Positions 1 to 64,000 of a stretch of 64,000 bases of DNA are shown here, piece after piece. The stretch is from Deltaproteobacteria bacterium (GTDB lineage: Bacteria; Desulfobacterota; Desulfuromonadia; Desulfuromonadales; BM103). The DNA lies in the NCBI GenBank assembly GCA_024636215.1, contig JAGXHL010000098.1:1-64000 (forward strand), given 5' to 3'. Position numbers and translations under genes: made by a program. The number at the start of each line of letters is the position of its first letter. Position 1 is the first letter of the stretch. A model generated the notes under the pieces. That model did no database searches and had not been told where the DNA came from. It saw nothing but the letters and a program-made list of their open reading frames with translations.

Positions 1-49
1 GCCCTCAGCCCTCAGCCCTCAGCCCTCAGCCCTCAGCCCTCAGCCCCCA
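1..49. repeat. Heptamer tandem array (GCCCTCA)n
   Basis: Six perfect copies of GCCCTCA fill positions 1-42 and one degenerate copy (GCCCCCA) follows. The metH stop codon lies inside the array, so the last residues of that protein are repeat-encoded. This looks like one arm of the bipartite 7/8-mer elements found at other gene boundaries here; the other arm would lie before the window start. Confidence 0.9.
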
Positions 50-2441
50 GCAACCGCTTCCCCTTGGCAACGGCTTCGAGAGCGTCCTTGGCGTAGATGT
101 CCGCACCGATGCTATCTGCATAATCCTGGCTGACGACGGCACCGCCCACCATGGTAAACACCTTGATCCCAGCTTCCCTGAGCTTTTTTAGGGTCACATC
201 CATCTGCTGCAGGGTTGTCGTCATTAATGCCGAGAGGCCAACGGCGTCGACCGCTTCCTTTTGTGCCACTTCGAGGATTCTTGAGGCAGACACATTCTTA
301 CCCAGGTCGATCACCTCGAAACCATGGTTCTCCAGCAGGGTACAAACGATATTCTTACCGATGTCATGAATATCACCTTCAACCGTAGCCATCAGAATTC
401 GTCCCAGCGAGGGGCCGCTCTCGCCGGCAAAATTCTCTTTCAGGTAGCTGAATGCGGTCTGCATGGTTTCTGCGGAGCGCATGACCTGAGGGAGGAAAAT
501 GCGATTGTCGGCAAAGCGGCGCCCTACCTCTTCGAGGCCCGGCAGCAAACCCTCATTACTGACTGCCATAGCATCCAGGCCGTCCTGCATGGCATCCTTG
601 ATCAGGCCAACAATGCCTTCGCTGTCGCCGGCAACGATGGCCGCGGCAAGGCGTTGACGTACATCCGCTGGCGCTCCCGGTTGCACTGCAGCTGGGCTGT
701 CCGCTATGGCCCGGGCGGCGTAGTGGGCAATATAGGCCTCGGCCCGCACATCCTGGCAAAGCAGAACCAGCGCCGAGCGGTAGGCATCCATCATGCGTTC
801 ATCTTTGGGGTTGATGATGGCCACCTTCAGGCCAGCCTCCAGCGCCATGGCAAAAAAGACGGCAGAGAGAACCGGCCGAGAGGGCAGACCGAAGGAGATA
901 TTGCTGACGCCAAGGGTCGTAGCCAGGCCCAGCTCGTCACGGACCTGACGCAAGGCGCGCAAGGTTTCAAGCGCGCGCTTTTGCTCCGCCGACACGGTCA
1001 GGGTCAGGCAATCGATCACCAGGTCCTGCTTCGGCAAACCAAGCGAGAGTGCGGCCTCAAGAATCCGGCCGGCGATGGCAACACGGCCCTCCGCGGTTTC
1101 TGGGATGCCTGTTTCATCAAGGGTCAGGCCGATGACTGCGGCGCCATAACGCCGGGCAAGAGGCAGAACCCTGGCCAGACTTTTCGCTTCACCATTGACC
1201 GAATTGATCAGGACTTTGCCATCTGCGGCCTTCAGTCCACGCTCCAGCGCCTCAACATCCGACGTATCGAGCACCAGGGGTGCGCTGCAGACGCCGGTCA
1301 CGGCATAAATGGCTCGCTCCAGTGCGGCGGCTTCATCAACGCCGGGAGCGCCACAGTTGACATCGAGCAAATGGGCGCCGGCAGCAACCTGTTCGGCGGC
1401 TTCACGGCGGATATAAGCTGTCTTGCCGGCAAGCAGTTCTGCGGTAAAAGCTTTCTTGCCGGTGGGGTTAATGCGTTCGCCGATCAGGGCGCAGGCCGCA
1501 TCGCCACCAAACTCCGCGACGGCACTCCGGCTGGAAAGCAGACCCCGCCTGGCCGGCGGCGTCCACTCCTGCGGATAGTTTTGCAGAGCGGTCCGCATCG
1601 CCCTGATGTGGTCGGGTGTGGTCCCGCAGCAGCCGCCGAGCACCCTGACACCCAGGGCGATCAGGCGCTCATGATAGGCGGTCATTTCCTCGGGCGTGCC
1701 CGGAAAGAGGGTCTGGCCTTCCTTAAGGATCGGCAGGCCGGCGTTGGCCTGGGCTATCAGGGGCCTGTTGGTGACCTGACGCATCCGGGCAAGGACATCA
1801 TAGATGCCGTCAATACCGAGTCCGCAGTTGGAGCCGATCAGATCGACCTGAAGAGCGTCAAGGGTGACAGCGGCAGCCTCAGGCGGTGTACCCAGGACGG
1901 TGCGGCCGGCATCATCGAACGTCATCTGTGCGATAATCGGCAAATCACAGACGTCGCGGCAGGCGATGATGGCAGCCCGCAGTTCGCGGATATCGAGAAA
2001 CGTTTCGAAGCAGATCAGGTCGGCACCGCCACCGGCCAGGGCCGTGATCTGTTCGGCAAAGATATCGACCATCTCATCAAAACCGGCATCGCCGACCGGC
2101 TCGACAAAGCGGCCGGTGGGGCCGACTGAGCCGCCGACAAAGAGCTGGTCACCAGCTGCCCTGCGAGCCAGTTCGACCGCAGCACGATTCAATTCATCAA
2201 CAGCCGATTCCAGTCCATAGTGGCCGAGCTTGGCGCGGTTACCGCCAAAACTGTTGGCCACCAGGATATCGGCACCGGCTGCTGCATACTCGGAGTGGAT
2301 TCCGACCACGGCATCCGGCGCGACCCGGTTCATCTCTTCAGGGCAGCCTCCAGGTGGCAAGCCGCGCTCCTGCAGGAGGGTCCCCATGGCACCATCGAGG
2401 ATCAGAACCCCTTCGCTGATCGCTTTTCTAAAATCTCTCAT
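33..2441 (-). CDS. metH: Short cobalamin-dependent methionine synthase (homocysteine S-methyltransferase, no reactivation domain)
   Basis: Transfers a methyl group from methyl-tetrahydrofolate through cobalamin to homocysteine. The 802 residues hold an N-terminal homocysteine-binding barrel with the zinc cysteines C206, C271 and C272 (GGCCGTTPDH), a pterin-binding barrel (about 315-580), a helical cap (about 595-675) and a Rossmann cobalamin domain with DIHDIG at 690-695, H692 being the expected lower ligand. The protein stops after the B12 domain, so the C-terminal AdoMet-dependent reactivation domain of the ~1200-residue E. coli enzyme is missing; how the cofactor is re-reduced cannot be told from this window. 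The start overlaps the stop of the upstream GerMN gene by ATGA, implying translational coupling. Confidence 0.93.
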   Translation of the reverse strand: MRDFRKAISEGVLILDGAMGTLLQERGLPPGGCPEEMNRVAPDAVVGIHSEYAAAGADILVANSFGGNRAKLGHYGLESAVDELNRAAVELARRAAGDQLFVGGSVGPTGRFVEPVGDAGFDEMVDIFAEQITALAGGGADLICFETFLDIRELRAAIIACRDVCDLPIIAQMTFDDAGRTVLGTPPEAAAVTLDALQVDLIGSNCGLGIDGIYDVLARMRQVTNRPLIAQANAGLPILKEGQTLFPGTPEEMTAYHERLIALGVRVLGGCCGTTPDHIRAMRTALQNYPQEWTPPARRGLLSSRSAVAEFGGDAACALIGERINPTGKKAFTAELLAGKTAYIRREAAEQVAAGAHLLDVNCGAPGVDEAAALERAIYAVTGVCSAPLVLDTSDVEALERGLKAADGKVLINSVNGEAKSLARVLPLARRYGAAVIGLTLDETGIPETAEGRVAIAGRILEAALSLGLPKQDLVIDCLTLTVSAEQKRALETLRALRQVRDELGLATTLGVSNISFGLPSRPVLSAVFFAMALEAGLKVAIINPKDERMMDAYRSALVLLCQDVRAEAYIAHYAARAIADSPAAVQPGAPADVRQRLAAAIVAGDSEGIVGLIKDAMQDGLDAMAVSNEGLLPGLEEVGRRFADNRIFLPQVMRSAETMQTAFSYLKENFAGESGPSLGRILMATVEGDIHDIGKNIVCTLLENHGFEVIDLGKNVSASRILEVAQKEAVDAVGLSALMTTTLQQMDVTLKKLREAGIKVFTMVGGAVVSQDYADSIGADIYAKDALEAVAKGKRLLGAEG

Positions 2442-3085
2442 TCACTCCCTCCAACCGGCAAACTGAGCATTTTGCCGACAGGGGCAAGCCCTTCTTCCAC
2501 CAGGCTGAAATCAGGATTGATCGGTTGACGCAAATCGACATGACCCTTCAGGGTGGCCACCTGTACGCCATCGACCAGCACCCTCAACTGGCGGAGATGG
2601 GGGAAGTTAACGGCAAGCGTGTCGGCCAGGCCGTAAATCGTCAGCAGTTCGCTCTGGGTTCCACCGGGATGCGCAGCAATCAGATCCTGACTGAAATCGA
2701 CCTTCACCAGGCTGCCCTCAACCGTAACCGCATGCAGGGTAACCTGAGCGGGCAGAATCGCAGCAAGCTCACCTTGCGGGCCTGCAATCAGAGCCTTGAC
2801 CGTGTCTCTCAAGCAGTCTTCATCTTGAGTACATTCAGGAATCGTTCGGGTTTCGGCAACCAGATTCTGGCCATCGACAGAGGCGAAATAAAGAATGACC
2901 TCCCGGATCAGCACAGGCGAAGTCTCCACCGCTGAGGGTGAGGGCTGGGCTGGGTCTTGAATGTTGAGATAACCAATCACCAGCCCGACGCAGAAGACCA
3001 GCAGGGCGAGAGCGCCCCAGCCAAGGGCATGTTTACGCAAGGATCGCTTCTTTACATGGTTCGCTTCATCTCTAGATCTGGACAT
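2438..3085 (-). CDS. GerMN-domain membrane-anchored protein
   Basis: A 215-residue protein with a basic N-terminus and one transmembrane segment (about residues 20-40), so the rest is probably extracytoplasmic. The region from about 60 to 190 resembles the GerMN fold (phrases LIAGPQGEL, VKVDFSQDL and SELLTIYGLADTL), known from Bacillus GerM and from many non-sporulating bacteria, where it is linked loosely to the cell envelope. It lies between murI and metH on the same strand and overlaps metH by 4 bp. Its role here is unknown; nearness to murI hints at an envelope function. Confidence 0.78.
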   Translation of the reverse strand: MSRSRDEANHVKKRSLRKHALGWGALALLVFCVGLVIGYLNIQDPAQPSPSAVETSPVLIREVILYFASVDGQNLVAETRTIPECTQDEDCLRDTVKALIAGPQGELAAILPAQVTLHAVTVEGSLVKVDFSQDLIAAHPGGTQSELLTIYGLADTLAVNFPHLRQLRVLVDGVQVATLKGHVDLRQPINPDFSLVEEGLAPVGKMLSLPVGGSE

Positions 3086-3185
3086 AGTTCAACCTGCAGG
3101 CGCATGACACGCCAAGGGGTTCAAGGACAACAATACTGACGAATCCGGAAAGATACATGAGAACCTTCATGCATTAAAGCCGGCC

Positions 3186-4001
3186 CTAATCGAGGCTCAC
3201 CGTTGTCACCCCTTGCAAAGGTTCGCCCAAAAAGGCCCCGCCGACTCGCTCGAAGCGGTCCGGGATGTCGGTGACAAAATAACGTGGCAACGGAATTGAC
3301 TGACCCTGATTTTGCAAGCCATGCATTTTGAGCTGTGCGGCAACAGCCTTGGCCGTCTCCTGCGCCGAATCAACCAGTTGCACCCGGGGGCCGACGACTT
3401 CCTGCAGCAACGGTTTGAGAAGCGGATAATGGGTGCAACCGAGGACCAGGGTATCGATGTCCTCTGCCAGTAGCGGCGCCAGGTATTCGTGCGCAGCCAG
3501 GCGGGCAACCTCATGTCCGGCCCAACCCTCCTCGGCCAGGGGGACAAAGAGTGGACAGGCGGTTGCGTACACCTCAATATCAGCGCATTTTTGGCGCAGG
3601 GCTCGCTCATAGGCACCGCTGCGAATCGTGCCTTCGGTGCCGACCACGCCTACCCTGCCGTTTACAGTGACTTCAATGGCCCGTTGTGCGCCCGGTTCAA
3701 TCACACCAACAACCGGGACCTGATAACCTGCGGCCAGGCCTTGAAGAGCGACTGCAGAAGCCGTATTACAAGCAACCACCAACAATTTGACTTGCTGATT
3801 AAGGAGGAAGCGGGCCGCCTCATGGGCGTAACGCAAAACAGTGGTCGGGCTCTTGGTACCATAGGGGACGCGGGCTGTATCCCCCAGGTAGATTATCGCT
3901 TCATCGGGGATTTGACGGCGCAGCTCCTTGAGGACGGTTAATCCGCCCACCCCTGAATCAAAAACTCCAATGGCTTTTTCCGACACCGTTCCAGCCCTCA
4001 T
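3186..4001 (-). CDS. murI: Glutamate racemase
   Basis: Interconverts L- and D-glutamate to supply D-Glu for peptidoglycan. The 271-residue length is normal for the family. Both catalytic cysteines are visible: VACNTASA in the N-terminal half and LGCTHYPLL in the C-terminal half. The substrate loop FDSGVGGLTVL near residue 14 and GDTARVPYG are also present. The first six residues (MRAGTV) may be an upstream extension of the true start. It heads a minus-strand group with the GerMN gene and metH, about 100 bp upstream of the former. Its own upstream region carries a large foldback repeat (4025-4217). Confidence 0.95.
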   Translation of the reverse strand: MRAGTVSEKAIGVFDSGVGGLTVLKELRRQIPDEAIIYLGDTARVPYGTKSPTTVLRYAHEAARFLLNQQVKLLVVACNTASAVALQGLAAGYQVPVVGVIEPGAQRAIEVTVNGRVGVVGTEGTIRSGAYERALRQKCADIEVYATACPLFVPLAEEGWAGHEVARLAAHEYLAPLLAEDIDTLVLGCTHYPLLKPLLQEVVGPRVQLVDSAQETAKAVAAQLKMHGLQNQGQSIPLPRYFVTDIPDRFERVGGAFLGEPLQGVTTVSLD

Positions 4002-4024
4002 TTCTCAGTGTTCAAGCAGGTCGT

Positions 4025-4217
4025 TACTCTAGTGCCCATCCGGAAACTCCGGATGGGCACTAGGAAGTTTTCGATCCGGTAACGAGCAATTTTTCGCAAG
4101 GTCAAGGAAGCCAAGGATTTGAGCGGAGGCGTATTGCTTTACGCCGCACAATCAAATCCGCCGATTGCCGCAGAGATTGCGGGAAAGGGCCGTTTCCGGC
4201 CGAAAACTACTCTAGTG
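4025..4217. repeat. Foldback element, family A, full copy
   Basis: A 10-bp direct repeat (TACTCTAGTG) brackets the segment at 4025-4034 and 4208-4217. Inside is a perfect 16-bp inverted repeat with a 3-nt loop (4029-4063), followed by a long imperfect palindrome: GTTTTCGATCCGG near 4068 faces CCGGCCGAAAAC near 4195, and GGATTTGA near 4115 faces TCAAATCC near 4155. A partial relative occurs at 16074-16137. It resembles a non-coding miniature mobile element or structured RNA; the direct repeat could be a target-site duplication. Confidence 0.75.
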
Positions 4218-4259
4218 AGCGAGCCTCTAAATGTCAAGATTTATGGCGCTTTTTAACAC

Positions 4260-4287
4260 TTGCCCGGTTTTCAAAAAATGTTAATAT
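4260..4287 (+). promoter_or_regulatory. Candidate sigma-70-type promoter for the 4338 gene
   Basis: TTGCCC (4260-4265) and TAATAT (4282-4287) are separated by 16 bp, about 50 bp upstream of the start at 4338 and just outside the foldback element. Prediction by eye only. Confidence 0.45.
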
Positions 4288-4337
4288 GAGGCGGCATAAT
4301 CTTGAGCAGGCAGCAACCAACGCCGGAGGGGCCAGCC

Positions 4338-4673
4338 ATGAATTTTAACGCTGTCATTGAATTTCTAAAACAATTTGAGACCACCAAGGTCATGGAGTTC
4401 CTGCAGACCATGGACGTAAAAACGGTCATGGAACATCCCTATTTTTTGACCGGTATCGGTATTTTAGCCATCATCGCCTATCTCATGCACTGGCGACTGC
4501 TGCTGGTCACCGTCATGTCCATCACCGGTTTCATCTATCTGCTTGGCTACACCCTGGCCCAGGACACCTCGCTGCAAGGCGGCATGCCCACCGAAGCTCT
4601 TGTGATCTTAATCGGCGGTGGCGCCTTCATTGTCTTTCTGTCAATTTACCTGCTGTTTATTCGCAACGATTGA
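4338..4673 (+). CDS. Small membrane protein of unknown function
   Basis: I do not recognise this 111-residue protein. The start was placed at the ATG at 4338 because a good ribosome-binding site (GGAGGGG) sits 7 nt upstream; an in-frame ATG at 4302 lacks one. Residues 1-30 form an amphipathic stretch with a repeated phrase (KVMEFLQTM then KTVMEHPYF), followed by three hydrophobic segments (about 36-52, 54-70 and 85-107) and a short charged tail. It stands alone between the divergent murI and the diheme cytochrome. It is probably an integral inner-membrane protein. Confidence 0.7.
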   Translation: MNFNAVIEFLKQFETTKVMEFLQTMDVKTVMEHPYFLTGIGILAIIAYLMHWRLLLVTVMSITGFIYLLGYTLAQDTSLQGGMPTEALVILIGGGAFIVFLSIYLLFIRND

Positions 4674-4767
4674 CCCTGGTCAGTGCACCGCCGACACAAA
4701 AATTTTTATCAATTTAACCAACACGGCGGAAAGGATTAAAGCACCCTGTTGAACGTCTTATCGCAGC

Positions 4768-4796
4768 TTGCAGAGTTTGGGAAGTAGTGTTATTCT
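4768..4796 (+). promoter_or_regulatory. Candidate promoter of the diheme cytochrome gene
   Basis: TTGCAG (4768-4773) and TATTCT (4791-4796) are spaced by 17 bp, about 65 bp upstream of the start at 4861. Confidence 0.4.
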
Positions 4797-4860
4797 CCCC
4801 CGGTTAATTAAGATGTAAATGGATTAGCGGCTCTGTATCAACACTTCAAAGAGGTCTTGC

Positions 4861-5121
4861 ATGGCTTTTTCCCTTAAAAAAAGAGATTTTCTTCTGGTTG
4901 GTGTCGCTATCGTCATCCTTGCCTTTCTCTGGCAGGCACCACCCGAATCAACCAGTCACGTCCCCGACGACGAAACCCATCGTCAGTTTTATGAGCTTGT
5001 CAAAGCTGAAGGCAAAAAAGCCGCAGAGAAGTTCTGTGAAGACTGTCACAACGCTAATGATGTGCCCTTTCCCGAGGGGCATCCGGCCAAATACCGGTGT
5101 CTTTTCTGCCATAAGATGTAA
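4861..5121 (+). CDS. Small membrane-anchored diheme c-type cytochrome
   Basis: An 86-residue protein with a single N-terminal hydrophobic segment (about 10-26) that anchors or exports it, a charged linker, and two CxxCH heme motifs: C59-C62-H63 (CEDCH) and C80-C83-H84 (CLFCH), the second almost at the C-terminus. Haem attachment would take place in the periplasm. An AAGAGG ribosome site precedes the ATG. Such short diheme proteins are plausible electron carriers in metal- or sulfur-reducing deltaproteobacteria, but its partner is not evident from its neighbours, which are small membrane proteins. Confidence 0.85.
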   Translation: MAFSLKKRDFLLVGVAIVILAFLWQAPPESTSHVPDDETHRQFYELVKAEGKKAAEKFCEDCHNANDVPFPEGHPAKYRCLFCHKM

Positions 5122-5299
5122 AATCCCCGCATCGCAGCCTACAAGCATCCCATCCGGACGCATCTAGCTTTCATCAAATAACTGTATTTTCAGCTGGTTA
5201 GTGTGAAAATCAGGTTTTCTGCCTATATTGGCATATGCGTTGCTTGATAATGAGGAGGTTGGGCCACGGAATCGAAATAACAATTGCATGGAGCTGGTT

Positions 5300-5428
5300 A
5301 TGCTTAAACAGATACTTGACAGAAAGAACGGGCCGCAGATCAGCATTATGGACGCATTACTCTACCTGATGGCCGCAAGTGCCATGCTTATCATCAGCAT
5401 CTCTTTCCTGCTATGGCTGCGCTTTTAA
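5300..5428 (+). CDS. Putative 42-residue membrane peptide
   Basis: A short reading frame starting at ATG 5300, preceded by GGAG at 6-nt spacing and followed closely by a strong terminator. The product has a polar start (MLKQILDRKNGPQ) and one hydrophobic helix from about residue 18 to the end (LLYLMAASAMLIISIS). No family is recognised. The longer in-frame opening from 5228 has no better ribosome site. The case for translation rests on the ribosome site, the membrane-helix composition and the terminator. Confidence 0.4.
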   Translation: MLKQILDRKNGPQISIMDALLYLMAASAMLIISISFLLWLRF

Positions 5429-5478
5429 CTGCGCCAATCAACAAGCCAAAAGCAGCAAACAGCAGGACAAAACTTCAA

Positions 5479-5504
5479 AACCCGGCCAGCCAGCCGGGTT
5501 TTTT
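5479..5504 (+). terminator. Rho-independent terminator
   Basis: An 8-bp perfect stem (AACCCGGC / GCCGGGTT) with a 6-nt loop is followed by a T run. It ends the plus-strand transcription unit of the small membrane and cytochrome genes, before the convergent nrdG. Confidence 0.85.
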
Positions 5505-5545
5505 ATATTCTGCCTGAGCAGAACCAACGACAACTCTCAGCCCAT

Positions 5546-6241
5546 TCACAGACCTCTCACCACCACCCGTTGGGCATAGCGAGCGGCGATATGAGCGAAG
5601 CTGCGAATTTTTTCCGGTGGATAGGCTGCAACCTGCCGGGCCTCTTCACCAAGAGCATGTTCGGGATGATATTGCTGCAGCGCCCAGAGCGGGGCATCGG
5701 CAATCAGTTCCCCGAGCTCGGCAATCACCTCGTCATCCACCCAACCGGGAACGCAGGTGGTGCGATACTCAAGTTCTATCGGGGCGTTACGGCAGAGTTG
5801 AAGGGTCTCCAGCAGCTGCTGGTAGGCGACCGGGCCTGTATGCAGCTCCGGATAACGTCGCGGCAGAGTCTTCAAATCTATGGCCAAATAGTCGACCAGT
5901 TGTTTACCGAGCAACTCGGCGAGTAGCTGTGAGGCGAGACCGTTGCTGTCGAGCTTGACCGCCAGGCCCAGAGCCTTGATCGCCTCGAGGAAGGGGATGA
6001 GATCACGGCCCAGAGTTGGTTCACCACCGGAGACAACGACGCCATCGATAAAGGATTTTCGCTCGGCCAGGTCGGCGAGAAGTTCGTCAACATCGAGATC
6101 CGGATAGGCGTCCGGCTCGAGCACCAGAGCGGGATTATGACAAAACGGGCAGGTCAAATTACACCCGCCCCAGAAGACCAAAGAAGCAATCCGCCCCGGA
6201 AAATCGAGCAGACTCGTCCCTTGAAAACCTTTGATACCCAT
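5546..6241 (-). CDS. nrdG: Anaerobic ribonucleotide reductase activating protein (radical SAM)
   Basis: Generates the glycyl radical on NrdD using S-adenosylmethionine and a [4Fe-4S] cluster. The cluster motif C-x3-C-x2-C appears as CNLTCPFCHNP near residues 28-38, and SGGEPTL near residue 70 is the AdoMet-binding glycine motif. At 231 residues it belongs to the longer variant of the activase family. It lies downstream of the two nrdD pieces on the same strand but is separated from them by a 167-bp foldback repeat, so it may have its own promoter or be read through. No strong ribosome site is visible ahead of the ATG at 6241. Confidence 0.92.
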   Translation of the reverse strand: MGIKGFQGTSLLDFPGRIASLVFWGGCNLTCPFCHNPALVLEPDAYPDLDVDELLADLAERKSFIDGVVVSGGEPTLGRDLIPFLEAIKALGLAVKLDSNGLASQLLAELLGKQLVDYLAIDLKTLPRRYPELHTGPVAYQQLLETLQLCRNAPIELEYRTTCVPGWVDDEVIAELGELIADAPLWALQQYHPEHALGEEARQVAAYPPEKIRSFAHIAARYAQRVVVRGL

Positions 6242-6276
6242 AAATTGCTACTCTGCAGAAAAGCCCTGCCCTGTGC

Positions 6277-6443
6277 TAGCAGGCTGTCGGGCTATAGGGG
6301 CCGAAGCGAAAATTTGGATGTTTGAGATCAAATTTTAGCTCATTTCCAGGTTCATAGCCGTAGCTATGGACCAAAAAGGAGCTGAAATATGGGCCAAACA
6401 GCCGGATTTGCACCCGGCCCATGGATAGTCCGACAGTCTGCTA
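6277..6443. repeat. Foldback element, family B, full copy
   Basis: A 167-bp element with 19-bp terminal inverted repeats (6277-6295 and 6425-6443, two mismatches; core GCAGGCTGTCGG). Internal landmarks are CCGAAGCGAAAAT near 6301 and CCCATGGATAG near 6417. Relatives lie at 18879-18920 and 49339-49430. The outermost bases of its right arm supply the TAG stop of the small nrdD gene, so the element sits exactly at that gene's 3' end. Confidence 0.8.
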
Positions 6444-6581
6444 ACGTCGATCTTCCTCGACAACATACTCCCGGCGGTCCTCAAACTCGGCCTTTTTGCC
6501 TTTATTCCACTGCTGAACAGGACGAAAGAAGCCACAGACACGTGAGTAGACTTCGGTTTTGGCCATGCATTTGCTTGACAT
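6441..6581 (-). CDS. nrdD: Separately encoded glycyl-radical C-terminal tail of anaerobic ribonucleotide reductase
   Basis: A 46-residue protein starting MSSKCMAKTEVYSRVCGFF, preceded by a strong ribosome site (AAAGGAG, 5-nt spacing). It matches the extreme C-terminus of NrdD proteins: TEVYSRVxGYFRPVQxWNxGKxxEFxxR. Gly17 in RVCGFF is the expected radical-bearing glycine, and Cys5 corresponds to the last of the zinc-site cysteines. In fused NrdDs this follows directly on the CPxC motif; here the large subunit stops just before it, and 52 bp with a stop codon and a new ribosome site intervene. By family knowledge the peptide must join the large subunit for activity. The TAG stop lies in the terminal repeat of a family B element. 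Confidence 0.85.
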   Translation of the reverse strand: MSSKCMAKTEVYSRVCGFFRPVQQWNKGKKAEFEDRREYVVEEDRR

Positions 6582-6633
6582 ATAATCTCCTTTGGGCTGA
6601 CGCTCGTTGATCGTTGATCGTTGAATCGTTCCC

Positions 6634-8622
6634 CTAAGCCGCCTGGCCTTCATGCACATGCGGACAGGCGAAGTGTTCGCCCGATATGTACCCATGCTCT
6701 GGGCAGATGGTAAAGGTCGGGCTGAGTGTGAAATAAGGCAGATGGAAATTCTCAGCAATCCGCTTCACCATGAGACGGGCACTCTGCCAGTCTTCCAATC
6801 GTTCTCCAAGGAAGCCATGGAATACGGTGCCGCCGGTATACAGAGTCTGTAATGAGTCCTGATGCGTAAGCGCCTGGAAGATATCATCCGTTGTTCCAAC
6901 CGGGAGCTGGGTTGAATTGGTGTAGTAAGGCTCTGACTCTCCGGCAGTAATGATCGCCGGGTAGCGCATGCGGTCGGCGCGGGCCAGACGGAAGCTGGTT
7001 CCTTCAGCGGGTGTCGCTTCAAGATTATAGAGGTGGCCGGTTTCTTCCTGAAACACCTCCAACTGGCGGCGCATGAACTGCAGAGTGCGCACCGAGAGGC
7101 TCTTGCCTTCCGTGGTCTCGATGCCTTTGCCGATCAGGTTGAGCATTGCTTCGTTCATGCCGAGCAGGCCAATGGTGGAGAAGTGGTTATCCCAGTACCG
7201 ACCACTGCGCTCGCGGATGCCCTGCAGATAGAAGCGGCTGTAGGGATAGAGGCCCTCCTCGGTCAGACGTTCCAACTGCTTGCGCTTGATCTCGAAAGAT
7301 TCATAAGCGATGCGCATCAGCTCGGAGATCCTGGCAAAAAAGCCATCCACGTCTTCCGCCTGGTAGGCCGCCCGGGGAAGATTCAGAGTGACCACTCCGA
7401 TCGATCCGGTCAGGGGGTTGGAGCCGAACAGACCGCCGCCCCGTCGCCGCAGTTCACGGTTATCGAGGCGCAGCCGGCAACACATGGAACGGGCATCTTC
7501 GGGGTCCATATCGGAATTGATGAAGTTGCTGAAATAAGGAATGCCGTACTTGGCGGTCATTTCCCAGATCGGCTTGAAGCGCGGGCTGTCCCAGTCCAGT
7601 TCGCTGGTGATATTAACCGTCGGAATCGGGAAGGAGAAGATGCGACCGGACGCATCACCCTCCATCATCACCTCGCAGAAGGCCCGGTTGAAGAGATCCA
7701 TCTCTTCCTGAAAGTCGCCATAAGTGGTCGCCATCAACTGACCACCGATAATAACAGCCTCCTTGCCGACATCACGCGGAGGAACAAGATCCAGAGTAAT
7801 GTTGGTAAAAGGTGTCTGAAAACCGACGCGCGTCGGCACGTTCATGTTAAAGATGAATTCCTGCATCGACTGGCGGACCTCTTTATAAGAGAGCCCGTCA
7901 TAACGGATAAAGGGTGCGAGCAAGGTATCGAAATTGGCAAAGGCCTGGGCCCCGGCAGCTTCGCCCTGCAGGGTGTAAAAGAAATTGACGATCTGGCCGA
8001 GAGCCGTGCGGAAATGCCTGGGCGGCGCACTTTGAACCTTGCCGTAGGCGCCACTGAAGCCCTTGAGGAGCAGGTCCTTTAGATCCCAGCCACAGCAATA
8101 GACCGAGAGCATGCCCAGATCATGGATATGGAAATCGCCGTCGCGATGAGCATCGGCCACATAGTGCGGGTAAATCTTGTTCAGCCAGTAGTTGCTGGTC
8201 ACGTTGGAGGCAATATGGTTGTTCAGGCCCTGCAAGGAGTAACCCATATTGGCGTTCTCGTTGACCCGCCAGTCCTCCTGGGTGAGGTAGGAATCCATCG
8301 ATTCGATCGATTCCTTGATAATCGCCTTGGTTTCGCGCAGGGAAGCGTGCTGCTGACGATAGAGGATATAGGCCTTGGCGGTCTTGGCGTGACCGTTTTC
8401 GATGAGAATTTTTTCGACCAGGTCCTGGACGTTTTCAACGGTCGGAATGCGTCCATCTTTATAGATGACTTCAAGGATACCGACGACCTGGCGGCCGAGG
8501 CCGGAGACCTGCTCCATATTCGAGCCACCAACGGCCTTGACCGTTTTTTGAATGGCAGAGATAATATTTTGTTCTTCAAACGCTACAAGCCGACCATCCC
8601 GCTTACGAATAAACTCCAGCAC
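6634..8622 (-). CDS. nrdD: Anaerobic ribonucleoside-triphosphate reductase, large part without the glycyl-radical loop
   Basis: Reduces NTPs to dNTPs under anoxia. The GTG start at 8622 is preferred because GGGGAGG lies 5 nt upstream; the product is 662 residues. An N-terminal ATP-cone (VLEFIRKRDGRLVAFEE, about 1-90) gives allosteric control, followed by the catalytic barrel (phrases HDLGM, MNVPTRVGFQTPFTN, FSFPIPTVNI, SMCCRLRLDNREL). Near the end, C640-x2-H643 and C653 form part of the C-terminal metal site, but the frame ends at CPHVHEGQAA, where homologues continue into the radical loop. The loop is encoded by the next gene (6441-6581). Two NrdR-box-like sites lie upstream at 8710-8757. 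Confidence 0.92.
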   Translation of the reverse strand: MLEFIRKRDGRLVAFEEQNIISAIQKTVKAVGGSNMEQVSGLGRQVVGILEVIYKDGRIPTVENVQDLVEKILIENGHAKTAKAYILYRQQHASLRETKAIIKESIESMDSYLTQEDWRVNENANMGYSLQGLNNHIASNVTSNYWLNKIYPHYVADAHRDGDFHIHDLGMLSVYCCGWDLKDLLLKGFSGAYGKVQSAPPRHFRTALGQIVNFFYTLQGEAAGAQAFANFDTLLAPFIRYDGLSYKEVRQSMQEFIFNMNVPTRVGFQTPFTNITLDLVPPRDVGKEAVIIGGQLMATTYGDFQEEMDLFNRAFCEVMMEGDASGRIFSFPIPTVNITSELDWDSPRFKPIWEMTAKYGIPYFSNFINSDMDPEDARSMCCRLRLDNRELRRRGGGLFGSNPLTGSIGVVTLNLPRAAYQAEDVDGFFARISELMRIAYESFEIKRKQLERLTEEGLYPYSRFYLQGIRERSGRYWDNHFSTIGLLGMNEAMLNLIGKGIETTEGKSLSVRTLQFMRRQLEVFQEETGHLYNLEATPAEGTSFRLARADRMRYPAIITAGESEPYYTNSTQLPVGTTDDIFQALTHQDSLQTLYTGGTVFHGFLGERLEDWQSARLMVKRIAENFHLPYFTLSPTFTICPEHGYISGEHFACPHVHEGQAA

Positions 8623-8709
8623 GGCAACCTCCCCCAGACAAAAGCAAACACTTCCAGCATCCAAGCTGCTAGCAAGTTAACACAGAGTCAGAAAATGGCA
8701 AGGGGAAAA

Positions 8710-8757
8710 ACACTAGATGTAGTTAAAAAAATACCTTAATTCCACTATATGTTGTGT
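8710..8757 (-). promoter_or_regulatory. Pair of NrdR-box-like operators upstream of nrdD
   Basis: Two 16-bp sites starting at 8710 (ACACTAGATGTAGTTA) and 8742 (CCACTATATGTTGTGT) resemble the NrdR consensus ACACWATATATWGTGT with about 12/16 and 14/16 matches. Their starts are 32 bp apart, about three helical turns, which is the usual spacing of tandem NrdR boxes. They precede the nrdD start by 90-135 bp. NrdR is the ATP/dATP-sensing repressor of ribonucleotide reductase genes. Confidence 0.75.
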
Positions 8758-8818
8758 AAAAACCCGTGGACAGCCTGTGGACGACAGGTTCACAAGAATC
8801 GCTAAGCAGGCAAGATTC

Positions 8819-8847
8819 TTGACCCCTGCAAAACGACCATGTAAAGA
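8819..8847 (+). promoter_or_regulatory. Candidate nikR promoter
   Basis: TTGACC (8819-8824) and TAAAGA (8842-8847) with a 17-bp spacer, about 80 bp ahead of the nikR start. The 306-bp divergent region nrdD-nikR also contains two GTGGAC words at 8766-8782, whose meaning is unclear. Confidence 0.45.
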
Positions 8848-8928
8848 TTCGCAGAAAATATCACCCTGTGCAGGAACAAAAACCATAAATTGCCCCCTTC
8901 TTTCGCAGGACACGCACGAGAGGAAAAA

Positions 8929-9342
8929 ATGACAGAACTCGCCCGCTTCGGGATATCTATAGACTCAGGCCTGCTCGACAGCTTCGACCAACTGATCACC
9001 GCAAAAGGTTACGTCAATCGCTCCGAGGCGATCCGTGATATGATTCGCAACGCCCTGGTTGAGGCCCAGGTTGCCAACGCCGACAGCACACCAACGGTCG
9101 GCACGGTCACCCTGGTATACGATCATCACACCCGAGACCTTTCCGACAAGTTGACCGAGCACCAGCATTCACACCACGACGCCATCATCTCGGCGCTGCA
9201 TGTCCACCTTGACACCCACCACTGTCTTGAAGTCGTCGTGGTGCGCGGCAGCGCTGCCCAGGTGAAACGCCTGGCCGATGAGCTGATTGGCACCAAGGGG
9301 GTGAAGCATGGCAAGCTGGTATTGACTACGGCCGGGGAGTGA
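8929..9342 (+). CDS. nikR: Nickel-responsive transcriptional regulator NikR
   Basis: A 137-residue regulator: a ribbon-helix-helix DNA-binding domain ([18 protein letters not shown], about 1-50) and a C-terminal ACT-like nickel domain. The nickel ligands of the E. coli protein (three His and one Cys) fall in the segment [20 protein letters not shown] at about residues 76-95. The start at 8929 is preceded by GAGAGGA. No nickel transporter gene lies next to it in this window; larBC, for nickel-pincer cofactor synthesis, lies at 37.8 kb. The operator is not recognisable by eye. Confidence 0.93.
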
Positions 9343-9374
9343 GGCGCCAGGGGGCTTCATAAAATTTAAAGATT

Positions 9375-9407
9375 AAAGGGCAACAGATGACGAATCTGTT
9401 GCCCTTT
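9375..9407. terminator. Stem-loop between convergent nikR and the cytochrome gene
   Basis: A perfect 14-bp stem (AAAGGGCAACAGAT and its complement) with a 5-nt loop. The minus strand has an A/T-rich run after the stem, so it probably ends the cytochrome transcript and may act in both directions. Confidence 0.75.
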
Positions 9408-9408
9408 G

Positions 9409-9444
9409 TCGTTCAACCTTTGTCGTTCAACCCTCGTTCAACCT
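9409..9444. repeat. Short tandem repeat around TCGTTCAACC
   Basis: Three near-copies of TCGTTCAACC with 2-4 nt of variable spacing lie directly behind the stem-loop, between it and the cytochrome stop. Confidence 0.7.
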
Positions 9445-9458
9445 TGTCTTCATCACAA

Positions 9459-10691
9459 TCACATCTCGTGACAGGACGCACAATCTTCAGCCACACCAAA
9501 AGCGGTCTCACCATCGTGGCAGGCACCACAAGACTCGCCGTTCTCCATCTCCTCCATGGTCGCCTGGTTGGCCCCGCGTTTGGCCTGGAAAAGATCCGGG
9601 TGACACTCATCACAACCGAACATGTCGGTATGTGCCGCATGCGGGAAAATGATATGGCCGGCGTCTTCGTTAACGTATGAGATATCTCCAGCATGACAGG
9701 AGGCGCAATCGTCTTTGACGCCAAAGGCCGTATCGCCATCATGACAGGCACCACAGGACTCTCCGGCTGCCATCCTCTGCATGCCGACCTGGTTGCTATT
9801 AGCCTTCGCCTTGAAGGTATCGGGATGACATTCGCCGCAACCGAACATTTGGTTGTGGATATCATGACTGAAAGAGACGCCGCCAACATGTTCAGTCTGC
9901 ATGACCTGCTCCCCGGCATTGCTGTGACAGGTTGTACAATCACCCGCAACACCGAAAGCACTCTCGCCATCATGACAGGCACCACAGGACTCACCCTCTT
10001 CCATCTTCTTCATACCAACCTGGTTGCTGTTGGCCTTCGCTCTGAAGATGTCGGGGTGGCATTCGTCGCAGCCGAACATTCCGGTATGCACATCATGACT
10101 GAAGAGGATCTCGCCAACGGTGCTTCTGATCGTAATCTCCTCAGCCCCCTGGTGGCAACTTCCGCAGTCACCGGCGACGCCAAAGGCCGTATCACCATCA
10201 TGACAGGCACCGCAGGATTCTCCCGCTTCCATTTTTTCCATACCGACATGGTTGGCATTACGCTCAGCAACAAAGACATCCGGGTGGCATTCATCACAGC
10301 CAAACATTTCCGAGTGAAGGTCGTGGCTGAAAACAACTTTTTCTGCTTCGCCGTAGTTTATTTCTACATCACCGGCATGGCAGGTGGTACAGTCGCCACC
10401 GACATCAAAGGCCTTCTTGCCATTATGGCAGAGGCCGCAGGATTTGCCGCCTTCCATGTCCGTCATGGTAAAGGTGGGGTTCTTCCTGGCCACAACATGA
10501 AAGGGTTCGTTGTGACAGGTCGGACAGTTTTTGCCTATGGAGTCTTCTTCCATATGCGAGAAGTGGCTGAACTCCACCTTGCCTACGCTATCAGTTTGCA
10601 GGTAGACTTTGTCTTTGATCCATCGGCCGTATAGAAGGGATGGCAGAGCCACCAGGACAAGAATTGCAAGAATCACCCAACGTCGTTTCAT
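9459..10691 (-). CDS. 15-heme c7-type multiheme cytochrome of five triheme modules
   Basis: A 410-residue protein with one N-terminal membrane/signal helix (about 5-22) and fifteen CxxCH motifs. They fall into five tandem modules of about 75 residues, each with three hemes. Modules 2-5 share the plan FSHDxHxxMFGC-x2-CHPDxF, then GESCGACHDGxxAFGV, then C-x2-CH. The module matches the c7-type triheme repeats of the Geobacter 'nanowire' cytochromes GSU1996 and GSU0592, which have four modules and 12 hemes; this one has a fifth. It is probably a periplasmic or membrane-tethered electron conduit. A GGAGGAAG ribosome site precedes the ATG, and nothing suggests it is co-transcribed with other genes. 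Confidence 0.93.
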   Translation of the reverse strand: MKRRWVILAILVLVALPSLLYGRWIKDKVYLQTDSVGKVEFSHFSHMEEDSIGKNCPTCHNEPFHVVARKNPTFTMTDMEGGKSCGLCHNGKKAFDVGGDCTTCHAGDVEINYGEAEKVVFSHDLHSEMFGCDECHPDVFVAERNANHVGMEKMEAGESCGACHDGDTAFGVAGDCGSCHQGAEEITIRSTVGEILFSHDVHTGMFGCDECHPDIFRAKANSNQVGMKKMEEGESCGACHDGESAFGVAGDCTTCHSNAGEQVMQTEHVGGVSFSHDIHNQMFGCGECHPDTFKAKANSNQVGMQRMAAGESCGACHDGDTAFGVKDDCASCHAGDISYVNEDAGHIIFPHAAHTDMFGCDECHPDLFQAKRGANQATMEEMENGESCGACHDGETAFGVAEDCASCHEM

Positions 10692-10721
10692 ATTCTTCCT
10701 CCATTAGAAAGTTTGCACAAC

Positions 10722-10749
10722 ATTATACCGACTTTAGCCGTTCGGCCAA
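10722..10749 (-). promoter_or_regulatory. Candidate promoter of the 15-heme cytochrome
   Basis: On the minus strand TTGGCC and a perfect TATAAT are separated by 16 bp, with the -10 box about 30 bp upstream of the start codon. Confidence 0.6.
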
Positions 10750-10828
10750 CCCTTTAATTATTTGTTAGACAAGCTGGACAGACTTCTACACAAGGCGATC
10801 GGGCAAGTGACCCTGCTGGAGAGAATTA

Positions 10829-11950
10829 ATGGATCATCGCGCAACAGAGAAACTTTTCGCAGTTGTATCACCGGGGCTCGAAGCTGTGTGTGCAGAAGAG
10901 ATGACTGCCCTTGGCCTGGCTCCGCAAGATATTGTTGCCGGCGGCGTCGCTTTTGCCGGCAAGTTACGTGACATCTACCTGGCCAACCTGTGGCTCAGAA
11001 CCGCAAGTCGAATCCTGGTCCGTTTCGCAGAGTTTCGCAGTCGCGACTTTCCCGATCTTTACCACCGGGCGCATCGTCTGCCCTGGGGTCGCTTCATACG
11101 ACCGGAGACTTCCCTGTCCTTTCGTGTCACCTGTCACGCCTCCCGGCTTAACCACACCACGCGGATTGCCGAGACACTTGAATCAGCAGCCAACCAGGCC
11201 CTGGGACGTTCGACCAACCCTGTCGGCAAAAACCCGCAGATGGTCCTGGTCAGAGTTGTCGATGACCAGGTGGCCATATCAATCGACAGCTCCGGCGAAC
11301 TCCTGCATCGTCGCGGCTATCGGCAAGCGGTAACGATCGCACCCTTACGGGAGACCCTGGCCGCAGGAATCCTGCAACTGCTGGACTGGCAGGGGTCCTC
11401 TCCACTCACAGACCCGATGTGCGGTTCAGGCAGCTTTCTTCTGGAAGGGGCGCTCCTCGCCCAGAACCGCGCTCCGGGCCTGAATCGCTGCTTTGCTTTC
11501 ATGGATTGGCCGGGCTTTCGCGATGGTTTGTGGACGCTGCTCTGCGGCGAGGCGAAACGAGCCGCTAAAGAGGTGGCCCTGAACATCAGCGGCAGTGATG
11601 AAAATCCAAAGGCCGTGGCCGCAGCACAAGAAAACTGCCGCAGCAACGGCCTTGCCGAGCTGATTGTGATTGAGCAGTGTGCCCTTGCCGAGCAACCGGT
11701 GCATGAAGGCGATGGCCTGGTCCTCTGCAACCCTCCCTACGGCAAACGTCTCGATTTGGGAGACAACCCGGATGGCTACTACCGCGAACTCGGTCAGCAA
11801 CTGCAAAGAGTTTATCCCAACCGTCAGATAGCAATGGTCTGCCCCAATCCGGCGTTGGTCAAAGCAACCGGCCTGCCCTTCAAACAAATCGCCAGCCTTG
11901 ACAACGGCGGCCTCAAAGTCGGGCTCTTTGCAACCAGGCCGAGGCCCTAA
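10829..11950 (+). CDS. RlmL-type class I 23S rRNA guanine-N2 methyltransferase
   Basis: A 373-residue AdoMet-dependent RNA methyltransferase. Residues ~5-155 form the ferredoxin-like/THUMP RNA-binding part (FAVVSPGLEAVCAEEM). The catalytic domain carries the AdoMet loop (DPMCGSGSFLLEGALLA, about 200) and the catalytic NPPYGKRL near residue 300. It corresponds to the N-terminal half of E. coli RlmL (m2G2445) and lacks the second methyltransferase domain of the enterobacterial fusion. A GGAGAG site precedes the ATG, and it lies divergent to the cytochrome. The exact target base cannot be read from the sequence. Confidence 0.88.
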   Translation: MDHRATEKLFAVVSPGLEAVCAEEMTALGLAPQDIVAGGVAFAGKLRDIYLANLWLRTASRILVRFAEFRSRDFPDLYHRAHRLPWGRFIRPETSLSFRVTCHASRLNHTTRIAETLESAANQALGRSTNPVGKNPQMVLVRVVDDQVAISIDSSGELLHRRGYRQAVTIAPLRETLAAGILQLLDWQGSSPLTDPMCGSGSFLLEGALLAQNRAPGLNRCFAFMDWPGFRDGLWTLLCGEAKRAAKEVALNISGSDENPKAVAAAQENCRSNGLAELIVIEQCALAEQPVHEGDGLVLCNPPYGKRLDLGDNPDGYYRELGQQLQRVYPNRQIAMVCPNPALVKATGLPFKQIASLDNGGLKVGLFATRPRP

Positions 11951-11990
11951 AGGACTTGCATGATACTTTCTGAGGTGTGCATCTTCTTGC

Positions 11991-12019
11991 TTGCACTCGA
12001 GGGAAAAGTCGGTTATAGT
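11991..12019 (+). promoter_or_regulatory. rpsU promoter
   Basis: TTGCAC (11991-11996) and TATAGT (12014-12019) with an ideal 17-bp spacer, about 55 bp upstream of the rpsU start. Confidence 0.65.
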
Positions 12020-12074
12020 CCGTTTCTTCTTCCTGCGGGGAGAGTATTTGTTAAGGAAAGCGAGGTGATTGCAG

Positions 12075-12269
12075 GTGGAGATCCATGTCGTCGACAACAA
12101 TGTCGAGAAAGCCATACGGGTTCTCAAGCGCAAGTTGCAACAAGAAGGCCTTTTCCGTGAAATGAAGCAGCGCAAATTCTACGAAAAGCCGAGTGTCAAG
12201 CGCAAGCGCAAAGAGAAAGAAGCCCAACGACGCCTGCGCAAGAAAATGCGCTTGATGCGCAAAGACTGA
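12075..12269 (+). CDS. rpsU: 30S ribosomal protein S21
   Basis: A 64-residue, highly basic ribosomal protein of the small subunit that assists mRNA engagement. The phrases [15 protein letters not shown] and [16 protein letters not shown] are characteristic. The GTG at 12075 is chosen as the start because GAGGTG lies 7 nt upstream; the TTG at 12069 is only 1 nt from that site. It forms its own short transcription unit with a promoter at 11991 and a terminator at 12293. Confidence 0.95.
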
Positions 12270-12292
12270 CCATCGCGTTTCGTTGATTATAG

Positions 12293-12327
12293 AAAAGGCC
12301 GAATCCTGTTATGGATTCGGCCTTTTT
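12293..12327 (+). terminator. Rho-independent terminator after rpsU
   Basis: A perfect stem (AAAAGGCCGAATCC with its complement), a 6-nt loop and a run of five T. It lies between convergent rpsU and aat and could also serve the minus strand. Confidence 0.9.
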
Positions 12328-12402
12328 GTTGTACTAATTGCCGATAATTCATATCTCTCTGGCTGCGACCACAGACTGAAAAGTGGATAAGAGACAAAAG
12401 AC

Positions 12403-13098
12403 TTATAAAACCTCCGGCAACAAAACCTTCTCAGCAACACCCTCAGGCCCCAGGCCATTGGCCGCCAGACTCTGAAGAAAATCGGTTCGTGAGATCTGAC
12501 AAGCTCCCATGCTGAAAAGATGCGGGTTAGGAACCTGACAGTCGAGCAAAACAAAACCCTCTTTTTCGAGAAAACGCGCCAGTTGTGCCAGCACCACCTT
12601 GGAAGCGTTGCTCCGGGTGTGAAACATCGATTCGCCGAAGAAGAACTTGCCCAGGGCAACCCCATACAAACCGCCAACGAGTTCATCACCACACCAGGCC
12701 TCAACAGAATGAGCAAAGCCGAGAGCGTGCAACCGCCGATAGGCCGCCTGCATGTTTTCGATCAACCAGGTTTCCTCACCATCGTTGACTCGCACATCGG
12801 CACAGGCTGACACAACTCGGGCAAAAGCACGATTACAAGTCAGCTTGAAGCGACCCTGGCTGATTACCCTTTGCAGACGACGAGAGACGTAGACATTTTT
12901 GGGGATCAGCACACAACGCGGGTCGGGTGACCACCACAGGATCGGTTCATTTTCACCGTACCAGGGGAAGATGCCCAGTCGATAGGCCAGGACCAGACGT
13001 GCCGGCGAGAGGTCCCCGCCAACGGCCAGCAGCCCTTGACTGGTGGCCCGGTGCGGATCAGGGAAAATTATTTGATCGGATAGACGATAGACAGGCAT
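12403..13098 (-). CDS. aat: Leucyl/phenylalanyl-tRNA-protein transferase
   Basis: Adds Leu or Phe from charged tRNA to proteins with N-terminal Lys or Arg, creating primary N-degrons. The 231 residues show the family landmarks GLLAVGGDLSPARLVLAY, GIFPWYGENEPILWWSPDPR, AYRRLHALGFAHSVEAW and GGLYGVALGKFFFGESMF. It lies downstream of clpA and clpS on the same strand, so the tagging enzyme, the N-degron adaptor and the unfoldase form one cluster. A bipartite heptamer repeat separates it from clpA. Confidence 0.96.
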   Translation of the reverse strand: MPVYRLSDQIIFPDPHRATSQGLLAVGGDLSPARLVLAYRLGIFPWYGENEPILWWSPDPRCVLIPKNVYVSRRLQRVISQGRFKLTCNRAFARVVSACADVRVNDGEETWLIENMQAAYRRLHALGFAHSVEAWCGDELVGGLYGVALGKFFFGESMFHTRSNASKVVLAQLARFLEKEGFVLLDCQVPNPHLFSMGACQISRTDFLQSLAANGLGPEGVAEKVLLPEVL

Positions 13099-13104
13099 TA
13101 GAGA

Positions 13105-13197
13105 CCGGGGACGCGGGACGCGGGACGAGGAACGAGAAGGGCAAAAGAAGAAGAATTTATCCTTTTCGCGTCCCTCGTACCGCGTACCGCGTCCCGG
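13105..13197. repeat. Bipartite heptamer element (CGGGACG / CGTCCCG)
   Basis: The left arm (13105-13140) is tandem heptamers GGGGACG, CGGGACG, CGGGACG, AGGAACG. The right arm (13166-13197) is CGTCCCT, CGTACCG, CGTACCG, CGTCCCG, i.e. degenerate tandem reverse complements in 7-nt phase. A/T-rich DNA separates them. It lies between co-directional clpA and aat. Confidence 0.8.
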
Positions 13198-13200
13198 CCC

Positions 13201-15465
13201 TTAATCATAACTGAAATTGAGTTGGCCCGACCGGCAGGAGATGCGAACCTTGCCGCCAGCGCTCAACTGGCCGAAGAGAATTTCATCCGCCAGCAGATTG
13301 CCGATCTCACTCTCGATCAGGCGGCCAAGGGGACGTGCGCCGAAGACCGGGTCGTAGCCGCGCCGTGCCAGATCGCGCCGGGCACCATCGGTCAGACTCA
13401 GGGTCACCTTGCGTTCCTGCAAGGAGGACTGCAACTGGCGGATAAACTTGTCGACGACGCGGGTCATGACCTGTTCGTCGAGGGGACGGAAGGAGATAAT
13501 CGCATCGAGACGGTTGCGGAATTCCGGCGAGAAGGTCTTCTCCACAGCCTGGCGGGCTTCACCGGGGAGGCGATCACCGAAACCGATCGGTGCGCTGCTC
13601 ATCTCTCGGGCGCCGACATTGCTGGTCATAATCAGGATCACATTATGGAAATTGGCCTGACGACCGTTGTTGTCGGTCAGGGCACCGTGATCCATCACCT
13701 GCAAAAGAATATTGTAAATATCCTCATGAGCTTTTTCCATTTCGTCGAGCAGCAGCACAGCATGAGGATTGCGAATGACGGCATCCGTCAGCAGCCCGCC
13801 CTGTTCAAAACCGACATAGCCAGGCGGCGAACCGATCAGACGCGAGACAGCGTGCTTCTCCATGTATTCGCTCATGTCAAAACGCAGGAATTCTATCCCC
13901 ATCTGAGCAGCAAGCTGTCTGGCCACTTCAGTTTTGCCGACACCGGTCGGGCCGGTAAAGAGGAAAGAGCCGGTCGGTTTTTCGGGCTGGCCAAGCCCGG
14001 CACGGGCACGACGAATAGCCTGACACAGCCGGGTGATGGCCTCATCCTGGCCAAACACCTGACGCCTGACAGCCCGGTCGAGATCCTTCAGTTTACGCCG
14101 GTCTGTCTGGGCCAGTTTGCGCGCCGGAATACGAGCCATTCCGGCAATCACGGCTTCGACATCGGCAACGCCGATCGTCGCCCTTTTGCGGGGGTAGAGT
14201 CGCAAGCGGGCGCCGGCCTCGTCGATCACATCAATCGCCTTATCCGGCAGGCGCCGGAAGTTAATGTGCCTGGCGGAGAGATTGGCGGCCGCCTCTAGGG
14301 CTGCAGGCGTATATTTCACACCATGGTGTTCTTCGTAGGCCTCTTTGAGTCCATGTAGAATTTCAACCGTCTCCTCGACTGACGGCTCCAGCACGTCGAT
14401 CTTCTGAAAACGTCGCGACAAAGCCCGGTCCTTCTCAAAGAGGTTTTTATACTCTTCATAGGTGGTCGAGCCGATACAGCGCAGTTCTCCGGAGCCGAGG
14501 CCCGGCTTGAGGATGTTGGCCGCATCCAGAGAACCGCCGCTGGTCGCACCGGCACCTACAATGGTATGAATCTCGTCAACTACCAGAATCGCCCGGGGCC
14601 GTTTCGACAGGGCATTCACCACAGCCTTGAGTCGCTCTTCAAAATCGCCGCGGTACTTGGTTCCGGCCAGCAGCGCCCCCATATCGAGAGCGAAGAGCTC
14701 AGCGTCGTGCAAAAGCTCCGGGACGGTCCTGTCAAGAATCCGCAGAGCCAACCCCTCGGCTATGGCCGTTTTGCCGACACCAGGCTCACCGACCAGAACC
14801 GGGTTGTTCTTACGCCGCCGGCACAGAACCTGAATGGTCCGCTCCAGCTCCGCAGACCTGCCCACCAGTGGGTCGATCTTGCCCTTGGCGCCCCTCTCAA
14901 GCAGATTGACCGTATAAGCTTCAAGGGGGTTGATCTTCTTGGCCGGCTTGGCCTCTTGTGCTTTGCGGTTTTGTTCATCAGCCTCGCGCTGCTCAGCCCC
15001 TGCGTCTTGCATGGAAACTTTACTGATGCCATGCGAGACATAATTCAGAACGTCCAGCCTTGACAGGCCTTCTGCCTTGAGAATCTGGGAGGCCAGACAA
15101 TCTTCCTGCTCCAGTAACGCAGCCAGAACATCACCGACACCGATCTCGTGCCCTCCGGAGGACTGCATATGAGTCACCGTACGCTGCAGAACATTCTGCA
15201 AACCGAGCGTTTGCTCAGGCATCTCCTCATCCAGATACTCCAGCGATTCGAGATGCTGCTCGAAATAGAGCTCCAGGTCTCTGCGCAGAGTCTCAACATC
15301 ACCGCCACAGGCCTGCAGGATTTCCTGGCCCTGCTCGTCAAAAAGCATGGCATAGAGGATATGCTCAGTGGTCAGGAACTCATGGTGACGACGCTGAGCC
15401 TCGCGAACTGCCAGTGAAAAGGTAATCTGTACATCCTGGTTAAACATCTCTTGCGATAACTCCAT
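13201..15465 (-). CDS. clpA: ATP-dependent Clp protease ATP-binding subunit ClpA
   Basis: A double-AAA+ unfoldase that feeds substrates to ClpP. The 754 residues carry the N-domain repeats (about 1-145), the first Walker A ([13 protein letters not shown], about 225), the second ([13 protein letters not shown], about 505) and the D2 signature [24 protein letters not shown]. The length matches E. coli ClpA (758). It is clearly ClpA rather than ClpB because it lacks the long coiled-coil M-domain. clpS lies 100 bp upstream and aat downstream; clpP is not in the window. Confidence 0.96.
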
Positions 15466-15497
15466 CCCGGGTAAGGGAAAAATGTGTCCGTGTGTGT

Positions 15498-15539
15498 TTT
15501 AACGCGGCCATGGTTTAACGCAGCCATGGTTTAACGCGC
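15498..15539. repeat. 16-bp tandem repeat (TTTAACGCGGCCATGG)
   Basis: Two copies (15498-15513 and 15514-15529, one mismatch) and a partial third, in the 101-bp gap between clpS and clpA. Confidence 0.85.
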
Positions 15540-15566
15540 TTATCTATTCGTTATATTCTACCAGAT

Positions 15567-15881
15567 TTACGCCTGCTCCAGCGAACATCTTAGAGGAAAA
15601 CCTTCCCTGCGCGCCATATCGTGGACCTTGCCAACTTTGGTTTCAGCAACTTCGTAAGGGTAAATGCCGCAGACACCGGCTCCCTTGAAATGGATATGCA
15701 ACATGATTCGGTTCGCCTCGGTCGGAGATTTGCGAAAAACCTTGATCAAGGCTTCGACCACGAACTCCATGGTCGTGTAATCATCGTTGTGCATCAAAAC
15801 CGTGAACATCGGCGGCCGCTTTACGTTGGCACGGCTTTTCACCTCTGAACGGGTCTGATTTTCAGCAGTCGGCTTTGCCAT
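15567..15881 (-). CDS. clpS: ClpS N-degron adaptor
   Basis: A 104-residue adaptor that binds proteins with N-terminal Leu, Phe, Tyr or Trp and delivers them to ClpA. The core motifs are present: PPMFTVLMHNDDYTTMEFVV (the N-degron pocket with N-D-D), KSPTEANRIMLHIHFKGAGV and the C-terminal CSLEQA. The N-terminal ~22 residues are the flexible extension that enters ClpA. The ATG is preceded by CAGGTG. It is the first gene of the clpS-clpA-aat cluster. Confidence 0.96.
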   Translation of the reverse strand: MAKPTAENQTRSEVKSRANVKRPPMFTVLMHNDDYTTMEFVVEALIKVFRKSPTEANRIMLHIHFKGAGVCGIYPYEVAETKVGKVHDMARREGFPLRCSLEQA

Positions 15882-16037
15882 TGTTTCACCTGCATTGCTT
15901 CAACAGCCTCCCAAATAGAGGCGACAGCGATTAAGTCTGACAACAACTTCGGAGGACAAAAGCTTGAAGAACCACATACTAACACAAACAATCGAAAACT
16001 GTCACCGCCACTCACAAGACGTCACTTGCAATCGGAT

Positions 16038-16065
16038 TTGACATCAACCGGAATCGATATAAAAT
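16038..16065 (+). promoter_or_regulatory. Strong sigma-70-type promoter upstream of the GGDEF/EAL gene
   Basis: A consensus TTGACA (16038-16043) and TAAAAT (16060-16065) with a 16-bp spacer. The resulting transcript would have a leader of about 135 nt that contains the partial family A repeat. Confidence 0.65.
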
Positions 16066-16073
16066 TAAAAGTC

Positions 16074-16137
16074 AATGCCCATCCGGAAATTCCGGATGAC
16101 ACGGCGTGGTTTTCGATCTGGAACCAGCAATTTTTCG
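16074..16137. repeat. Foldback element, family A, partial copy in a 5' leader
   Basis: The block from ATGCCCATCCGGAAATTCCG through TTTTCGATCTGG to GCAATTTTTCG matches 4032-4093 of the full copy with a few substitutions, after which similarity stops. The hairpin around CATCCGGAAATTCCGGATG is retained. It lies between the promoter at 16038 and the start codon at 16207. Confidence 0.75.
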
Positions 16138-16206
16138 GGCGTCCCCTTCCTTCAGCCCATAACCGACTTGCTTGCAGGCATTTAAGTCATAAATTGAGGG
16201 CCTCTT

Positions 16207-18171
16207 ATGCCCAGATCTTACTCTGGAAAAAGACCATTGCGGTTTTCGTCTGTCTGGTTCTTTGCCGGAGCCCTGATTGTTGCTTCGTTCGTTGCCCTGC
16301 AGCACCATCTGCACGGGCTGACACTGGAGTTCAACCAGTTATGGCTGCCGGTTATCTTCGGGGGACTGCTCGGCGTCTTCTTCGGCCGTTCCAACATGCG
16401 TATGCGGGTCATGAACCTTCGCCTCGAAGACAGCGAAAAACGTTTTCGCCAATTTTACCAGAAGACTCCGGCCATGCTTCATTCCATGGATAAGGCCGGC
16501 CGCCTTGTCGATGTCAGTCAGTCCTGGCTCGACACCCTGGGCTACGAACGCAAAGAGGTCATCGGTAAAGATTTCTTCGCATTCGTCATCGACGACGACA
16601 TCGAGGATCTGCGCAGGGAACACTTTACCAAACTGAATGACCTGGGTGAGATCAGGGGACTCAACTACCTTTTGCGTCAGAAGGACGGCTCGAGCATTGC
16701 TGTCGCCATTTCCGAGGTGGCGCAACGCGACGCTGAGAGTCAACCGACTGAAAGCCTGGCGGTACTCAACGATCTGACCGATCATCGCGCTGCCGAAGAG
16801 CGCATTGAAAAACTGGCCTACTACGACACCCTGACCGGTCTGCCCAACCGAGCCCTGATGAATGATCGCATCCTGCAATCAATGGCTCTGGCACGCCGCG
16901 ACAATCGACAGATTGGGGTTTTCTTCTTCGACCTGGACCGTTTCAAGCTGATCAATGATACTCAGGGTCACGCTGTCGGTGACATGGTGTTGCGGTCTGT
17001 CGCGCAACGTCTGAAAAAATTCATACGCGAAGGCGACACCCTTGCCCGGCTTGGCGGTGATGAATTTGTCATTATTCAGGCCGACCCCAACCACGACCCC
17101 AATTTCAGCATCATGGGGCGACGCATCCTGGAGACTCTGGGCCTGCCCTTCCAGATCGGCAGCCGGGAGTTTTTCACCACCGCCAGCATCGGCGTTGCAA
17201 TCTACCCGATTGACGGCGAGAACCCGCAAACCCTGCTGAAAAGCGCAGACACCGCAATGTATGTGGCCAAAAGTCGAGGTCGCAACAATATCCAGTTTTT
17301 CTCGGATGAAATGAATGCTGCCGCAGTCGCCAAGACCGATCTCGAGAGCCGTCTGCGCCAGGCCCTGAGCCGTGGGGAACTTCAGCAGCATTACCAACCC
17401 CAGGTTGATCTGACAACAGGCAAGATAAGCGGTGTTGAGGCCCTCCTGCGCTGGTATGACCTTGACGGTAAACTGATTCCGCCGAGTGAGATCATTGCCG
17501 TTGCAGAAGAAAGCGGCTTGGTTTTCCCTCTCGGAGAATGGGTGTTGCGCACGGCCTGTATTCAGGCCAGGGCGTGGCAGGATGCCGGCCTGCCGCCACT
17601 TCGCATGGCCGTGAATCTCTCAGGCCATCACATCCGTCAAGCCAACTTCATCGATCACGTCGAAGAGATTTTGCACGACACCGGCCTCGCCCCCGACACC
17701 CTCGAGATAGAAATGGCCGAGAACTCGATTATGGGTCAGGTCAACGACAGCATCATGGCCCTGACGGACCTCAAAATCCGCGGCATCAGCCTCGCGATTG
17801 ACGACTTCGGTACGGGCTATTCCTCACTCTTGTATCTGAAGCACTTCCCGATCCACCGTATCAAGATTGCCCAGGAATTTGTTCGCGACATCGTTCACAA
17901 TCCTGATTATGCCGCAATCGCCGAAGCGATTTTAATGATGGCGACCAGCCTGAACATGTCGGTGACGGCTGTCGGGGTTGAAGACCCGAAACAGCTGGAT
18001 TTCTTACGCCAGAGAAAGTGTGATGAAGCTCAGGGCAAGCTGTTCGGCTCGGCCATGAACGCGGAAGAGATGACACGCTTTCTGCAAGAGGCCAGTCTTT
18101 TATCCAAACCAGTCAAACAGCAGAAAGAAGCCGTCGAGAACAAGGTTAAGGGTTCGCAAAAGATCCACTAA
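16207..18171 (+). CDS. Membrane-anchored PAS-GGDEF-EAL cyclic-di-GMP protein
   Basis: A 654-residue signalling protein: two transmembrane helices (about 15-32 and 45-60), a PAS domain (about 78-195), GGDEF (283-287 intact) and EAL (411-413). An inhibitory I-site RxxD (R274-D277) lies five residues before GGDEF, so the cyclase half looks active and product-regulated. In the EAL half the glutamate motif, NLS and DDFGTG remain, but the usual KID reads KIA and the usual AEGVE reads AVGVE, so phosphodiesterase activity may be weakened or lost. GAGGG precedes the ATG. The 3' end overlaps the convergent YkgJ-family gene by 26 bp. Confidence 0.93.
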   Translation: MPRSYSGKRPLRFSSVWFFAGALIVASFVALQHHLHGLTLEFNQLWLPVIFGGLLGVFFGRSNMRMRVMNLRLEDSEKRFRQFYQKTPAMLHSMDKAGRLVDVSQSWLDTLGYERKEVIGKDFFAFVIDDDIEDLRREHFTKLNDLGEIRGLNYLLRQKDGSSIAVAISEVAQRDAESQPTESLAVLNDLTDHRAAEERIEKLAYYDTLTGLPNRALMNDRILQSMALARRDNRQIGVFFFDLDRFKLINDTQGHAVGDMVLRSVAQRLKKFIREGDTLARLGGDEFVIIQADPNHDPNFSIMGRRILETLGLPFQIGSREFFTTASIGVAIYPIDGENPQTLLKSADTAMYVAKSRGRNNIQFFSDEMNAAAVAKTDLESRLRQALSRGELQQHYQPQVDLTTGKISGVEALLRWYDLDGKLIPPSEIIAVAEESGLVFPLGEWVLRTACIQARAWQDAGLPPLRMAVNLSGHHIRQANFIDHVEEILHDTGLAPDTLEIEMAENSIMGQVNDSIMALTDLKIRGISLAIDDFGTGYSSLLYLKHFPIHRIKIAQEFVRDIVHNPDYAAIAEAILMMATSLNMSVTAVGVEDPKQLDFLRQRKCDEAQGKLFGSAMNAEEMTRFLQEASLLSKPVKQQKEAVENKVKGSQKIH

Positions 18172-18844
18172 GCCTTGCACCGGCAAGAAAGGTTTCCAGC
18201 TGACTCGGCTGGTCGAGTAAAGTCAGCACCGCTTCACTCAAGCGCCTGGGACGATGATCAAGGCCGAGATCCTCCAAGGCAGCGGCCAGTTCAGCATAAA
18301 CAGTTTCGAACAGCTGTTTCTGAAAGAGATTCATTTCCACGCAGGGTGCGCCGTTCAAAGGGGCCATGGCGACGGCATCCTGGCAGGTTTGAGGGTCTGC
18401 GGAGGTGATCGAACGGCACAGGATTGGCCGTACGGGATAAATCATACAGCGACCCAGCGCATCCAGAAAGGCGCAAGGGGCGCGGACAAAAAGGCGTTCT
18501 TCATCATCCAGCCAACGCGTGCGGGTGAGCAGGTCCTGCAGGCGGTGGCGCAGTCTGTCGAGCTCATCTTCCGCATAGCGCCGCTTTAAAAACCAGCTGA
18601 TCGCGACCCCTTCAGGGATTAGAACAGCAACATTCAGCACACAGCAGGCTGCGCAGCCCGGGCCGCAGGCGATCAGAGTTCTTTCCAGAGCATCTCCGAA
18701 GTTGGCCAAATCTTTCTCCGCAGCAACAGTCAGAAGATGCATGCGTCCGGAGATCTCAGCAGCACCGCAGCCGCTGCTCATCAACAGCCTGGAAAGCTGG
18801 CGGACCTGTAAAGCGTAACCATTAAAGTCAAATGCTTCCTGCAT
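18146..18844 (-). CDS. YkgJ-family cysteine-cluster protein
   Basis: A 232-residue cytoplasmic protein with the metal-binding cysteine arrangement of the YkgJ/CxxCxxCC family: CGPGCAACC near residue 70 and later CAFLDALGRC and CRSITSADPQTC. This pattern is thought to hold a zinc or iron-sulfur site; the biochemical role is unknown. The start at 18844 is chosen because AGGGAAACGGT precedes it and a longer open frame back to 19117 would run through a family B repeat and the neighbouring promoter region. The C-terminal codons overlap the end of the convergent GGDEF/EAL gene. Confidence 0.82.
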   Translation of the reverse strand: MQEAFDFNGYALQVRQLSRLLMSSGCGAAEISGRMHLLTVAAEKDLANFGDALERTLIACGPGCAACCVLNVAVLIPEGVAISWFLKRRYAEDELDRLRHRLQDLLTRTRWLDDEERLFVRAPCAFLDALGRCMIYPVRPILCRSITSADPQTCQDAVAMAPLNGAPCVEMNLFQKQLFETVYAELAAALEDLGLDHRPRRLSEAVLTLLDQPSQLETFLAGARLSGSFANP

Positions 18845-18878
18845 ACCGTTTCCCTGGAACAGTCGAAGAGCACACCTC

Positions 18879-18920
18879 TGGCAGGCTGTCGGACTATCCA
18901 TGAGCCGGCAGACTGCTAGC
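18879..18920. repeat. Foldback element, family B, internally deleted copy
   Basis: A 42-bp segment that begins GCAGGCTGTCGGACTATCCA, the same as one end of the 6277-6443 element in opposite orientation, and ends CAGACTGCTAGC. The interior is missing. It lies upstream of the YkgJ-family gene. Confidence 0.7.
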
Positions 18921-19115
18921 GAAGAACTGTTAATATACCCTATAGGCTTGCGTCTGTCACTTTCGACACGTCTTCGCATGTGTCTGTTCGCCAGAGTCTG
19001 TTCGCGAAGGTAATGACAACGGCATAAAAATGTATTAGAGTGGCGAGTCTTGCCGGTATTCTTATTCACCCCCTTTGCAGAGGCAGTCAATGCCTGCAGA
19101 TATGGAGAGATCGTC

Positions 19116-19592
19116 ATGTGGCGTATTGCAATGTTGGTTCTGATCGTGCTGGCAATCAGCCTGCCGACTTATGCCAAACCCAACAAACCGGGAAAGCCTC
19201 ACGCAGCAGAGAAAAACATCAAAAATCAGCCTTCCAAAAGGATCACCGAAAGAGCCTTCAGCCCTGCTGAGCGCAACATGATTCGAGCGGAACTGCAACA
19301 GCAAGAGCGTATCAAGCATCAAAAAAAGAACAAAGCCCTGCCACCCGGGCTGCAAAAGAAGGTCTCGCGCGGCAAAGAGCTGCCACCAGGCTGGCAGAGC
19401 AAAGTCGCTCCGGGCGAAACCCTCGACGACCATATCTATCGCCAGGGACAGAGTCTCCCGGAGGAGATCTTGCGCCGATTGCCACGGCAACCGCTCGGCT
19501 CGGAGATGATCCAGGTCGAGGATAAAGTTATCCGGCTCAATTCGGCAACCCGGACCATTCTTGATGTCTTTAATCTGCCCCCCACCCCCTAA
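19116..19592 (+). CDS. Exported CigR/RcnB-like protein
   Basis: A 158-residue protein with a cleavable signal peptide (about 1-20, ending SLPTYA), a Lys/Gln-rich charged middle and a C-terminal region with the repeated phrase LPPGLQKKVSRGKELPPGWQ, then RLPRQPLGSEMIQVEDKVIR and TILDVF. This pattern is typical of periplasmic CigR-like proteins, named after a Salmonella homologue; the molecular function is unclear. GGAGAG precedes the chosen ATG by 6 nt. It is followed 13 bp later by a TM2-domain gene and probably co-transcribed with it. Confidence 0.75.
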   Translation: MWRIAMLVLIVLAISLPTYAKPNKPGKPHAAEKNIKNQPSKRITERAFSPAERNMIRAELQQQERIKHQKKNKALPPGLQKKVSRGKELPPGWQSKVAPGETLDDHIYRQGQSLPEEILRRLPRQPLGSEMIQVEDKVIRLNSATRTILDVFNLPPTP

Positions 19593-19605
19593 GGACATAA
19601 CGCAG

Positions 19606-19992
19606 ATGCAAGAGAACACCCACACCCCCCTGATCGGCTACCTGCTCTGGCTGTTCGGCTTTACCGGGGCACACCGTTTTTACTATGGCAAACCGATCTC
19701 CGGAACCGTTTACTTCTTTACCCTGGGCCTCTTCTTCATCGGCTGGCTGGTTGATCTGCTGCTCATCCCGGGCATGGACAGGCAGGCGGACCTGCGCTTT
19801 ACAACCGGTCCTCTCGACTACAACACAGCCTGGATTCTGCTGACATTCCTCGGCTTGTTCGGCGTGCATCGCATGTATATGGGCAAATGGCTGACTGGCC
19901 TCCTCTACCTGGTCACAGGCGGCCTGTTTGGCATCGGCTATATCTACGATTACTGGACTCTTAACGACCAGCTCTCTGAACTCAACGCTTAA
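19606..19992 (+). CDS. Protein with two TM2 domains
   Basis: A 128-residue membrane protein built from two copies of the TM2 unit. Each has the GxxGxHRxYxGK turn: FGFTGAHRFYYGKPISGT near residues 13-30 and LGLFGVHRMYMGKWLTGL near 82-99, each followed by a hydrophobic hairpin ending in a D-rich turn (WLVDLLLIPG; YIYDYWTL). TM2 proteins are widespread and poorly understood. AAGGA precedes the ATG. It lies in a plus-strand series with the CigR-like and Dabb genes. Confidence 0.85.
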   Translation: MQENTHTPLIGYLLWLFGFTGAHRFYYGKPISGTVYFFTLGLFFIGWLVDLLLIPGMDRQADLRFTTGPLDYNTAWILLTFLGLFGVHRMYMGKWLTGLLYLVTGGLFGIGYIYDYWTLNDQLSELNA

Positions 19993-20011
19993 GCCTTCTT
20001 AGGAGCAGAAC

Positions 20012-20302
20012 ATGATTACTCATCTTGTCCTTTTCAAATTCAAACCGGAAACCACAGCAGCGCAGATACAACAGCTGGCCGAGGGTCTGGGCGGTCTGCC
20101 GCAAAGCATTGATGAAATACGCGAATTCCGTTTTGGCTCAGACGTCATTCACTCTGAGCGTTCCTACGATTTTGGACTGGTCTCAAGCTTTGACGACCTT
20201 GACGCGCTGCAACGCTACCAGGTGCATCCGGAACATCAAAAAGTCGTCGCCCATGTCAAGACAATCTCCTCGGGCGTGGTAGCGGTCGACTTTGCAGTTT
20301 AA
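20012..20302 (+). CDS. Dabb-family stress-responsive alpha/beta-barrel protein
   Basis: A 96-residue dimeric ferredoxin-like protein. MITHLVLFKFKPETTAAQI at the start, DFGLVSSFDDLDALQRYQVH in the middle and HVKTISSGVVAVDF at the end are typical of the Dabb family. Function is unassigned in most bacteria. AGGAGCAG precedes the ATG. The next gene begins 8 bp downstream. Confidence 0.88.
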   Translation: MITHLVLFKFKPETTAAQIQQLAEGLGGLPQSIDEIREFRFGSDVIHSERSYDFGLVSSFDDLDALQRYQVHPEHQKVVAHVKTISSGVVAVDFAV

Positions 20303-20310
20303 TCAACGTC

Positions 20311-20958
20311 TTGACCATAAAAGCGTTCGAAAAACTTGAAGGCGTTATCAAGTTTCAGCTCGACTTCAGGGCAGGCCCGTCTCCGGCGGACGCTCTGCTT
20401 GCAGAGTTGAACCGCTGGCGTGCCAGGTTCCGGGATCTTGGTCTGATCGGCCAGGATCCGGAACGTTACGAGGGCCTGGGGTTCGGCAATCTCAGCCGCC
20501 GCCTGCCAAGCCGGAAGGACAATGCCTTCATAATCAGCGGCACCCAGACCGGCCATCTGGAAAAATTGCAGGCCAGACATTACGCCACAGTCCTGCGATG
20601 TGATCCCTCGGCCAACCACCTGCAGGCTTTCGGGCAGATCAAGCCGTCATCGGAAGGGCTCTCTCACGGGATTCTCTATCAGGGTAATCCGGAAGTGCGC
20701 TGGGTCATGCACTTGCACAGCCCGGAGATTTTCAATCATTACCGACCCCTGAAGCTTCCGCATACCGACCCGTCGGCCGCCTATGGCACGCCGGCAATGG
20801 CCTCTGCAATTCAGGCTCTGGCAAAAAGCCGGGACGCAACAGACCCCAGCCTGCTGGTCATGGGCGGGCATCAAGATGGCATTTTGGCCTACGGCTCCGA
20901 TGCAGAGACAACCGGCCAGCTCGTCATCACGACTCTGGCCAAAGCATTGCGATACTGA
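20311..20958 (+). CDS. Class II aldolase/adducin-family protein
   Basis: A 215-residue protein of the class II aldolase fold. Landmarks are GLGFGNLSRRL (the GN-S substrate motif), ISGTQTGHLEKL and the metal-binding WVMHLHSPEIF (HxH); a further histidine occurs in MGGHQDG. The family includes fuculose-phosphate aldolases and sugar epimerases; the substrate here is not evident. The start is a TTG at 20311 with a weak ribosome site, 8 nt after the Dabb stop, so it is probably translationally coupled. The true N-terminus is uncertain. Confidence 0.78.
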   Translation: MTIKAFEKLEGVIKFQLDFRAGPSPADALLAELNRWRARFRDLGLIGQDPERYEGLGFGNLSRRLPSRKDNAFIISGTQTGHLEKLQARHYATVLRCDPSANHLQAFGQIKPSSEGLSHGILYQGNPEVRWVMHLHSPEIFNHYRPLKLPHTDPSAAYGTPAMASAIQALAKSRDATDPSLLVMGGHQDGILAYGSDAETTGQLVITTLAKALRY

Positions 20959-21079
20959 GCTGACTGCAGTAACAAAACCCGCTGATTTACTGAAAATCAG
21001 ATTTTTTCTTGCAGTCAGACAGTGGTTTCTGGCATGCTTGCCCTCCAGATTAATATGCATAAACAATTGGGAGTCAAAC

Positions 21080-21256
21080 ATGTCTCTTCAGATTCGTTTT
21101 GAGTGTCCGCATTGCAATCAGGAAATTCCCCTCAAGGTTATGGATTTCGCTCCCGGTCGACGCCAGATATGTAAAACCTGTCAGATTCCTGCTCGCATCA
21201 CCAAGAGCGGACTGGAGCGTTTTTCAGCAGATTTGCATCAGTACTTCCTGAGCTGA
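21080..21256 (+). CDS. Small zinc-ribbon protein
   Basis: A 58-residue protein with two CxxC knuckles (CPHC at 9-12 and CKTC near 31-34) enclosing QEIPLKVMDFAPGRRQI, then a short basic tail. It could bind zinc. The ATG is preceded by GGGAG at good spacing. It stands alone between the aldolase-family gene and rmuC. Function unknown. Confidence 0.7.
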   Translation: MSLQIRFECPHCNQEIPLKVMDFAPGRRQICKTCQIPARITKSGLERFSADLHQYFLS

Positions 21257-21447
21257 CTTTAACAGCCTCCGCAGGTCTCCTGATTTCAGCCTTGGATATC
21301 AATTCCGGCCGTCACGGTGACTTATCCTGTCACACTTCTCTGTCACACTCCTCTTGCAGGCTTTCTCACAGGCTGTTATCTTTGCTTGCCCTGCCCGACC
21401 GGTGAAAGCTTTTTCCTGGAAGATATATCCTCTTTTCGGAGTTCGCC

Positions 21448-22848
21448 ATGACCGCTGCACCTGATCTGATCTGGCTTCTCGCGGCCTTGTCCGTCGGCTT
21501 TATTTTCGGACTGCTTCCCGCCATCATGCTGATAAAATCCCGCACCGAATCAGCCAGGATGACCGGGCGGCAGGAACTGGCTACCGACCTGGCCATCCTC
21601 GCAGAGCGCTTGACCGGCCGTGAAGAGCAGCTGTGCAAACAGGCTGCCGAACTTACTGAACAACAGGATCAACTGGCAAAGCTTCACCAGGACAAGACGC
21701 TTCTGGAGCGTGAGAAAATCCGCCTCGATACCGAACTCAAGGAGCAGGTTCGCCGTTCTGATGAGAGTCTTAAGGTGTTAAACGACACCAGGAGAGAGAT
21801 GCAGGTTCAATTTGAGAACCTGGCCAACCAGATTTTTACCGAAAAAACCAGAACCTTTGCCGACCAGAGTCAAGCCAATCTGGCCACGATTCTGACTCCG
21901 TTCAAGGAGAAGATTGCTGACTTCGAGAAGAAAGTCACCGAGGTATACACCACGGAAGGCAAGGAACGCCACTCCCTGATCAAAGAGGTCCAACGTCTTC
22001 AGGAGCTGAATCAGAAGATTGGCGAAGACGCCGAGAACCTGACCAGGGCGCTCAAGGGTGACACCAAAACCCAGGGCACCTGGGGCGAGATTATCCTGGA
22101 GCGCATCCTCGAGGAATCAGGCTTGCGCAGAGGCATCGAATATGACACCCAGGGTGGCTTCAGAGACACGGACGGCAGACTGCTAAAACCCGATGTGGTT
22201 GTTCATCTGCCCGAGGAAAAGGACATCATCATCGACTCAAAGGTGTCCCTGATCGCTTACGAAAAATATATGCGCGTGACAACGGATGAGGAGCGCGAGC
22301 GGGCCGTCAAAGAGCACCTGGTTTCAATCAATGCCCATCTGAAAGGTCTGGAGTCGAAAAAGTATGACGAACTGCCGGGCGTCAAGAGCCTTGATTTTGT
22401 GCTCATGTTCGTGCCTGTCGAGAGCGCATTCATGCTGGCAATCGATAAAGACAGTGAAATTTTCCGCAAGGCCTTTGACCAGAACATCATGATCGTCAGC
22501 CCCTCCACCCTGCTGGTGACCTTACGCACGATCCAGAATATCTGGCGCTACGAGCACCAGAACAAGAATGCCCTGGAAATCGCCAAAAAGGCCGGAGATC
22601 TTTACAACAAGTTCGTCGGATTCGTTGAAGATCTGGAGAAGGTCGGTGAGCAGATTGAAAGCACCCGCAGAGCTTATGACGGCGCCCACAACAAGCTGGT
22701 CAGCGGTAAGGGCAACCTCATTTCCAGGGCGCAGACGCTGATTGATCTGGGGGTGAAGAGTCGCAAACAGCTGCCGGCGTCAGTGCTGCAGGAGGCGGAT
22801 TTCGATCTCTCTCTGATTGAACAGGATGAACTTGAGCCCGGGGGATAA
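21448..22848 (+). CDS. rmuC: RmuC-family DNA recombination protein
   Basis: A 466-residue protein with an N-terminal membrane helix (about 8-28), a long coiled coil rich in Glu, Lys and Gln (about 40-200) and the RmuC domain (about 205-420) with TQGTWGEIILERILEESGL, PDVVVHLPEEKDIIIDSKV and MFVPVESAF. In E. coli RmuC limits recombination at short inverted repeats; the fold is related to restriction-type nucleases. CGGAG precedes the ATG. It converges with the receiver-kinase operon. Confidence 0.93.
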   Translation: MTAAPDLIWLLAALSVGFIFGLLPAIMLIKSRTESARMTGRQELATDLAILAERLTGREEQLCKQAAELTEQQDQLAKLHQDKTLLEREKIRLDTELKEQVRRSDESLKVLNDTRREMQVQFENLANQIFTEKTRTFADQSQANLATILTPFKEKIADFEKKVTEVYTTEGKERHSLIKEVQRLQELNQKIGEDAENLTRALKGDTKTQGTWGEIILERILEESGLRRGIEYDTQGGFRDTDGRLLKPDVVVHLPEEKDIIIDSKVSLIAYEKYMRVTTDEERERAVKEHLVSINAHLKGLESKKYDELPGVKSLDFVLMFVPVESAFMLAIDKDSEIFRKAFDQNIMIVSPSTLLVTLRTIQNIWRYEHQNKNALEIAKKAGDLYNKFVGFVEDLEKVGEQIESTRRAYDGAHNKLVSGKGNLISRAQTLIDLGVKSRKQLPASVLQEADFDLSLIEQDELEPGG

Positions 22849-22890
22849 TCTCAGGCCCGTTCATTCTCAGACCCGTTCATTCTCAGGCCC
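22849..22890. repeat. 16-bp tandem repeat (TCTCAGGCCCGTTCAT)
   Basis: Two copies (22849-22864 and 22865-22880, one mismatch) and a partial third between the convergent stop codons of rmuC and the receiver-kinase. The kinase TGA stop lies in the third copy. Confidence 0.85.
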
Positions 22891-23992
22891 ATGGCAGAGT
22901 AAACCAGAAAGTCGTCCCTCTGCCCTCACCTGCGGATTCCAGCCAGATCTGGCCATCATGACGTTCTATGATGCGTTTGACCAGGGCGAGCCCGACGCCT
23001 GAGCCCTGGTTGTCTTTGCTCTGTCGCCAGAAAAGATCAAAAACTCTGGCCTGAGCCTCGGCCTCAACCCCCTTGCCATTGTCCCGGACATAACAGGCGA
23101 GCCCCCGCGCCGAATCTGCAGAGCCGCATTCGATGCGGGGCTCCGGTTGTGATCCCAGGTACTTTACAGCATTCTCAAAGAGGTTCTGCATCATTTGGCT
23201 CAATCGCTCGTGGTCACCATAAACCTCTGGAAACCTCTCGGCGATCTGCCAATCAATCCGACGCTCGCTTTTCAGGCCTGAGATCGCCGCTCGTGCATCT
23301 TTAACAACGGCCTTTAAATTGACTCGCTCTGATGCATAGGAGACGTTGCCCACCTGGTTAAATTTGAGCAGGTCCGTCAAAAGCGTGTTCATTTTACGCG
23401 CGGCGGAACGAATCTGGGACAGGTTTTCAAGCACTCCGTCCTGCGCAGAGTCACCGAGTTCCTGTTCAAGAATTTCAACAAAACCGCTGATCGTGAGTAA
23501 TGGACTTTTGAGATCGTGGGCGACCGAGTAGGCAAACCTTTCCAGTTCTTCGTTTTTGGCCCTGAGCAATTCCCGGGCGGCACGAATTCGCAGGAACGCT
23601 TCAATCCTGGCAACAAAATCAATCCGGGTAATCGGCCTGACGATGTATGCGTCAGCGAGCCCCGCGCGCAAGCCCTCTGCCTGGTGCTCCGGCAGGATAC
23701 GCTTTCCGGAGAGCAACACGACAAAGACATCGTCGAGCTCAGACTCTGACTTGATCCTCTTCGCGATCTCGATACCATCGCCATCGGGAAGTTCGACATC
23801 CAGCAGAGCCATTGCCGGTCGTAGCGCGCGAACCATCGTTTCCGCCTCTTTTGCTGTAGACCCCGAGACAACCTGATAACCGGCATTCTCAAGGATGCGA
23901 CCGGTCGTGAAGAGAACATCCGGATCATCATCGATCATCAGAATGGTTTTGTCGCGTGGCGAGACAGAGGTTGTCAACTTGTGCGCACTCAT
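22883..23992 (-). CDS. Receiver-histidine kinase hybrid (REC first)
   Basis: A 369-residue cytoplasmic signal protein: an N-terminal receiver with the acidic pocket D21-D22-D23 and phospho-acceptor D65 (LLDVELPDGDG), then HisKA with H159 (AYSVAHDLKSPLL) and HATPase_c (NLFENAVKYL, DNGKGV, GVGLALVKRI). The receiver lysine usually in KP reads VRP (R119), a departure from consensus. The kinase has no sensor domain of its own, so it is probably driven by phosphotransfer onto its receiver. Last gene of a four-gene minus-strand operon, overlapping the heme-oxygenase-like gene by ATGA. Confidence 0.92.
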   Translation of the reverse strand: MSAHKLTTSVSPRDKTILMIDDDPDVLFTTGRILENAGYQVVSGSTAKEAETMVRALRPAMALLDVELPDGDGIEIAKRIKSESELDDVFVVLLSGKRILPEHQAEGLRAGLADAYIVRPITRIDFVARIEAFLRIRAARELLRAKNEELERFAYSVAHDLKSPLLTISGFVEILEQELGDSAQDGVLENLSQIRSAARKMNTLLTDLLKFNQVGNVSYASERVNLKAVVKDARAAISGLKSERRIDWQIAERFPEVYGDHERLSQMMQNLFENAVKYLGSQPEPRIECGSADSARGLACYVRDNGKGVEAEAQARVFDLFWRQSKDNQGSGVGLALVKRIIERHDGQIWLESAGEGRGTTFWFTLPWA

Positions 23993-25272
23993 GAAAGGTC
24001 TTCCTCCGTTTGCCGGACAATGGCCCTGTAGGTCGCAAAAACCTCTTTCGTCTGCTCAGGGAAATCCGAATTGCCGCATCCCCTTGCGCTCAGCCAGGCT
24101 TCAATTCCTGCCGCGGCCTCCGCAAAGCCCGACCGTTCATCTATCAGAGCAGCAACGATAAGGACACCAATATTTGCAAATCCACCTTGCTCCGAGCCGA
24201 GCCGCTCTTCAATCTGCGCGGAGAGTTCAGTGAACTGCGTTTCCGAACAGATCGCCAGACGCTTGTCACGCAAGGCAGCAACGCCGGCATTTAATTTTTG
24301 ATACGCGGGCCGACGAGTCGGTAAACGACTGACCAGCTCTTCGACCAAGATCACGAGCTGCCTTTCCAACAGATATTTCGGCATCCCCAGACGCGCCAGG
24401 AGATCGGCAAGCCACATTACCTGCTGGGCAACGCCATCAGCTTCAAGGTCGCACAAAGTCACCAGCCAGGCGACATCACTGCTGGTGAACCTGCGCCCCC
24501 GATCGCCGTAGCGAAGGTCGAAATAGGGGAACTCCTGCCGACAGCGTTGTCCTGCGACCAAGGCGACACGGATCTCTTCGGGGTCTTTTGGAATCGGATG
24601 GTTGCCGGCTTCCGGGTTAAGAGAAGTCACTTTCAGACGGCGCTCTGCGGCTGGAGGCAGCGGGTAGAGCGCCGCGTGAACCTTCACCAATCGCTCGAAA
24701 TGGCCCCGGGCGACTTCCAGAATCTGCTGTCGCTCTCCGACTTCGAGCGGGACGTTATCCATCAGGGTCACAACTGTCTGCCAGACTTCGTCGGTGTGCG
24801 TTTCAAAGGCGCGATAAAAGGCGTCTCCACCCGGCTTGTCACCGAGGATTTTGCGGACATCGGCAAGATGGACCCGATTTCCCATGATCGTGCCGCCGAG
24901 GGTATAAATATGTCCGAGCAGCAGCCTCGGGTTATCGACCCCTGCTTCTCGAATTGTCTGCGCAATCTCGAGACTGGTATCAACAGCGCTATCAATATCG
25001 GCAAACAGCTCTGCAGAGAACAGGTCCAGGTCATCGAGAAGATGGCGGAATCTGCCGTTGAAAGCCCTTTGGACATCCTTGACTGCAACATCGTCGACGG
25101 AATCCATGGTTCGCTCCAGGGTGCTGAACAGGATGGCAAAACAGCGCAACTGGTTGACGTAGCTGTCCAACGGCAGAGTGCCGTCAGCAAGAGCAGCAAA
25201 GAACGCTTGCTGCTCCAGCTCACGGTGTAAATCGAGCGTGGCATCTCTGAGTTGCTGACTGAGTCTTGACAT
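23989..25272 (-). CDS. Heme-oxygenase-like domain fused to an unknown helical domain
   Basis: A 427-residue protein. Residues ~1-200 resemble bacterial biliverdin-producing heme oxygenase: LRDATLDLHRELEQ places H16 as the proximal heme ligand, and HIYTLGGTIMGNRV (121-134) fits the glycine-rich distal helix. Residues ~230-427 are a mostly helical region I do not recognise (FPYFDLRYGDRGRRFTSSD; then WLADLLARLGMPKYLLERQL). Either a true oxygenase or a heme-binding sensor is possible; enzymatic turnover needs oxygen, which is odd for an anaerobe. The start at 25272 is chosen for the GGAGC site upstream. The gene sits between two histidine kinases and overlaps the second by 4 bp. Confidence 0.75.
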   Translation of the reverse strand: MSRLSQQLRDATLDLHRELEQQAFFAALADGTLPLDSYVNQLRCFAILFSTLERTMDSVDDVAVKDVQRAFNGRFRHLLDDLDLFSAELFADIDSAVDTSLEIAQTIREAGVDNPRLLLGHIYTLGGTIMGNRVHLADVRKILGDKPGGDAFYRAFETHTDEVWQTVVTLMDNVPLEVGERQQILEVARGHFERLVKVHAALYPLPPAAERRLKVTSLNPEAGNHPIPKDPEEIRVALVAGQRCRQEFPYFDLRYGDRGRRFTSSDVAWLVTLCDLEADGVAQQVMWLADLLARLGMPKYLLERQLVILVEELVSRLPTRRPAYQKLNAGVAALRDKRLAICSETQFTELSAQIEERLGSEQGGFANIGVLIVAALIDERSGFAEAAAGIEAWLSARGCGNSDFPEQTKEVFATYRAIVRQTEEDLS

Positions 25273-25291
25273 TGTCGCTAGCTCCATTTCC

Positions 25292-26452
25292 CTATTTTGT
25301 GTGTGACGGAAGCGCTTTTCTTGCCATGGAAAGACAATCAGCAGGCAGGTTAAAGCTGAAACAGGAGCCTTGACCCGGCTCACTCTCGACATGAACAGTG
25401 CCGCCGTGGGCTTCGACGATTTTGCGCACGATCACCAACCCCAGGCCGATGCTCCGCTCGCCGCTGGACTTAACCTTATCTCCACCCCGAAAAGCCTTGA
25501 ACAGCCTTAACCTCTGCTCATCGCTCAGACCGGCCCCCTGATCCGTTATCCGGCAGGTCACCCCTTGCTCGAGCCGATCGCAAACTATTTCGACACGGCC
25601 TTGTTCCGGGGAGTGTTCGATCGCATTGCTGACCAGGTTCGTGAAGACCTGCTCCAGTTTCTTTCTGTCAACCCTCAACATCGGTAAAGCAGGATCAATC
25701 GCCACCTGCAGCTGAACATTGCGCTTTTTGGCCGCAGCTTCCACCAGCATCAGCGCTTCGGAAACCAGTGTTTGCAAATCAGAAGCTTCGATATCGAGGT
25801 TGAACCGTCCGGCTTCGATCATGGTCACATCGAGGAAATCGTCGATCAGGCCGGTCATTGCTGATGCCGAAGCCAGCATCCGCCTCAGCATCATTTCCGC
25901 TGTGGAACCGGGGGCGAACTTGGCCTCTTCAAGCAGTAACTCGCCGTAATTCAGAATCAAACCGGCAGGCTTGCGAAGATCGTGGGAGGCCATACCGAGA
26001 AACTGGTTTTTTAGCTTGTTCAACTCGTCCAATTCCACGTTTGTTTGAGCCAGCTCCCGCCCCATGGCAGTCAGTTCATGATTGAGTTCAAGGACTTCCC
26101 GATGCAATCGCTTCTGCTCCTCCGGGTCGACCTGGCCAAACAGAAGCCGCGTATCATCGCAGCATTCAGTTGTAATATAGAGCGTTTGCGGCAAGCCATC
26201 GGCGACCCGGATGTTCATCAAGCGAGGTTCGCTGGAAGGTTCAAGCCAGGGGAGTGGGCTGTCAGGAGAAGAGAAAACCAGCATCGATGCAAGGGGAGTT
26301 CCCTTAAGAGGCAGGCCGGTCAAGCGGGTCGCAAAGCTGTTGGCAAACAACACGGTACCATCAAGGGCCACCTGCAACAGCACCACATGTGACTTTTGAC
26401 AAAGGTAATCCCAGGCAAGGCTCTTCAAGGTTGTGGCATCGTGACCATTCAT
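25292..26452 (-). CDS. PAS-type sensor histidine kinase
   Basis: A 386-residue soluble kinase: a divergent PAS-like domain (about 15-110), a coiled coil (about 112-150, ELNHELTAMGRELAQTN), HisKA with H157 (FLGMASHDLRKPAGL) and HATPase_c with NLVSNAIEHS, DQGAGL and GLGLVIVRKI. No membrane segments. The start overlaps the stop of the cobalamin-domain gene by ATGA, and the heme-oxygenase-like gene begins 19 bp after its stop. No stand-alone response regulator accompanies it; the downstream REC-kinase is the natural phosphotransfer partner. Confidence 0.9.
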   Translation of the reverse strand: MNGHDATTLKSLAWDYLCQKSHVVLLQVALDGTVLFANSFATRLTGLPLKGTPLASMLVFSSPDSPLPWLEPSSEPRLMNIRVADGLPQTLYITTECCDDTRLLFGQVDPEEQKRLHREVLELNHELTAMGRELAQTNVELDELNKLKNQFLGMASHDLRKPAGLILNYGELLLEEAKFAPGSTAEMMLRRMLASASAMTGLIDDFLDVTMIEAGRFNLDIEASDLQTLVSEALMLVEAAAKKRNVQLQVAIDPALPMLRVDRKKLEQVFTNLVSNAIEHSPEQGRVEIVCDRLEQGVTCRITDQGAGLSDEQRLRLFKAFRGGDKVKSSGERSIGLGLVIVRKIVEAHGGTVHVESEPGQGSCFSFNLPADCLSMARKALPSHTK

Positions 26453-27102
26453 TGTTTAATCAGAACCTGTTCCAGGGTATCAAGACTCGACGATAGGACA
26501 ACGTTGGAGTGTTTTCGGCCGACTTGTGTCCCTCCCCAGCACTCCCGAAACGCCTGGCCACCAACTACAAGCGGAATCCCGGGAAAGGTCGAGACAACCG
26601 CATCAAGGGATCTCTCCAGCGACGGCATGTTGAAATAGACGCTCAGCGACAGGCCAACCAGATCCGGTCGACGCTGATCGATCATCTCGAGCAGACTGTT
26701 CAGAGGAGTGTTGGCACCGAGGAAGTAGCTGCGCCAGCCATGGATCTCTGCCAGGTCGGCGACCATTCTTGCTCCAAGCTGGTGATATTCGTCTGCGATA
26801 CAGGAAACGATCAGGGTTCGGTCACGCACAGCACCGCTAAAAAGGTCGGGCTGCACAAGGGTCATAACGCGCTGGGTAATCGCTGTGGCGAGATGTTCGA
26901 CGGCCACCGAGATATGCTGATGCTCCCACAATTCGCCGACTTCGTAAAGAGAGCGCTGGAAAAGGTTGATATAAAGATCCTTCAGCCCGGCATCGGTCAA
27001 CTGGAGCTCTTTGACGATACCGGCACACTGGACGCGATCACCTTGCAACAGCGCACTGAGGTAACGGGAATAGAGGCTTTCTTCAATCACGCTCGTGATC
27101 AT
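26449..27102 (-). CDS. Stand-alone CarH-type cobalamin-binding domain protein
   Basis: A 217-residue protein with the two-part B12 module: a four-helix cap (about 1-85) and a Rossmann domain (about 90-215). The cap carries W59-x9-E69-H70 (LWEHQHISVAVEH), the W-x9-EH signature of adenosylcobalamin photoreceptors such as CarH. The Rossmann domain carries E105-x-H107-x2-G110 (DEYHQLG), in which His would be the lower cobalt ligand. There is no MerR DNA-binding domain, so output must pass through partners. First gene of the operon, coupled to the PAS kinase. The ATG at 27102 is preferred for its AGGGGAAG site over an upstream ATG at 27144. Confidence 0.85.
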   Translation of the reverse strand: MITSVIEESLYSRYLSALLQGDRVQCAGIVKELQLTDAGLKDLYINLFQRSLYEVGELWEHQHISVAVEHLATAITQRVMTLVQPDLFSGAVRDRTLIVSCIADEYHQLGARMVADLAEIHGWRSYFLGANTPLNSLLEMIDQRRPDLVGLSLSVYFNMPSLERSLDAVVSTFPGIPLVVGGQAFRECWGGTQVGRKHSNVVLSSSLDTLEQVLIKQ

Positions 27103-27240
27103 GGATCTTCCCCTATCTAAAGGATGGCCAGCATTAACGGACACATCAACACCATGCTGACGTTACAACGGAGCGCCCATAATGGCAATAAGGAACCACA
27201 CGGAGAACGATTTCCAATCGTCACCAGCGAAAGGCGCTAC

Positions 27241-28503
27241 TCACTGTAAAAACGAACCTTCGTAAAAACGAACCTTCTCAAAGAAATCCCGGTTTTTGTG
27301 CTGCCCAGGAAAAATCTTTTGCAGCAAGCTGAAGAGTCGTGTGGCACGCAGATCACAGGCGAACATCTTTTCTGCCAGAACGCCTGATTGCTTCTGGTGG
27401 CGATAGAAGCGCCTCAGGGTTGCATTGGCCCGGGCCGGATCTGCGATGATTGGCAGCGATTGTTTACTTCGCATTGCGGCCAGCAGCTGTCGGCCTTTTG
27501 CCGTCGCACCCAGAAGCCGCAGATACCCTGGCCCCTGCTCGAGAAAAGCTGTCATCTCCGACTGCTTGACCTGCAGCAGAACGTAACTTAAAAGTCGCTG
27601 AACGCGGGTCAGGGTCCATTGCCGGGATTTGACCAGAGCAGCAAGGTCGGCATAAGAATCCGCAGTCATCGCCGCAGCAGTGAGACGCTGCATTACGCCA
27701 TCCGAGGCCTGATAGATCCCGGTCAAAGTCCCGGCTTGCTGCAACAGCAGCGCCTGCAGGGCAACGAAGAGCCGATCGTAATCAAGACCATGCCCTTCAT
27801 CAAGGGCCTGTTGCAGCAGAGGATAGCAGGATTCGGGGACGAGCCGGTCAACGCCGTTGCCCTCATCAAGGCGCTTGCGAATTCCCGTGGCACTGGCAAT
27901 ACCGCCGGATATCCCGGTGCTGTGATAGCCGGAGCCAAGACGAGGAATCGTAACAGGGCGGACAGGACTGGCTGTTTCGCGCAAGGCCCGCAGGTATTCG
28001 ATGCCGAGAATATTATTCGGCAAGGCGATTGTTTCGGCGGCAAGCGCTGGTGCAAGACGAGCGATTATTTCACTGCGCGCAACGGGGTAGTTCACGCCTT
28101 GCCGCAAACGCGCGGCAGTCTCTCTGGCGATCTCGTCGGCCCGGGCAATCAGTAACCCGGCGAGCTCCTGCAAAGGCTCAAGTTCTCCGGCCTCGCTGCC
28201 AAAACAGAGGGCATCAACCACCCCGAGGGCATTCAAGGTCCGAACCGCACCCGTGGCAAAATGAGGTGCACTGTTACAGGCAAAAGGAAACGGCAACTCC
28301 AGCACCAGGTCGACCCCGGCAGCCAGCGCCATCTCGGTACGCCGCCATTTATCGAGCAGTGCCGGCTCGCCGCGTTGCAGGAAATGACCGCTCATGACCG
28401 CAACGCTGGCATCAGCCTCAGCCACGCGCAGGCTCTCACGCAAATGGTGCAGATGACCGTTATGGAAGGGGTTGTACTCGGTGATCAGACCCACAACGCG
28501 CAT
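27241..28503 (-). CDS. tmcAL: tRNA(Met) cytidine acetate ligase
   Basis: Acetylates the wobble cytidine of elongator tRNA-Met using acetate and ATP. The 420 residues start with the nucleotidyltransferase motif MRVVGLITEYNPFHNGHLHH, then SGHFLQRGEPALLDKWRRTE and GVDLVLELPFPFAC. These match the YlbM/TmcAL family, found mainly in Firmicutes and Desulfuromonas/Geobacter relatives. It lies downstream of guaC, separated by an octamer repeat array. Confidence 0.92.
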   Translation of the reverse strand: MRVVGLITEYNPFHNGHLHHLRESLRVAEADASVAVMSGHFLQRGEPALLDKWRRTEMALAAGVDLVLELPFPFACNSAPHFATGAVRTLNALGVVDALCFGSEAGELEPLQELAGLLIARADEIARETAARLRQGVNYPVARSEIIARLAPALAAETIALPNNILGIEYLRALRETASPVRPVTIPRLGSGYHSTGISGGIASATGIRKRLDEGNGVDRLVPESCYPLLQQALDEGHGLDYDRLFVALQALLLQQAGTLTGIYQASDGVMQRLTAAAMTADSYADLAALVKSRQWTLTRVQRLLSYVLLQVKQSEMTAFLEQGPGYLRLLGATAKGRQLLAAMRSKQSLPIIADPARANATLRRFYRHQKQSGVLAEKMFACDLRATRLFSLLQKIFPGQHKNRDFFEKVRFYEGSFLQ

Positions 28504-28534
28504 GAAAGGCCTCCGGCCTTGATTAATCAGTTGG

Positions 28535-28627
28535 CAGCCTTACAGCCTTACAGCCTTACAGCCTTACAGCCTTACAGCCTTACAGCCTTACAGCTTACAG
28601 CCCTACACCCCTACAGCCCTACAGCTG
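28535..28627. repeat. Octamer tandem array (CAGCCTTA)n
   Basis: Seven perfect copies of CAGCCTTA (28535-28590) followed by variants CAGCTTA, CAGCCCTA, CACCCCTA, CAGCCCTA. It fills the gap between the guaC stop and the tmcAL start. The unit is the reverse complement of TAAGGCTG, the unit of the array after rnj. Confidence 0.9.
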
Positions 28628-28630
28628 TTC

Positions 28631-29671
28631 TCACCCAAAAGTCTGATTCTCCTGCTCCATGACCCGGATGAAAGTCGTTCGCTTCGACAACTCGCGCAGC
28701 GCAGAAGCACCGACGTAGGTGCAGGTGGAACGCAGCCCGCCGAGGATATCCTTGACCGTCTCCTCGAGCGGCCCGCGGTAAGGCACCTCGACGGTTTTAC
28801 CTTCGGAAGCACGATAGTTGGCAATCATACCGGCATGCTTCTTCATCGCCGTATCGGAGCTCATGCCGTAGTAGAGTTTGAACTGTTGACCGCCGCGCTC
28901 AACCAGCTGGCCACCGCTTTCATCGTGACCGGCGAACATGCCGCCAAGCATGACAAAATCGGCACCCCCGCCGAACGCCTTGGCGACATCCCCGGCACAG
29001 ACACAGCCGCCATCAGAAATAATCCGACCACCTAAACCATGGGCAGCATCGGCGCACTCGATCACGGCCGAGAGTTGCGGATAGCCGACCCCGGTTTTGA
29101 CGCGGGTCGTGCAGACAGAACCGGGCCCGATGCCAACCTTGACCAGATCGGCCCCGGAGAGCAACAACTCTTCCACCATCTCACCGGTCACCACGTTGCC
29201 GGCCACGATGGTCTTGTCGGGGAAAGCTTGGCGAACCTTGATGACAAATTCAACAAACGCTTCTGCGTAACCATTGGCGACATCGATGCAGATGAAGAGC
29301 AGTTGCGGATGCTGGGCGATGATTTCCGAGAGCCTGGCGAAATCTTCATCAGCCACCCCGGTACTGACCATGATGCGCTCGAAAATATCCGAACCATCCT
29401 GACCGTCGACAAAGTCCTGCCACTCTGCCAGGCTATAATGCTTATGAATCGCACAAAGCATGCGATGTTCGGCGAGCACCTCGGCGACTTCAAAGGTGCC
29501 GATGGTGTCCATATTGGCGGCGATAATCGGCACGCCGCGCCACTGCCGCTTGCTGTGTAAAAAAGTATAGCTCCGCTCCAGCTCGACCAGGGAGCGGCTT
29601 TTCAGGGTTGAACGTTTGGGACGAATCAGAACATCCTTGAACCCCAGTTTCAAATCGGTCTCGACGCGCAT
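28631..29671 (-). CDS. guaC: GMP reductase
   Basis: Converts GMP to IMP with NADPH, salvaging guanine nucleotides. From the ATG at 29671 (AAAGGA upstream) the product is 346 residues, almost identical in length to E. coli GuaC; an upstream in-frame ATG at 29737 would add 22 residues without homologous character. The catalytic cysteine lies in [11 protein letters not shown], the flavin-free barrel motif [20 protein letters not shown] follows, and KFGMSS-like [12 protein letters not shown] is present. Confidence 0.94.
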
Positions 29672-29777
29672 GAATGAATCCTTTCGGTTGGCATGAGGAC
29701 CACTTGAAAATTCCTGGTCCGTGCAGTCAACGGTCATTATACTGAATTATAAGTAGAGTCGCCATCCCGGCAAGATC

Positions 29778-30470
29778 TTAGAGATGCACGGGGAGTTGTT
29801 TCTCAATCCGGCTGGCCAGAGGAGATACTTGCGTCCGGTAGGCAAGCGCCTCGACCCCGCCGGCAACAGCCTCTCTGAGCAACCGTCCATACTCCGCATC
29901 GATTTCATCGGCAGGAGCAAACGCCTGCGCATCACCGCGCTGAACCAGGAACAAGATCACCGCCCGCCAGCCCTGCTGTTTAGCCAGCATCAGGTCACGC
30001 AGATGTTTCTGACCGCGGAGGGTGACAGCATCAGGAAAACAGGCCAGACCGGGCTGACAACAGAGGGTGACATTCTTGACTTCAAGCAGAATCTGCTGCG
30101 TCTCTTTTTGCAGCATAAAATCAATGCGACTCTCGGCAAAGGTGAACTCCGCGCAAACTGAACAATTCTCAAAGGTCGGCAGAAGATTCTGCCGCAAAGC
30201 CTCCTCAACCACCCGGTTGGCACGATGGGTATTAATGTCAACCCAGTGCTCATTGATCCGGACCAGTTCCCACGACCAGGCCAGCTTGCGCTTCGGGTTG
30301 TTGTTTTTTGACAGCAGCACCTGCTGCCCGGGGACCGCACACTGTTGCATGCTGCCGGTATTCGGTGTATGCGCGGTCACCAGGGTGCCGTCATCCAGTT
30401 CAACATCAGCCAGAAAACGCTTGTATCGGCGGATCAGCCGCCCTGCAGCCAGAGGATATGGTAGAATCAT
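29778..30470 (-). CDS. sfsA: SfsA-family DNA/RNA nuclease
   Basis: A 230-residue protein with the SfsA landmarks YKRFLADVELDDGTLVTAHTPNTGSM, ESRIDFMLQ, LLEVKNVTLC and FPDAVTLRGQKHL. The E-x-R-x-D and EVKN residues form a restriction-endonuclease-like active site. Historically called a sugar-fermentation stimulator; later work reports nuclease activity in E. coli. It stands upstream of guaC on the minus strand and divergent from rnj. Confidence 0.93.
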   Translation of the reverse strand: MILPYPLAAGRLIRRYKRFLADVELDDGTLVTAHTPNTGSMQQCAVPGQQVLLSKNNNPKRKLAWSWELVRINEHWVDINTHRANRVVEEALRQNLLPTFENCSVCAEFTFAESRIDFMLQKETQQILLEVKNVTLCCQPGLACFPDAVTLRGQKHLRDLMLAKQQGWRAVILFLVQRGDAQAFAPADEIDAEYGRLLREAVAGGVEALAYRTQVSPLASRIEKQLPVHL

Positions 30471-30544
30471 CTCAAAGCCTTCATGAATTCAGTGTTGGCT
30501 TTTATTGTAGCGAGCATGTCTGTTCGCTGCAAAGAGGAAAGCAT

Positions 30545-30573
30545 TTGACTCTCAAGCGTCTCTCCCCTAGACT
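30545..30573 (+). promoter_or_regulatory. Candidate rnj promoter
   Basis: TTGACT (30545-30550) and TAGACT (30568-30573) with a 17-bp spacer, about 50 bp upstream of the rnj start. Confidence 0.5.
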
Positions 30574-30625
30574 GACGTCGCTTTCATCGCCAACCACCTG
30601 ATTTGTCAGAAATTTTTGAGCCATC

Positions 30626-32326
30626 ATGAGTATAGCGAACAATGCTGAAATAACGCGCCCACTGCAGCCGGACGCGGTTCGGATCCTGCCGCTTGGCGGG
30701 CTGGGCGAGATCGGGCTCAACATGCTGGTCATAGAGGTCGCCGGAGGTCTGTTGATCGTCGACTGCGGCCTGATGTTTCCGGAAGCCTACATGTTCGGCA
30801 TTGACCTGGTCATCCCCGATATCTCGGCGATCGCTGAGCGAAAAGACGAGATTGTCGGTATGCTTCTGACCCACGGCCACGAAGACCACATCGGCGCCAT
30901 TCCTTTTCTGATCGAAGCGCTTGGCTTCCCGCCGATCTACTCATCGCCTTTGACGCTTGGCCTGCTCGACAACAAGCTTGAGGAGCATCAGCTGAAAAGT
31001 CGCGTGACCTGCAGGGCCATTAAAGTTCGGGAAGCGATCCGGATCGGCCCCTTCGAAGTTGAATTCTTCCGTGCTGCCCACTCCATTGTCGACGGCTGCG
31101 GCCTGGCTATTCGAACTGCGGCCGGATTGATCGTGCACACAGGCGACTTCAAGCTCGACCCGACTCCGGTCGACAACCAACCCACCGATCTGGGCCGACT
31201 GGCCTCTTACGGTGAAGAAGGGGTCCTGCTGCTGCTCTCCGATTCCACCAACGTTGAAAACACCGGCCAGACCCTCTCCGAAAGAACCGTTGGCGACGCC
31301 TTGAACGAACTCCTGCCACGCTGTACCGGCAAGATCCTGGTGGCAACCTTCTCCTCGAATATCCACCGCATCCAGCAGATCGTCAATGCTGCGATAAAAG
31401 CCGGACGCCAGGTCATGGTCTCGGGCCGCAGCATGATCAGCAACATCGCCATCGCCAGACAGCTGGGCTATCTCCATATCCCGGACGAACTCCTGATTGA
31501 CCTGCGGCAGATTCGTGATCTGCCTGCAGAGCGGATTCTGATTCTGACCACCGGCAGCCAGGGCGAACCCTTAAGTTCACTGTCGCGGATCGCCATGGAC
31601 GATCACAAACAGATCAGCATCAAACCGGGAGACAGCGTCATCCTGTCATCCAAATTCATCCCGGGAAACGAGCGGGCGATCACCCATCTGATCAACCATC
31701 TTTATCGTCGCGGTGCGGAAGTCCACTACGAAACAACCAGCGAGATCCATGTCTCCGGACACGCCAGCCAGAACGAGCTCAAGACCGTACTTAATCTGGT
31801 CAAACCGAAATATTTTGTACCGGTGCACGGTGAATACCGGCACCTGGTTAAACATGCACAGCTGGCACAGGGCATGGGTTGGCAAAAAGACCGGGCCATC
31901 GTCCTCAGCAACGGTACGCCACTGGTCATCTCTGGAAACGGCCATCACATCGAACCGAAGGTTGAATCAGGGCGAGTTTTTATCGACGGCAAAGGGATCG
32001 GGGATGTCGGTGAGATGGAGTTGCGTGATCGTCGTCATCTGGCGAACCACGGCCTGGTGATAGTCTTTCTTGCCCTCAACCAGAACAGCGGTGCCATCGT
32101 CTCCGGACCGGAGATTATCACCCGAGGCTTTGTTCCTGAAGAAGAGAGTGAAGATTTGCTCAACGAAGCCCGCAGGCTGGTCTGCCAGATGCTTGAGGAA
32201 CACAGCCCTGCGGCCATAGCCGATTGGGAAGAGTTGCGCGTTGAAGTGCGTAAAGTCCTGCGCCGGCTGTTCAACAAAACCATGGCTCGCCGACCTCTGA
32301 TTCTGCCGGTGATTATGGAATTATAA
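30626..32326 (+). CDS. rnj: Ribonuclease J
   Basis: A metallo-beta-lactamase/beta-CASP ribonuclease with 5'-exonuclease and endonuclease activities in mRNA decay and rRNA maturation. The 566 residues include LPLGGLGEIGLNM, the zinc motif LLTHGHEDHIGA, the third-motif HTGDFK and ETTSEIHVSGHAS with VPVHGEYRHL in the beta-CASP/C-terminal parts. An N-terminal extension of about 18 residues is usual. It is followed by a bipartite octamer repeat and uppP. Confidence 0.95.
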   Translation: MSIANNAEITRPLQPDAVRILPLGGLGEIGLNMLVIEVAGGLLIVDCGLMFPEAYMFGIDLVIPDISAIAERKDEIVGMLLTHGHEDHIGAIPFLIEALGFPPIYSSPLTLGLLDNKLEEHQLKSRVTCRAIKVREAIRIGPFEVEFFRAAHSIVDGCGLAIRTAAGLIVHTGDFKLDPTPVDNQPTDLGRLASYGEEGVLLLLSDSTNVENTGQTLSERTVGDALNELLPRCTGKILVATFSSNIHRIQQIVNAAIKAGRQVMVSGRSMISNIAIARQLGYLHIPDELLIDLRQIRDLPAERILILTTGSQGEPLSSLSRIAMDDHKQISIKPGDSVILSSKFIPGNERAITHLINHLYRRGAEVHYETTSEIHVSGHASQNELKTVLNLVKPKYFVPVHGEYRHLVKHAQLAQGMGWQKDRAIVLSNGTPLVISGNGHHIEPKVESGRVFIDGKGIGDVGEMELRDRRHLANHGLVIVFLALNQNSGAIVSGPEIITRGFVPEEESEDLLNEARRLVCQMLEEHSPAAIADWEELRVEVRKVLRRLFNKTMARRPLILPVIMEL

Positions 32327-32327
32327 A

Positions 32328-32455
32328 AGCTGTAAGGCTGTAAGGCTGTAAGGCTGTAAGGCTGTAAGGCGATTAAGCAGTAAACTGCATACTGGTCAAC
32401 ATATTTTTTTTGATTTTTACTTTACCGCCTTAAGGCCTTCCAGCCTTAAAGCTTC
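32328..32455. repeat. Bipartite octamer element (GGCTGTAA / degenerate complement)
   Basis: The left arm (32328-32370) is one AGCTGTAA and four GGCTGTAA copies. The right arm (about 32425-32455) is GCCTTAAG, GCCTTCCA, GCCTTAAA, degenerate reverse complements in 8-nt phase. The A/T-rich centre carries GTCAA then TTTTTTGATTTTTACTT (32395-32422), shared with the argB/argD element. Confidence 0.85.
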
Positions 32456-32471
32456 TTTCAAGAGGTCTTTA

Positions 32472-33263
32472 ATGTCTTTCCTGGACGCCATACTCCTTGG
32501 TATTTTGCAAGGTGCCACCGAATTTCTCCCCGTATCTTCTAGCGGCCATCTGGTTCTGGCGCAACACATGCTCGGTGATTTTGAACAGGTCGGAGTGCTT
32601 TTCGATGTGCTGCTGCATCTCGGCACCCTTGTTGCTGTAGCGATTTATTTCTGGAGCGACTTATCCGGCCTGACCTCCTCACTCTGGAGACGAGACGAAT
32701 TGGCCAGACAGCAGCGCTTCATGGTCGGCCTGTTGATTGCCGGTTCGGTACCGACTGCTGTCATCGGCTTGTCTTTCAAGGATTTCTTTGTCGGCCTGTT
32801 CGAACAACCCGTGGTCGTCTGCATCATGTTGCTGGTCACAGGCAGCTTGCTCTGGCTGGCAGAGCGACTGCGCAATCAAGATCTGGCCCGCGAAGAGATG
32901 AACTGGACCGATGCCATCCTGGTTGGCACGGTGCAGGGTTTCGCCATTATCCCGGGCATCTCCCGTTCCGGTTCTACCATCGCCACCTTGCTGCTGCGCG
33001 GCGTCGATGGCGAAACGGCCGCCCGCTTCTCGTTCCTCCTGGCATTACCAGCAGTCTTCGGCGCCGCCCTGATTTCTGTTAAGGACCTCGACTCCGTAGC
33101 AACCGGGGCGTTGCTGCCCTACCTGGCCGGGACGGCCGCGGCCATGATCACCGGCCTGCTCTGCATCCATCTGCTGATGGGCGTCATCAGGCGTCGGCGC
33201 CTGCACTGGTTTGCCATTTACTGCTGGCTGGTCGGCGGTCTGGGACTGGTCTTTTTCCTCTAA
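32472..33263 (+). CDS. uppP: Undecaprenyl-diphosphatase
   Basis: Recycles the lipid carrier by dephosphorylating undecaprenyl diphosphate; integral membrane protein. The 263 residues show the BacA/UppP signatures GILQGATEFLPVSSSGHLVL near the N-terminus and QGFAIIPGISRSGSTI (about 155-170), with eight or so hydrophobic segments. AAGAGG precedes the ATG. Loss or overproduction of this family affects bacitracin sensitivity in other species. Confidence 0.95.
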   Translation: MSFLDAILLGILQGATEFLPVSSSGHLVLAQHMLGDFEQVGVLFDVLLHLGTLVAVAIYFWSDLSGLTSSLWRRDELARQQRFMVGLLIAGSVPTAVIGLSFKDFFVGLFEQPVVVCIMLLVTGSLLWLAERLRNQDLAREEMNWTDAILVGTVQGFAIIPGISRSGSTIATLLLRGVDGETAARFSFLLALPAVFGAALISVKDLDSVATGALLPYLAGTAAAMITGLLCIHLLMGVIRRRRLHWFAIYCWLVGGLGLVFFL

Positions 33264-33300
33264 ACAACTTTTTCGCTGCCCCTGCAGAAAAACCTGCGGC

Positions 33301-33347
33301 GGTCAAGCCATCAGGCTTTGACCTTTCCCCTATCATTGCGCTAACAT
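33301..33347 (+). promoter_or_regulatory. ftsK promoter region with overlapping inverted repeat
   Basis: A near-perfect inverted repeat (GGTCAAGCC, 4-nt loop, GGCTTTGACC; 33301-33323) overlaps the TTGACC -35 box (33318-33323); TAACAT (33342-33347) follows at 18 bp. The palindrome could be an operator or a transcript hairpin. Confidence 0.4.
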
Positions 33348-33375
33348 GTCGCGAATTATTTATGGGGTTACCTGA

Positions 33376-35664
33376 ATGACCGAAAAACCACGCAAAACCT
33401 TTCTCCGCGAGCACATCAAGAAGGAAATCTCCGGCCTTATCTGGATGGCCGCTGGCCTCTTCCTGCTTTTGAGCCTGGTTTCGTTCAACAATAGCGATCC
33501 CTCCTTCAACAACAACCTTGATCCGGCTCAGATCAGCAACTTCTGCGGCAAAGTCGGTGCTTACGTCTCCGACCTCTTTTACCAGGTCATTGGCCTACCG
33601 GCCATGCTGATCCCTTTTGCCTGCCTGCTCTTCGCCTGGCGACTGCTTAAGTTTCGCGACCTCCACCCTCGCATCTATAAAATTGTCGCCTTCATCGTCA
33701 TGTTGATCTCCATTGCCGGTCTGCTGTCCCTCAAGATCGAGAAGGTTGCTCTCTTCGGACAGACCCTCAACCAGGCGGGAGGCTTTATTGGCTTCTTCCT
33801 GGCCAGCACCCTGAAGAACTGGTTCAACCTGACCGGAGCTACCATCTTCCTGATCGTATTCCTGTCAGTTTCCGCCATGTTGGTGGCCCGCTTCTCCATG
33901 GTGCTGTTTTTGGAAGGGATTTTTGCCCGGCTTGGCGACAGTATGGAAAAACGCCGTGAAGCCCGTAAAGCGCGCCGTGAATTGAAAAAAACCGGCCAAC
34001 CAAAGCAAGACAGGGCACCGCTGATTCGTGCTCCACAACCAGCCCCGGCTCCTGTTGTTATCAAGGAGAGCAAAAAGAACAGCAAGAAGAAAGCCCTGGC
34101 CAACCAGGAAGCGTTTGATTTTCTGGAACCTTCCGGAACCTACCATCCGCCTTCACTGACCCTGCTTGACCACGATGGCGAGGCGGCAAAACCGGTGGAT
34201 AAAGATGCCCTGATGATGAACGCCCGGCTGCTGGAAAAGAAGTTGCTCGACTTCAACGTTGAGGGCGACGTCTCGGAGGTCAAGCCAGGGCCTGTTGTGA
34301 CCATGTATGAATTTGCCCCGGCTCCAGGCGTCAAGGTCAACAAGATCGCAGGCCTGTCCGATGACCTGAGCATGGCCCTCAAGGCACTCTCTATCCGGAT
34401 TGTCGCGCCGATTCCCGGCCGTGGCGTGGTCGGCATCGAGATTCCCAACCGCGACCGCGAGATGGTTTATCTCAAGGAAATTTTCTCAACCGATGAGTTC
34501 CAGAAGACCGGCGGACGTCTGCCGCTGGCCCTCGGTAAAGATATTTTCGGTCATACGGTGGTCTCAGATCTGTCCAAAATGCCACACCTGCTGGTCGCCG
34601 GATCAACCGGCACAGGTAAGTCGGTTTCAATCAACGCCATGATCCTGTCCCTGCTCTACCGTGCCGACCCCCGCGATGTGCGCATTATCATGGTGGACCC
34701 GAAGATGTTGGAACTGTCGATGTACGAAGGCATTCCGCACCTCTTGCTGCCGGTGGTGACCAACCCGAAAAAAGCCTCTCTGGCTCTCAATTGGGCGGTT
34801 CGCGAAATGGAGCGCCGCTACAAATTGATGTCCGATAAGGGTGTCCGTAATATCGATGGCTACAACCGCAAACTGGCCAAGGAAGCGGACGAAAAGAACT
34901 CCAGGCGGAAAAAGGAGGCCAGCAACGATGAGGTGATCGAGCTTATCGAAGAGGACCTTCCCGAGATCGAAATCGCCGAGGGCGAACAACTTGAGTATGG
35001 CCACCTCCCTTACATCGTGGTTATCGTCGATGAGCTGGCCGACCTGATGATGGTCGCCGGTCGCGAGATCGAGGAATCGATCGCCCGCCTGGCGCAGATG
35101 GCCAGGGCTGCCGGTATCCATCTGATTCTCGCCACCCAGCGCCCGAGCGTCGATGTCATTACCGGTCTGATCAAAGCCAACTTCCCGACCCGGATCTCCT
35201 TCAAGGTCTTCTCGCGTACTGACTCACGCACCATTCTCGATCAGATGGGCGCGGAAACCCTGCTCGGCAACGGCGACATGCTGTTTTTGCCGCCGGGAAC
35301 CGGCGCGGTACAGCGTGTGCACGGCGCCTTCGTCTCTGAGATCGAGGTTCAGCGGGTGGTTGAATTCCTCAAAAAACAGGGTGAGCCCGATTACGACAAA
35401 TCGATCCTTGCAGCGCCGGCGGCAAGCGAAAGCGGCGCTGGCAATGGCGACGACGAATATGACGAGAAGTGGGATGAGGCCCTCGCCATCATTGCCGACG
35501 CCAAGCAGGCCTCCATATCAATGCTGCAGCGCCGCCTCCGCCTGGGCTATAATCGCGCCGCCCGCATGATCGAGAAGATGGAGGCGGAAGGCCTTGTCGG
35601 CCCTTCTGACGGCACCAGCCGCCCCCGCGAGGTTTTTATCAACAAGATCGGCGGTGAGGAGTAA
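33376..35664 (+). CDS. ftsK: DNA translocase FtsK/SpoIIIE
   Basis: Pumps DNA through the division septum and activates dimer resolution. The 762 residues comprise four transmembrane helices (about 20-40, 70-90, 98-118, 150-175), a short basic linker (about 195-260), a RecA-like motor with Walker [14 protein letters not shown], Walker B-type [32 protein letters not shown], and the gamma winged helix ([20 protein letters not shown]). The linker is much shorter than in E. coli FtsK, giving a SpoIIIE-like size. Followed by tRNA-Arg. Confidence 0.95.
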
Positions 35665-35769
35665 AAGGACTGGCTCCGAAGATGCCTGTGCCTGTTTTCT
35701 CGGTCTGAGCTGATCTGCAATTGACGGTTGCAGAAAAAAGGTTCATGGGTTATCCGGACTAACATTTAT

Positions 35770-35846
35770 GCGTCGCTAGCTCAGCTGGATAGAGCATCTG
35801 ACTTCGGATCAGAGGGCCGGGGGTTCGAATCCTCCGCGGCGCGCCA
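35770..35846 (+). tRNA. tRNA-Arg (anticodon TCG)
   Basis: A 77-nt cloverleaf: acceptor GCGTCGC pairs with GCGGCGC (one G-T wobble), D-arm GCTC/GAGC, anticodon stem TCTGA/TCAGA with loop CTTCGGA giving anticodon TCG (reads CGA), T-arm GGGGG/CCTCC-type around TTCGAAT, discriminator G and an encoded CCA. Its 3' 33 bp from position 35805 recur at 36812-36844. Confidence 0.95.
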
Positions 35847-35854
35847 TATAAATC

Positions 35855-35890
35855 AAGGACTTAGCCCATTATACGGCTAAGTCCTTTTTT
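35855..35890 (+). terminator. Terminator after tRNA-Arg
   Basis: A 12-bp stem (AAGGACTTAGCC / GGCTAAGTCCTT) with an 8-nt loop and a T run, 9 bp after the tRNA CCA end. Confidence 0.9.
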
Positions 35891-36074
35891 ATTTTCAGCG
35901 CCAGGTGGTCTGTAGGGGTTCCGATGACTATTCTGGTGGGTTACTGTTTCAAGATCGTGAGGCTAGACTGCTCCTGAGCAATGCAACACCTTTTAAATCA
36001 GCGGGTTAAATATCCTGATATGGCATGCAAGAACCAATTGCGATAGTATATATGAGAATATATTTCTGAGAGCT
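35891..36074. other. Non-coding segment of the tRNA-Arg island
   Basis: No convincing reading frame or RNA gene is visible. A short minus-strand open frame across 35998-36225 runs through the 32-bp inverted repeat and the attC site and has no family resemblance. The DNA is more A/T-rich than the flanking housekeeping regions. Confidence 0.6.
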
Positions 36075-36160
36075 TCCTAGACATAATGAATTGACCTGTC
36101 CAACCTTGAAGACGTGGGTTATTCTTTGAGGTTGGACAGGTCAATTCATTATGTCTAGGA
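36075..36160. repeat. Perfect 32-bp inverted repeat with 22-bp spacer
   Basis: The arms 36075-36106 (TCCTAGACATAATG...CCAACCT) and 36129-36160 are exact reverse complements. The outermost bases read TCCTAGACATAATG and the inner arm contains TTGACCTGTCCAACC. This may be a miniature transposon-like element or two fused insertion-sequence ends. No transposase gene is nearby. Confidence 0.9.
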
Positions 36161-36186
36161 TTACTGCAAATGGTGACTTTTAAGAA

Positions 36187-36245
36187 ACTCAACGCTCCGC
36201 TAATGTGCGCCGCTTGCGGTGTCACTATTCAGCGGTTTGTTAGCA
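36187..36245 (-). other. attC (integron cassette recombination) site
   Basis: On the minus strand: R'' TGCTAAC (36239-36245), L'' CCGCTGAA, a central stem around GTGACACCGC-AA-GCGGCGCAC, L' TTAGCGG, and R' GTTGAGT (36187-36193), which fits GTTRRRY exactly. L'' and L' pair except for one extra G, the usual extrahelical base of attC sites. About 59 bp, within the normal attC range. The 3' end of brnA reads into it, as often happens in gene cassettes. Confidence 0.8.
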
Positions 36246-36469
36246 GCTTCGGCCTTAAGGCGTTCCACTAGCCAAACTTTAATAATTGACTGGCGCGTAA
36301 TGCCTATGCGAGCGGCTTCCCGATCCAAAGAGTCAACGACCCAGGTAGGAAAGTCGACGTTGATGCGCTTTTGCTCCCGATTGGGACGACGCGCCGTCGA
36401 TAGATCCAGATCGTCAATCACGTCTTCCTTGCCTTCATCAAATTTTTTATCGAAGTCTTTAGCTTTCAT
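36200..36469 (-). CDS. brnA: BrnA-type antitoxin
   Basis: An 89-residue antitoxin: an acidic toxin-binding N-terminus (KDFDKKFDEGKEDVIDDLDL) followed by a ribbon-helix-helix DNA-binding motif (KRINVDFPTWVVDSLDREAARIGI). It would neutralise BrnT and autoregulate the pair. It starts within the end of brnT (11-bp overlap). The last 15 codons (NKPLNSDTASGAH) are encoded by the attC site, so the C-terminal tail is probably not functional. Confidence 0.85.
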   Translation of the reverse strand: MKAKDFDKKFDEGKEDVIDDLDLSTARRPNREQKRINVDFPTWVVDSLDREAARIGITRQSIIKVWLVERLKAEAANKPLNSDTASGAH

Positions 36470-36722
36470 ATAGCTCTACCTCTTTCTTGCGCGACCGCCT
36501 GACTGAAATCAAGCGTACTTTTCTCTCTCTGTAGGTGACGACAGCAGACCAGTGCTTTGCACCAATACGGCCGACAAGCAGGAATCGACGCTCGCTGCCA
36601 GCCTTAGCCTGGATTTCCAAAAGATCAGGGTCTTTCCAAAGTTCCTTGGCCATATGGAAATCAATCCCATGCTTTTGCAGGTTGCCCCTGCTCTTATCGT
36701 CGTCGAATTCGAACTCATTCAT
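36459..36722 (-). CDS. brnT: BrnT-type ribonuclease toxin
   Basis: An 87-residue protein matching the BrnT (RelE-like fold) family: FEFDDDKSRGNLQKHGIDF at the start, then KDPDLLEI, RFLLVGRIGAKHWSAVVTYR and the basic end RLISVRRSRKKEVELYES. BrnT of Brucella is an mRNA-degrading toxin controlled by BrnA, which is encoded next on the same strand with an overlap. The pair occupies an integron-like cassette; the distance from cassette start to ATG is about 70 bp, which could hold its promoter. Confidence 0.88.
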   Translation of the reverse strand: MNEFEFDDDKSRGNLQKHGIDFHMAKELWKDPDLLEIQAKAGSERRFLLVGRIGAKHWSAVVTYRERKVRLISVRRSRKKEVELYES

Positions 36723-36811
36723 GAGTATAAAGTATTCCTTTTTTACTCAGTTGGCAAGAGGGAAAGATTGCCTGGAAAGGGGTGCCTGCTAACGTTTGAG
36801 ATGAGAGGCTA

Positions 36812-36844
36812 CGGATCAGAGGGCCGGGGGTTCGAATCCTCCGC
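36812..36844 (+). repeat. 33-bp direct repeat of the tRNA-Arg 3' part
   Basis: Identical to tRNA-Arg positions 35805-35837 (anticodon loop end through T-arm into the acceptor); the following acceptor bases diverge. The two copies bracket about 1 kb and resemble the att repeats left by integration into a tRNA gene. It is not a complete tRNA. Confidence 0.85.
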
Positions 36845-36858
36845 AGCGCGCGACAATA

Positions 36859-36890
36859 CAAAGGCTGTCCCGTTAAGGGCAGCCTTTGTT
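36859..36890 (+). terminator. Stem-loop after the tRNA-like repeat
   Basis: A 9-bp stem (CAAAGGCTG / CAGCCTTTG), interior GGG/CCC pairing, then T-rich DNA. It may be the original tRNA terminator displaced by insertion. Confidence 0.65.
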
Positions 36891-36923
36891 GGTTAAACGT
36901 CCAGAATCCGGCAATCAACTGGG

Positions 36924-37346
36924 TCAGCGGACCTGATCCACCATGTAGGTTACAGCCGCCCGGATGTCATCCTCGTTCAAGCTTTGATCTCCCCCTTTGG
37001 GGGGCATATTCCCTTTGCCGTTGGTGGTGGTCTGCACCAGATCATCGATCCCCTCGGTGATCAGATCCTTCCAGGCCGCCTGATCTCCCAGCTTGGGTGC
37101 GCCAACCATTCCACTGTCGTGGCAGGATTGACAGCTGTTTTCGTAAATTTTCTGACCCTGACTGTTGTCGGTTGAAGCCGTTGGAGCCGCTGTAGCCGTT
37201 GGAGGGGTTGAAGCAGTTGGAGGGTTTGAAGCAGTTGGGGTGGATGAGGTGCTGGTGCCCGGAGTTTCTGTCTGCTGGTCACAGGCAACCAGAAGCCACA
37301 CAAGGGACAACAGAGTAAGACAGCTGAGGATGCGATTGCGTAACAT
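36924..37346 (-). CDS. Monoheme c-type cytochrome lipoprotein
   Basis: A 140-residue protein with a lipoprotein signal (lipobox LLVAC, C22), a Thr/Pro/Ala-rich linker (about 30-60) built from near-repeats of TASxPPT, and a small class I cytochrome c domain: C72-x2-C75-H76 (CQSCH) and the axial methionine M114 in GNMPPKGG. It resembles cytochrome c5-like domains. It would be lipid-anchored, with the linker spacing the heme domain off the membrane. AAAGGAGA precedes the ATG. No co-transcribed partner. Confidence 0.88.
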   Translation of the reverse strand: MLRNRILSCLTLLSLVWLLVACDQQTETPGTSTSSTPTASNPPTASTPPTATAAPTASTDNSQGQKIYENSCQSCHDSGMVGAPKLGDQAAWKDLITEGIDDLVQTTTNGKGNMPPKGGDQSLNEDDIRAAVTYMVDQVR

Positions 37347-37758
37347 ATCATTCTCCTTTTTTTAGGACAGGGCCGCAGCCATGTCATCTTCAACAGTGCC
37401 GATCGGTGCCAGTTGGCCTTGTGCTTTCGTCGTATTTACTTTTTCATGTATCAAGCATGAATCAACCTAGAGCGCAACAAGCGTGCCGGAAATATGTTGT
37501 GGCGGTGATCGAGGCAAACTCCTGTAAATATGGAGGAAAATCGCTAAGAGCAAGCTCGGCAGAAAGAAAAACCGCCAGCAATACCCGTCATATTTAACGA
37601 TACTGCTAAATGTGATGGATTTCTTTAGCGTTGCTAACAGAAACAACAACTTCTGGTTGGTGGACAACAGGACACAATCAACGATCCGACTAACAGTTTG
37701 AAAATCAGCCCGGTAATGCTAACATGTGTCCCTATTGCAAAGATGGAGACCAAAGTTG
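37347..37758. other. Divergent intergenic region, cytochrome lipoprotein to larB
   Basis: In 412 bp I see no credible gene: two opposite short open frames (37406-37597 and 37467-37667) overlap each other, lack ribosome sites and show no family features. A possible larB promoter, TTGAAA (37698-37703) and TAACAT (37720-37725) with a 16-bp spacer, lies about 35 bp before the larB start. Confidence 0.5.
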
Positions 37759-38517
37759 ATGGACCTCAACGATTTAAAGCATTTACTGACTGCGGTGCAA
37801 ACAGGTGACTTGAGCATAGATGAAGGTCTCGAGCGCCTGCGCAAGTTGCCCTTCGAGGATGCCGGCATTGCTACCATCGACCATCATCGTGCTCTGCGCC
37901 AGGGCGTTCCCGAAGTCGTCTTCGGCGAAGGCAAATCAACGGAGCAGATCTGCACCATCGTGCAGCACATGGTCGCGCATGGAGACAATATCCTGATCAC
38001 CCGGATTTGCCGGGAGAAGGCCGAAATCCTGTCAAACAACCATCCAAACGGCAGCTACGACCCGCTTGCCAACACCTTCTGCCTGCGACAAAAACCCGAA
38101 CAGGATCTCGGCCGGGGAAAAGTGCTGATCATCTGTGCCGGCACCTCCGACCTGCCGGTAGCCAGAGAAGCCGCCGTTACGGCCCGCATGTTCAACAACC
38201 AGGTTGAAGAATTGGTCGATGTGGGTGTCGCGGGCATTCATCGCCTGCTGGCCCGCACTGATCTGCTGCGGCAGGCTGCGGTCATCATCGTTGTCGCCGG
38301 CATGGAAGGGGCCCTGCCCTCCGTGGTTGGCGGACTGGTCGAGGTCCCGGTGATTGCCGTGCCGACTTCGGTCGGTTATGGCGCAGCCTTCGGTGGCGTT
38401 GCCGCCCTGCTGGGCATGCTGAACTCCTGCGCCGGAGGCGTCACCGTGGTCAATATCGACAATGGCTTTGGTGCCGCATTCGCTGCCACCCGTATCAACC
38501 GCAAAAAAACATCATGA
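37759..38517 (+). CDS. larB: LarB, nickel-pincer cofactor biosynthesis (NaAD carboxylase/hydrolase)
   Basis: Carboxylates and hydrolyses nicotinic acid adenine dinucleotide in synthesis of the nickel-pincer nucleotide. The 252 residues (from the ATG at 37759, GGAG 10 nt upstream) include GIATIDHHRALRQGVPEVVFGEGK and the PurE-like C-terminal half with ICAGTSDLPVAREAA, VAGMEGALPSVVGGLV and AVPTSVGYGAAFGGVAALLGML. Overlaps larC by ATGA. larA and larE are not in the window. Confidence 0.95.
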   Translation: MDLNDLKHLLTAVQTGDLSIDEGLERLRKLPFEDAGIATIDHHRALRQGVPEVVFGEGKSTEQICTIVQHMVAHGDNILITRICREKAEILSNNHPNGSYDPLANTFCLRQKPEQDLGRGKVLIICAGTSDLPVAREAAVTARMFNNQVEELVDVGVAGIHRLLARTDLLRQAAVIIVVAGMEGALPSVVGGLVEVPVIAVPTSVGYGAAFGGVAALLGMLNSCAGGVTVVNIDNGFGAAFAATRINRKKTS

Positions 38518-39698
38518 AGATTCTCTACCTCGACACTTTCTCCGGCATATCCGGCGACATGATGCTCGGCCTGCTGGTTGACCTGGGCGTTGAACTTCAT
38601 CGGATTGAAGCAGAGCTGGCCAAACTGCCCTTATCCGGATACAAACTGAAGCAAAGCCACGAAAAACGTCACAGCATCAGCGGCACGCGTGTCGAAGTTG
38701 TTTGTGATGGGCATCAGCCGGCTCGCAGCTGGTCGGAGATCGACGCCATGCTCGCCACAAGCTCCCTCGCTGAGGCCGTCATCACCCGGGCGCGCAGCAT
38801 TTTTAGAAATCTCGGCGAAGCGGAGGCAAAAGTTCATCAGGTCCCTCTGGACGAAGTGCATTTTCATGAAGTCGGCGCCGTTGACGCCATCGTCGACATC
38901 GTCGGCAGCGCAGTCGGCCTGCAGCTGCTCGGCACAGAGGAAATCATCTGTTCTCCGCTGCCGCTTTCCAGCGGCATGATTCGCGGCGCCCACGGGGCCA
39001 TGCCCTTACCCGCGCCGGCCACCCTGCAGCTGTTGCAAGGCCTGCCGGTCAGGAATGCCGACTGTAATAAGGAGCTGGTGACGCCGACCGGCGCAGCCAT
39101 CGCCGCGGCAATCGCCCGATTCGGAAGTCTGCCTGAGCTGACCATCGAACGCATCGGCTATGGCGTGGGGGGCTGGGACCTCAAGGACCGCCCTAACCTG
39201 TTGCGCGGCATTCTCGGTGCAGACAATGCGTCCACCGCTTATGAGCAGGACACGGTCACGGTGATTGAAAGCCACATCGACGACTCCTCGCCTGAATGGC
39301 TTGGCAGTCTGAGCGAAAGACTGCTTGCGGCAGGAGCTCTTGATGTCGGGCTGACGCCATTGCAGATGAAAAAAAACCGCCCAGGCACCTGCTTGACGGT
39401 TGTGGCTCAGGCACAGCAAGCGCAGATTCTGGCACAAATGATCCTGCGCGAAAGCAGCGCCATCGGCGTGCGCATGTACGAGACCCGGCGTATGAAACTG
39501 CGGCGTGAAGCGGCGAGCGTTCGAACCCGGCTTGGAGACGCCGCAGTGAAACTGATTTACGAAGGGGAGACGCTGTTGAGGATCACCCCGGAGCATGACA
39601 GCTGCCAGAAGCTGGCCGACGCCAGCAACCGGCCGCTGCCGGAGATTTACCGTCTGGTTACAAGCGCAGCCAACCGGCACTTCGGTCTGGAGGATTAA
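38514..39698 (+). CDS. larC: LarC, nickel insertion protein for the pincer cofactor
   Basis: A 394-residue CTP-dependent nickel insertase. MKILYLDTFSGISGDMMLGLLVDLGV opens the protein; HEVGAVDAIVDIVGSAVGL, SPLPLSSGMIRGAHGAMPLPAPAT and TPTGAAIAA follow, then ESHIDDSSPEWLG and QMKKNRPGTCLTV in the C-terminal part. Here larC is one uninterrupted frame; in Lactobacillus plantarum it is read by a frameshift. Coupled to larB, and pgpA begins immediately after its stop. Confidence 0.95.
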   Translation: MKILYLDTFSGISGDMMLGLLVDLGVELHRIEAELAKLPLSGYKLKQSHEKRHSISGTRVEVVCDGHQPARSWSEIDAMLATSSLAEAVITRARSIFRNLGEAEAKVHQVPLDEVHFHEVGAVDAIVDIVGSAVGLQLLGTEEIICSPLPLSSGMIRGAHGAMPLPAPATLQLLQGLPVRNADCNKELVTPTGAAIAAAIARFGSLPELTIERIGYGVGGWDLKDRPNLLRGILGADNASTAYEQDTVTVIESHIDDSSPEWLGSLSERLLAAGALDVGLTPLQMKKNRPGTCLTVVAQAQQAQILAQMILRESSAIGVRMYETRRMKLRREAASVRTRLGDAAVKLIYEGETLLRITPEHDSCQKLADASNRPLPEIYRLVTSAANRHFGLED

Positions 39699-40160
39699 AT
39701 GCGCAAATTGATTCTTTTCTTCTCCAGCAATGCCGGCCTCGGCTATGCGCCCTTTGCCTCGGGAACGGTGGGTACCCTGGCCGGCATCCCGATCTTTTAC
39801 CTGACCAGTGCTTGGCCCTGGTGGCTCTCCCTCCTTTCGCTGCTGGCGCTGCTGTTTTTGAGCTTCTGGATCGCAGATGCCGCCGGCCAGATTTACGGTG
39901 TTGCCGATGACGGCCGTATCGTCATCGACGAACTGGTCGGCTACCTGGTCACCGTCGCCTGTCTGCCCTGGAGCTGGACCGCAGCCATCATCGGGTTTTT
40001 CTGGTTTCGCCTGTTCGACATTCTTAAACCGCCACCGGCCGGCTGGTTCGACAAAAATCTCAAGCATGGCGTCGGTGTGGTTCTTGATGATTTCGCAGCA
40101 GGAATCTATGCTGCGATGGCCTTGCGACTGACCTTGTGGTTTATCGACCTGGCCCTGTGA
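39699..40160 (+). CDS. pgpA: Phosphatidylglycerophosphatase A
   Basis: Dephosphorylates phosphatidylglycerophosphate to phosphatidylglycerol; inner-membrane enzyme. The 153 residues have the PgpA motifs GYAPFASGTVGTLAGIPIF near the N-terminus and DDGRIVIDELVGYLVT (about 68-84), WFRLFDILKPPPAGWFD, and DDFAAGIYA. It starts directly after the larC stop, with GGAGG inside the larC end. An 8-bp inverted repeat (40152-40177) spans its stop codon, without a T run. Confidence 0.94.
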   Translation: MRKLILFFSSNAGLGYAPFASGTVGTLAGIPIFYLTSAWPWWLSLLSLLALLFLSFWIADAAGQIYGVADDGRIVIDELVGYLVTVACLPWSWTAAIIGFFWFRLFDILKPPPAGWFDKNLKHGVGVVLDDFAAGIYAAMALRLTLWFIDLAL

Positions 40161-40224
40161 GGAGATAAACACAGGGCAGACGCTTTGAATCGTTTAAGCC
40201 CCTTTCAGTTTGAGTTTTAACCTT

Positions 40225-41481
40225 ATGAAGATAGCGATCCTCACCATCGGCGACGAGCTGCTAAACGGCGACCTGGCCGACACCAACACGGCGGCAATCA
40301 GCCGGGAGCTCATGGAGAATTCCCTGCCGGTGCGCGAAGCAGGCACCATCGGTGACCGTGAAGCAGACATTGTCACCGCCCTGCGCCGACTTGCAGCGAT
40401 CCATGACGTCGTGATTGCAACAGGCGGCCTCGGGCCAACCGAGGACGACCGCACCGCCAGGGCTGCGGCCACGGCCTTTGAACGCTCCTACAGCCTCAAC
40501 GACAAAGCCCTGTTACAGATCCGGGCCCGTTTTCAGACCTGGCAACGCACGATGCACCCCCGCAATGAAAAGCAGGCCATGCTGCCGGGAAGAAGTACGG
40601 TGATCAGCAATCACCAAGGCACAGCGCCTGGATTTTCTCTGCAGCACAACCGGACTGACCTCTATTTTCTGCCGGGCGTCCCCGGCGAGATGCTGGCGAT
40701 GCTCAGAGAATCCGTTGTGCCTTCCCTGCTGCAGCGCTTTCCCGATCCAGCCATGCTCTGCCAACGGACCATCGGCGTCTTTGGTCTGCCGGAGCCGGTG
40801 GTTGAGTCACGCATCATCAGCGTGGGTCTGCCCGAAGGGGTGGAACTGGCTTTCAATGTCGAGTTTCCTGTGGTTCAGGTCAAATTACGCAGCAAAGGCG
40901 AAGGGGCCCAGAGGTTGACGGATCGGGCAGAGCTGGCGGTACGCAAGGCCCTGGGTCATTACGTGTATGGCATCGACAACGAAACCCTGGCCGGAAATAC
41001 AGCGCGCCTGCTCTCCTCGGCCGGGCTGACGATTTCCCTGGCCGAGTCCTGCACCGGGGGGCTGATCGCACAACTTCTGACCGACCAACCCGGAGCATCG
41101 GCCTTTCTGGAGCGTGGCATTGTCTCTTACGCCAACTCGGCAAAAAAGGCTTGCCTGCAGGTTGACCAGGCAATCCTTGATCGTCACGGTGCGGTCAGCC
41201 CCGAGTGCGCTCAGGCCATGGCCCGAGGGGTACGTGCTGCGGCAGGGACCGACATCGGCCTGGCGGTCACCGGCATTGCCGGTCCCGATGGCGGCACGCC
41301 AGACAAACCGGTCGGCACCGTCTATCTGGCCATGCTCACTCCTTATGAAGAACGTGTTGAACGCTTCAACTTCTCCGGCCAGCGCGGACAAATTCGGCTG
41401 CGCACGGCCTGCACGGCCCTTGACTGGCTGCGCCGCCAGGCCATGACGCAACTCTCAGGCGGGGCTCTGGAGGAGGCATGA
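40225..41481 (+). CDS. cinA: CinA-family protein (molybdopterin-binding domain plus nicotinamide-nucleotide amidase)
   Basis: A two-domain, 418-residue protein. Residues 1-170 form a MoaB/MogA-like domain (MKIAILTIGDELLNGDLAD, ATGGLGPTEDDRTA, LPGVPGEM), in other species an ADP-ribose pyrophosphatase; residues ~255-410 are the PncC-type NMN deamidase (SLAESCTGGLIAQLLTDQPG, VTGIAGPDGGTPDKPVGTV). It salvages pyridine nucleotides. The ATG at 40225 gives the standard N-terminus. The downstream kinase gene overlaps by ATGA. Confidence 0.94.
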   Translation: MKIAILTIGDELLNGDLADTNTAAISRELMENSLPVREAGTIGDREADIVTALRRLAAIHDVVIATGGLGPTEDDRTARAAATAFERSYSLNDKALLQIRARFQTWQRTMHPRNEKQAMLPGRSTVISNHQGTAPGFSLQHNRTDLYFLPGVPGEMLAMLRESVVPSLLQRFPDPAMLCQRTIGVFGLPEPVVESRIISVGLPEGVELAFNVEFPVVQVKLRSKGEGAQRLTDRAELAVRKALGHYVYGIDNETLAGNTARLLSSAGLTISLAESCTGGLIAQLLTDQPGASAFLERGIVSYANSAKKACLQVDQAILDRHGAVSPECAQAMARGVRAAAGTDIGLAVTGIAGPDGGTPDKPVGTVYLAMLTPYEERVERFNFSGQRGQIRLRTACTALDWLRRQAMTQLSGGALEEA

Positions 41482-43430
41482 GCGCGGCAATCCTTAGCAT
41501 AGCCACTATAGCTCTCGTCCTGGTTTCACTCTGGGCGAAACAGAAGCATAGCCAGGCTGAAGAACTGCGGCAGAGCCTGATAAAAAGCGAACAACTCTGC
41601 CGGCAGCAAAAGGAGGAACTCGACAACCATCACGACCGCCAACGACAACTGGTCGAGAATGCCAACGACGCTCTGTTCATTTTTGATCAGAAGGATGGCA
41701 CCCTGATTGAAATCAACCGTATGGCGGAAGACCTGCTCGGCTACAGCCAGGGCGAGGTCACCAATTTGACTTTCAAAGTGCTCTTTTCCAGAGAACACCG
41801 CATGCGCCTGCTGCGCATGATCAGTGTCCTCGCCAAAGACGGCCACGCCGAGACCAGCGGCATCAAGTTCCGGCGCAAAGACGGCAGCCAGTTCATCGGC
41901 GAGATCAAGGCCAGAAGCGGGCGCATAGGAAAACGCCGGATCGTTTACGGTAATTTTCGGGATGTCACCCAGGCCACCAACCTGCAGCTCGAGCTGGAAC
42001 GCCATAACCTCCACCTCAGCCTGTTAAACCAGATCTCCCAGCGGGTAGCAGAAGGGCACAACCTGCCGCAGACACTGGAGATCATCCTCGACGAGGTCGT
42101 AAGAAGCTTCAATATTTCAGGGGGTGGCATTTTCCTTCTGGAACAGCGCGGCACAGAGATGAAGCTGGCTCTGCACCGCAATATTCCGGAAGATGTCGTC
42201 GCAGACCTGAACCAGATGAAACCTGGCGAAGGGCTTGCCGGCAGGGTCGTGCAAACCGCCCGTCCTCGTCATTCCACCAACCTGCAGAAGGATCATCGGC
42301 GCATCTCCAACGCGGTCCGGTCAGATAACTGGCGCGCATTTCTGGCGGTGCCGTTTATCGCAGAAGAGGAAGCGCTCGGCGTCCTCTTCGTTTTTGATCG
42401 AGGCTACAAGGTCTTCAGCCGCGAAGATATGCGTCTGACCCAGGCCATCGGCAGACAGCTCGGGCCCTTGCTGAAAAACGCAGAGCTCTTCGATGAGCTG
42501 CAGTGGCAGCACCGGCTCAACTATGCCAGCCTGCGCGAACTGGAGCGCTCACGATCGACCCTGCGCGATCATCTTGATCAGCTCGAACATCAGCATCGAA
42601 CCCTGCAGGGGCTCAACCAGATGAAGAGCGCATTTCTGTCGCTGGCCTCTCACGAACTGCGAACCCCGTTAACAACGATTCTCTCTGGAGCAGAATTCCT
42701 GCAGGGCCAAACCGAGGGAATGCTGGGCAAAAACGAAGAACGGGCCTTGCACGTGATTATACGGGCCAGTCAGCACCTCAACCGGATTGTCGATGACCTG
42801 CTTGATGCCGCCCGCCTGGAAGCAAAAACCCTTTACATTGCTCGCGAATCCTTCAATCCCATCACGATCATCAACGAACTGATCGCTGAATTCAGACCGA
42901 AATATGAAACACACAAGCTTCATCTCGTATTAGAGGAATTTCCTGACGACGCCGTCATCCGCGGAGATGCCCACCATCTCAAGCGAGCCTTTGGCCGCTT
43001 ACTGGAAAATGCCATCAAGTTTACCCCAGAAGGCGGCATGGTTCAGATTGTCGGCCGCATCCTGGAGCAGGAAAGAGTTGTCGGACTCACCGGCAAGCTG
43101 AACGCTTTCTCGGAAAGCTTTTTCGATGGGGCTCTGTCCGAAACCTACCTGCAGGTTTCCATCAGTGACAGCGGCATCGGTATCGATGAGGCCGACCAAC
43201 TGCGCATTTTTGATAAATTTCAGGAAGTTGGTGACATCTCGACACACTCAACATCCAGGGCCCAATTTGGGGGCAAGGGTGTCGGCCTGGGCCTGACTCT
43301 GGCCAAGGGGATCATAGAAACTCACGACGGTCTGGTCTGGGTGGAGAGTGCCGGGGCGGATCAAGGCAGCTGTTTCTCGGCACTTTTGCCGCTGTCCAAC
43401 CCTGATGAGGACAGATATGTCCCTGGTTAG
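41478..43430 (+). CDS. Membrane-tethered PAS-GAF sensor histidine kinase
   Basis: A 650-residue kinase: one N-terminal transmembrane helix (2-20), coiled coil (24-55), PAS (about 58-165), GAF (about 185-335), coiled coil (345-380), HisKA with H392 (FLSLASHELRTPLTT) and HATPase_c with RLLENAIKFT, DSGIGI and GVGLGLTLAKGI. GAF and PAS could sense small ligands or redox state. Coupled by ATGA to cinA and overlapping thpR at its 3' end, so it is embedded in a housekeeping operon without a cognate regulator. Confidence 0.92.
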   Translation: MSAAILSIATIALVLVSLWAKQKHSQAEELRQSLIKSEQLCRQQKEELDNHHDRQRQLVENANDALFIFDQKDGTLIEINRMAEDLLGYSQGEVTNLTFKVLFSREHRMRLLRMISVLAKDGHAETSGIKFRRKDGSQFIGEIKARSGRIGKRRIVYGNFRDVTQATNLQLELERHNLHLSLLNQISQRVAEGHNLPQTLEIILDEVVRSFNISGGGIFLLEQRGTEMKLALHRNIPEDVVADLNQMKPGEGLAGRVVQTARPRHSTNLQKDHRRISNAVRSDNWRAFLAVPFIAEEEALGVLFVFDRGYKVFSREDMRLTQAIGRQLGPLLKNAELFDELQWQHRLNYASLRELERSRSTLRDHLDQLEHQHRTLQGLNQMKSAFLSLASHELRTPLTTILSGAEFLQGQTEGMLGKNEERALHVIIRASQHLNRIVDDLLDAARLEAKTLYIARESFNPITIINELIAEFRPKYETHKLHLVLEEFPDDAVIRGDAHHLKRAFGRLLENAIKFTPEGGMVQIVGRILEQERVVGLTGKLNAFSESFFDGALSETYLQVSISDSGIGIDEADQLRIFDKFQEVGDISTHSTSRAQFGGKGVGLGLTLAKGIIETHDGLVWVESAGADQGSCFSALLPLSNPDEDRYVPG

Positions 43431-44004
43431 GGCCTTTTTGGCCGTGCCCTTGCCGGAGCATCTGAAGAAAACTATCCATGACACACAAAAGGATCTGCAG
43501 GCCAGGATACCGCAGGCTCGCTGGACCCGCCTCGAGAATCTCCACCTGACCTTGCACTTCTTCGCCGAAATCGAGCAGGAAACCCTTGAAAAGTTGAAGG
43601 TTTCTATGCTATCTCTCAGTGGTTGTCAACGGCCTTTCCAGGTCGAGGTCAAAGGCCTTGGTGCTTTCCCCAACCCACATCGGCCCCGGGTCATCTGGCT
43701 CGGCCTGAAGCCACGGCATGGGCTTGACCAGCTGTACAGGAACACCGGGAAAAGCCTGCAGCAAGCAGGACTTGTGGCTGACCCTCGGCCCTTCTCTCCA
43801 CACTTGACCATCGCTCGGTTGCGAGGAGGCCAACCTGACCTGACAGCCCTTTTCAGTTCATTTCGGCAAGAGACGATTGGCCGGTTGCCCCTTGACCGGT
43901 TGATCCTTTACGAAAGTCGCCTGCGCCCTGACGGGGCAGAGCATATTCCTTTATTGACGGTGAATCTTGATGACGAAAACATTGATAGGCCCTATGCAAC
44001 TTAA
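43417..44004 (+). CDS. thpR: RNA 2',3'-cyclic phosphodiesterase (2H family)
   Basis: A 195-residue 2H phosphoesterase with both catalytic HxT motifs, HLTLHFF (about residue 46) and HLTIARL (about 129), and the opening VRAFLAVPLPEHLKK. Homologues hydrolyse 2',3'-cyclic phosphate RNA ends; the E. coli protein was once called a 2'-5' RNA ligase. The ATG at 43417 with GAGGA upstream is chosen; it overlaps the kinase by 14 bp. recA follows after 42 bp. Confidence 0.92.
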   Translation: MSLVRAFLAVPLPEHLKKTIHDTQKDLQARIPQARWTRLENLHLTLHFFAEIEQETLEKLKVSMLSLSGCQRPFQVEVKGLGAFPNPHRPRVIWLGLKPRHGLDQLYRNTGKSLQQAGLVADPRPFSPHLTIARLRGGQPDLTALFSSFRQETIGRLPLDRLILYESRLRPDGAEHIPLLTVNLDDENIDRPYAT

Positions 44005-44046
44005 CATTTTTATGGCGGGCAATGCCCCTGCAAGGAGGGAACACTG

Positions 44047-45069
44047 ATGGCTGAGAGTGATCGCAACAGAGCTATCGACCTGGCCATGGGCCAGATTGAA
44101 AAACAGTTCGGCAAGGGCAGCATCATGCGCCTTGGCGAGGACGCCGTGCTGCCGGATGTCAAATCCATTTCAACCGGCGCCTTGAGCCTGGATATCGCCC
44201 TCGGTATTGGTGGTGTCCCCTGCGGCAGGATTGTCGAGGTTTACGGCCCTGAGTCCTCCGGCAAAACAACCCTGGCCCTGCACATCGCTGCAGAAGCACA
44301 GAGAAAAGGTGGCGTCGCCGCTTTTATCGATGCTGAGCATGCCCTGGACGTCCACTACGCCAAAAAGCTCGGTGTCAACACCGATGAACTCCTGATCTCC
44401 CAACCGGACACCGGCGAACAGGCCCTTGAGATTGTCGAAGTCCTGGTTCGCAGCGGTGCCATTGACGTTCTGATCATCGACTCGGTGGCCGCCCTGGTGC
44501 CCCGTGCCGAGATAGAAGGCGAGATGGGTGATTCGCACATGGGTCTGCAAGCCCGGCTCATGTCGCAAGCACTTCGTAAACTCACCGGAACCATCAGCAA
44601 GTCGAACTGTTGCGTCATCTTCATCAACCAGATCCGTATGAAGATCGGCGTCATGTTCGGCAACCCGGAAACCACCACGGGCGGCAACGCTTTGAAATTC
44701 TACGCGTCGGTACGCATGGACATTCGCCGCATCGCATCGCTCAAGCAGGGGCAGGATGCCATCGGCAACCGCACCCGGGTCAAGGTCGTCAAGAACAAGG
44801 TGGCGCCGCCGTTTAAAGAAGCCGAATTCGACATCATGTACGGCACCGGCATCTCAAAAGAAGGCGATCTGGTCGACCTGGGCGTCGAATGTAATGTTGT
44901 CGAGAAAAGCGGCTCCTGGTTCTCCTACGGGGAAGAACGCATCGGTCAGGGTCGAGAAAACGCGAAAAAGTTTCTGATAGAACACCCGGAGACAGCGGCC
45001 GACATCGAGACAAAGGTTCTCGAACATTTCGGTCTTAAGCCTGCAGGCAAACCGCCTGAAGGAGAATAA
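44047..45069 (+). CDS. recA: Recombinase RecA
   Basis: The 340-residue strand-exchange ATPase. Walker [14 protein letters not shown] near 66, the catalytic-glutamate region FIDAEHALD, loop L1 [20 protein letters not shown] and L2 [27 protein letters not shown] are complete. A strong GGAGGG site precedes the ATG. I see no obvious LexA operator in the 42-bp gap, so transcription may come from further upstream. recX, the RecA modulator, lies two genes downstream after pilT. Confidence 0.98.
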
Positions 45070-45072
45070 GTC

Positions 45073-46200
45073 ATGGAACTCAATGAAATCTTGTCCGTTG
45101 GCCTGAAATCAGGGGCCTCCGACATCCACCTCAAAGCCGGTCTGCCGCCGATTTATCGTATCGACGGCACCCTGCGACCTCTGCCGAAAGCTCCGCGGAT
45201 CAGCCCGGAGCAGACCGAACAGATCACGGCAGAGATCATGAACGACATGCAGCGGGAGCGCTTTGAAACATCTTATGAATGTGACCTGGCCTACGGTGTC
45301 CCCGGCCTGGGACGCTTTCGCGTCAACGCATTTACCCAACGCGGCTCGATTTCACTGGTTTTCCGTGCTATTCCTTTCGACATAAAGAGTCTCGACGATC
45401 TGATGTTGCCACCGGTCATTAAAAAAATGGCCATGGCTCAACGGGGTCTGATCCTGGTCACCGGAGCCACCGGTTCCGGTAAATCAACCACACTGGCGGC
45501 GGTCATCGACTATATCAACGCCAACCGCAAGTCGCATATCGTAACAATCGAGGACCCGATCGAATTTCTGCATCGTGACAAAAAGAGCATTATCAACCAG
45601 CGTGAAGTCGGTTCGGACACCAAAGGCTTTGAACCGGCCCTGAAATCTGCACTGCGTCAAGACCCCGACGTCATTCTGGTCGGTGAGATGCGCGACCATG
45701 AGACGATTGAGACGGCACTCATGGCGGCCGAAACCGGTCACCTGGTTCTCTCAACCCTGCATACTATCGATGCCACAGAAACAGTCAACCGCATCATCTC
45801 GGTATTCCCGCCGTTCCAACAACGCCAGATGCGGATTCAACTGGCAGCGGTGCTGCGTGGCGTCATCTCCATGCGCCTGGTGCCAAGGCTTGACGGCAAG
45901 GGACGTGCCCCGGCCGTTGAGGTTATGGTGGCGTCAGCCAGAGTCCGCCAGATGATCGACGACAAGGAGCTCACCAAATCACTGCCTGAAGCCATTCAAC
46001 AAGGCTTTGAATCCTACGGTATGCAGACCTTTGACCAGTCGCTGATGGGCCTGCTCAAAAACAAGACGATCAGCTTCGAAGAAGCCTTACGCCAGTGTTC
46101 CAACCCGGATGACTTCAAGCTTAAAATGTCCGGCGTCTCGTCAACTTCGGACCTTTCATGGGATGCTTTCGACGGGACTGACGACCAAGGTGACACCTAG
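45073..46200 (+). CDS. pilT: Type IV pilus retraction ATPase PilT
   Basis: A 375-residue hexameric ATPase that powers pilus retraction. Landmarks: GASDIHLKAGLPPIYRIDG (N-domain), Walker A GATGSGKSTTL, VTIEDPIEFLH, the Walker B/His-box region ALRQDPDVILVGEMRDHET and HLVLSTLHTIDA, plus the C-terminal retraction motif, here AIQQG (canonical AIRNLIRE is not evident). It starts 3 bp after recA with GGAG upstream, an uncommon placement between recA and recX. Other pilus genes are not in the window. Confidence 0.95.
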   Translation: MELNEILSVGLKSGASDIHLKAGLPPIYRIDGTLRPLPKAPRISPEQTEQITAEIMNDMQRERFETSYECDLAYGVPGLGRFRVNAFTQRGSISLVFRAIPFDIKSLDDLMLPPVIKKMAMAQRGLILVTGATGSGKSTTLAAVIDYINANRKSHIVTIEDPIEFLHRDKKSIINQREVGSDTKGFEPALKSALRQDPDVILVGEMRDHETIETALMAAETGHLVLSTLHTIDATETVNRIISVFPPFQQRQMRIQLAAVLRGVISMRLVPRLDGKGRAPAVEVMVASARVRQMIDDKELTKSLPEAIQQGFESYGMQTFDQSLMGLLKNKTISFEEALRQCSNPDDFKLKMSGVSSTSDLSWDAFDGTDDQGDT

Positions 46201-46696
46201 AGCTAGCAAGCCACCGGAGCACAGCGACCCATGGCCGGCGGCGCTGCGCATCTTGACCCGCCGCGACTACAGCCAGGCGGAATTGCGTCAGCGACTGCTT
46301 GATAAAGGCTTTGACCCGACAGCTATCGACGCCGCATTACAACGCTGCCTTGAACTGGGCTATCTCGACGATGCCCGTTACGCCCTGAACCGGGCGACCA
46401 GTTTAATGAACCAGGGTCGCGCAGTCGGCAAGCGAATTCTGCTGGATTTGCGCCAGCATGGCATTAACGAAGAAACCGCCACCCGGGCGCTGCAACAGGC
46501 CCGCGAGGCCTGTGATGAAGATCAACTCCTGGCAAGTCTTCTGCAACGACGCTTTGCCCATTTCAACTACGACGCGGCGCCGGCCAAAGAACGGCGGCGG
46601 GTTGTGCATTTTCTCCAGCGGCGCGGTTTCACAATCGACCGCATCATGGCTCAACTGACTCGGAAAGGCTTGGAAACGCACGATGAAAACCGGTAG
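46163..46696 (+). CDS. recX: Regulatory protein RecX
   Basis: A three-helix-repeat protein that inhibits RecA filament extension. The phrases [58 protein letters not shown] and [17 protein letters not shown] are the three tandem RecX repeats. About 177 residues from ATG 46163; a GTG at 46190 would give 168, and neither has a clear ribosome site, so the N-terminus is uncertain. It overlaps pilT by 38 bp and alaS by 14 bp. Confidence 0.9.
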
Positions 46697-49319
46697 CGAA
46701 ATACGTCAGCTTTTTTTGAAATTTTTTGAAGATCGGGGCCACACCCTTGTCGCGTCTTCTTCTCTGGTGCCGCACAAGGATCCGACCCTGCTGTTTACCA
46801 ACGCCGGCATGAACCAGTTCAAGGGCTGCTTCCTCGGTCAGGAGAAACGCAGCTACCTCCGGGCCGCCTCTTCACAGAAGTGCGTGCGGGCGGGCGGCAA
46901 GCACAACGACCTGGAGAATGTCGGCCGCACCGCCCGACATCACACCTTTTTCGAAATGCTCGGCAATTTTTCCTTCGGCGATTATTTCAAGAAGGAAGCA
47001 ATCGCCTACGCCTGGGAGTTTCTCACCGTCGACATGGCGATCGACAAGGAGCGCCTGTACGTCTCGGTTTATACCGACGATGACGAAGCCGCCGATATCT
47101 GGTTTGAGCAGGAAGGCGTGCCCCGCGAGCGGATTTTCCGCTTCGAGGAAGACAACTTCTGGTCGATGGGCGACACCGGCCCCTGCGGCCCCTGCTCGGA
47201 AATTTTTTATGACAACGGCCCCGAGATTGGCTGCGATGCCCCGGACTGCACCGTCGGTTGCGATTGCGACCGTTACATGGAGATCTGGAACAACGTCTTC
47301 ATGCAGTTCGACCGCCAGGCCGACGGTGAGCTGGTGCCGCTGCCAAAACCGGCCGTCGATACCGGCATGGGTCTGGAAAGAATCACAACGGTCATGCAGG
47401 GCGTACAGTCAAACTACGACACCGATCTGCTCCGCGACATTATCGGCTACATTGAAAAGCTGTCCGGCAAAAGCTACGGTGACCAACTCGAAGACGATGT
47501 CTCCATGCGGGTTATGGCCGACCACAGCCGCGCCACGGCTTTCCTGATCGCCGATGGCGTCATGCCGAGCAATGAAGGGCGAGGTTATGTCTTGCGCCGG
47601 ATCATGCGTCGTGCCATGCGTCACGCCAAGATGCTCGGCTTTGCCGACCCGGTCCTCTATAAAACGGCGACATTCGTCCTCGACTTCATGGCCGCGGCCT
47701 ACCCGCAGGAAGCCGAACGCAAGAGCTTTGTCGCCAGGATTGTCGAGAAGGAGGAAGAGCGCTTCATCCAGACTCTCGATAACGGCCTGCGCATACTCAA
47801 TGAACAGGTTGATATCCTGCGCAGCCAGCAGTCGACAGTCATCCCCGGTGAAGTCCTGTTCAAGCTTTATGACACCTACGGCTTCCCCACCGATCTGACC
47901 GCCGACATCGTTGAGGCTGACGGCTTCAGCATTGATGAACCAGGCTTCGAACGCTGCATGGAAGAGCAGCGCAGGAAAGCCCGGGAACACTGGAAGGGCT
48001 CCGGCGAAGAAGTGGTCGAGAGCATTTATCGTGAACTGTTTGAGCAGTACGGCGCCGTGCAATTCATCGGCTATAGCGAGATGCAGGCAGACAGCAAGGT
48101 TGTCGCGCTGCTCCATGATGGCGAGCAGGTCAGCCAGGCCAGAGCCGGTGAGCAGGTCGAAATCATCACCGAAACGACACCCTTTTACGGCGAGTCCGGC
48201 GGTCAGACCGGAGACCTCGGCAGCATCAGCGCAGAGGGTCTTAACATCGACATCACCGAGACCAAAAAACCGCTGCCGGAGATGATCGTGCATGTCGGCA
48301 AAGTCCTGCAAGGCACGCTGGAGATCGGCCAGGCAGTGCAGCTCTGCGTCGATACCGAGGCTCGCCAGGCCACCGCTCTGAATCACACTGCGACGCACAT
48401 CCTGCATGCCGTGCTGGTCGAAGTCCTCGGTGACCATGTCAAGCAGGCAGGCTCTCTGGTGGGCCCCGAGCGGCTGCGTTTCGACTTCAGTCATTTCACC
48501 GCCATCAACCATGCAGAGCTGAGACGCATCGAAGCTGAGGTCAATCGACGTATCCGTGAAAACCGTTCCGTAGAAACCCGTGAGATGTCAGCTGATGAAG
48601 CCATTGCCGCCGGCGCAACAGCACTCTTCGGCGAAAAATACGGCGACCGGGTCCGGGTCGTCAACATGGGTGATTTCAGCATGGAACTCTGTGGTGGCAC
48701 CCACACGGCCGCAGCCGGCGACATTGGTCTGTTTAAAATCATTCAGGAGACCGGCATTGCCGCCGGGGTACGTCGTATCGAAGCGGCAACCGGAAAGCGC
48801 GCGCTTGACCTGGTTCAGCAGCAGGATGACAGCCTCCTGCGCATGGCCGGCCTGGTGAAAAGTGACCGCCCGCAACTGGAAAACCGCCTGGCAAAGATGG
48901 TGGAACGCCAGAAGGAGCTGGAGCGCGAGCTGTCAACCCTGGAAAGCCGTCTGAAGGCCGGCCAGGCTGATGACATCATGAGTAAGGTCGAAGAGATCGG
49001 CGAGGTCAAGCTGTTGGCCGCTGAAGTCGAGTCCACAGACGGCAAAGGCTTGCGGGAGATGGCGGACAAGCTTCGCGACAAACTCGGGTCCGGAGTGATC
49101 GCCATCGGCTGTCCCCACCAAGGCAAGGTGAACCTGCTGGTTGCTGTCACCGCCGATTTGACCAAAAAGCTGCATGCCGGCAAGCTGGTCGCTGCCCTCG
49201 CGGAAGAGGTTGGTGGTCGTGGTGGTGGCCGAGCGGACCTCGCCCAGGCCGGTGGCAGCCAACCGGAGAAACTGACTGTGGCACTAAGCAAGGTTGCGGA
49301 ACTGGTGCGCAGCGCATAA
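46683..49319 (+). CDS. alaS: Alanyl-tRNA synthetase
   Basis: The 878-residue class II synthetase charging tRNA-Ala. The catalytic core carries [22 protein letters not shown] and [18 protein letters not shown]; the tRNA-recognition part RPDHSRA-like [30 protein letters not shown]; the editing domain [13 protein letters not shown] with the zinc ligand motif [13 protein letters not shown]; and a C-terminal DHHA1 region with [12 protein letters not shown]. All domains are present. It overlaps recX. Confidence 0.97.
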
Positions 49320-49338
49320 ACTCAAGAAGAGACCAAGC

Positions 49339-49430
49339 CAGGAGGCTGTCAGAGTATCCAGACCGAAGCGAAAATCTGGGACAAACGGCCGAATTTGCAG
49401 CCGGCTCGTGGATAGCCCTACCGCCTGCCA
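49339..49430. repeat. Foldback element, family B, degenerate copy
   Basis: The segment GGAGGCTGTCAGAGTATCC ... CCGAAGCGAAAATCTGGG ... GGATAGCCCTACCGCCTGCC follows the same order as 6277-6443 with a shorter middle. It lies between alaS and the receiver-kinase gene. Confidence 0.75.
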
Positions 49431-49451
49431 GTGCCAGATTGCGGAGCCATC

Positions 49452-50594
49452 ATGAGACTGGAAGCACGCGAACAAGCAGAACTGCTTCAGCAAGAGGACA
49501 AGCCGAGTATCCTCATTGTCGACGATGAAGAGATCATTCGCGACCTCTGTGCCCGGGCGCTCAAAGATTACCGTATCCTTCAAGCCCAGAATGGCCATGA
49601 TGCCCTGAAGATCATGGAGGGCCAGGAGGTTGACCTGGTCCTGGCCGACATCATGATGCCTATCATGAATGGCCTTGATCTGCTCTTGCAGGTCAAGGAG
49701 CGTGACCCCTCCCAGCTGGTCATCGTCATGACCGGCTACGCAGACAAGGACATTATTCTGCGTGCTCTCAAAGCTCATGCAGACGACTTTATTCAAAAAC
49801 CAATCAATCTTCTGCAACTCAAGACAACGATCAGCAAGGCCCTCGAGAAAAAAGCTCTGCATCGTGAGCTGATGCAGTTGAAGCAGCTTGATCGCAGCAA
49901 GTCTGATTTTCTCGGCCTGATTTCCCACAAGTTACGGACCCCGACAACCTCTATCTCCCTCTTCATCCAGAACCTCGCCAGCGGCGTTGTCGACACCGAA
50001 GAAGCGGGCTTTGCTGAAACGCTCAAGGCCATTCAGGAAGAATCGAATTATCTCGCTTACCTGATTCAGGATCTTCTCTACTACAGTGACATTATTCTCC
50101 AGGACAATCTGGGCAAGGCAACGGCAGAGGATCTGAAGGAAATCGCCATGAGCATGGTGGCAGAAAAGCGTTCAGCAATCGAGCATAAGGAGCTGACCCT
50201 CAAGTGCAGACTGGCCGGCAGTTGGCCAGCTGTGATGATCGATCGTCGCCGGATTGCTTTTGCCCTCAATGCGCTCTTTGACAACGCCATAAAATTCACT
50301 CCGCAAGGTGGTGAAATCACTCTCACCGGAGAGATCAGAGAAGAGGAGCTCAGCCTGACGATTACCGACAACGGCCCCGGAATCAGCCAGGAAGAAGCGG
50401 CCAAGGTCTTCGAAAAATTTTATCAGATCGACCCGAATCGGACTGGCCAGATCCGCGGTTTTGGGCTGGGGCTTTTTTACGCCCGTCAATTCATCCGCGA
50501 CCATGGCGGCTCCATTCATCTGCAGACGGCACCGGGCAAAGGCACAGCTGCCACGATCCAACTACCGAGAAAACCGTTGAAAATATCCGATTGA
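49452..50594 (+). CDS. Receiver-histidine kinase hybrid (REC first)
   Basis: A 380-residue cytoplasmic protein with the same unusual order as the one at 22.9 kb: an N-terminal receiver with D24-D25, phospho-acceptor D66 (LADIMMP) and the canonical lysine K116 (QKPI), a HisKA with H159 (LGLISHKLRTPTTS; K in place of the usual E after H), and HATPase_c (NALFDNAIKFT, DNGPGI, GFGLGLFYARQF). The likely input is phosphotransfer. CGGAG precedes the ATG. It stands between alaS and hslV, isolated by a repeat upstream. Confidence 0.92.
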   Translation: MRLEAREQAELLQQEDKPSILIVDDEEIIRDLCARALKDYRILQAQNGHDALKIMEGQEVDLVLADIMMPIMNGLDLLLQVKERDPSQLVIVMTGYADKDIILRALKAHADDFIQKPINLLQLKTTISKALEKKALHRELMQLKQLDRSKSDFLGLISHKLRTPTTSISLFIQNLASGVVDTEEAGFAETLKAIQEESNYLAYLIQDLLYYSDIILQDNLGKATAEDLKEIAMSMVAEKRSAIEHKELTLKCRLAGSWPAVMIDRRRIAFALNALFDNAIKFTPQGGEITLTGEIREEELSLTITDNGPGISQEEAAKVFEKFYQIDPNRTGQIRGFGLGLFYARQFIRDHGGSIHLQTAPGKGTAATIQLPRKPLKISD

Positions 50595-50727
50595 CAGAAG
50601 AACGTCGCCTCGTGTCAGCCCTGATCTGCTGTTTGATACTTCGACGAAGCCGGCTCCAGTCAAGTTTTTGTCCTTTTTTATCAGCCACTTCCACCTTGAC
50701 ATCTTGCTTGACTGCAGGCATTTTGCT

Positions 50728-50755
50728 TTGTCTGTTCATGTGCTTATGTTATATT
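50728..50755 (+). promoter_or_regulatory. Candidate hslVU promoter
   Basis: TTGTCT (50728-50733) and TATATT (50750-50755) with a 16-bp spacer, about 50 bp before hslV in an A/T-rich patch. No obvious heat-shock sigma consensus was seen. Confidence 0.4.
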
Positions 50756-50803
50756 TTTAATATTTTTCGCTGATTTCAGGCAAGTTTCGGCAAGGGGCAT
50801 AAA

Positions 50804-51334
50804 ATGTTCAAAGGCACAACCATTCTTTGCGTCAGACGGGGAAGCGAGGTCGCGATGGCCGGTGATGGTCAGGTCAGCCTCGGTAACACCATTATGAAGC
50901 ATACCGCCAGGAAGTTGAGGCGCATGTACAACGATCAGGTGATTGCCGGATTTGCCGGCAGTACGGCCGATGCCTTTACCCTGTTCGAAAAGTTTGAAAT
51001 CAAGCTTCAGGAGTACCGTGGCAACCTGCAACGGGCTGCCGTCGAATTGGCCAAAGAATGGCGCACTGACAAGATTCTTCGCCACCTTGAAGCCCTGTTG
51101 ATCGTTGCTGACAGCGAAGTCACCCTGGTCCTTTCAGGTGTTGGCGATGTCATCGAGCCGGAGCACGGTATCGCCGCGATCGGGTCCGGCGGCACCTTTG
51201 CACAAGCGGCGGCCCGCGCTCTGATCGGCCATACCGACTTATCCATGGCTGAGGTTGCTGAAGAATCGCTGAAGATAGCCGCCGCCATCTGTGTTTACAC
51301 CAACGACCGCATTGTTCTGGAGACCCTGACGTGA
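50804..51334 (+). CDS. hslV: ATP-dependent protease peptidase subunit HslV
   Basis: The 176-residue threonine protease of the HslUV complex. The catalytic threonine is in [20 protein letters not shown]; a short leader (MFKG) must be removed to expose it, as in some other HslV proteins. [32 protein letters not shown] and [16 protein letters not shown] are typical. The last codons overlap the GTG start of hslU (GTGA), so the pair is coupled. Confidence 0.96.
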
Positions 51335-52656
51335 ATAACTTTACCCCGCGTGAAATCGTTTCGGAGCTCGATCGCTATATCGTCGGTCAGAACAGGGCAA
51401 AACGGGCCGTCGCGGTCGCCTTGCGTAACCGCTGGCGTCGTCAGCAGGTCGCAGCTGATCTGCGCGACGAGATTGCACCGAAAAACATCATCATGATCGG
51501 TCCGACCGGGGTGGGTAAAACCGAGATCGCCAGACGCCTGGCGCGCCTGGCCCAGGCTCCGTTTGTTAAAGTTGAAGCCAGCAAGTTCACCGAAGTCGGC
51601 TATGTCGGCCGGGATGTCGAGAGCATGGTCCGCGACCTCGTTGAACTGGCGATCCTCATGGTCAAGACCGAAGAAGCCGAGAGTCAGAGGCTTAAAGCTG
51701 AAGACCTTGCCGAGGATCGTTTGCTCGACCTCCTTCTGCCCGGCGAAAAGAACCTTGAGGACGCCAAGGACGGCAGCAGCACAACACGCGACAAGCTTCG
51801 TCGTTTGTTGCGCATGGGCGAACTCAACGAACGTATGGTCGATATCGAAACTCAGGACTCCCAGATGCCGAATATGCAGGTCTTCGGCCCTCAAGGCCCC
51901 GAAGAGATGGGCATCAACTTCAAGGAGATGTTCGGCAACCTGTTTCCCAAAAAAACCAAGAACCGGAAAATGAAAGTCTCGGAAGCCCGAGAGCTTCTGA
52001 TTGAGACGGAAGCCGAAAAACTGGTCGACATGGACAAGGTCCAGACCCTGGCCAGGGAACGTACCGAACAGAACGGCATCATTTTCATCGACGAAATTGA
52101 CAAGATCGCCAGTCGTGAAAGCGGGCACGGTCCCGAAGTCTCCCGTGAAGGCGTGCAGCGTGACATACTGCCGATCGTTGAAGGCAGCACTGTCAACACC
52201 AAATACGGCCCGGTCAAGACCGACCACATCCTCTTCATTGCCGCCGGAGCCTTTCATGTTGCCAAACCGTCGGACCTGATCCCTGAGCTGCAGGGGCGAT
52301 TCCCGATCCGGGTTGAGCTCGACAGTCTTGACGAAGCAGACTTTGTAAGGATCCTGACGGAACCGAACAACGCCCTGATCCGTCAGTACCAGGCCCTCAT
52401 GGAGACCGAAGGCATTCACCTGAAGTTCAACCAGGAGGCGATCGCAGAGATCGCTAAAACCGCGGCTTCGGTCAACGAACGGACAGAAAACATAGGTGCC
52501 CGGCGCTTGCATACGATAATGGAAACGCTGCTCGAAGAACTCTCCTTCAATGCGCCGGAGCGCCAGGATAAAAGCCTGACCATCGATGCCGCCTTTGTCC
52601 GTGAGCGCCTCGCTGAGATTGCCGAAGACGAAGATCTTTCACGTTACATCCTGTAA
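51331..52656 (+). CDS. hslU: ATP-dependent protease ATPase subunit HslU
   Basis: The 441-residue AAA+ unfoldase partner of Hsl[37 protein letters not shown] N-terminus, Walker [15 protein letters not shown], the pore loop in [19 protein letters not shown], the I-domain (about 110-235) and Walker [13 protein letters not shown]; the C-terminus ends [10 protein letters not shown], the tail that docks into HslV. GTG start overlapping hslV. argB begins 15 bp downstream, so the arginine genes may be co-transcribed with hslVU. Confidence 0.97.
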
Positions 52657-53562
<906 letters not shown>

Positions 53563-53565
53563 GGC

Positions 53566-53742
53566 AAGCTGTAAGCTGTAAGCTGTAAGCTGTAAGCTGT
53601 AAGCTGTAAGCTGTAAGCTGTAAGCTGTAAGCTGTAAGCTGTAAGCTGTAAGCTGTAAGCTATTAAAAACTAACCTTTTGATTTGTCAAGATTTTTTTGA
53701 TTTTACTTATAGCTGAAAGCTTACCGCTTACAGCTGCTTTAC
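53566..53742. repeat. Bipartite heptamer element (AAGCTGT)13.7 with complementary right arm
   Basis: Thirteen perfect AAGCTGT copies plus five bases run from 53566 to 53661, starting 4 bp after the argB stop. The right arm (about 53711-53742) contains GCTTACC, GCTTACA, GCTGCTTTACC, degenerate reverse complements. The centre contains GTCAAGATTTTTTTGATTTT (53685-53704), nearly identical to the centre of the rnj/uppP element. Confidence 0.9.
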
Positions 53743-53759
53743 CATTACGGATACCCATT

Positions 53760-54959
53760 ATGATGAGCGCAACAGAAGAGTGGATCAGCCGCGCGGATCA
53801 GCACGTCATGAAAACCTACGGTCGCTACCCGCTCGTCGCCGCGCGCGGCGAGGGCTGCCGGTTGTGGGATGTCGATGGCAAAGTTTATCTCGATTTTCTC
53901 GCCGGGGTGGCCGTCAACAACCTTGGCCATTGTCACCCGAAGGTGGTTGCTGCTCTGCGGGAGCAAGCCGGGCGTCTGCTGCATTGCTCCAACTTCTACC
54001 ATATCCCGCAACAGGTTGAACTGGCGGAGTGGCTCTGTGCACACTCCTTTGCCGACCGGGTCTTCTTCTGCAACTCCGGCGCGGAGGCCAATGAAGCCGC
54101 GCTGAAGCTGGCACGTAAGAACAGCCTTGAAAAGTATGGTCAGGAGCGTTTCGAAGTCATCACCGCCCAGGCCTCTTTTCATGGCCGCACCATCGCCGCC
54201 ATCAGCGCAACCGGCCAGGACAAGGTCAAGTCGGGCTTTGCACCGATGCTTGAGGGCTTCAAACATGTACCTTTCGGTGATCTGAAGGCCATGCGCCAGG
54301 CGATCACTCCGAAGACCTGTGCCGTTATGCTCGAGCCTCTTCAGGGTGAGGGAGGGGTTAACGTCGCGCCGGCCGGCTATCTGAAAGCGGTCCGTGAGCT
54401 CTGTGATGAATTTAATCTGCTGCTGATTTTCGATGAGGTTCAGGTCGGCTGCGGCAGAACCGGCAGCCTCTGGGCCTATCAGCAGGAGGATGTTCTTCCT
54501 GACCTCATGACCCTGGCCAAAGCCCTGGCCGGAGGGCCGCCAATCGGCGCTCTGCTGACCACAGATGAACTGGCGGCAAGTCTCGGGGCTGGAACTCACG
54601 GCTCCACCTTCGGTGGCAATCCTCTGGTCTGTGCTGCCGCTCTGGCCGCCATGCAGACGATCAACCAGCAAAGCCTGCTCGACAACTGTCGGGCAATGGG
54701 CGGCTACCTGACCGAGAAACTCGAGCAATTAAAAGCCAGGTATTCTTTCATCAAGCAAGTCCGCGGCCGCGGCTTGATCATCGGCGTGGAGCTCGACATT
54801 GAAGGGGGCCCCCTGGTCGTCAAAGCCATGGATCGCGGCCTGCTGATAAACTGCACCGTCGGCAACGTCCTGCGGTTCGTACCGCCACTGATCGTCAGTC
54901 GGGCAGAGATCGATGAAGCGATGATGATCCTTGACCAAGTGCTGGCAAGCGCAGGCTGA
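53760..54959 (+). CDS. argD: Acetylornithine aminotransferase
   Basis: A class III PLP-dependent aminotransferase that makes N-acetylornithine. From the ATG at 53760 the product is 399 residues; a longer open frame back to 53697 would run into the repeat. Landmarks: GEGCRLWDVDGKVYLDFLAGVAV, FCNSGAEANEAALKLAR, FHGRTIAAISATGQDK, LLLIFDEVQVGCGRTG, TLAKALAGGPPIGA (PLP lysine) and HGSTFGGNPLV. The same fold can act on succinyl-DAP, but the genome context is arginine synthesis. Confidence 0.95.
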   Translation: MMSATEEWISRADQHVMKTYGRYPLVAARGEGCRLWDVDGKVYLDFLAGVAVNNLGHCHPKVVAALREQAGRLLHCSNFYHIPQQVELAEWLCAHSFADRVFFCNSGAEANEAALKLARKNSLEKYGQERFEVITAQASFHGRTIAAISATGQDKVKSGFAPMLEGFKHVPFGDLKAMRQAITPKTCAVMLEPLQGEGGVNVAPAGYLKAVRELCDEFNLLLIFDEVQVGCGRTGSLWAYQQEDVLPDLMTLAKALAGGPPIGALLTTDELAASLGAGTHGSTFGGNPLVCAAALAAMQTINQQSLLDNCRAMGGYLTEKLEQLKARYSFIKQVRGRGLIIGVELDIEGGPLVVKAMDRGLLINCTVGNVLRFVPPLIVSRAEIDEAMMILDQVLASAG

Positions 54960-54991
54960 TCAAGCAATCAAACCTTTAAGGAGTTATCACT

Positions 54992-55900
54992 GTGAATAAA
55001 GACTTTCTCTGCCTCAGCGACTGGAGCCTGGAAGACCTGGAAAAGATCTTCGCGCTGACCGGCGAGTTGAAATCCAAACATAAAGCGAGCATGCCCCACC
55101 AAATTCTGGCAGGCAAGACCCTTGGCATGCTCTTCGACAAAAGCTCCACCAGGACCCGGGTTTCCTTCGAGACAGGCATGTTTCACCTCGGCGGACACGC
55201 CCTGTTTCTGGCCTCCGGCAACACCCAGATGGGCCGCGGCGAGCCGATCAAGGACACCGCCCGCTGCATGGCCCGTTATGTTGACGGAGTCATGATCAGG
55301 ACCTTCTCGCAGCAGGCCGTCGAGGAGTTCGCCCGCTACAGTTCGGTGCCGGTCATCAACGGTCTGACCGACAGCTATCATCCCTGTCAGATCATGGCCG
55401 ATCTCTTCACCGTCAGTGAACACAGACAGAACTATCGTGAGCTGAGCTACTGCTGGATCGGTGACGGCAACAATATGGCCAACAGCTGGATCAACGCCGC
55501 CGCCGTGTTTGGATTTGAATTGCGCGTTGCAACTCCGGTCGGCTATGAGCCCGAGGCTGAAGTCTGCAAGCGTGCCGCCGCAGCCGGGGCAAAGATTTTC
55601 TACACCAACGACCCGCGTGAAGCCGCGAGCGGCGCACAGGTTCTCAACACGGACGTCTGGGCCAGTATGGGCCAGGAAAAAGAGCAGCAGGAACGTGCCA
55701 GAGCCTTTACCGGCTACCAGATCAACATGGAACTGGTCGCCCTGGCTGATCCCGATTGCGTGGTTATGCACTGTCTGCCTGCCCACCGCGGCGAAGAAAT
55801 CACTGACGAAGTCATGGAAAGCCGCCATGCCATCATCTACGATGAAGCCGAGAATCGTTTGCATGTGCAAAAAGCCATTATGGCGACCCTGATGGGTTAA
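54992..55900 (+). CDS. argF: Ornithine carbamoyltransferase
   Basis: Makes citrulline from ornithine and carbamoyl phosphate. The 302-residue protein starts at a GTG with AAGGAG upstream. The carbamoyl-phosphate loop FDKSSTRTRVSFETGMF, HPCQIMADLFT, the ornithine motif DVWASMGQEKE and MHCLPAHRGEEITDEV are all intact. It follows argD by 32 bp. Confidence 0.97.
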   Translation: MNKDFLCLSDWSLEDLEKIFALTGELKSKHKASMPHQILAGKTLGMLFDKSSTRTRVSFETGMFHLGGHALFLASGNTQMGRGEPIKDTARCMARYVDGVMIRTFSQQAVEEFARYSSVPVINGLTDSYHPCQIMADLFTVSEHRQNYRELSYCWIGDGNNMANSWINAAAVFGFELRVATPVGYEPEAEVCKRAAAAGAKIFYTNDPREAASGAQVLNTDVWASMGQEKEQQERARAFTGYQINMELVALADPDCVVMHCLPAHRGEEITDEVMESRHAIIYDEAENRLHVQKAIMATLMG

Positions 55901-55919
55901 ACTCTCCTGGTGCGCCATA

Positions 55920-56645
55920 ATGAATATTATCTGTCCACATTGTGATTTTTCAAAAACGGTTGACCCGGCGCGGGTACCTGATCGTGCTGTTAAAGTAAAC
56001 TGCCCCAGATGTAAAGAGCAGTTTACTTTTAACAAGACGTTGCAAGGGCAAGAAGTTTCGTCGAAACAGATTGATCGGCAACCAGCGCTACAGCCACCCA
56101 CTACGGGAGACTACCAGGGGCGCAGGATTATCTGCAACGCCTGTGGTGCGATTCAAGCGCCTGCAGCGCGATGCGCACAGTGCGGTGCAACCATAATCGC
56201 CACAGCGAGCCCGGTGCACGAATATCGTTATGCCGGCTTCTGGACCCGGGTCGTGGCCTATCTGATCGACTCGCTTCTGCTGATCACCGTACAGTCGGTT
56301 CTCAGCCTGCTGATCAACCTGACCATCGGCATGCTGGGCATCGCCACCGATGGCGACCCGGCCATCAACACGGTGATCTGGCTTTTCGGAGCCGTACTCA
56401 GCATCAGCTACGCGGTCTTTTTCACTGGCTACTGTGGTCAGACCCCCGGCAAGATGGCGCTGCGTATCAAAGTCATACGCAGCGACGGCAGCCCGATCAA
56501 CTATGCTCGTGCCGCACTACGCGAAGTCCCGGGTAAATTCATTTCCAGCATCCTGTTTGGCATCGGCTACCTGATGGTTGCCTTCGACAGCCGAAAACAG
56601 GGATTGCATGACAAAATTGCCGATACGTACGTGGTAAAACTATAA
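55920..56645 (+). CDS. Double zinc-ribbon RDD-family membrane protein
   Basis: A 241-residue protein of modular build: an MJ0042-type zinc ribbon at the N-terminus (CPHC ... CPRC, residues 5-36), a second ribbon (CNAC ... CAQC, about 71-90), then an RDD membrane domain (about 100-241) with YAGFWTRVVAYLIDSLLLI, GYCGQTPGKMALRIKV and FDSRKQGLHDKIADT. The zinc ribbons would be cytoplasmic. The function of RDD proteins is mostly unknown; some are transporters. It sits inside the arginine cluster between argF and argG without an obvious link. Confidence 0.85.
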   Translation: MNIICPHCDFSKTVDPARVPDRAVKVNCPRCKEQFTFNKTLQGQEVSSKQIDRQPALQPPTTGDYQGRRIICNACGAIQAPAARCAQCGATIIATASPVHEYRYAGFWTRVVAYLIDSLLLITVQSVLSLLINLTIGMLGIATDGDPAINTVIWLFGAVLSISYAVFFTGYCGQTPGKMALRIKVIRSDGSPINYARAALREVPGKFISSILFGIGYLMVAFDSRKQGLHDKIADTYVVKL

Positions 56646-56651
56646 AACCAG

Positions 56652-56711
56652 TAACGCGCAAGAGACGCGCGACAAAGCACTTTCGCGCTACCGGCCACGC
56701 GCCACGCGCAC
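56652..56711. repeat. Bipartite heptamer element (degenerate; GCCACGC units)
   Basis: The right arm reads GCTACCG, GCCACGC, GCCACGC, GCAC; the left arm has ACGCGCAAGAGACGCGCGAC. It lies between the RDD gene and argG. Confidence 0.65.
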
Positions 56712-56733
56712 TTGATCAAAAGGAGTCTTACCA

Positions 56734-57951
56734 ATGTCCAAACCACAAATAAAAAAAGCTGTCCTCGCCTACTCCGGGGGTCTTGACACCTCGATCATCC
56801 TCAAATGGTTGATCGAGGAATACGGGTGCGAAGTCATCGCCTTCTCGGCGGACCTCGGTCAGGGCGAAGAACTTGACGGTATCCCGAAAAAAGCCAAGGA
56901 TACCGGAGCAAGCGCCTGTCATATTCTTGACCTGCGCGAAGAATTCGTCCGCGATTTCGTCTTCCCGATGTTCCGCGCCAACGCGATCTATGAGGGCCGT
57001 TATTTTCTCGGCACCTCGATCGCGCGGCCGCTGATTTCCAAGGCACAGATGGAGATCGCCGCCAAGGAAGGGGCTGATGCCGTTTCCCATGGCGCGACCG
57101 GCAAGGGCAACGACCAGGTTCGCTTCGAACTCGCCTATTATCACTTCGATCCTTCGGTGACGGTCATCGCCCCCTGGCGCGAGTGGGACCTGAACAGCCG
57201 CACGTCACTGGAAGAGTATGCCCGTAAGCACGGCATCCCGGTTCCGACCAGCAAGAAGTTCCCCTGGAGTTCCGACCGCAATCTTCTGCACATCTCTTTC
57301 GAAGGGGATGTTCTGGAGAATCCCTGGGCGGAAGCCCCGGAGGAGATGTATGTGCTGACGGTGCGTCCCGAAGATGCCTCGGACCAGGCGGAATACGTTG
57401 AGATTGATTTTGAAAAGGGTGACGCCGTTGCCGTCAATGGCGAACGTCTCTCCCCGGCCAAACTGCTCGCCAGACTCAATGAACTGGGCGGCAAACATGG
57501 TATCGGTCGCGTTGATCTGATGGAGAATCGCTTCGTCGGCATGAAGAGCCGTGGCGTCTACGAGACTCCCGGTGGCACCATTCTCGAGGAAGCTCACCGC
57601 GGCGTCGAATCGATCACCATGGACCGTGAGGTCATGCACTTGCGTGACTCGATGGTCTCGCGTTATGCGTCAATGGTCTACAACGGTTTCTGGTTCGCCC
57701 CCGAGCGCATTGCTCTGCAGACCATGATCGACCAGACCCAGCAGACTGTCAACGGCAAGGCCCGCGTCAAGCTCTATAAGGGGCACTGCCGCGTGGTTGG
57801 CCGCGATTCCGCCACTGACAGCCTGTTCAACGTCGACTTCGCCACCTTCGAGGCCGACGAAGTCTACAATCAGGCTGACGCCGAAGGCTTTATCAAGCTC
57901 AACGCGTTGCGCCTGCGCATCGCTGCAATCCAGCGCGAAACAAGGAAGTAG
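56734..57951 (+). CDS. argG: Argininosuccinate synthase
   Basis: Joins citrulline and aspartate using ATP. The 405 residues carry the PP-loop [50 protein letters not shown] and [12 protein letters not shown] strong AAAGGAG site precedes the ATG. Full-length type I enzyme; the gene is flanked on both sides by heptamer repeat elements. Confidence 0.97.
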
Positions 57952-58012
57952 CGGGTAGCGCGTGGCGAGAAAAAGCTTGTCGCGCCACGCGCTGCACTCC
58001 GCGCGCCTCGTG
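57949..58012. repeat. Bipartite heptamer element (AGCGCGT / complement)
   Basis: The left arm is AGCGGGT, AGCGCGT, GGCGAGA, starting at the argG stop codon. The right arm begins TCGCGCCACGCGCTGC. It fills the gap between argG and the Nudix gene. Confidence 0.7.
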
Positions 58013-58017
58013 CATTT

Positions 58018-58509
58018 ATGGACTTCAAGAAACAGTCGATCAAAACCTCCGTCGTCGCCTGCATTATCGACGATCAGGAACGCGTACTGCTGACCCGGCG
58101 CTGCATCGAGCCTTTCTGCGGCCAGTGGGTCATGCCGGGTGGCAAGATCGATCATGGTGAACGACTGCTCGAGGCAGTACATCGCGAAGTCCGTGAAGAG
58201 GTCGGCCTGGAGATCCGCGTCGACGGCCTGCTCGATGTCTATGAACATGTCGGGGTCGGCACGGCCGGCCACCACTATGTGATCCTCTACTACCGTGCCC
58301 ATCCGCTCAGCGGGACCCTGGAACTCAACGCAGGCGAAGTGACCGAGGCGGCCTGGGTGGCCGCCGACGAATTGCAGCGCTATGATATGACCCCGGGGAC
58401 CCGACACATCCTCGCCCAGGTCCTGCCGGGCTGGGTGAGCGACCCCGGCGAACCGGAAGACGAACTCTTGAGCCGGCTTCAGGTGGGTGGCAACACCCCG
58501 GCATCGTGA
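58018..58509 (+). CDS. Nudix hydrolase
   Basis: A 163-residue nucleotide-diphosphate-linked hydrolase. The Nudix box (G-x5-E-x7-REUxEExGU) is intact at about residues 41-63: GGKIDHGERLL then REVREEVGL. MPGG precedes it and YVILYYRAHPL follows, as in the MutT/ADP-ribose-type subfamilies. The substrate cannot be predicted. It lies downstream of argG and 10 bp before the nitrilase-like gene, with which it is probably co-translated. Confidence 0.9.
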   Translation: MDFKKQSIKTSVVACIIDDQERVLLTRRCIEPFCGQWVMPGGKIDHGERLLEAVHREVREEVGLEIRVDGLLDVYEHVGVGTAGHHYVILYYRAHPLSGTLELNAGEVTEAAWVAADELQRYDMTPGTRHILAQVLPGWVSDPGEPEDELLSRLQVGGNTPAS

Positions 58510-58519
58510 GAAACAAGCC

Positions 58520-59728
58520 ATGTTCCGCATCGTAGAAAAACCGGTCAATCTCGAATTTCCGCGCGGCCATCATCTGCATGCGATGGTCTGTCAGATTGCC
58601 AACCACCTGCAGAAGCAGGGCTACATCTGTCTGATCAGCGACCCCGACGAACAATGGCAGCAGATCCGCTCGATCTTTGATTTGGTGGCCAGCGGCGACA
58701 GTAACCTCAGCCGGCTGCACTTCCTGGTGCTTCCGGAAGCCGCCATGCCTTACGCCCGGGTTGACGATCTGCTTGCCCTGATCAACCGCCAACGCCAGAA
58801 CAACAGCGTCACCATTTTCGGGCTCGAGCATATCGACCTTTCGACCTATCTGGACCTGCTCGAGCGCCACGCCGATGACAATGCCGAAGCACTGGCCAGT
58901 GTTCGGGAAGATTTCGCCGCCGCCGATATCGCCAAAGTCCCGGTCAACTGCTGCATCACCGCAGTCAAGGAAGCCGATGGCCGACTGCGCGTCTTCATCC
59001 AGGCCAAGAGCCATCCTTTCTTTGGCGAGGAGACCATCGACCTGTTCCACGACCTCTACCGCGGCAAAGTTTTCCCGTTGCTGCGCTGCACGCCCAACGG
59101 CTTCAACTTCATGACCATGATCTGCCTCGACTACATCTACCGCGATCTCTACCAGTCGAACATCAGCGTCCTGATCGAGAAGGCCAACGAGCTGTTCTAT
59201 CAGACCCGACAACGACTCGACCTGCTTTGCGTGCTGGAGTGCAACCCCAAACCCGAGCACAAGGCGTTCCGCGACGTGGTCAACGGCTTTTACGGTGAGT
59301 ACCTCGCCTACACTCCGGGGGTGCGCGACACCATCACGGTCTTCTGCAACAGCTCCGATGAGACCACCGGATTCGGCAAGGATTTGAGCTTCAACTTCGG
59401 CCGCTCCATGGTGATCATGCATCAGAGCCATAAGATCGCAACGGCCGAAACTACCGAGTACCGCAGCGATGATTTCGACGGTCTGCCGGTCTGCCGCATG
59501 CGCTTCGGAACAGCGAGCCGGCTCTATTACTTCAACTTGCCGCTGTTCCACGAGCTCGACCCGCGCACCACGCGCTTTCCGCTGAAAATCCACGCCATCT
59601 ATCAACCGAAAGACGGCGGCTGGACGCGCTTCGGCGATCTTGATAATACCCTCGCAGACAACCACCATGACTACGCAGCGGCGAGCAAGCTCGACGCCGC
59701 CGACTCAGCAGAGAGGAAGACAGACTGA
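58520..59728 (+). CDS. Uncharacterised protein with a nitrilase-superfamily-like catalytic triad
   Basis: A 402-residue protein that I cannot assign to a named family. Three segments match the nitrilase-fold catalytic positions in order and spacing: E73 in [11 protein letters not shown]163 in [13 protein letters not shown] and C202 in [12 protein letters not shown]. The remainder has no membrane segment and ends in a polar tail. It would be an amidase or amide-bond-modifying enzyme of unknown substrate. It lies between a Nudix gene and argH (3 bp before argH), so it is probably expressed with arginine synthesis. Confidence 0.7.
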
Positions 59729-59730
59729 TC

Positions 59731-61113
59731 ATGAGCGACAAACTCTGGGCCGGGCGCTTTACGCAGCCGACCGACGCCTTCGTCGAGGAATTCACCGCAT
59801 CGATCAACTTTGATCAACGCCTTTACCGCTACGACATTCTCGGTTCGACAACTCACGCCCGCATGCTCGCCCGGCAGGGGATTATCGCCGACGACGAAGC
59901 CGAGACCATTGTCACCGGTTTGCGCGAGATCCACGCCGAGATCGAAGCCGGCCAGTTCACCTTCTCGGTAGCCCGCGAAGATATTCACATGAATATCGAG
60001 GCCCGACTGATCGAAAAGATCGGTTCGGTCGGTGGCAAACTGCACACGGCTCGCTCGCGCAACGATCAGGTCGCCCTCGATGTCCGGCTTTATCTTCGCG
60101 ACGAGGTCGACGCTATCTCAGTAGCGCTCAAAACCTTGCAGTCAGCCCTGCTCGATCAGGCCGAAGCCAATCTCGATGTCATCATGCCGGGCTACACCCA
60201 TCTGCAGACCGCCCAGCCGGTACTCTTCGCCCATCACATGCTCGCCTACGTCGAGATGCTGGCCCGGGATACAGGTCGCCTGCGCGATCTGCGCAGCCGC
60301 CTCAACCTGATGCCCCTCGGTGCCGGAGCCCTGGCGGGAACAACCTTCCCCATCGACCGTGAATGGGTTGCCGAACAGCTCGGTTTTGCCGGCGTCACGC
60401 GCAACAGCCTCGACAGCGTCTCCGATCGCGACTTCGCCCTCGAGTTCTGCAGTTTTGCGTCGATCCTGATGATGCATCTTTCGCGCCTCTCAGAGGAACT
60501 GATTCTCTGGTCGAGCGCCGACTTTGCCTTCATCGACCTCTCTGACGGCTTCTGCACCGGCAGCTCCATCATGCCGCAGAAGAAGAACCCCGATGTCCCG
60601 GAGCTGGTGCGTGGCAAAACCGGCCGGGTTTACGGCAACCAGGTCAGCCTTCTGACCCTGATGAAGTCACTGCCACTGGCCTACAACAAAGACATGCAGG
60701 AAGACAAGGAGCCGCTCTTCGACACCATTGATACAGTGCGCGGCTCGCTCAAGGTTTTTGCCGAGATGATTGCCGAGATGAGCATCAATTCTGCACAGAT
60801 GAGAATTGCCGCCGGGCGCGGCTTTTCGACCGCCACGGATATCGCCGACTACCTGGTGCGCAAGGGTCTGCCCTTCCGTAATGCTCACGAAGTAGTCGGG
60901 AGAACTGTCCGATACTGCGTTGAAAACACCAAAGACATTCCGGATCTGACGCTGGCCGAATTCCAGCAGTTCTCAAGTGACATTGAATCGGACATTTTCG
61001 ATTACGTCACCCTGGAAGCTTCCGTCAACGCCCGCAAGGCGACCGGCGGAACGGCTCGTCCGGCGGTGGAAAAAGAACTTGGCCTCGCCCGGCGAGCCCT
61101 GAAGGAAGGTTGA
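59731..61113 (+). CDS. argH: Argininosuccinate lyase
   Basis: Final step of arginine synthesis, releasing fumarate. The 460-residue enzyme shows [18 protein letters not shown] at the start, [29 protein letters not shown] and the fumarase-superfamily signature [15 protein letters not shown]. It follows the nitrilase-like gene by 3 bp, and its end is next to the lipoprotein gene (ATG 3 bp after the stop). Confidence 0.97.
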
Positions 61114-61115
61114 GC

Positions 61116-61907
61116 ATGAAATTTACTGGTTTGTTTGCCTCTTCGCCGGTCACTATTCTGCGTGCTGTGCTGCTCGTCACCCTCTCTATGACGCTGCTTG
61201 CGGCGCTCTCGGCCTGTGGCAAGAAAGGTCCGGTTCGGCCGAAGGTTGCCAGACAGCTGGAAGCTCCAACTGAGGTCACTTTACAGCAGCAGGGCAATCT
61301 TTTCGTGCTCGCCTGGACCATTCCAGCAGGTGACCGTGACGGCGGTGTGGAAGACTTGACCGGCTTTGTCATCAAACGTCTGAGCTATAACGCCAGCGAC
61401 GGCTGCCCCACCTGCCGCACCCCGCAAGATGAAGTTGCAGAACTCTCGATCAAGGATCCGACCCCGGGTCAAAGGATCGGCGACCGGATTTACTGGCGCG
61501 ATTTCGATATTCGCGCCGACACCGGCTACAGATATGCGATCGTACCGGTCACTCTTGGCAATCTGGAAGCCCCCTTTGCCACGATTCATCTGGCCGTACA
61601 GCAACCACCGCCGGCACCGGGCAACTTGCAGGCAGAAGCCGGCAACGGGCAGATTGCCCTGCAATGGGAAGCCCCCACTTTGCCCGCCGGGATGGAACTG
61701 CTCGGTTACAATCTTTATCGCAGACAAGCTAAACGGCCCTTCCCGATTGTGCCGGTAAACGCCAAGCCCTTAGTGGAGACCTCTCTGCTTGATCGCGGTC
61801 TGGCGAACGGGCGGGCCTACGAGTATCGCGTCAGCGCCCTGGTCGCCAGCGGCACTCACCAGCTTGAAAGCATGGCCAGCCCCGGCGTAGTGGCTACACC
61901 CCGGTGA
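61116..61907 (+). CDS. Fibronectin type III-like lipoprotein
   Basis: A 263-residue predicted lipoprotein: a signal peptide with lipobox ALSAC (cysteine at about residue 32) followed by GKKGPVRPK, a start like that of the small LptM/YifL lipoproteins. Two beta-rich repeats follow (about 50-150 and 165-260), each opening with a phrase of the type APTEVTLQQQGNLFVLAW and APGNLQAEAGNGQIALQW and containing Y-x-Y-x-V, resembling FN3 modules. It lies between argH and dapA, where Geobacter relatives often have lysA as well. Function unknown. Confidence 0.78.
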   Translation: MKFTGLFASSPVTILRAVLLVTLSMTLLAALSACGKKGPVRPKVARQLEAPTEVTLQQQGNLFVLAWTIPAGDRDGGVEDLTGFVIKRLSYNASDGCPTCRTPQDEVAELSIKDPTPGQRIGDRIYWRDFDIRADTGYRYAIVPVTLGNLEAPFATIHLAVQQPPPAPGNLQAEAGNGQIALQWEAPTLPAGMELLGYNLYRRQAKRPFPIVPVNAKPLVETSLLDRGLANGRAYEYRVSALVASGTHQLESMASPGVVATPR

Positions 61908-62063
61908 GGACTTGGATACAAGCTTTACAAGAGTCTACTGCTATGTTACCTAATTGCTTGAACGACTTGATCTCAGAACGCATAAAATCAGAAAAACACA
62001 CATAGCATCAGAGAAGATTCGGACAATCAGCTCCGTTTGTCTTCACATTTTAAGGAGAGAACC

Positions 62064-62939
62064 ATGTTCAGTGGATCCATGGTAGCGATCGTCACCCCTT
62101 TCGACAGCCAGGGACAATTTGCCGAGGAAACCTATCGTCAGCTGATCGACTTCCAGATCGAAAACGGCACGGACGTCATCGTCCCCTGCGGTACGACCGG
62201 AGAGTCGGCAACCCTCGATGTTGACGAACACGAATATGTCATCAAGGTCTGTATCGACCAGGCCAACAAGCGTGTCCCGGTTATCGCGGGTACGGGTGCC
62301 AACAACACGGCCGAAGCGATCCATCTCTCAAACAAGGCCAGGGATATGGGGGCCGATGGTCTCCTGCTGGTCTGCCCTTACTACAACAAACCGTCCCAGG
62401 AAGGGATCTATCAGCATTACAAATTGCTGGCCGAAGAGGTTGCCCTGCCCCAGATCCTCTACAACGTACCCGGCCGCACCGGCGTCAACATGACTTCCGC
62501 CACAACTATCCGGCTGGCAGAATTCGACAACATTGTTGCCATCAAGGAAGCCTCCGGAAGTCTGACCCAGGTCTCCGAGATCCTGGCCAAAGCCGGAGAC
62601 AAGATCGATGTCATCTCCGGTGATGATTTTCTCACCTTCCCGATGATGTGCTGCGGTGCCAAAGGCGTTATTTCGGTCTCCGCCAACGCCATTCCCAAGC
62701 AGGTCAAGGACATGGTCGAAGCGGTCCTCAACGCCGACTACATGATGGCTCGCAAGCTGCATCTCGAAATGCTGGACTTTCACAACGCCATGTTCATCGA
62801 GTCAAACCCGGTTCCGGTTAAAAAGACCCTGGAACTTATGGGCAAGATGCAAGCCAACGTCCGGCTGCCGCTGGTCGACATGGACGAGGAAACCCTTGAA
62901 AAGCTGAAGTCGATCCTGAAAAGATATAAAATCATTTAA
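62064..62939 (+). CDS. dapA: 4-hydroxy-tetrahydrodipicolinate synthase
   Basis: First committed step of lysine and diaminopimelate synthesis. The ATG at 62064 with AAGGAGAG upstream gives 291 residues. MFSGSMVAIVTPF, VPCGTTGESATL, LLVCPYYNKPSQEGIYQHY (catalytic Tyr), YNVPGRTG and the Schiff-base lysine in VAIKEASG are intact. The upstream gap of 156 bp suggests its own promoter; I could not define one securely. Confidence 0.97.
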   Translation: MFSGSMVAIVTPFDSQGQFAEETYRQLIDFQIENGTDVIVPCGTTGESATLDVDEHEYVIKVCIDQANKRVPVIAGTGANNTAEAIHLSNKARDMGADGLLLVCPYYNKPSQEGIYQHYKLLAEEVALPQILYNVPGRTGVNMTSATTIRLAEFDNIVAIKEASGSLTQVSEILAKAGDKIDVISGDDFLTFPMMCCGAKGVISVSANAIPKQVKDMVEAVLNADYMMARKLHLEMLDFHNAMFIESNPVPVKKTLELMGKMQANVRLPLVDMDEETLEKLKSILKRYKII

Positions 62940-63047
62940 CCAGATATTCACCACGACACACTAAAAACACAGTGTTTTTCACGGAAGTCGTTCAACCGAA
63001 GAGCTCTGTGTCGCCGTATCTTTATGGCACTTACTTCGAGGTTTATT

Positions 63048-63851
63048 ATGATAAAGGTTGCAGTCACAGGTGCTGCCGGCAGAATGGGCAGCCGCATCAT
63101 TACCCTGATCACCGAAGCCGATGGGATGGAAATCGCCGGAGCGGTTGAAATGGCCGGACATGCCAGACTCGGCGATGATGCCGGTTACGTCGCCGGTTGC
63201 GGTAACCTCGGCGTCGCGATTACCGATTCTCTGCAAGAAGCCCTGGACAAGGCTGACGTGCTGATCGACTTCACCTGGCCGGAAGTGACCATCGGCAACG
63301 CCGAAGTCTGCGCCCGGCTCGGCAAAGCTATGGTTGTCGGTACAACCGGTCTGAACCCGGAGCAACGCGAAATCGTCAAGCGCGTCGCCGCACAGACGCC
63401 CGTAGTCTTTGCGCCAAACATGAGCGTCGGCGTCAACGTTTGTTTCAAATTACTCAAGGATATGGCCAAAACCCTCGGCGAGGGATTTGATGTCGAGATT
63501 GTCGAACTGCACCATAACAAGAAAAAAGACTCCCCTTCCGGCACAGCCGTGCGCATGGGCGAGGTCGTTGCGGAGGCCCTGGGACGTGATTACAACCAGG
63601 TCGCCAACTATCATCGAGAAGGCATGTGCGGCGAGCGCAGTCAGAAAGAGATCGGCATGCAGACTGTCCGCGGCGGCGACATCGTTGGCGAGCACACGGT
63701 CTACTTCATTGGCATGGGTGAACGTATTGAACTGACCCATCGCGCCATGAGCCGCGACATGTTTGCCCGTGGCGCCATCCGTGCTGCCGGTTGGCTGGCA
63801 GAAAAACCGGCTGGCCTGTACGACATGCAGGATGTTCTCGGACTCAAATGA
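63048..63851 (+). CDS. dapB: 4-hydroxy-tetrahydrodipicolinate reductase
   Basis: Second lysine-pathway enzyme, NAD(P)H-dependent. The 267 residues carry the Rossmann motif VAVTGAAGRMGS, GTTGLN, FAPNMSVGVNV and the substrate motif ELHHNKKKDSPSGTA. The ATG at 63048 with CGAGG upstream is the normal start; an upstream in-frame codon at 63024 is less likely. It is followed by a heptamer repeat element and dapL. Confidence 0.97.
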   Translation: MIKVAVTGAAGRMGSRIITLITEADGMEIAGAVEMAGHARLGDDAGYVAGCGNLGVAITDSLQEALDKADVLIDFTWPEVTIGNAEVCARLGKAMVVGTTGLNPEQREIVKRVAAQTPVVFAPNMSVGVNVCFKLLKDMAKTLGEGFDVEIVELHHNKKKDSPSGTAVRMGEVVAEALGRDYNQVANYHREGMCGERSQKEIGMQTVRGGDIVGEHTVYFIGMGERIELTHRAMSRDMFARGAIRAAGWLAEKPAGLYDMQDVLGLK

Positions 63852-63860
63852 GTCCGAGTG

Positions 63861-63955
63861 CGGCACGTGGCGAGTAGCGCGTGGCGCGATCAATCAAAGA
63901 CTAAACAAACACACTAAAGGTTTCCGCGCTACGCGCTACGCGCCACGCGCCACTT
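63861..63955. repeat. Bipartite heptamer element (GGCGCGT / GCTACGC, GCCACGC)
   Basis: The left arm (63861-63889) is GGCACGT, GGCGAGT, AGCGCGT, GGCGCGA. The right arm (about 63924-63953) is CGCGCTACGCGCTACGCGCC continuing in GCCACGC units. A/T-rich DNA separates the arms. It lies between dapB and dapL. Confidence 0.8.
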
Positions 63956-63976
63956 CTTTTCGGAGGTTTTTCCTAA

Positions 63977-64000
63977 ATGGCACGTATCAATGACAGCTAT
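63977..64000 (+). CDS. dapL: Start of LL-diaminopimelate aminotransferase (partial)
   Basis: Only the first eight codons (MARINDSY) are inside the window, after a CGGAGG site. The N-terminus MARIND-x-Y and the position right after dapB match DapL of Geobacter-type bacteria, which converts tetrahydrodipicolinate directly to LL-diaminopimelate. The assignment leans on context. Confidence 0.6.

What the first reader, a model, noticed from the sequence alone, without database searches (positions are those of the whole stretch)
22883..27102. Four-gene operon joining a CarH-type cobalamin sensor, a PAS kinase, a heme-oxygenase-like protein and a REC-kinase
All four genes are minus-strand; two junctions overlap by ATGA and the third gap is 19 bp. 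The first product has the W-x9-EH and E-x-H-x2-G signatures of adenosylcobalamin photoreceptors but no DNA-binding domain. The third has a heme-oxygenase fold with the proximal histidine. Two tetrapyrrole-binding proteins and two kinases therefore form one module: perhaps a light, oxygen or heme/B12-state sensor that signals by phosphorelay. I know of no described system with this composition.
Basis: partly seen in the sequence, partly recalled or inferred. Interest (0 to 1): 0.82.

Follow-up and report, generated by a model that had tools for sequence, protein, structure and literature searches.

The report
Split light sensor with built-in pigment maker
Four adjacent bacterial genes look like a light-sensing system in which one protein would use vitamin B12 as its light pigment, another would both make and hold a bile pigment, and two signalling kinases would pass the message on; this is inferred from sequences and predicted structures, not shown by experiment.

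Summary

Fusions occur in at least seven phyla by MAG label. In 244 genomes of one class all 18 HO genes over cut-off are such fusions; fusion and B12 gene co-occur (16 of 17 against 8 of 227 genomes). None of 34 fusion genomes showed a bilin reductase, one a phytochrome. I read this as a split photocobilin: a B12 photosensor paired with its own kinase, plus a globin that makes its own biliverdin, feeding a phosphorelay. HO, globin and B12 clusters (Rockwell 2023) and photocobilins (Zhang 2024) are published, so this is a new variant of a known kind. Chromophore binding, light response, docking and phosphotransfer are inferred. No second locus with exactly these four genes was seen; L026 comes closest.

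The parts
26449..27102 (-). B12-binding photosensor-type protein, 217 aa: B12-binding_2 (12-82) + B12-binding (96-186); W59, E69-H70, H107 (expected lower cobalt ligand)
   Evidence: Pfam; closest solved structures photocobilin SasPcob 8j2x/8j2w E 1.1e-22; W-x9-EH in 120 of the 120 best-listed relatives
25292..26452 (-). Sensor histidine kinase, 386 aa: N-terminal ~115 aa region (weakly PAS-like), HisKA (148-215), HATPase_c (262-371)
   Evidence: Pfam; ATGA overlap with B12 gene; same kinase type directly follows the B12 gene in 8 of 10 loci L093-L102, the best B12 hit in each of the ten best-scoring genomes of the class searched
24658..25266 (-). Heme oxygenase domain (residues ~3-205 of the 427-aa protein 25272-23989); H16 proximal position, G127-T128-x2-G131 distal helix
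24250..24591 (-). Bilin-type globin domain (residues ~228-341) fused to the heme oxygenase; D266 and W287 match SasPcob Asp270 and Trp296
23992..24249 (-). C-terminal helical tail (residues 342-427), not assigned to a known fold
   Evidence: predicted helices; barely covered by the fold matches
22883..23992 (-). Receiver-histidine kinase, 369 aa: Response_reg (17-130), HisKA (150-213), HATPase_c (259-367); ATGA overlap with the HO-globin gene
   Evidence: Pfam; sequence

Best explanation
A light-responsive two-component module of the photocobilin kind, but split over two polypeptides. The HO domain opens heme to biliverdin when oxygen is present and passes it to the globin on the same chain, so this protein loads its own pigment. 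The B12 protein binds adenosylcobalamin through H107, with the adenosyl group against W59/E69/H70. Green light cleaves the Co-C bond directly. If the biliverdin globin docks on the B12 domain as it does within one chain in SasPcob, red light does so as well. The change in the B12 protein switches the co-transcribed sensor kinase, and the receiver-kinase acts as relay or branch point toward response regulators elsewhere. Because biliverdin needs O2 and heme, red sensitivity would appear only under oxygen: a light-and-oxygen coincidence detector. Shown by computation: genes, domains, predicted globin fold and conserved residues, fusion, co-occurrence, scarcity of other known biliverdin users. 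Inferred: biliverdin synthesis and binding, AdoCbl binding, light response, docking in trans, direction of phosphotransfer.
Confidence: 0.58

Rival explanations
1. The B12 protein and its kinase form a complete green-light sensor on their own; the HO-globin has a separate role (for example a biliverdin store or light shield) and is only co-located.
For: The B12-kinase pair is the tightest unit: 8 of 10 loci L093-L102 have this kinase directly downstream, and G223 and G315 have the pair without any fusion hit.
Against: Genome co-occurrence holds even where the genes are apart (16 of 17 fusion genomes have the B12 protein); two published systems join B12-binding domain and bilin globin (PMC10979010, PMC10151467).
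Confidence: 0.17
2. The HO domain no longer works as an enzyme and senses heme, oxygen, CO or NO, with the globin as a second ligand domain; the module reports redox or tetrapyrrole status, not light.
For: The distal Asp140 position is Thr in 34 of 36; two paralogues, L088 and L089, have lost the proximal His and distal glycines; the window's neighbours look anaerobic.
Against: The window protein keeps H16, G127 and G131. Separate HO genes beside B12 and globin genes in L055 and L059 lack the Asp as well (G-S-T-L-G and G-A-T-L-G; Pfam HO). The fusion is the only HO over cut-off in its class; a bilin-type globin on the same chain points to a bilin product.
Confidence: 0.14
3. Heme degradation for iron or detoxification, with the globin as product carrier, and the kinases regulating it.
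For: HO enzymes are widely used for heme iron (general knowledge); the fusion is in most fusion genomes the only HO found.
Against: None of the 24 window proteins scanned outside the operon was named as heme uptake (not all window genes were scanned); strong association with a photoreceptor-type B12 protein and kinases.
Confidence: 0.08

Closest known systems
Photocobilins (SasPcob, AbDPcob; PMC10979010, PDB 8J2W/8J2X/8J2Y)
   Same: B12-binding domain with the W-EH and E/DxH motifs plus a bilin-type globin; conserved Asp and Trp of the biliverdin pocket.
   Different: There the globin is fused to the B12 domain in one chain; here it is fused to a heme oxygenase and the B12 domain is a separate protein paired with a histidine kinase. 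SasPcob His137 is not conserved here.
BBAG-2 / pre-2 clusters and Myxococcales HO, globin and B12-binding associations (PMC10151467)
   Same: The same three activities associated; BBAG-2 globins bind biliverdin; photoglobins belong to that lineage.
   Different: Described there as separate genes; pre-2 clusters also have a bilin reductase, not found in any of 39 genomes tested here; 'histidine kinase' has 0 occurrences in that text and no HO-globin fusion is mentioned in the passages found (its supplement was not seen).
CarH / AerR cobalamin photoreceptors
   Same: B12-binding fold and AdoCbl light-site residues; AerR is a B12-binding co-regulator (PMC9144470, search listing only), without DNA-binding domain as recalled.
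   Different: Glu instead of His132 after the Trp (CarH residue recalled); the adjacent partner is a kinase instead of a repressor.
Bacteriophytochrome operons (BphO-BphP; recalled)
   Same: HO gene placed with a bilin photoreceptor and kinases.
   Different: No phytochrome here; the globin would replace the phytochrome photosensor, and PHY domains were found in 1 of 34 fusion genomes.

Membership tests
Photocobilin | B12-binding domain with W-x9-EH and E/DxH | tested here: met
   W59, E69-H70, E105-x-H107; of the 120 best-listed relatives 120 have W-x9-EH and 119 the second motif; best PDB hit SasPcob
Photocobilin | Globin-like biliverdin domain with pocket Asp and Trp | tested here: met
Photocobilin | B12 domain and bilin globin in one polypeptide | tested here: not met
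   Separate genes 26449-27102 and 23989-25272. So it is not filed as a photocobilin; the claim is that it works like one
Photocobilin | Binds AdoCbl and biliverdin; light-driven spectral change | not testable with these tools
   needs protein
Heme oxygenase (PF01126) | HO fold with proximal His and glycine-rich distal helix | tested here: met
Heme oxygenase (PF01126) | Distal Asp140 (HO-1 numbering) | tested here: not met
   Thr in 34 of 36. That some HO enzymes lack this Asp is recalled, not tested
[quoted passage not shown]
   association; globin fold; bilin binding itself not testable
BBAG-2 globin lineage | Phylogenetic placement with characterised BBAG-2 proteins (CAP_1521, MBK7865059) | not tested
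   their sequences were not obtained; the stand-in globins of L055-L059 are distant (branch 3.15)
CarH | DNA-binding (MerR-type) domain | tested here: not met
   only the two B12-binding domains; NCBIfam CarH 55.8 bits against cut-off 400
Two-component histidine kinases | HisKA and HATPase_c domains | tested here: met
   both kinases above gathering cut-off

The most novel reading that the evidence does not exclude
A self-chromophorylating biliprotein (heme oxygenase and bilin globin in one chain) that docks in trans on a separate B12 photoreceptor, giving a split photocobilin phosphorelay whose red-light channel is switched on only when oxygen lets the cell make its pigment: a light-AND-oxygen detector in mostly anaerobic bacteria.
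Probability: 0.4. Interest if true: 0.78.

Novelty: new variant of a known kind. Interest (0 to 1): 0.62.

Why it matters
If right, it gives a function to a widespread protein that its sources, where they name it at all, call just 'heme oxygenase', and suggests how heterotrophic, largely anaerobic bacteria use bilins. It bears on an open question: the functions of BBAG-type bilin globins are 'not yet known' (PMC10151467, passage), and a globin fused to its pigment-making enzyme, beside a B12 photoreceptor and its kinase, is a directly testable answer. It would also be a two-colour, genetically compact sensor that supplies its own biliverdin, useful for optogenetics, and a separable system for studying optical coupling between biliverdin and B12.

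Tried and rejected
Sequence-only recognition of the globin failed: phmmer of the C-terminal part gave only hemoglobin at E 1.6-2.1; profiles A1 and A3 found no globin in the PDB; the L055 globin alone found nothing credible. The full-length model's fold searches were filled by heme oxygenases, so the C-terminal part was folded alone.

The search for related loci with the single protein found nothing; the alignment found 43 loci.

A bacteriophytochrome operon was considered: PHY domains in 1 of 34 fusion genomes. A phycobilin pathway was considered: bilin reductase in 0 of 39. A tree of the globin domain did not place the window with support and had 16 of 41 inner branches open; it is not used for claims about the origin of the fusion. 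Promoter and terminator scans gave nothing above shuffles.

Limits of the counts. Several loci come from the same MAG (for example L008, L014, L019), MAGs are incomplete, and the 244 genomes were drawn from a larger class that holds genomes I already had, so prevalence is not unbiased; the Fisher test ignores kinship. 'Desulfuromonadia' and 'Polyangia' are my names for the classes of G025 (a Geobacter MAG by title) and G030 (Nannocystis by title); no call named the classes. G348 (short fragment) and G402 (gene with in-frame stops) are counted among the 17 fusion genomes. One of the 34 genomes, G033, is known from a contig-cut copy (L041). In one search a 15th genome, G339, has an HO match below cut-off (21.4 bits) that is no fusion hit. 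In one search one of three HO matches of G016 (C669, 463-aa frame) was not checked for the globin. Of the 53 loci, 43 were fusions, 6 globin-only and 4 partial; only fusions enter the neighbour counts. A1 left out 2 of the 38 homologues (P0011, P0037). A2 took only frames with an N-P/V-EAG motif and at least 170 residues after it, which dropped L020 (later found to keep the Asp and Trp). A3 left out three rows of A2 (L006, which holds N; L019; L023).

Full report
What is there. Four minus-strand genes, 27102 to 22883, are tightly packed: B12-binding protein (217 aa), sensor kinase (386 aa), heme-oxygenase-like protein (427 aa) and receiver-kinase (369 aa). Two junctions are ATGA overlaps and one gap is 19 bp. 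Pfam finds B12-binding_2 and B12-binding in the first, HisKA and HATPase_c in the second, Heme_oxygenase (residues 3-198) in the third, and Response_reg, HisKA and HATPase_c in the fourth. The flanking genes are RmuC downstream on the other strand and a HIGH-nucleotidyltransferase upstream.

Residues. A profile of this domain finds globins in five genomes of the class of G030 (best domain E 3.1e-9) that lie beside separate HO and B12 genes. A probe joining the window's B12 protein and one such globin raised the photocobilin scores over the B12 protein alone (SasPcob 83.7 to 93.6 bits, AbPcob 56.5 to 68.3), while a B12 protein matched only over its B12 part did not gain (8jbs 60.1 to 58.9). In these alignments the L055 Asp and Trp fall on SasPcob Asp270 and Trp296, which contact biliverdin (PMC10979010, read parts 1-3 of 8); the window equivalents are D266 and W287. 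Both are present in 36 of 36 aligned fusions, in 39 of 39 rows of the globin alignment (D51 and W72), and in the 53 loci in 50 of 51 and 49 of 49 that cover the position; the exception, Glu in L042, is in a partial gene. AbPcob, which has His at the Asp270 position, binds biliverdin poorly (same paper). The HO domain keeps H16, G127 and G131 in 36 of 36, with Thr at the Asp140 position in 34 of 36. Among the 53 loci the proximal His is kept in 39 of the 42 that cover it. Two paralogues, L088 and L089, have lost it together with distal glycines but keep the globin Asp and Trp; L035 has Arg in an uncertain start region. In the B12 protein W59, E69-H70 and H107 match SasPcob Trp61, Glu71-His72 and His108. 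The residue after the Trp is Glu in 119 of the 120 best-listed relatives and Asp in one, so the CarH bis-His light form (His132, recalled) is not expected. SasPcob His137 aligns with Ser here, a point against an identical interface.

Who has it. The protein search scored the 7997 candidates sharing most words and gave 38 homologues. The genome-contig scan with alignment A1 gave 43 loci from Thermodesulfobacteriota, Acidobacteriota, Nitrospirota, Pseudomonadota, Lentisphaerota, Hydrogenedentota, Omnitrophica, KSB1 and others, by record title or treekit label; nearly all are MAGs. Of the 43 fusions, 26 have a B12 homologue within 2 kb (one of them, L015, weak and without the motif) and 29 a histidine kinase within 4 kb. 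Of the 28 fusions with at least 2.5 kb on both sides, 18 have a B12 gene, 20 a kinase and 23 either within 2.5 kb; 5 have neither. L026 (Hydrogenedentes) has B12, kinase, HO-globin in the window's order, followed by a receiver-PAS gene that the contig end cuts, so its kinase part is not seen. L035 and L018 have B12, kinase, HO-globin. In the class of G025 (244 genomes; I call it Desulfuromonadia) the fusion profile hits 17 genomes (two of them fragments or broken), the B12 protein hits 24 at E<=1e-30, and 16 have both (Fisher p 2.6e-18, kinship ignored). All 18 heme oxygenase genes over cut-off in those 244 genomes coincide with fusion hits; one further match, in G339, is below cut-off and is no fusion. 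Of 34 fusion genomes one has a PHY domain, and no bilin reductase was found in 39 genomes, these 34 and the five with separate genes. Of the four globin-only genomes searched, G030 and G031 have an HO match elsewhere, while G029 and G032 show none. In 8 of 10 loci, the best B12 hit in each of the ten best-scoring genomes of that class, the window-type kinase lies directly downstream, and G223 and G315 have that pair without a fusion.

How it most likely works. The B12-kinase pair is the core switch. The HO-globin adds a second pigment: heme to biliverdin in the HO domain (O2 needed), capture by the fused globin, and, if it docks on the B12 protein as the globin does within SasPcob, red-light excitation passed to the B12. 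In SasPcob the ternary complex responds to green and red light by Co-C cleavage (PMC10979010). The receiver-kinase would take phosphate from the sensor kinase or feed another regulator; no DNA-binding response regulator lies in the operon. L055-L059, with separate HO, B12 and globin genes divergent from a kinase with two receivers and a receiver-kinase-receiver (Pfam on L055), show the same toolkit in another arrangement. The degenerate HO domains of L088 and L089, in MAGs that also hold intact copies, would fit globins that use biliverdin made by a sister protein; that is inference. Computed: genes, domains, fold, residues, linkage. Inferred: all chemistry, docking in trans and signalling.

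What is known. Rockwell and colleagues (PMC10151467; [quoted passage not shown] The photocobilin paper proves biliverdin-B12 coupling in one chain. A third paper of the photocobilin group was seen in passages only (PMC11796333). In the texts read, none reports an HO-globin fusion or a kinase operon of this kind. Searches of the held library listed no other paper on this combination by title and abstract start; supplements and the photoglobin paper of 2022 (not held; recalled) were not seen, so an earlier notice cannot be excluded.

Verdict. Interest is moderate to high, because the fusion is widespread, unexplained and directly testable.

Noticed in passing
L055-L059 (genomes G149, G155, G169, G145, G152, class of G030): Cluster of separate HO, B12-binding and tandem-globin genes, divergent from a histidine kinase with two receivers and a receiver-kinase-receiver; probably the Myxococcales cluster type of Rockwell 2023.
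   Followed up: partly
L088:6436-7878 and L089:6808-8235 (G011, G023): HO-globin paralogues whose HO domain has lost the proximal His and distal glycines while the globin Asp and Trp are kept; the same MAGs hold copies with the His.
   Followed up: partly
L001:3627-4763, L022:9230-10306, L111:988-2127, L113:868-2121, L114:997-2142: B12-binding proteins with an extra N-terminal region of about 140-210 aa, helical-looking where read (L001, L022), possibly a second globin-like domain; not tested.
   Followed up: no
G402:C78:83155-83580 (L075): HO-globin gene with in-frame TAG and TAA stops, apparently a decayed copy; it is the one fusion genome of 17 without a strong B12 hit.
   Followed up: no
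G011 (Geobacteraceae MAG of L008, L014, L019): Four HO-globin genes plus a fragment, and five B12 homologues at E<=1e-30, in one MAG, hinting at expansion of the system in some Geobacteraceae.
   Followed up: no
window 33-2441 (-): 802-aa methionine-synthase-like protein covering MetH model positions 3-857 of 1182 and scoring below the MetH cut-off (532 against 1010.85 bits), so it appears to lack the C-terminal activation domain.
   Followed up: no
window 6634-8664 (-), 9459-10691 (-): Anaerobic ribonucleotide reductase and a cytochrome c7-type multiheme protein, pointing to an anaerobic, perhaps Desulfuromonadales-like host; odd company for an oxygen-requiring heme oxygenase.
   Followed up: partly
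L038 (Thiocapsa roseopersicina DSM 217): Stand-alone globin of this family beside a divergent B12-binding gene in a cultivated bacterium (a purple sulfur bacterium, recalled), with an HO match elsewhere in the genome (G031:C65); a practical strain for experiments.
   Followed up: partly
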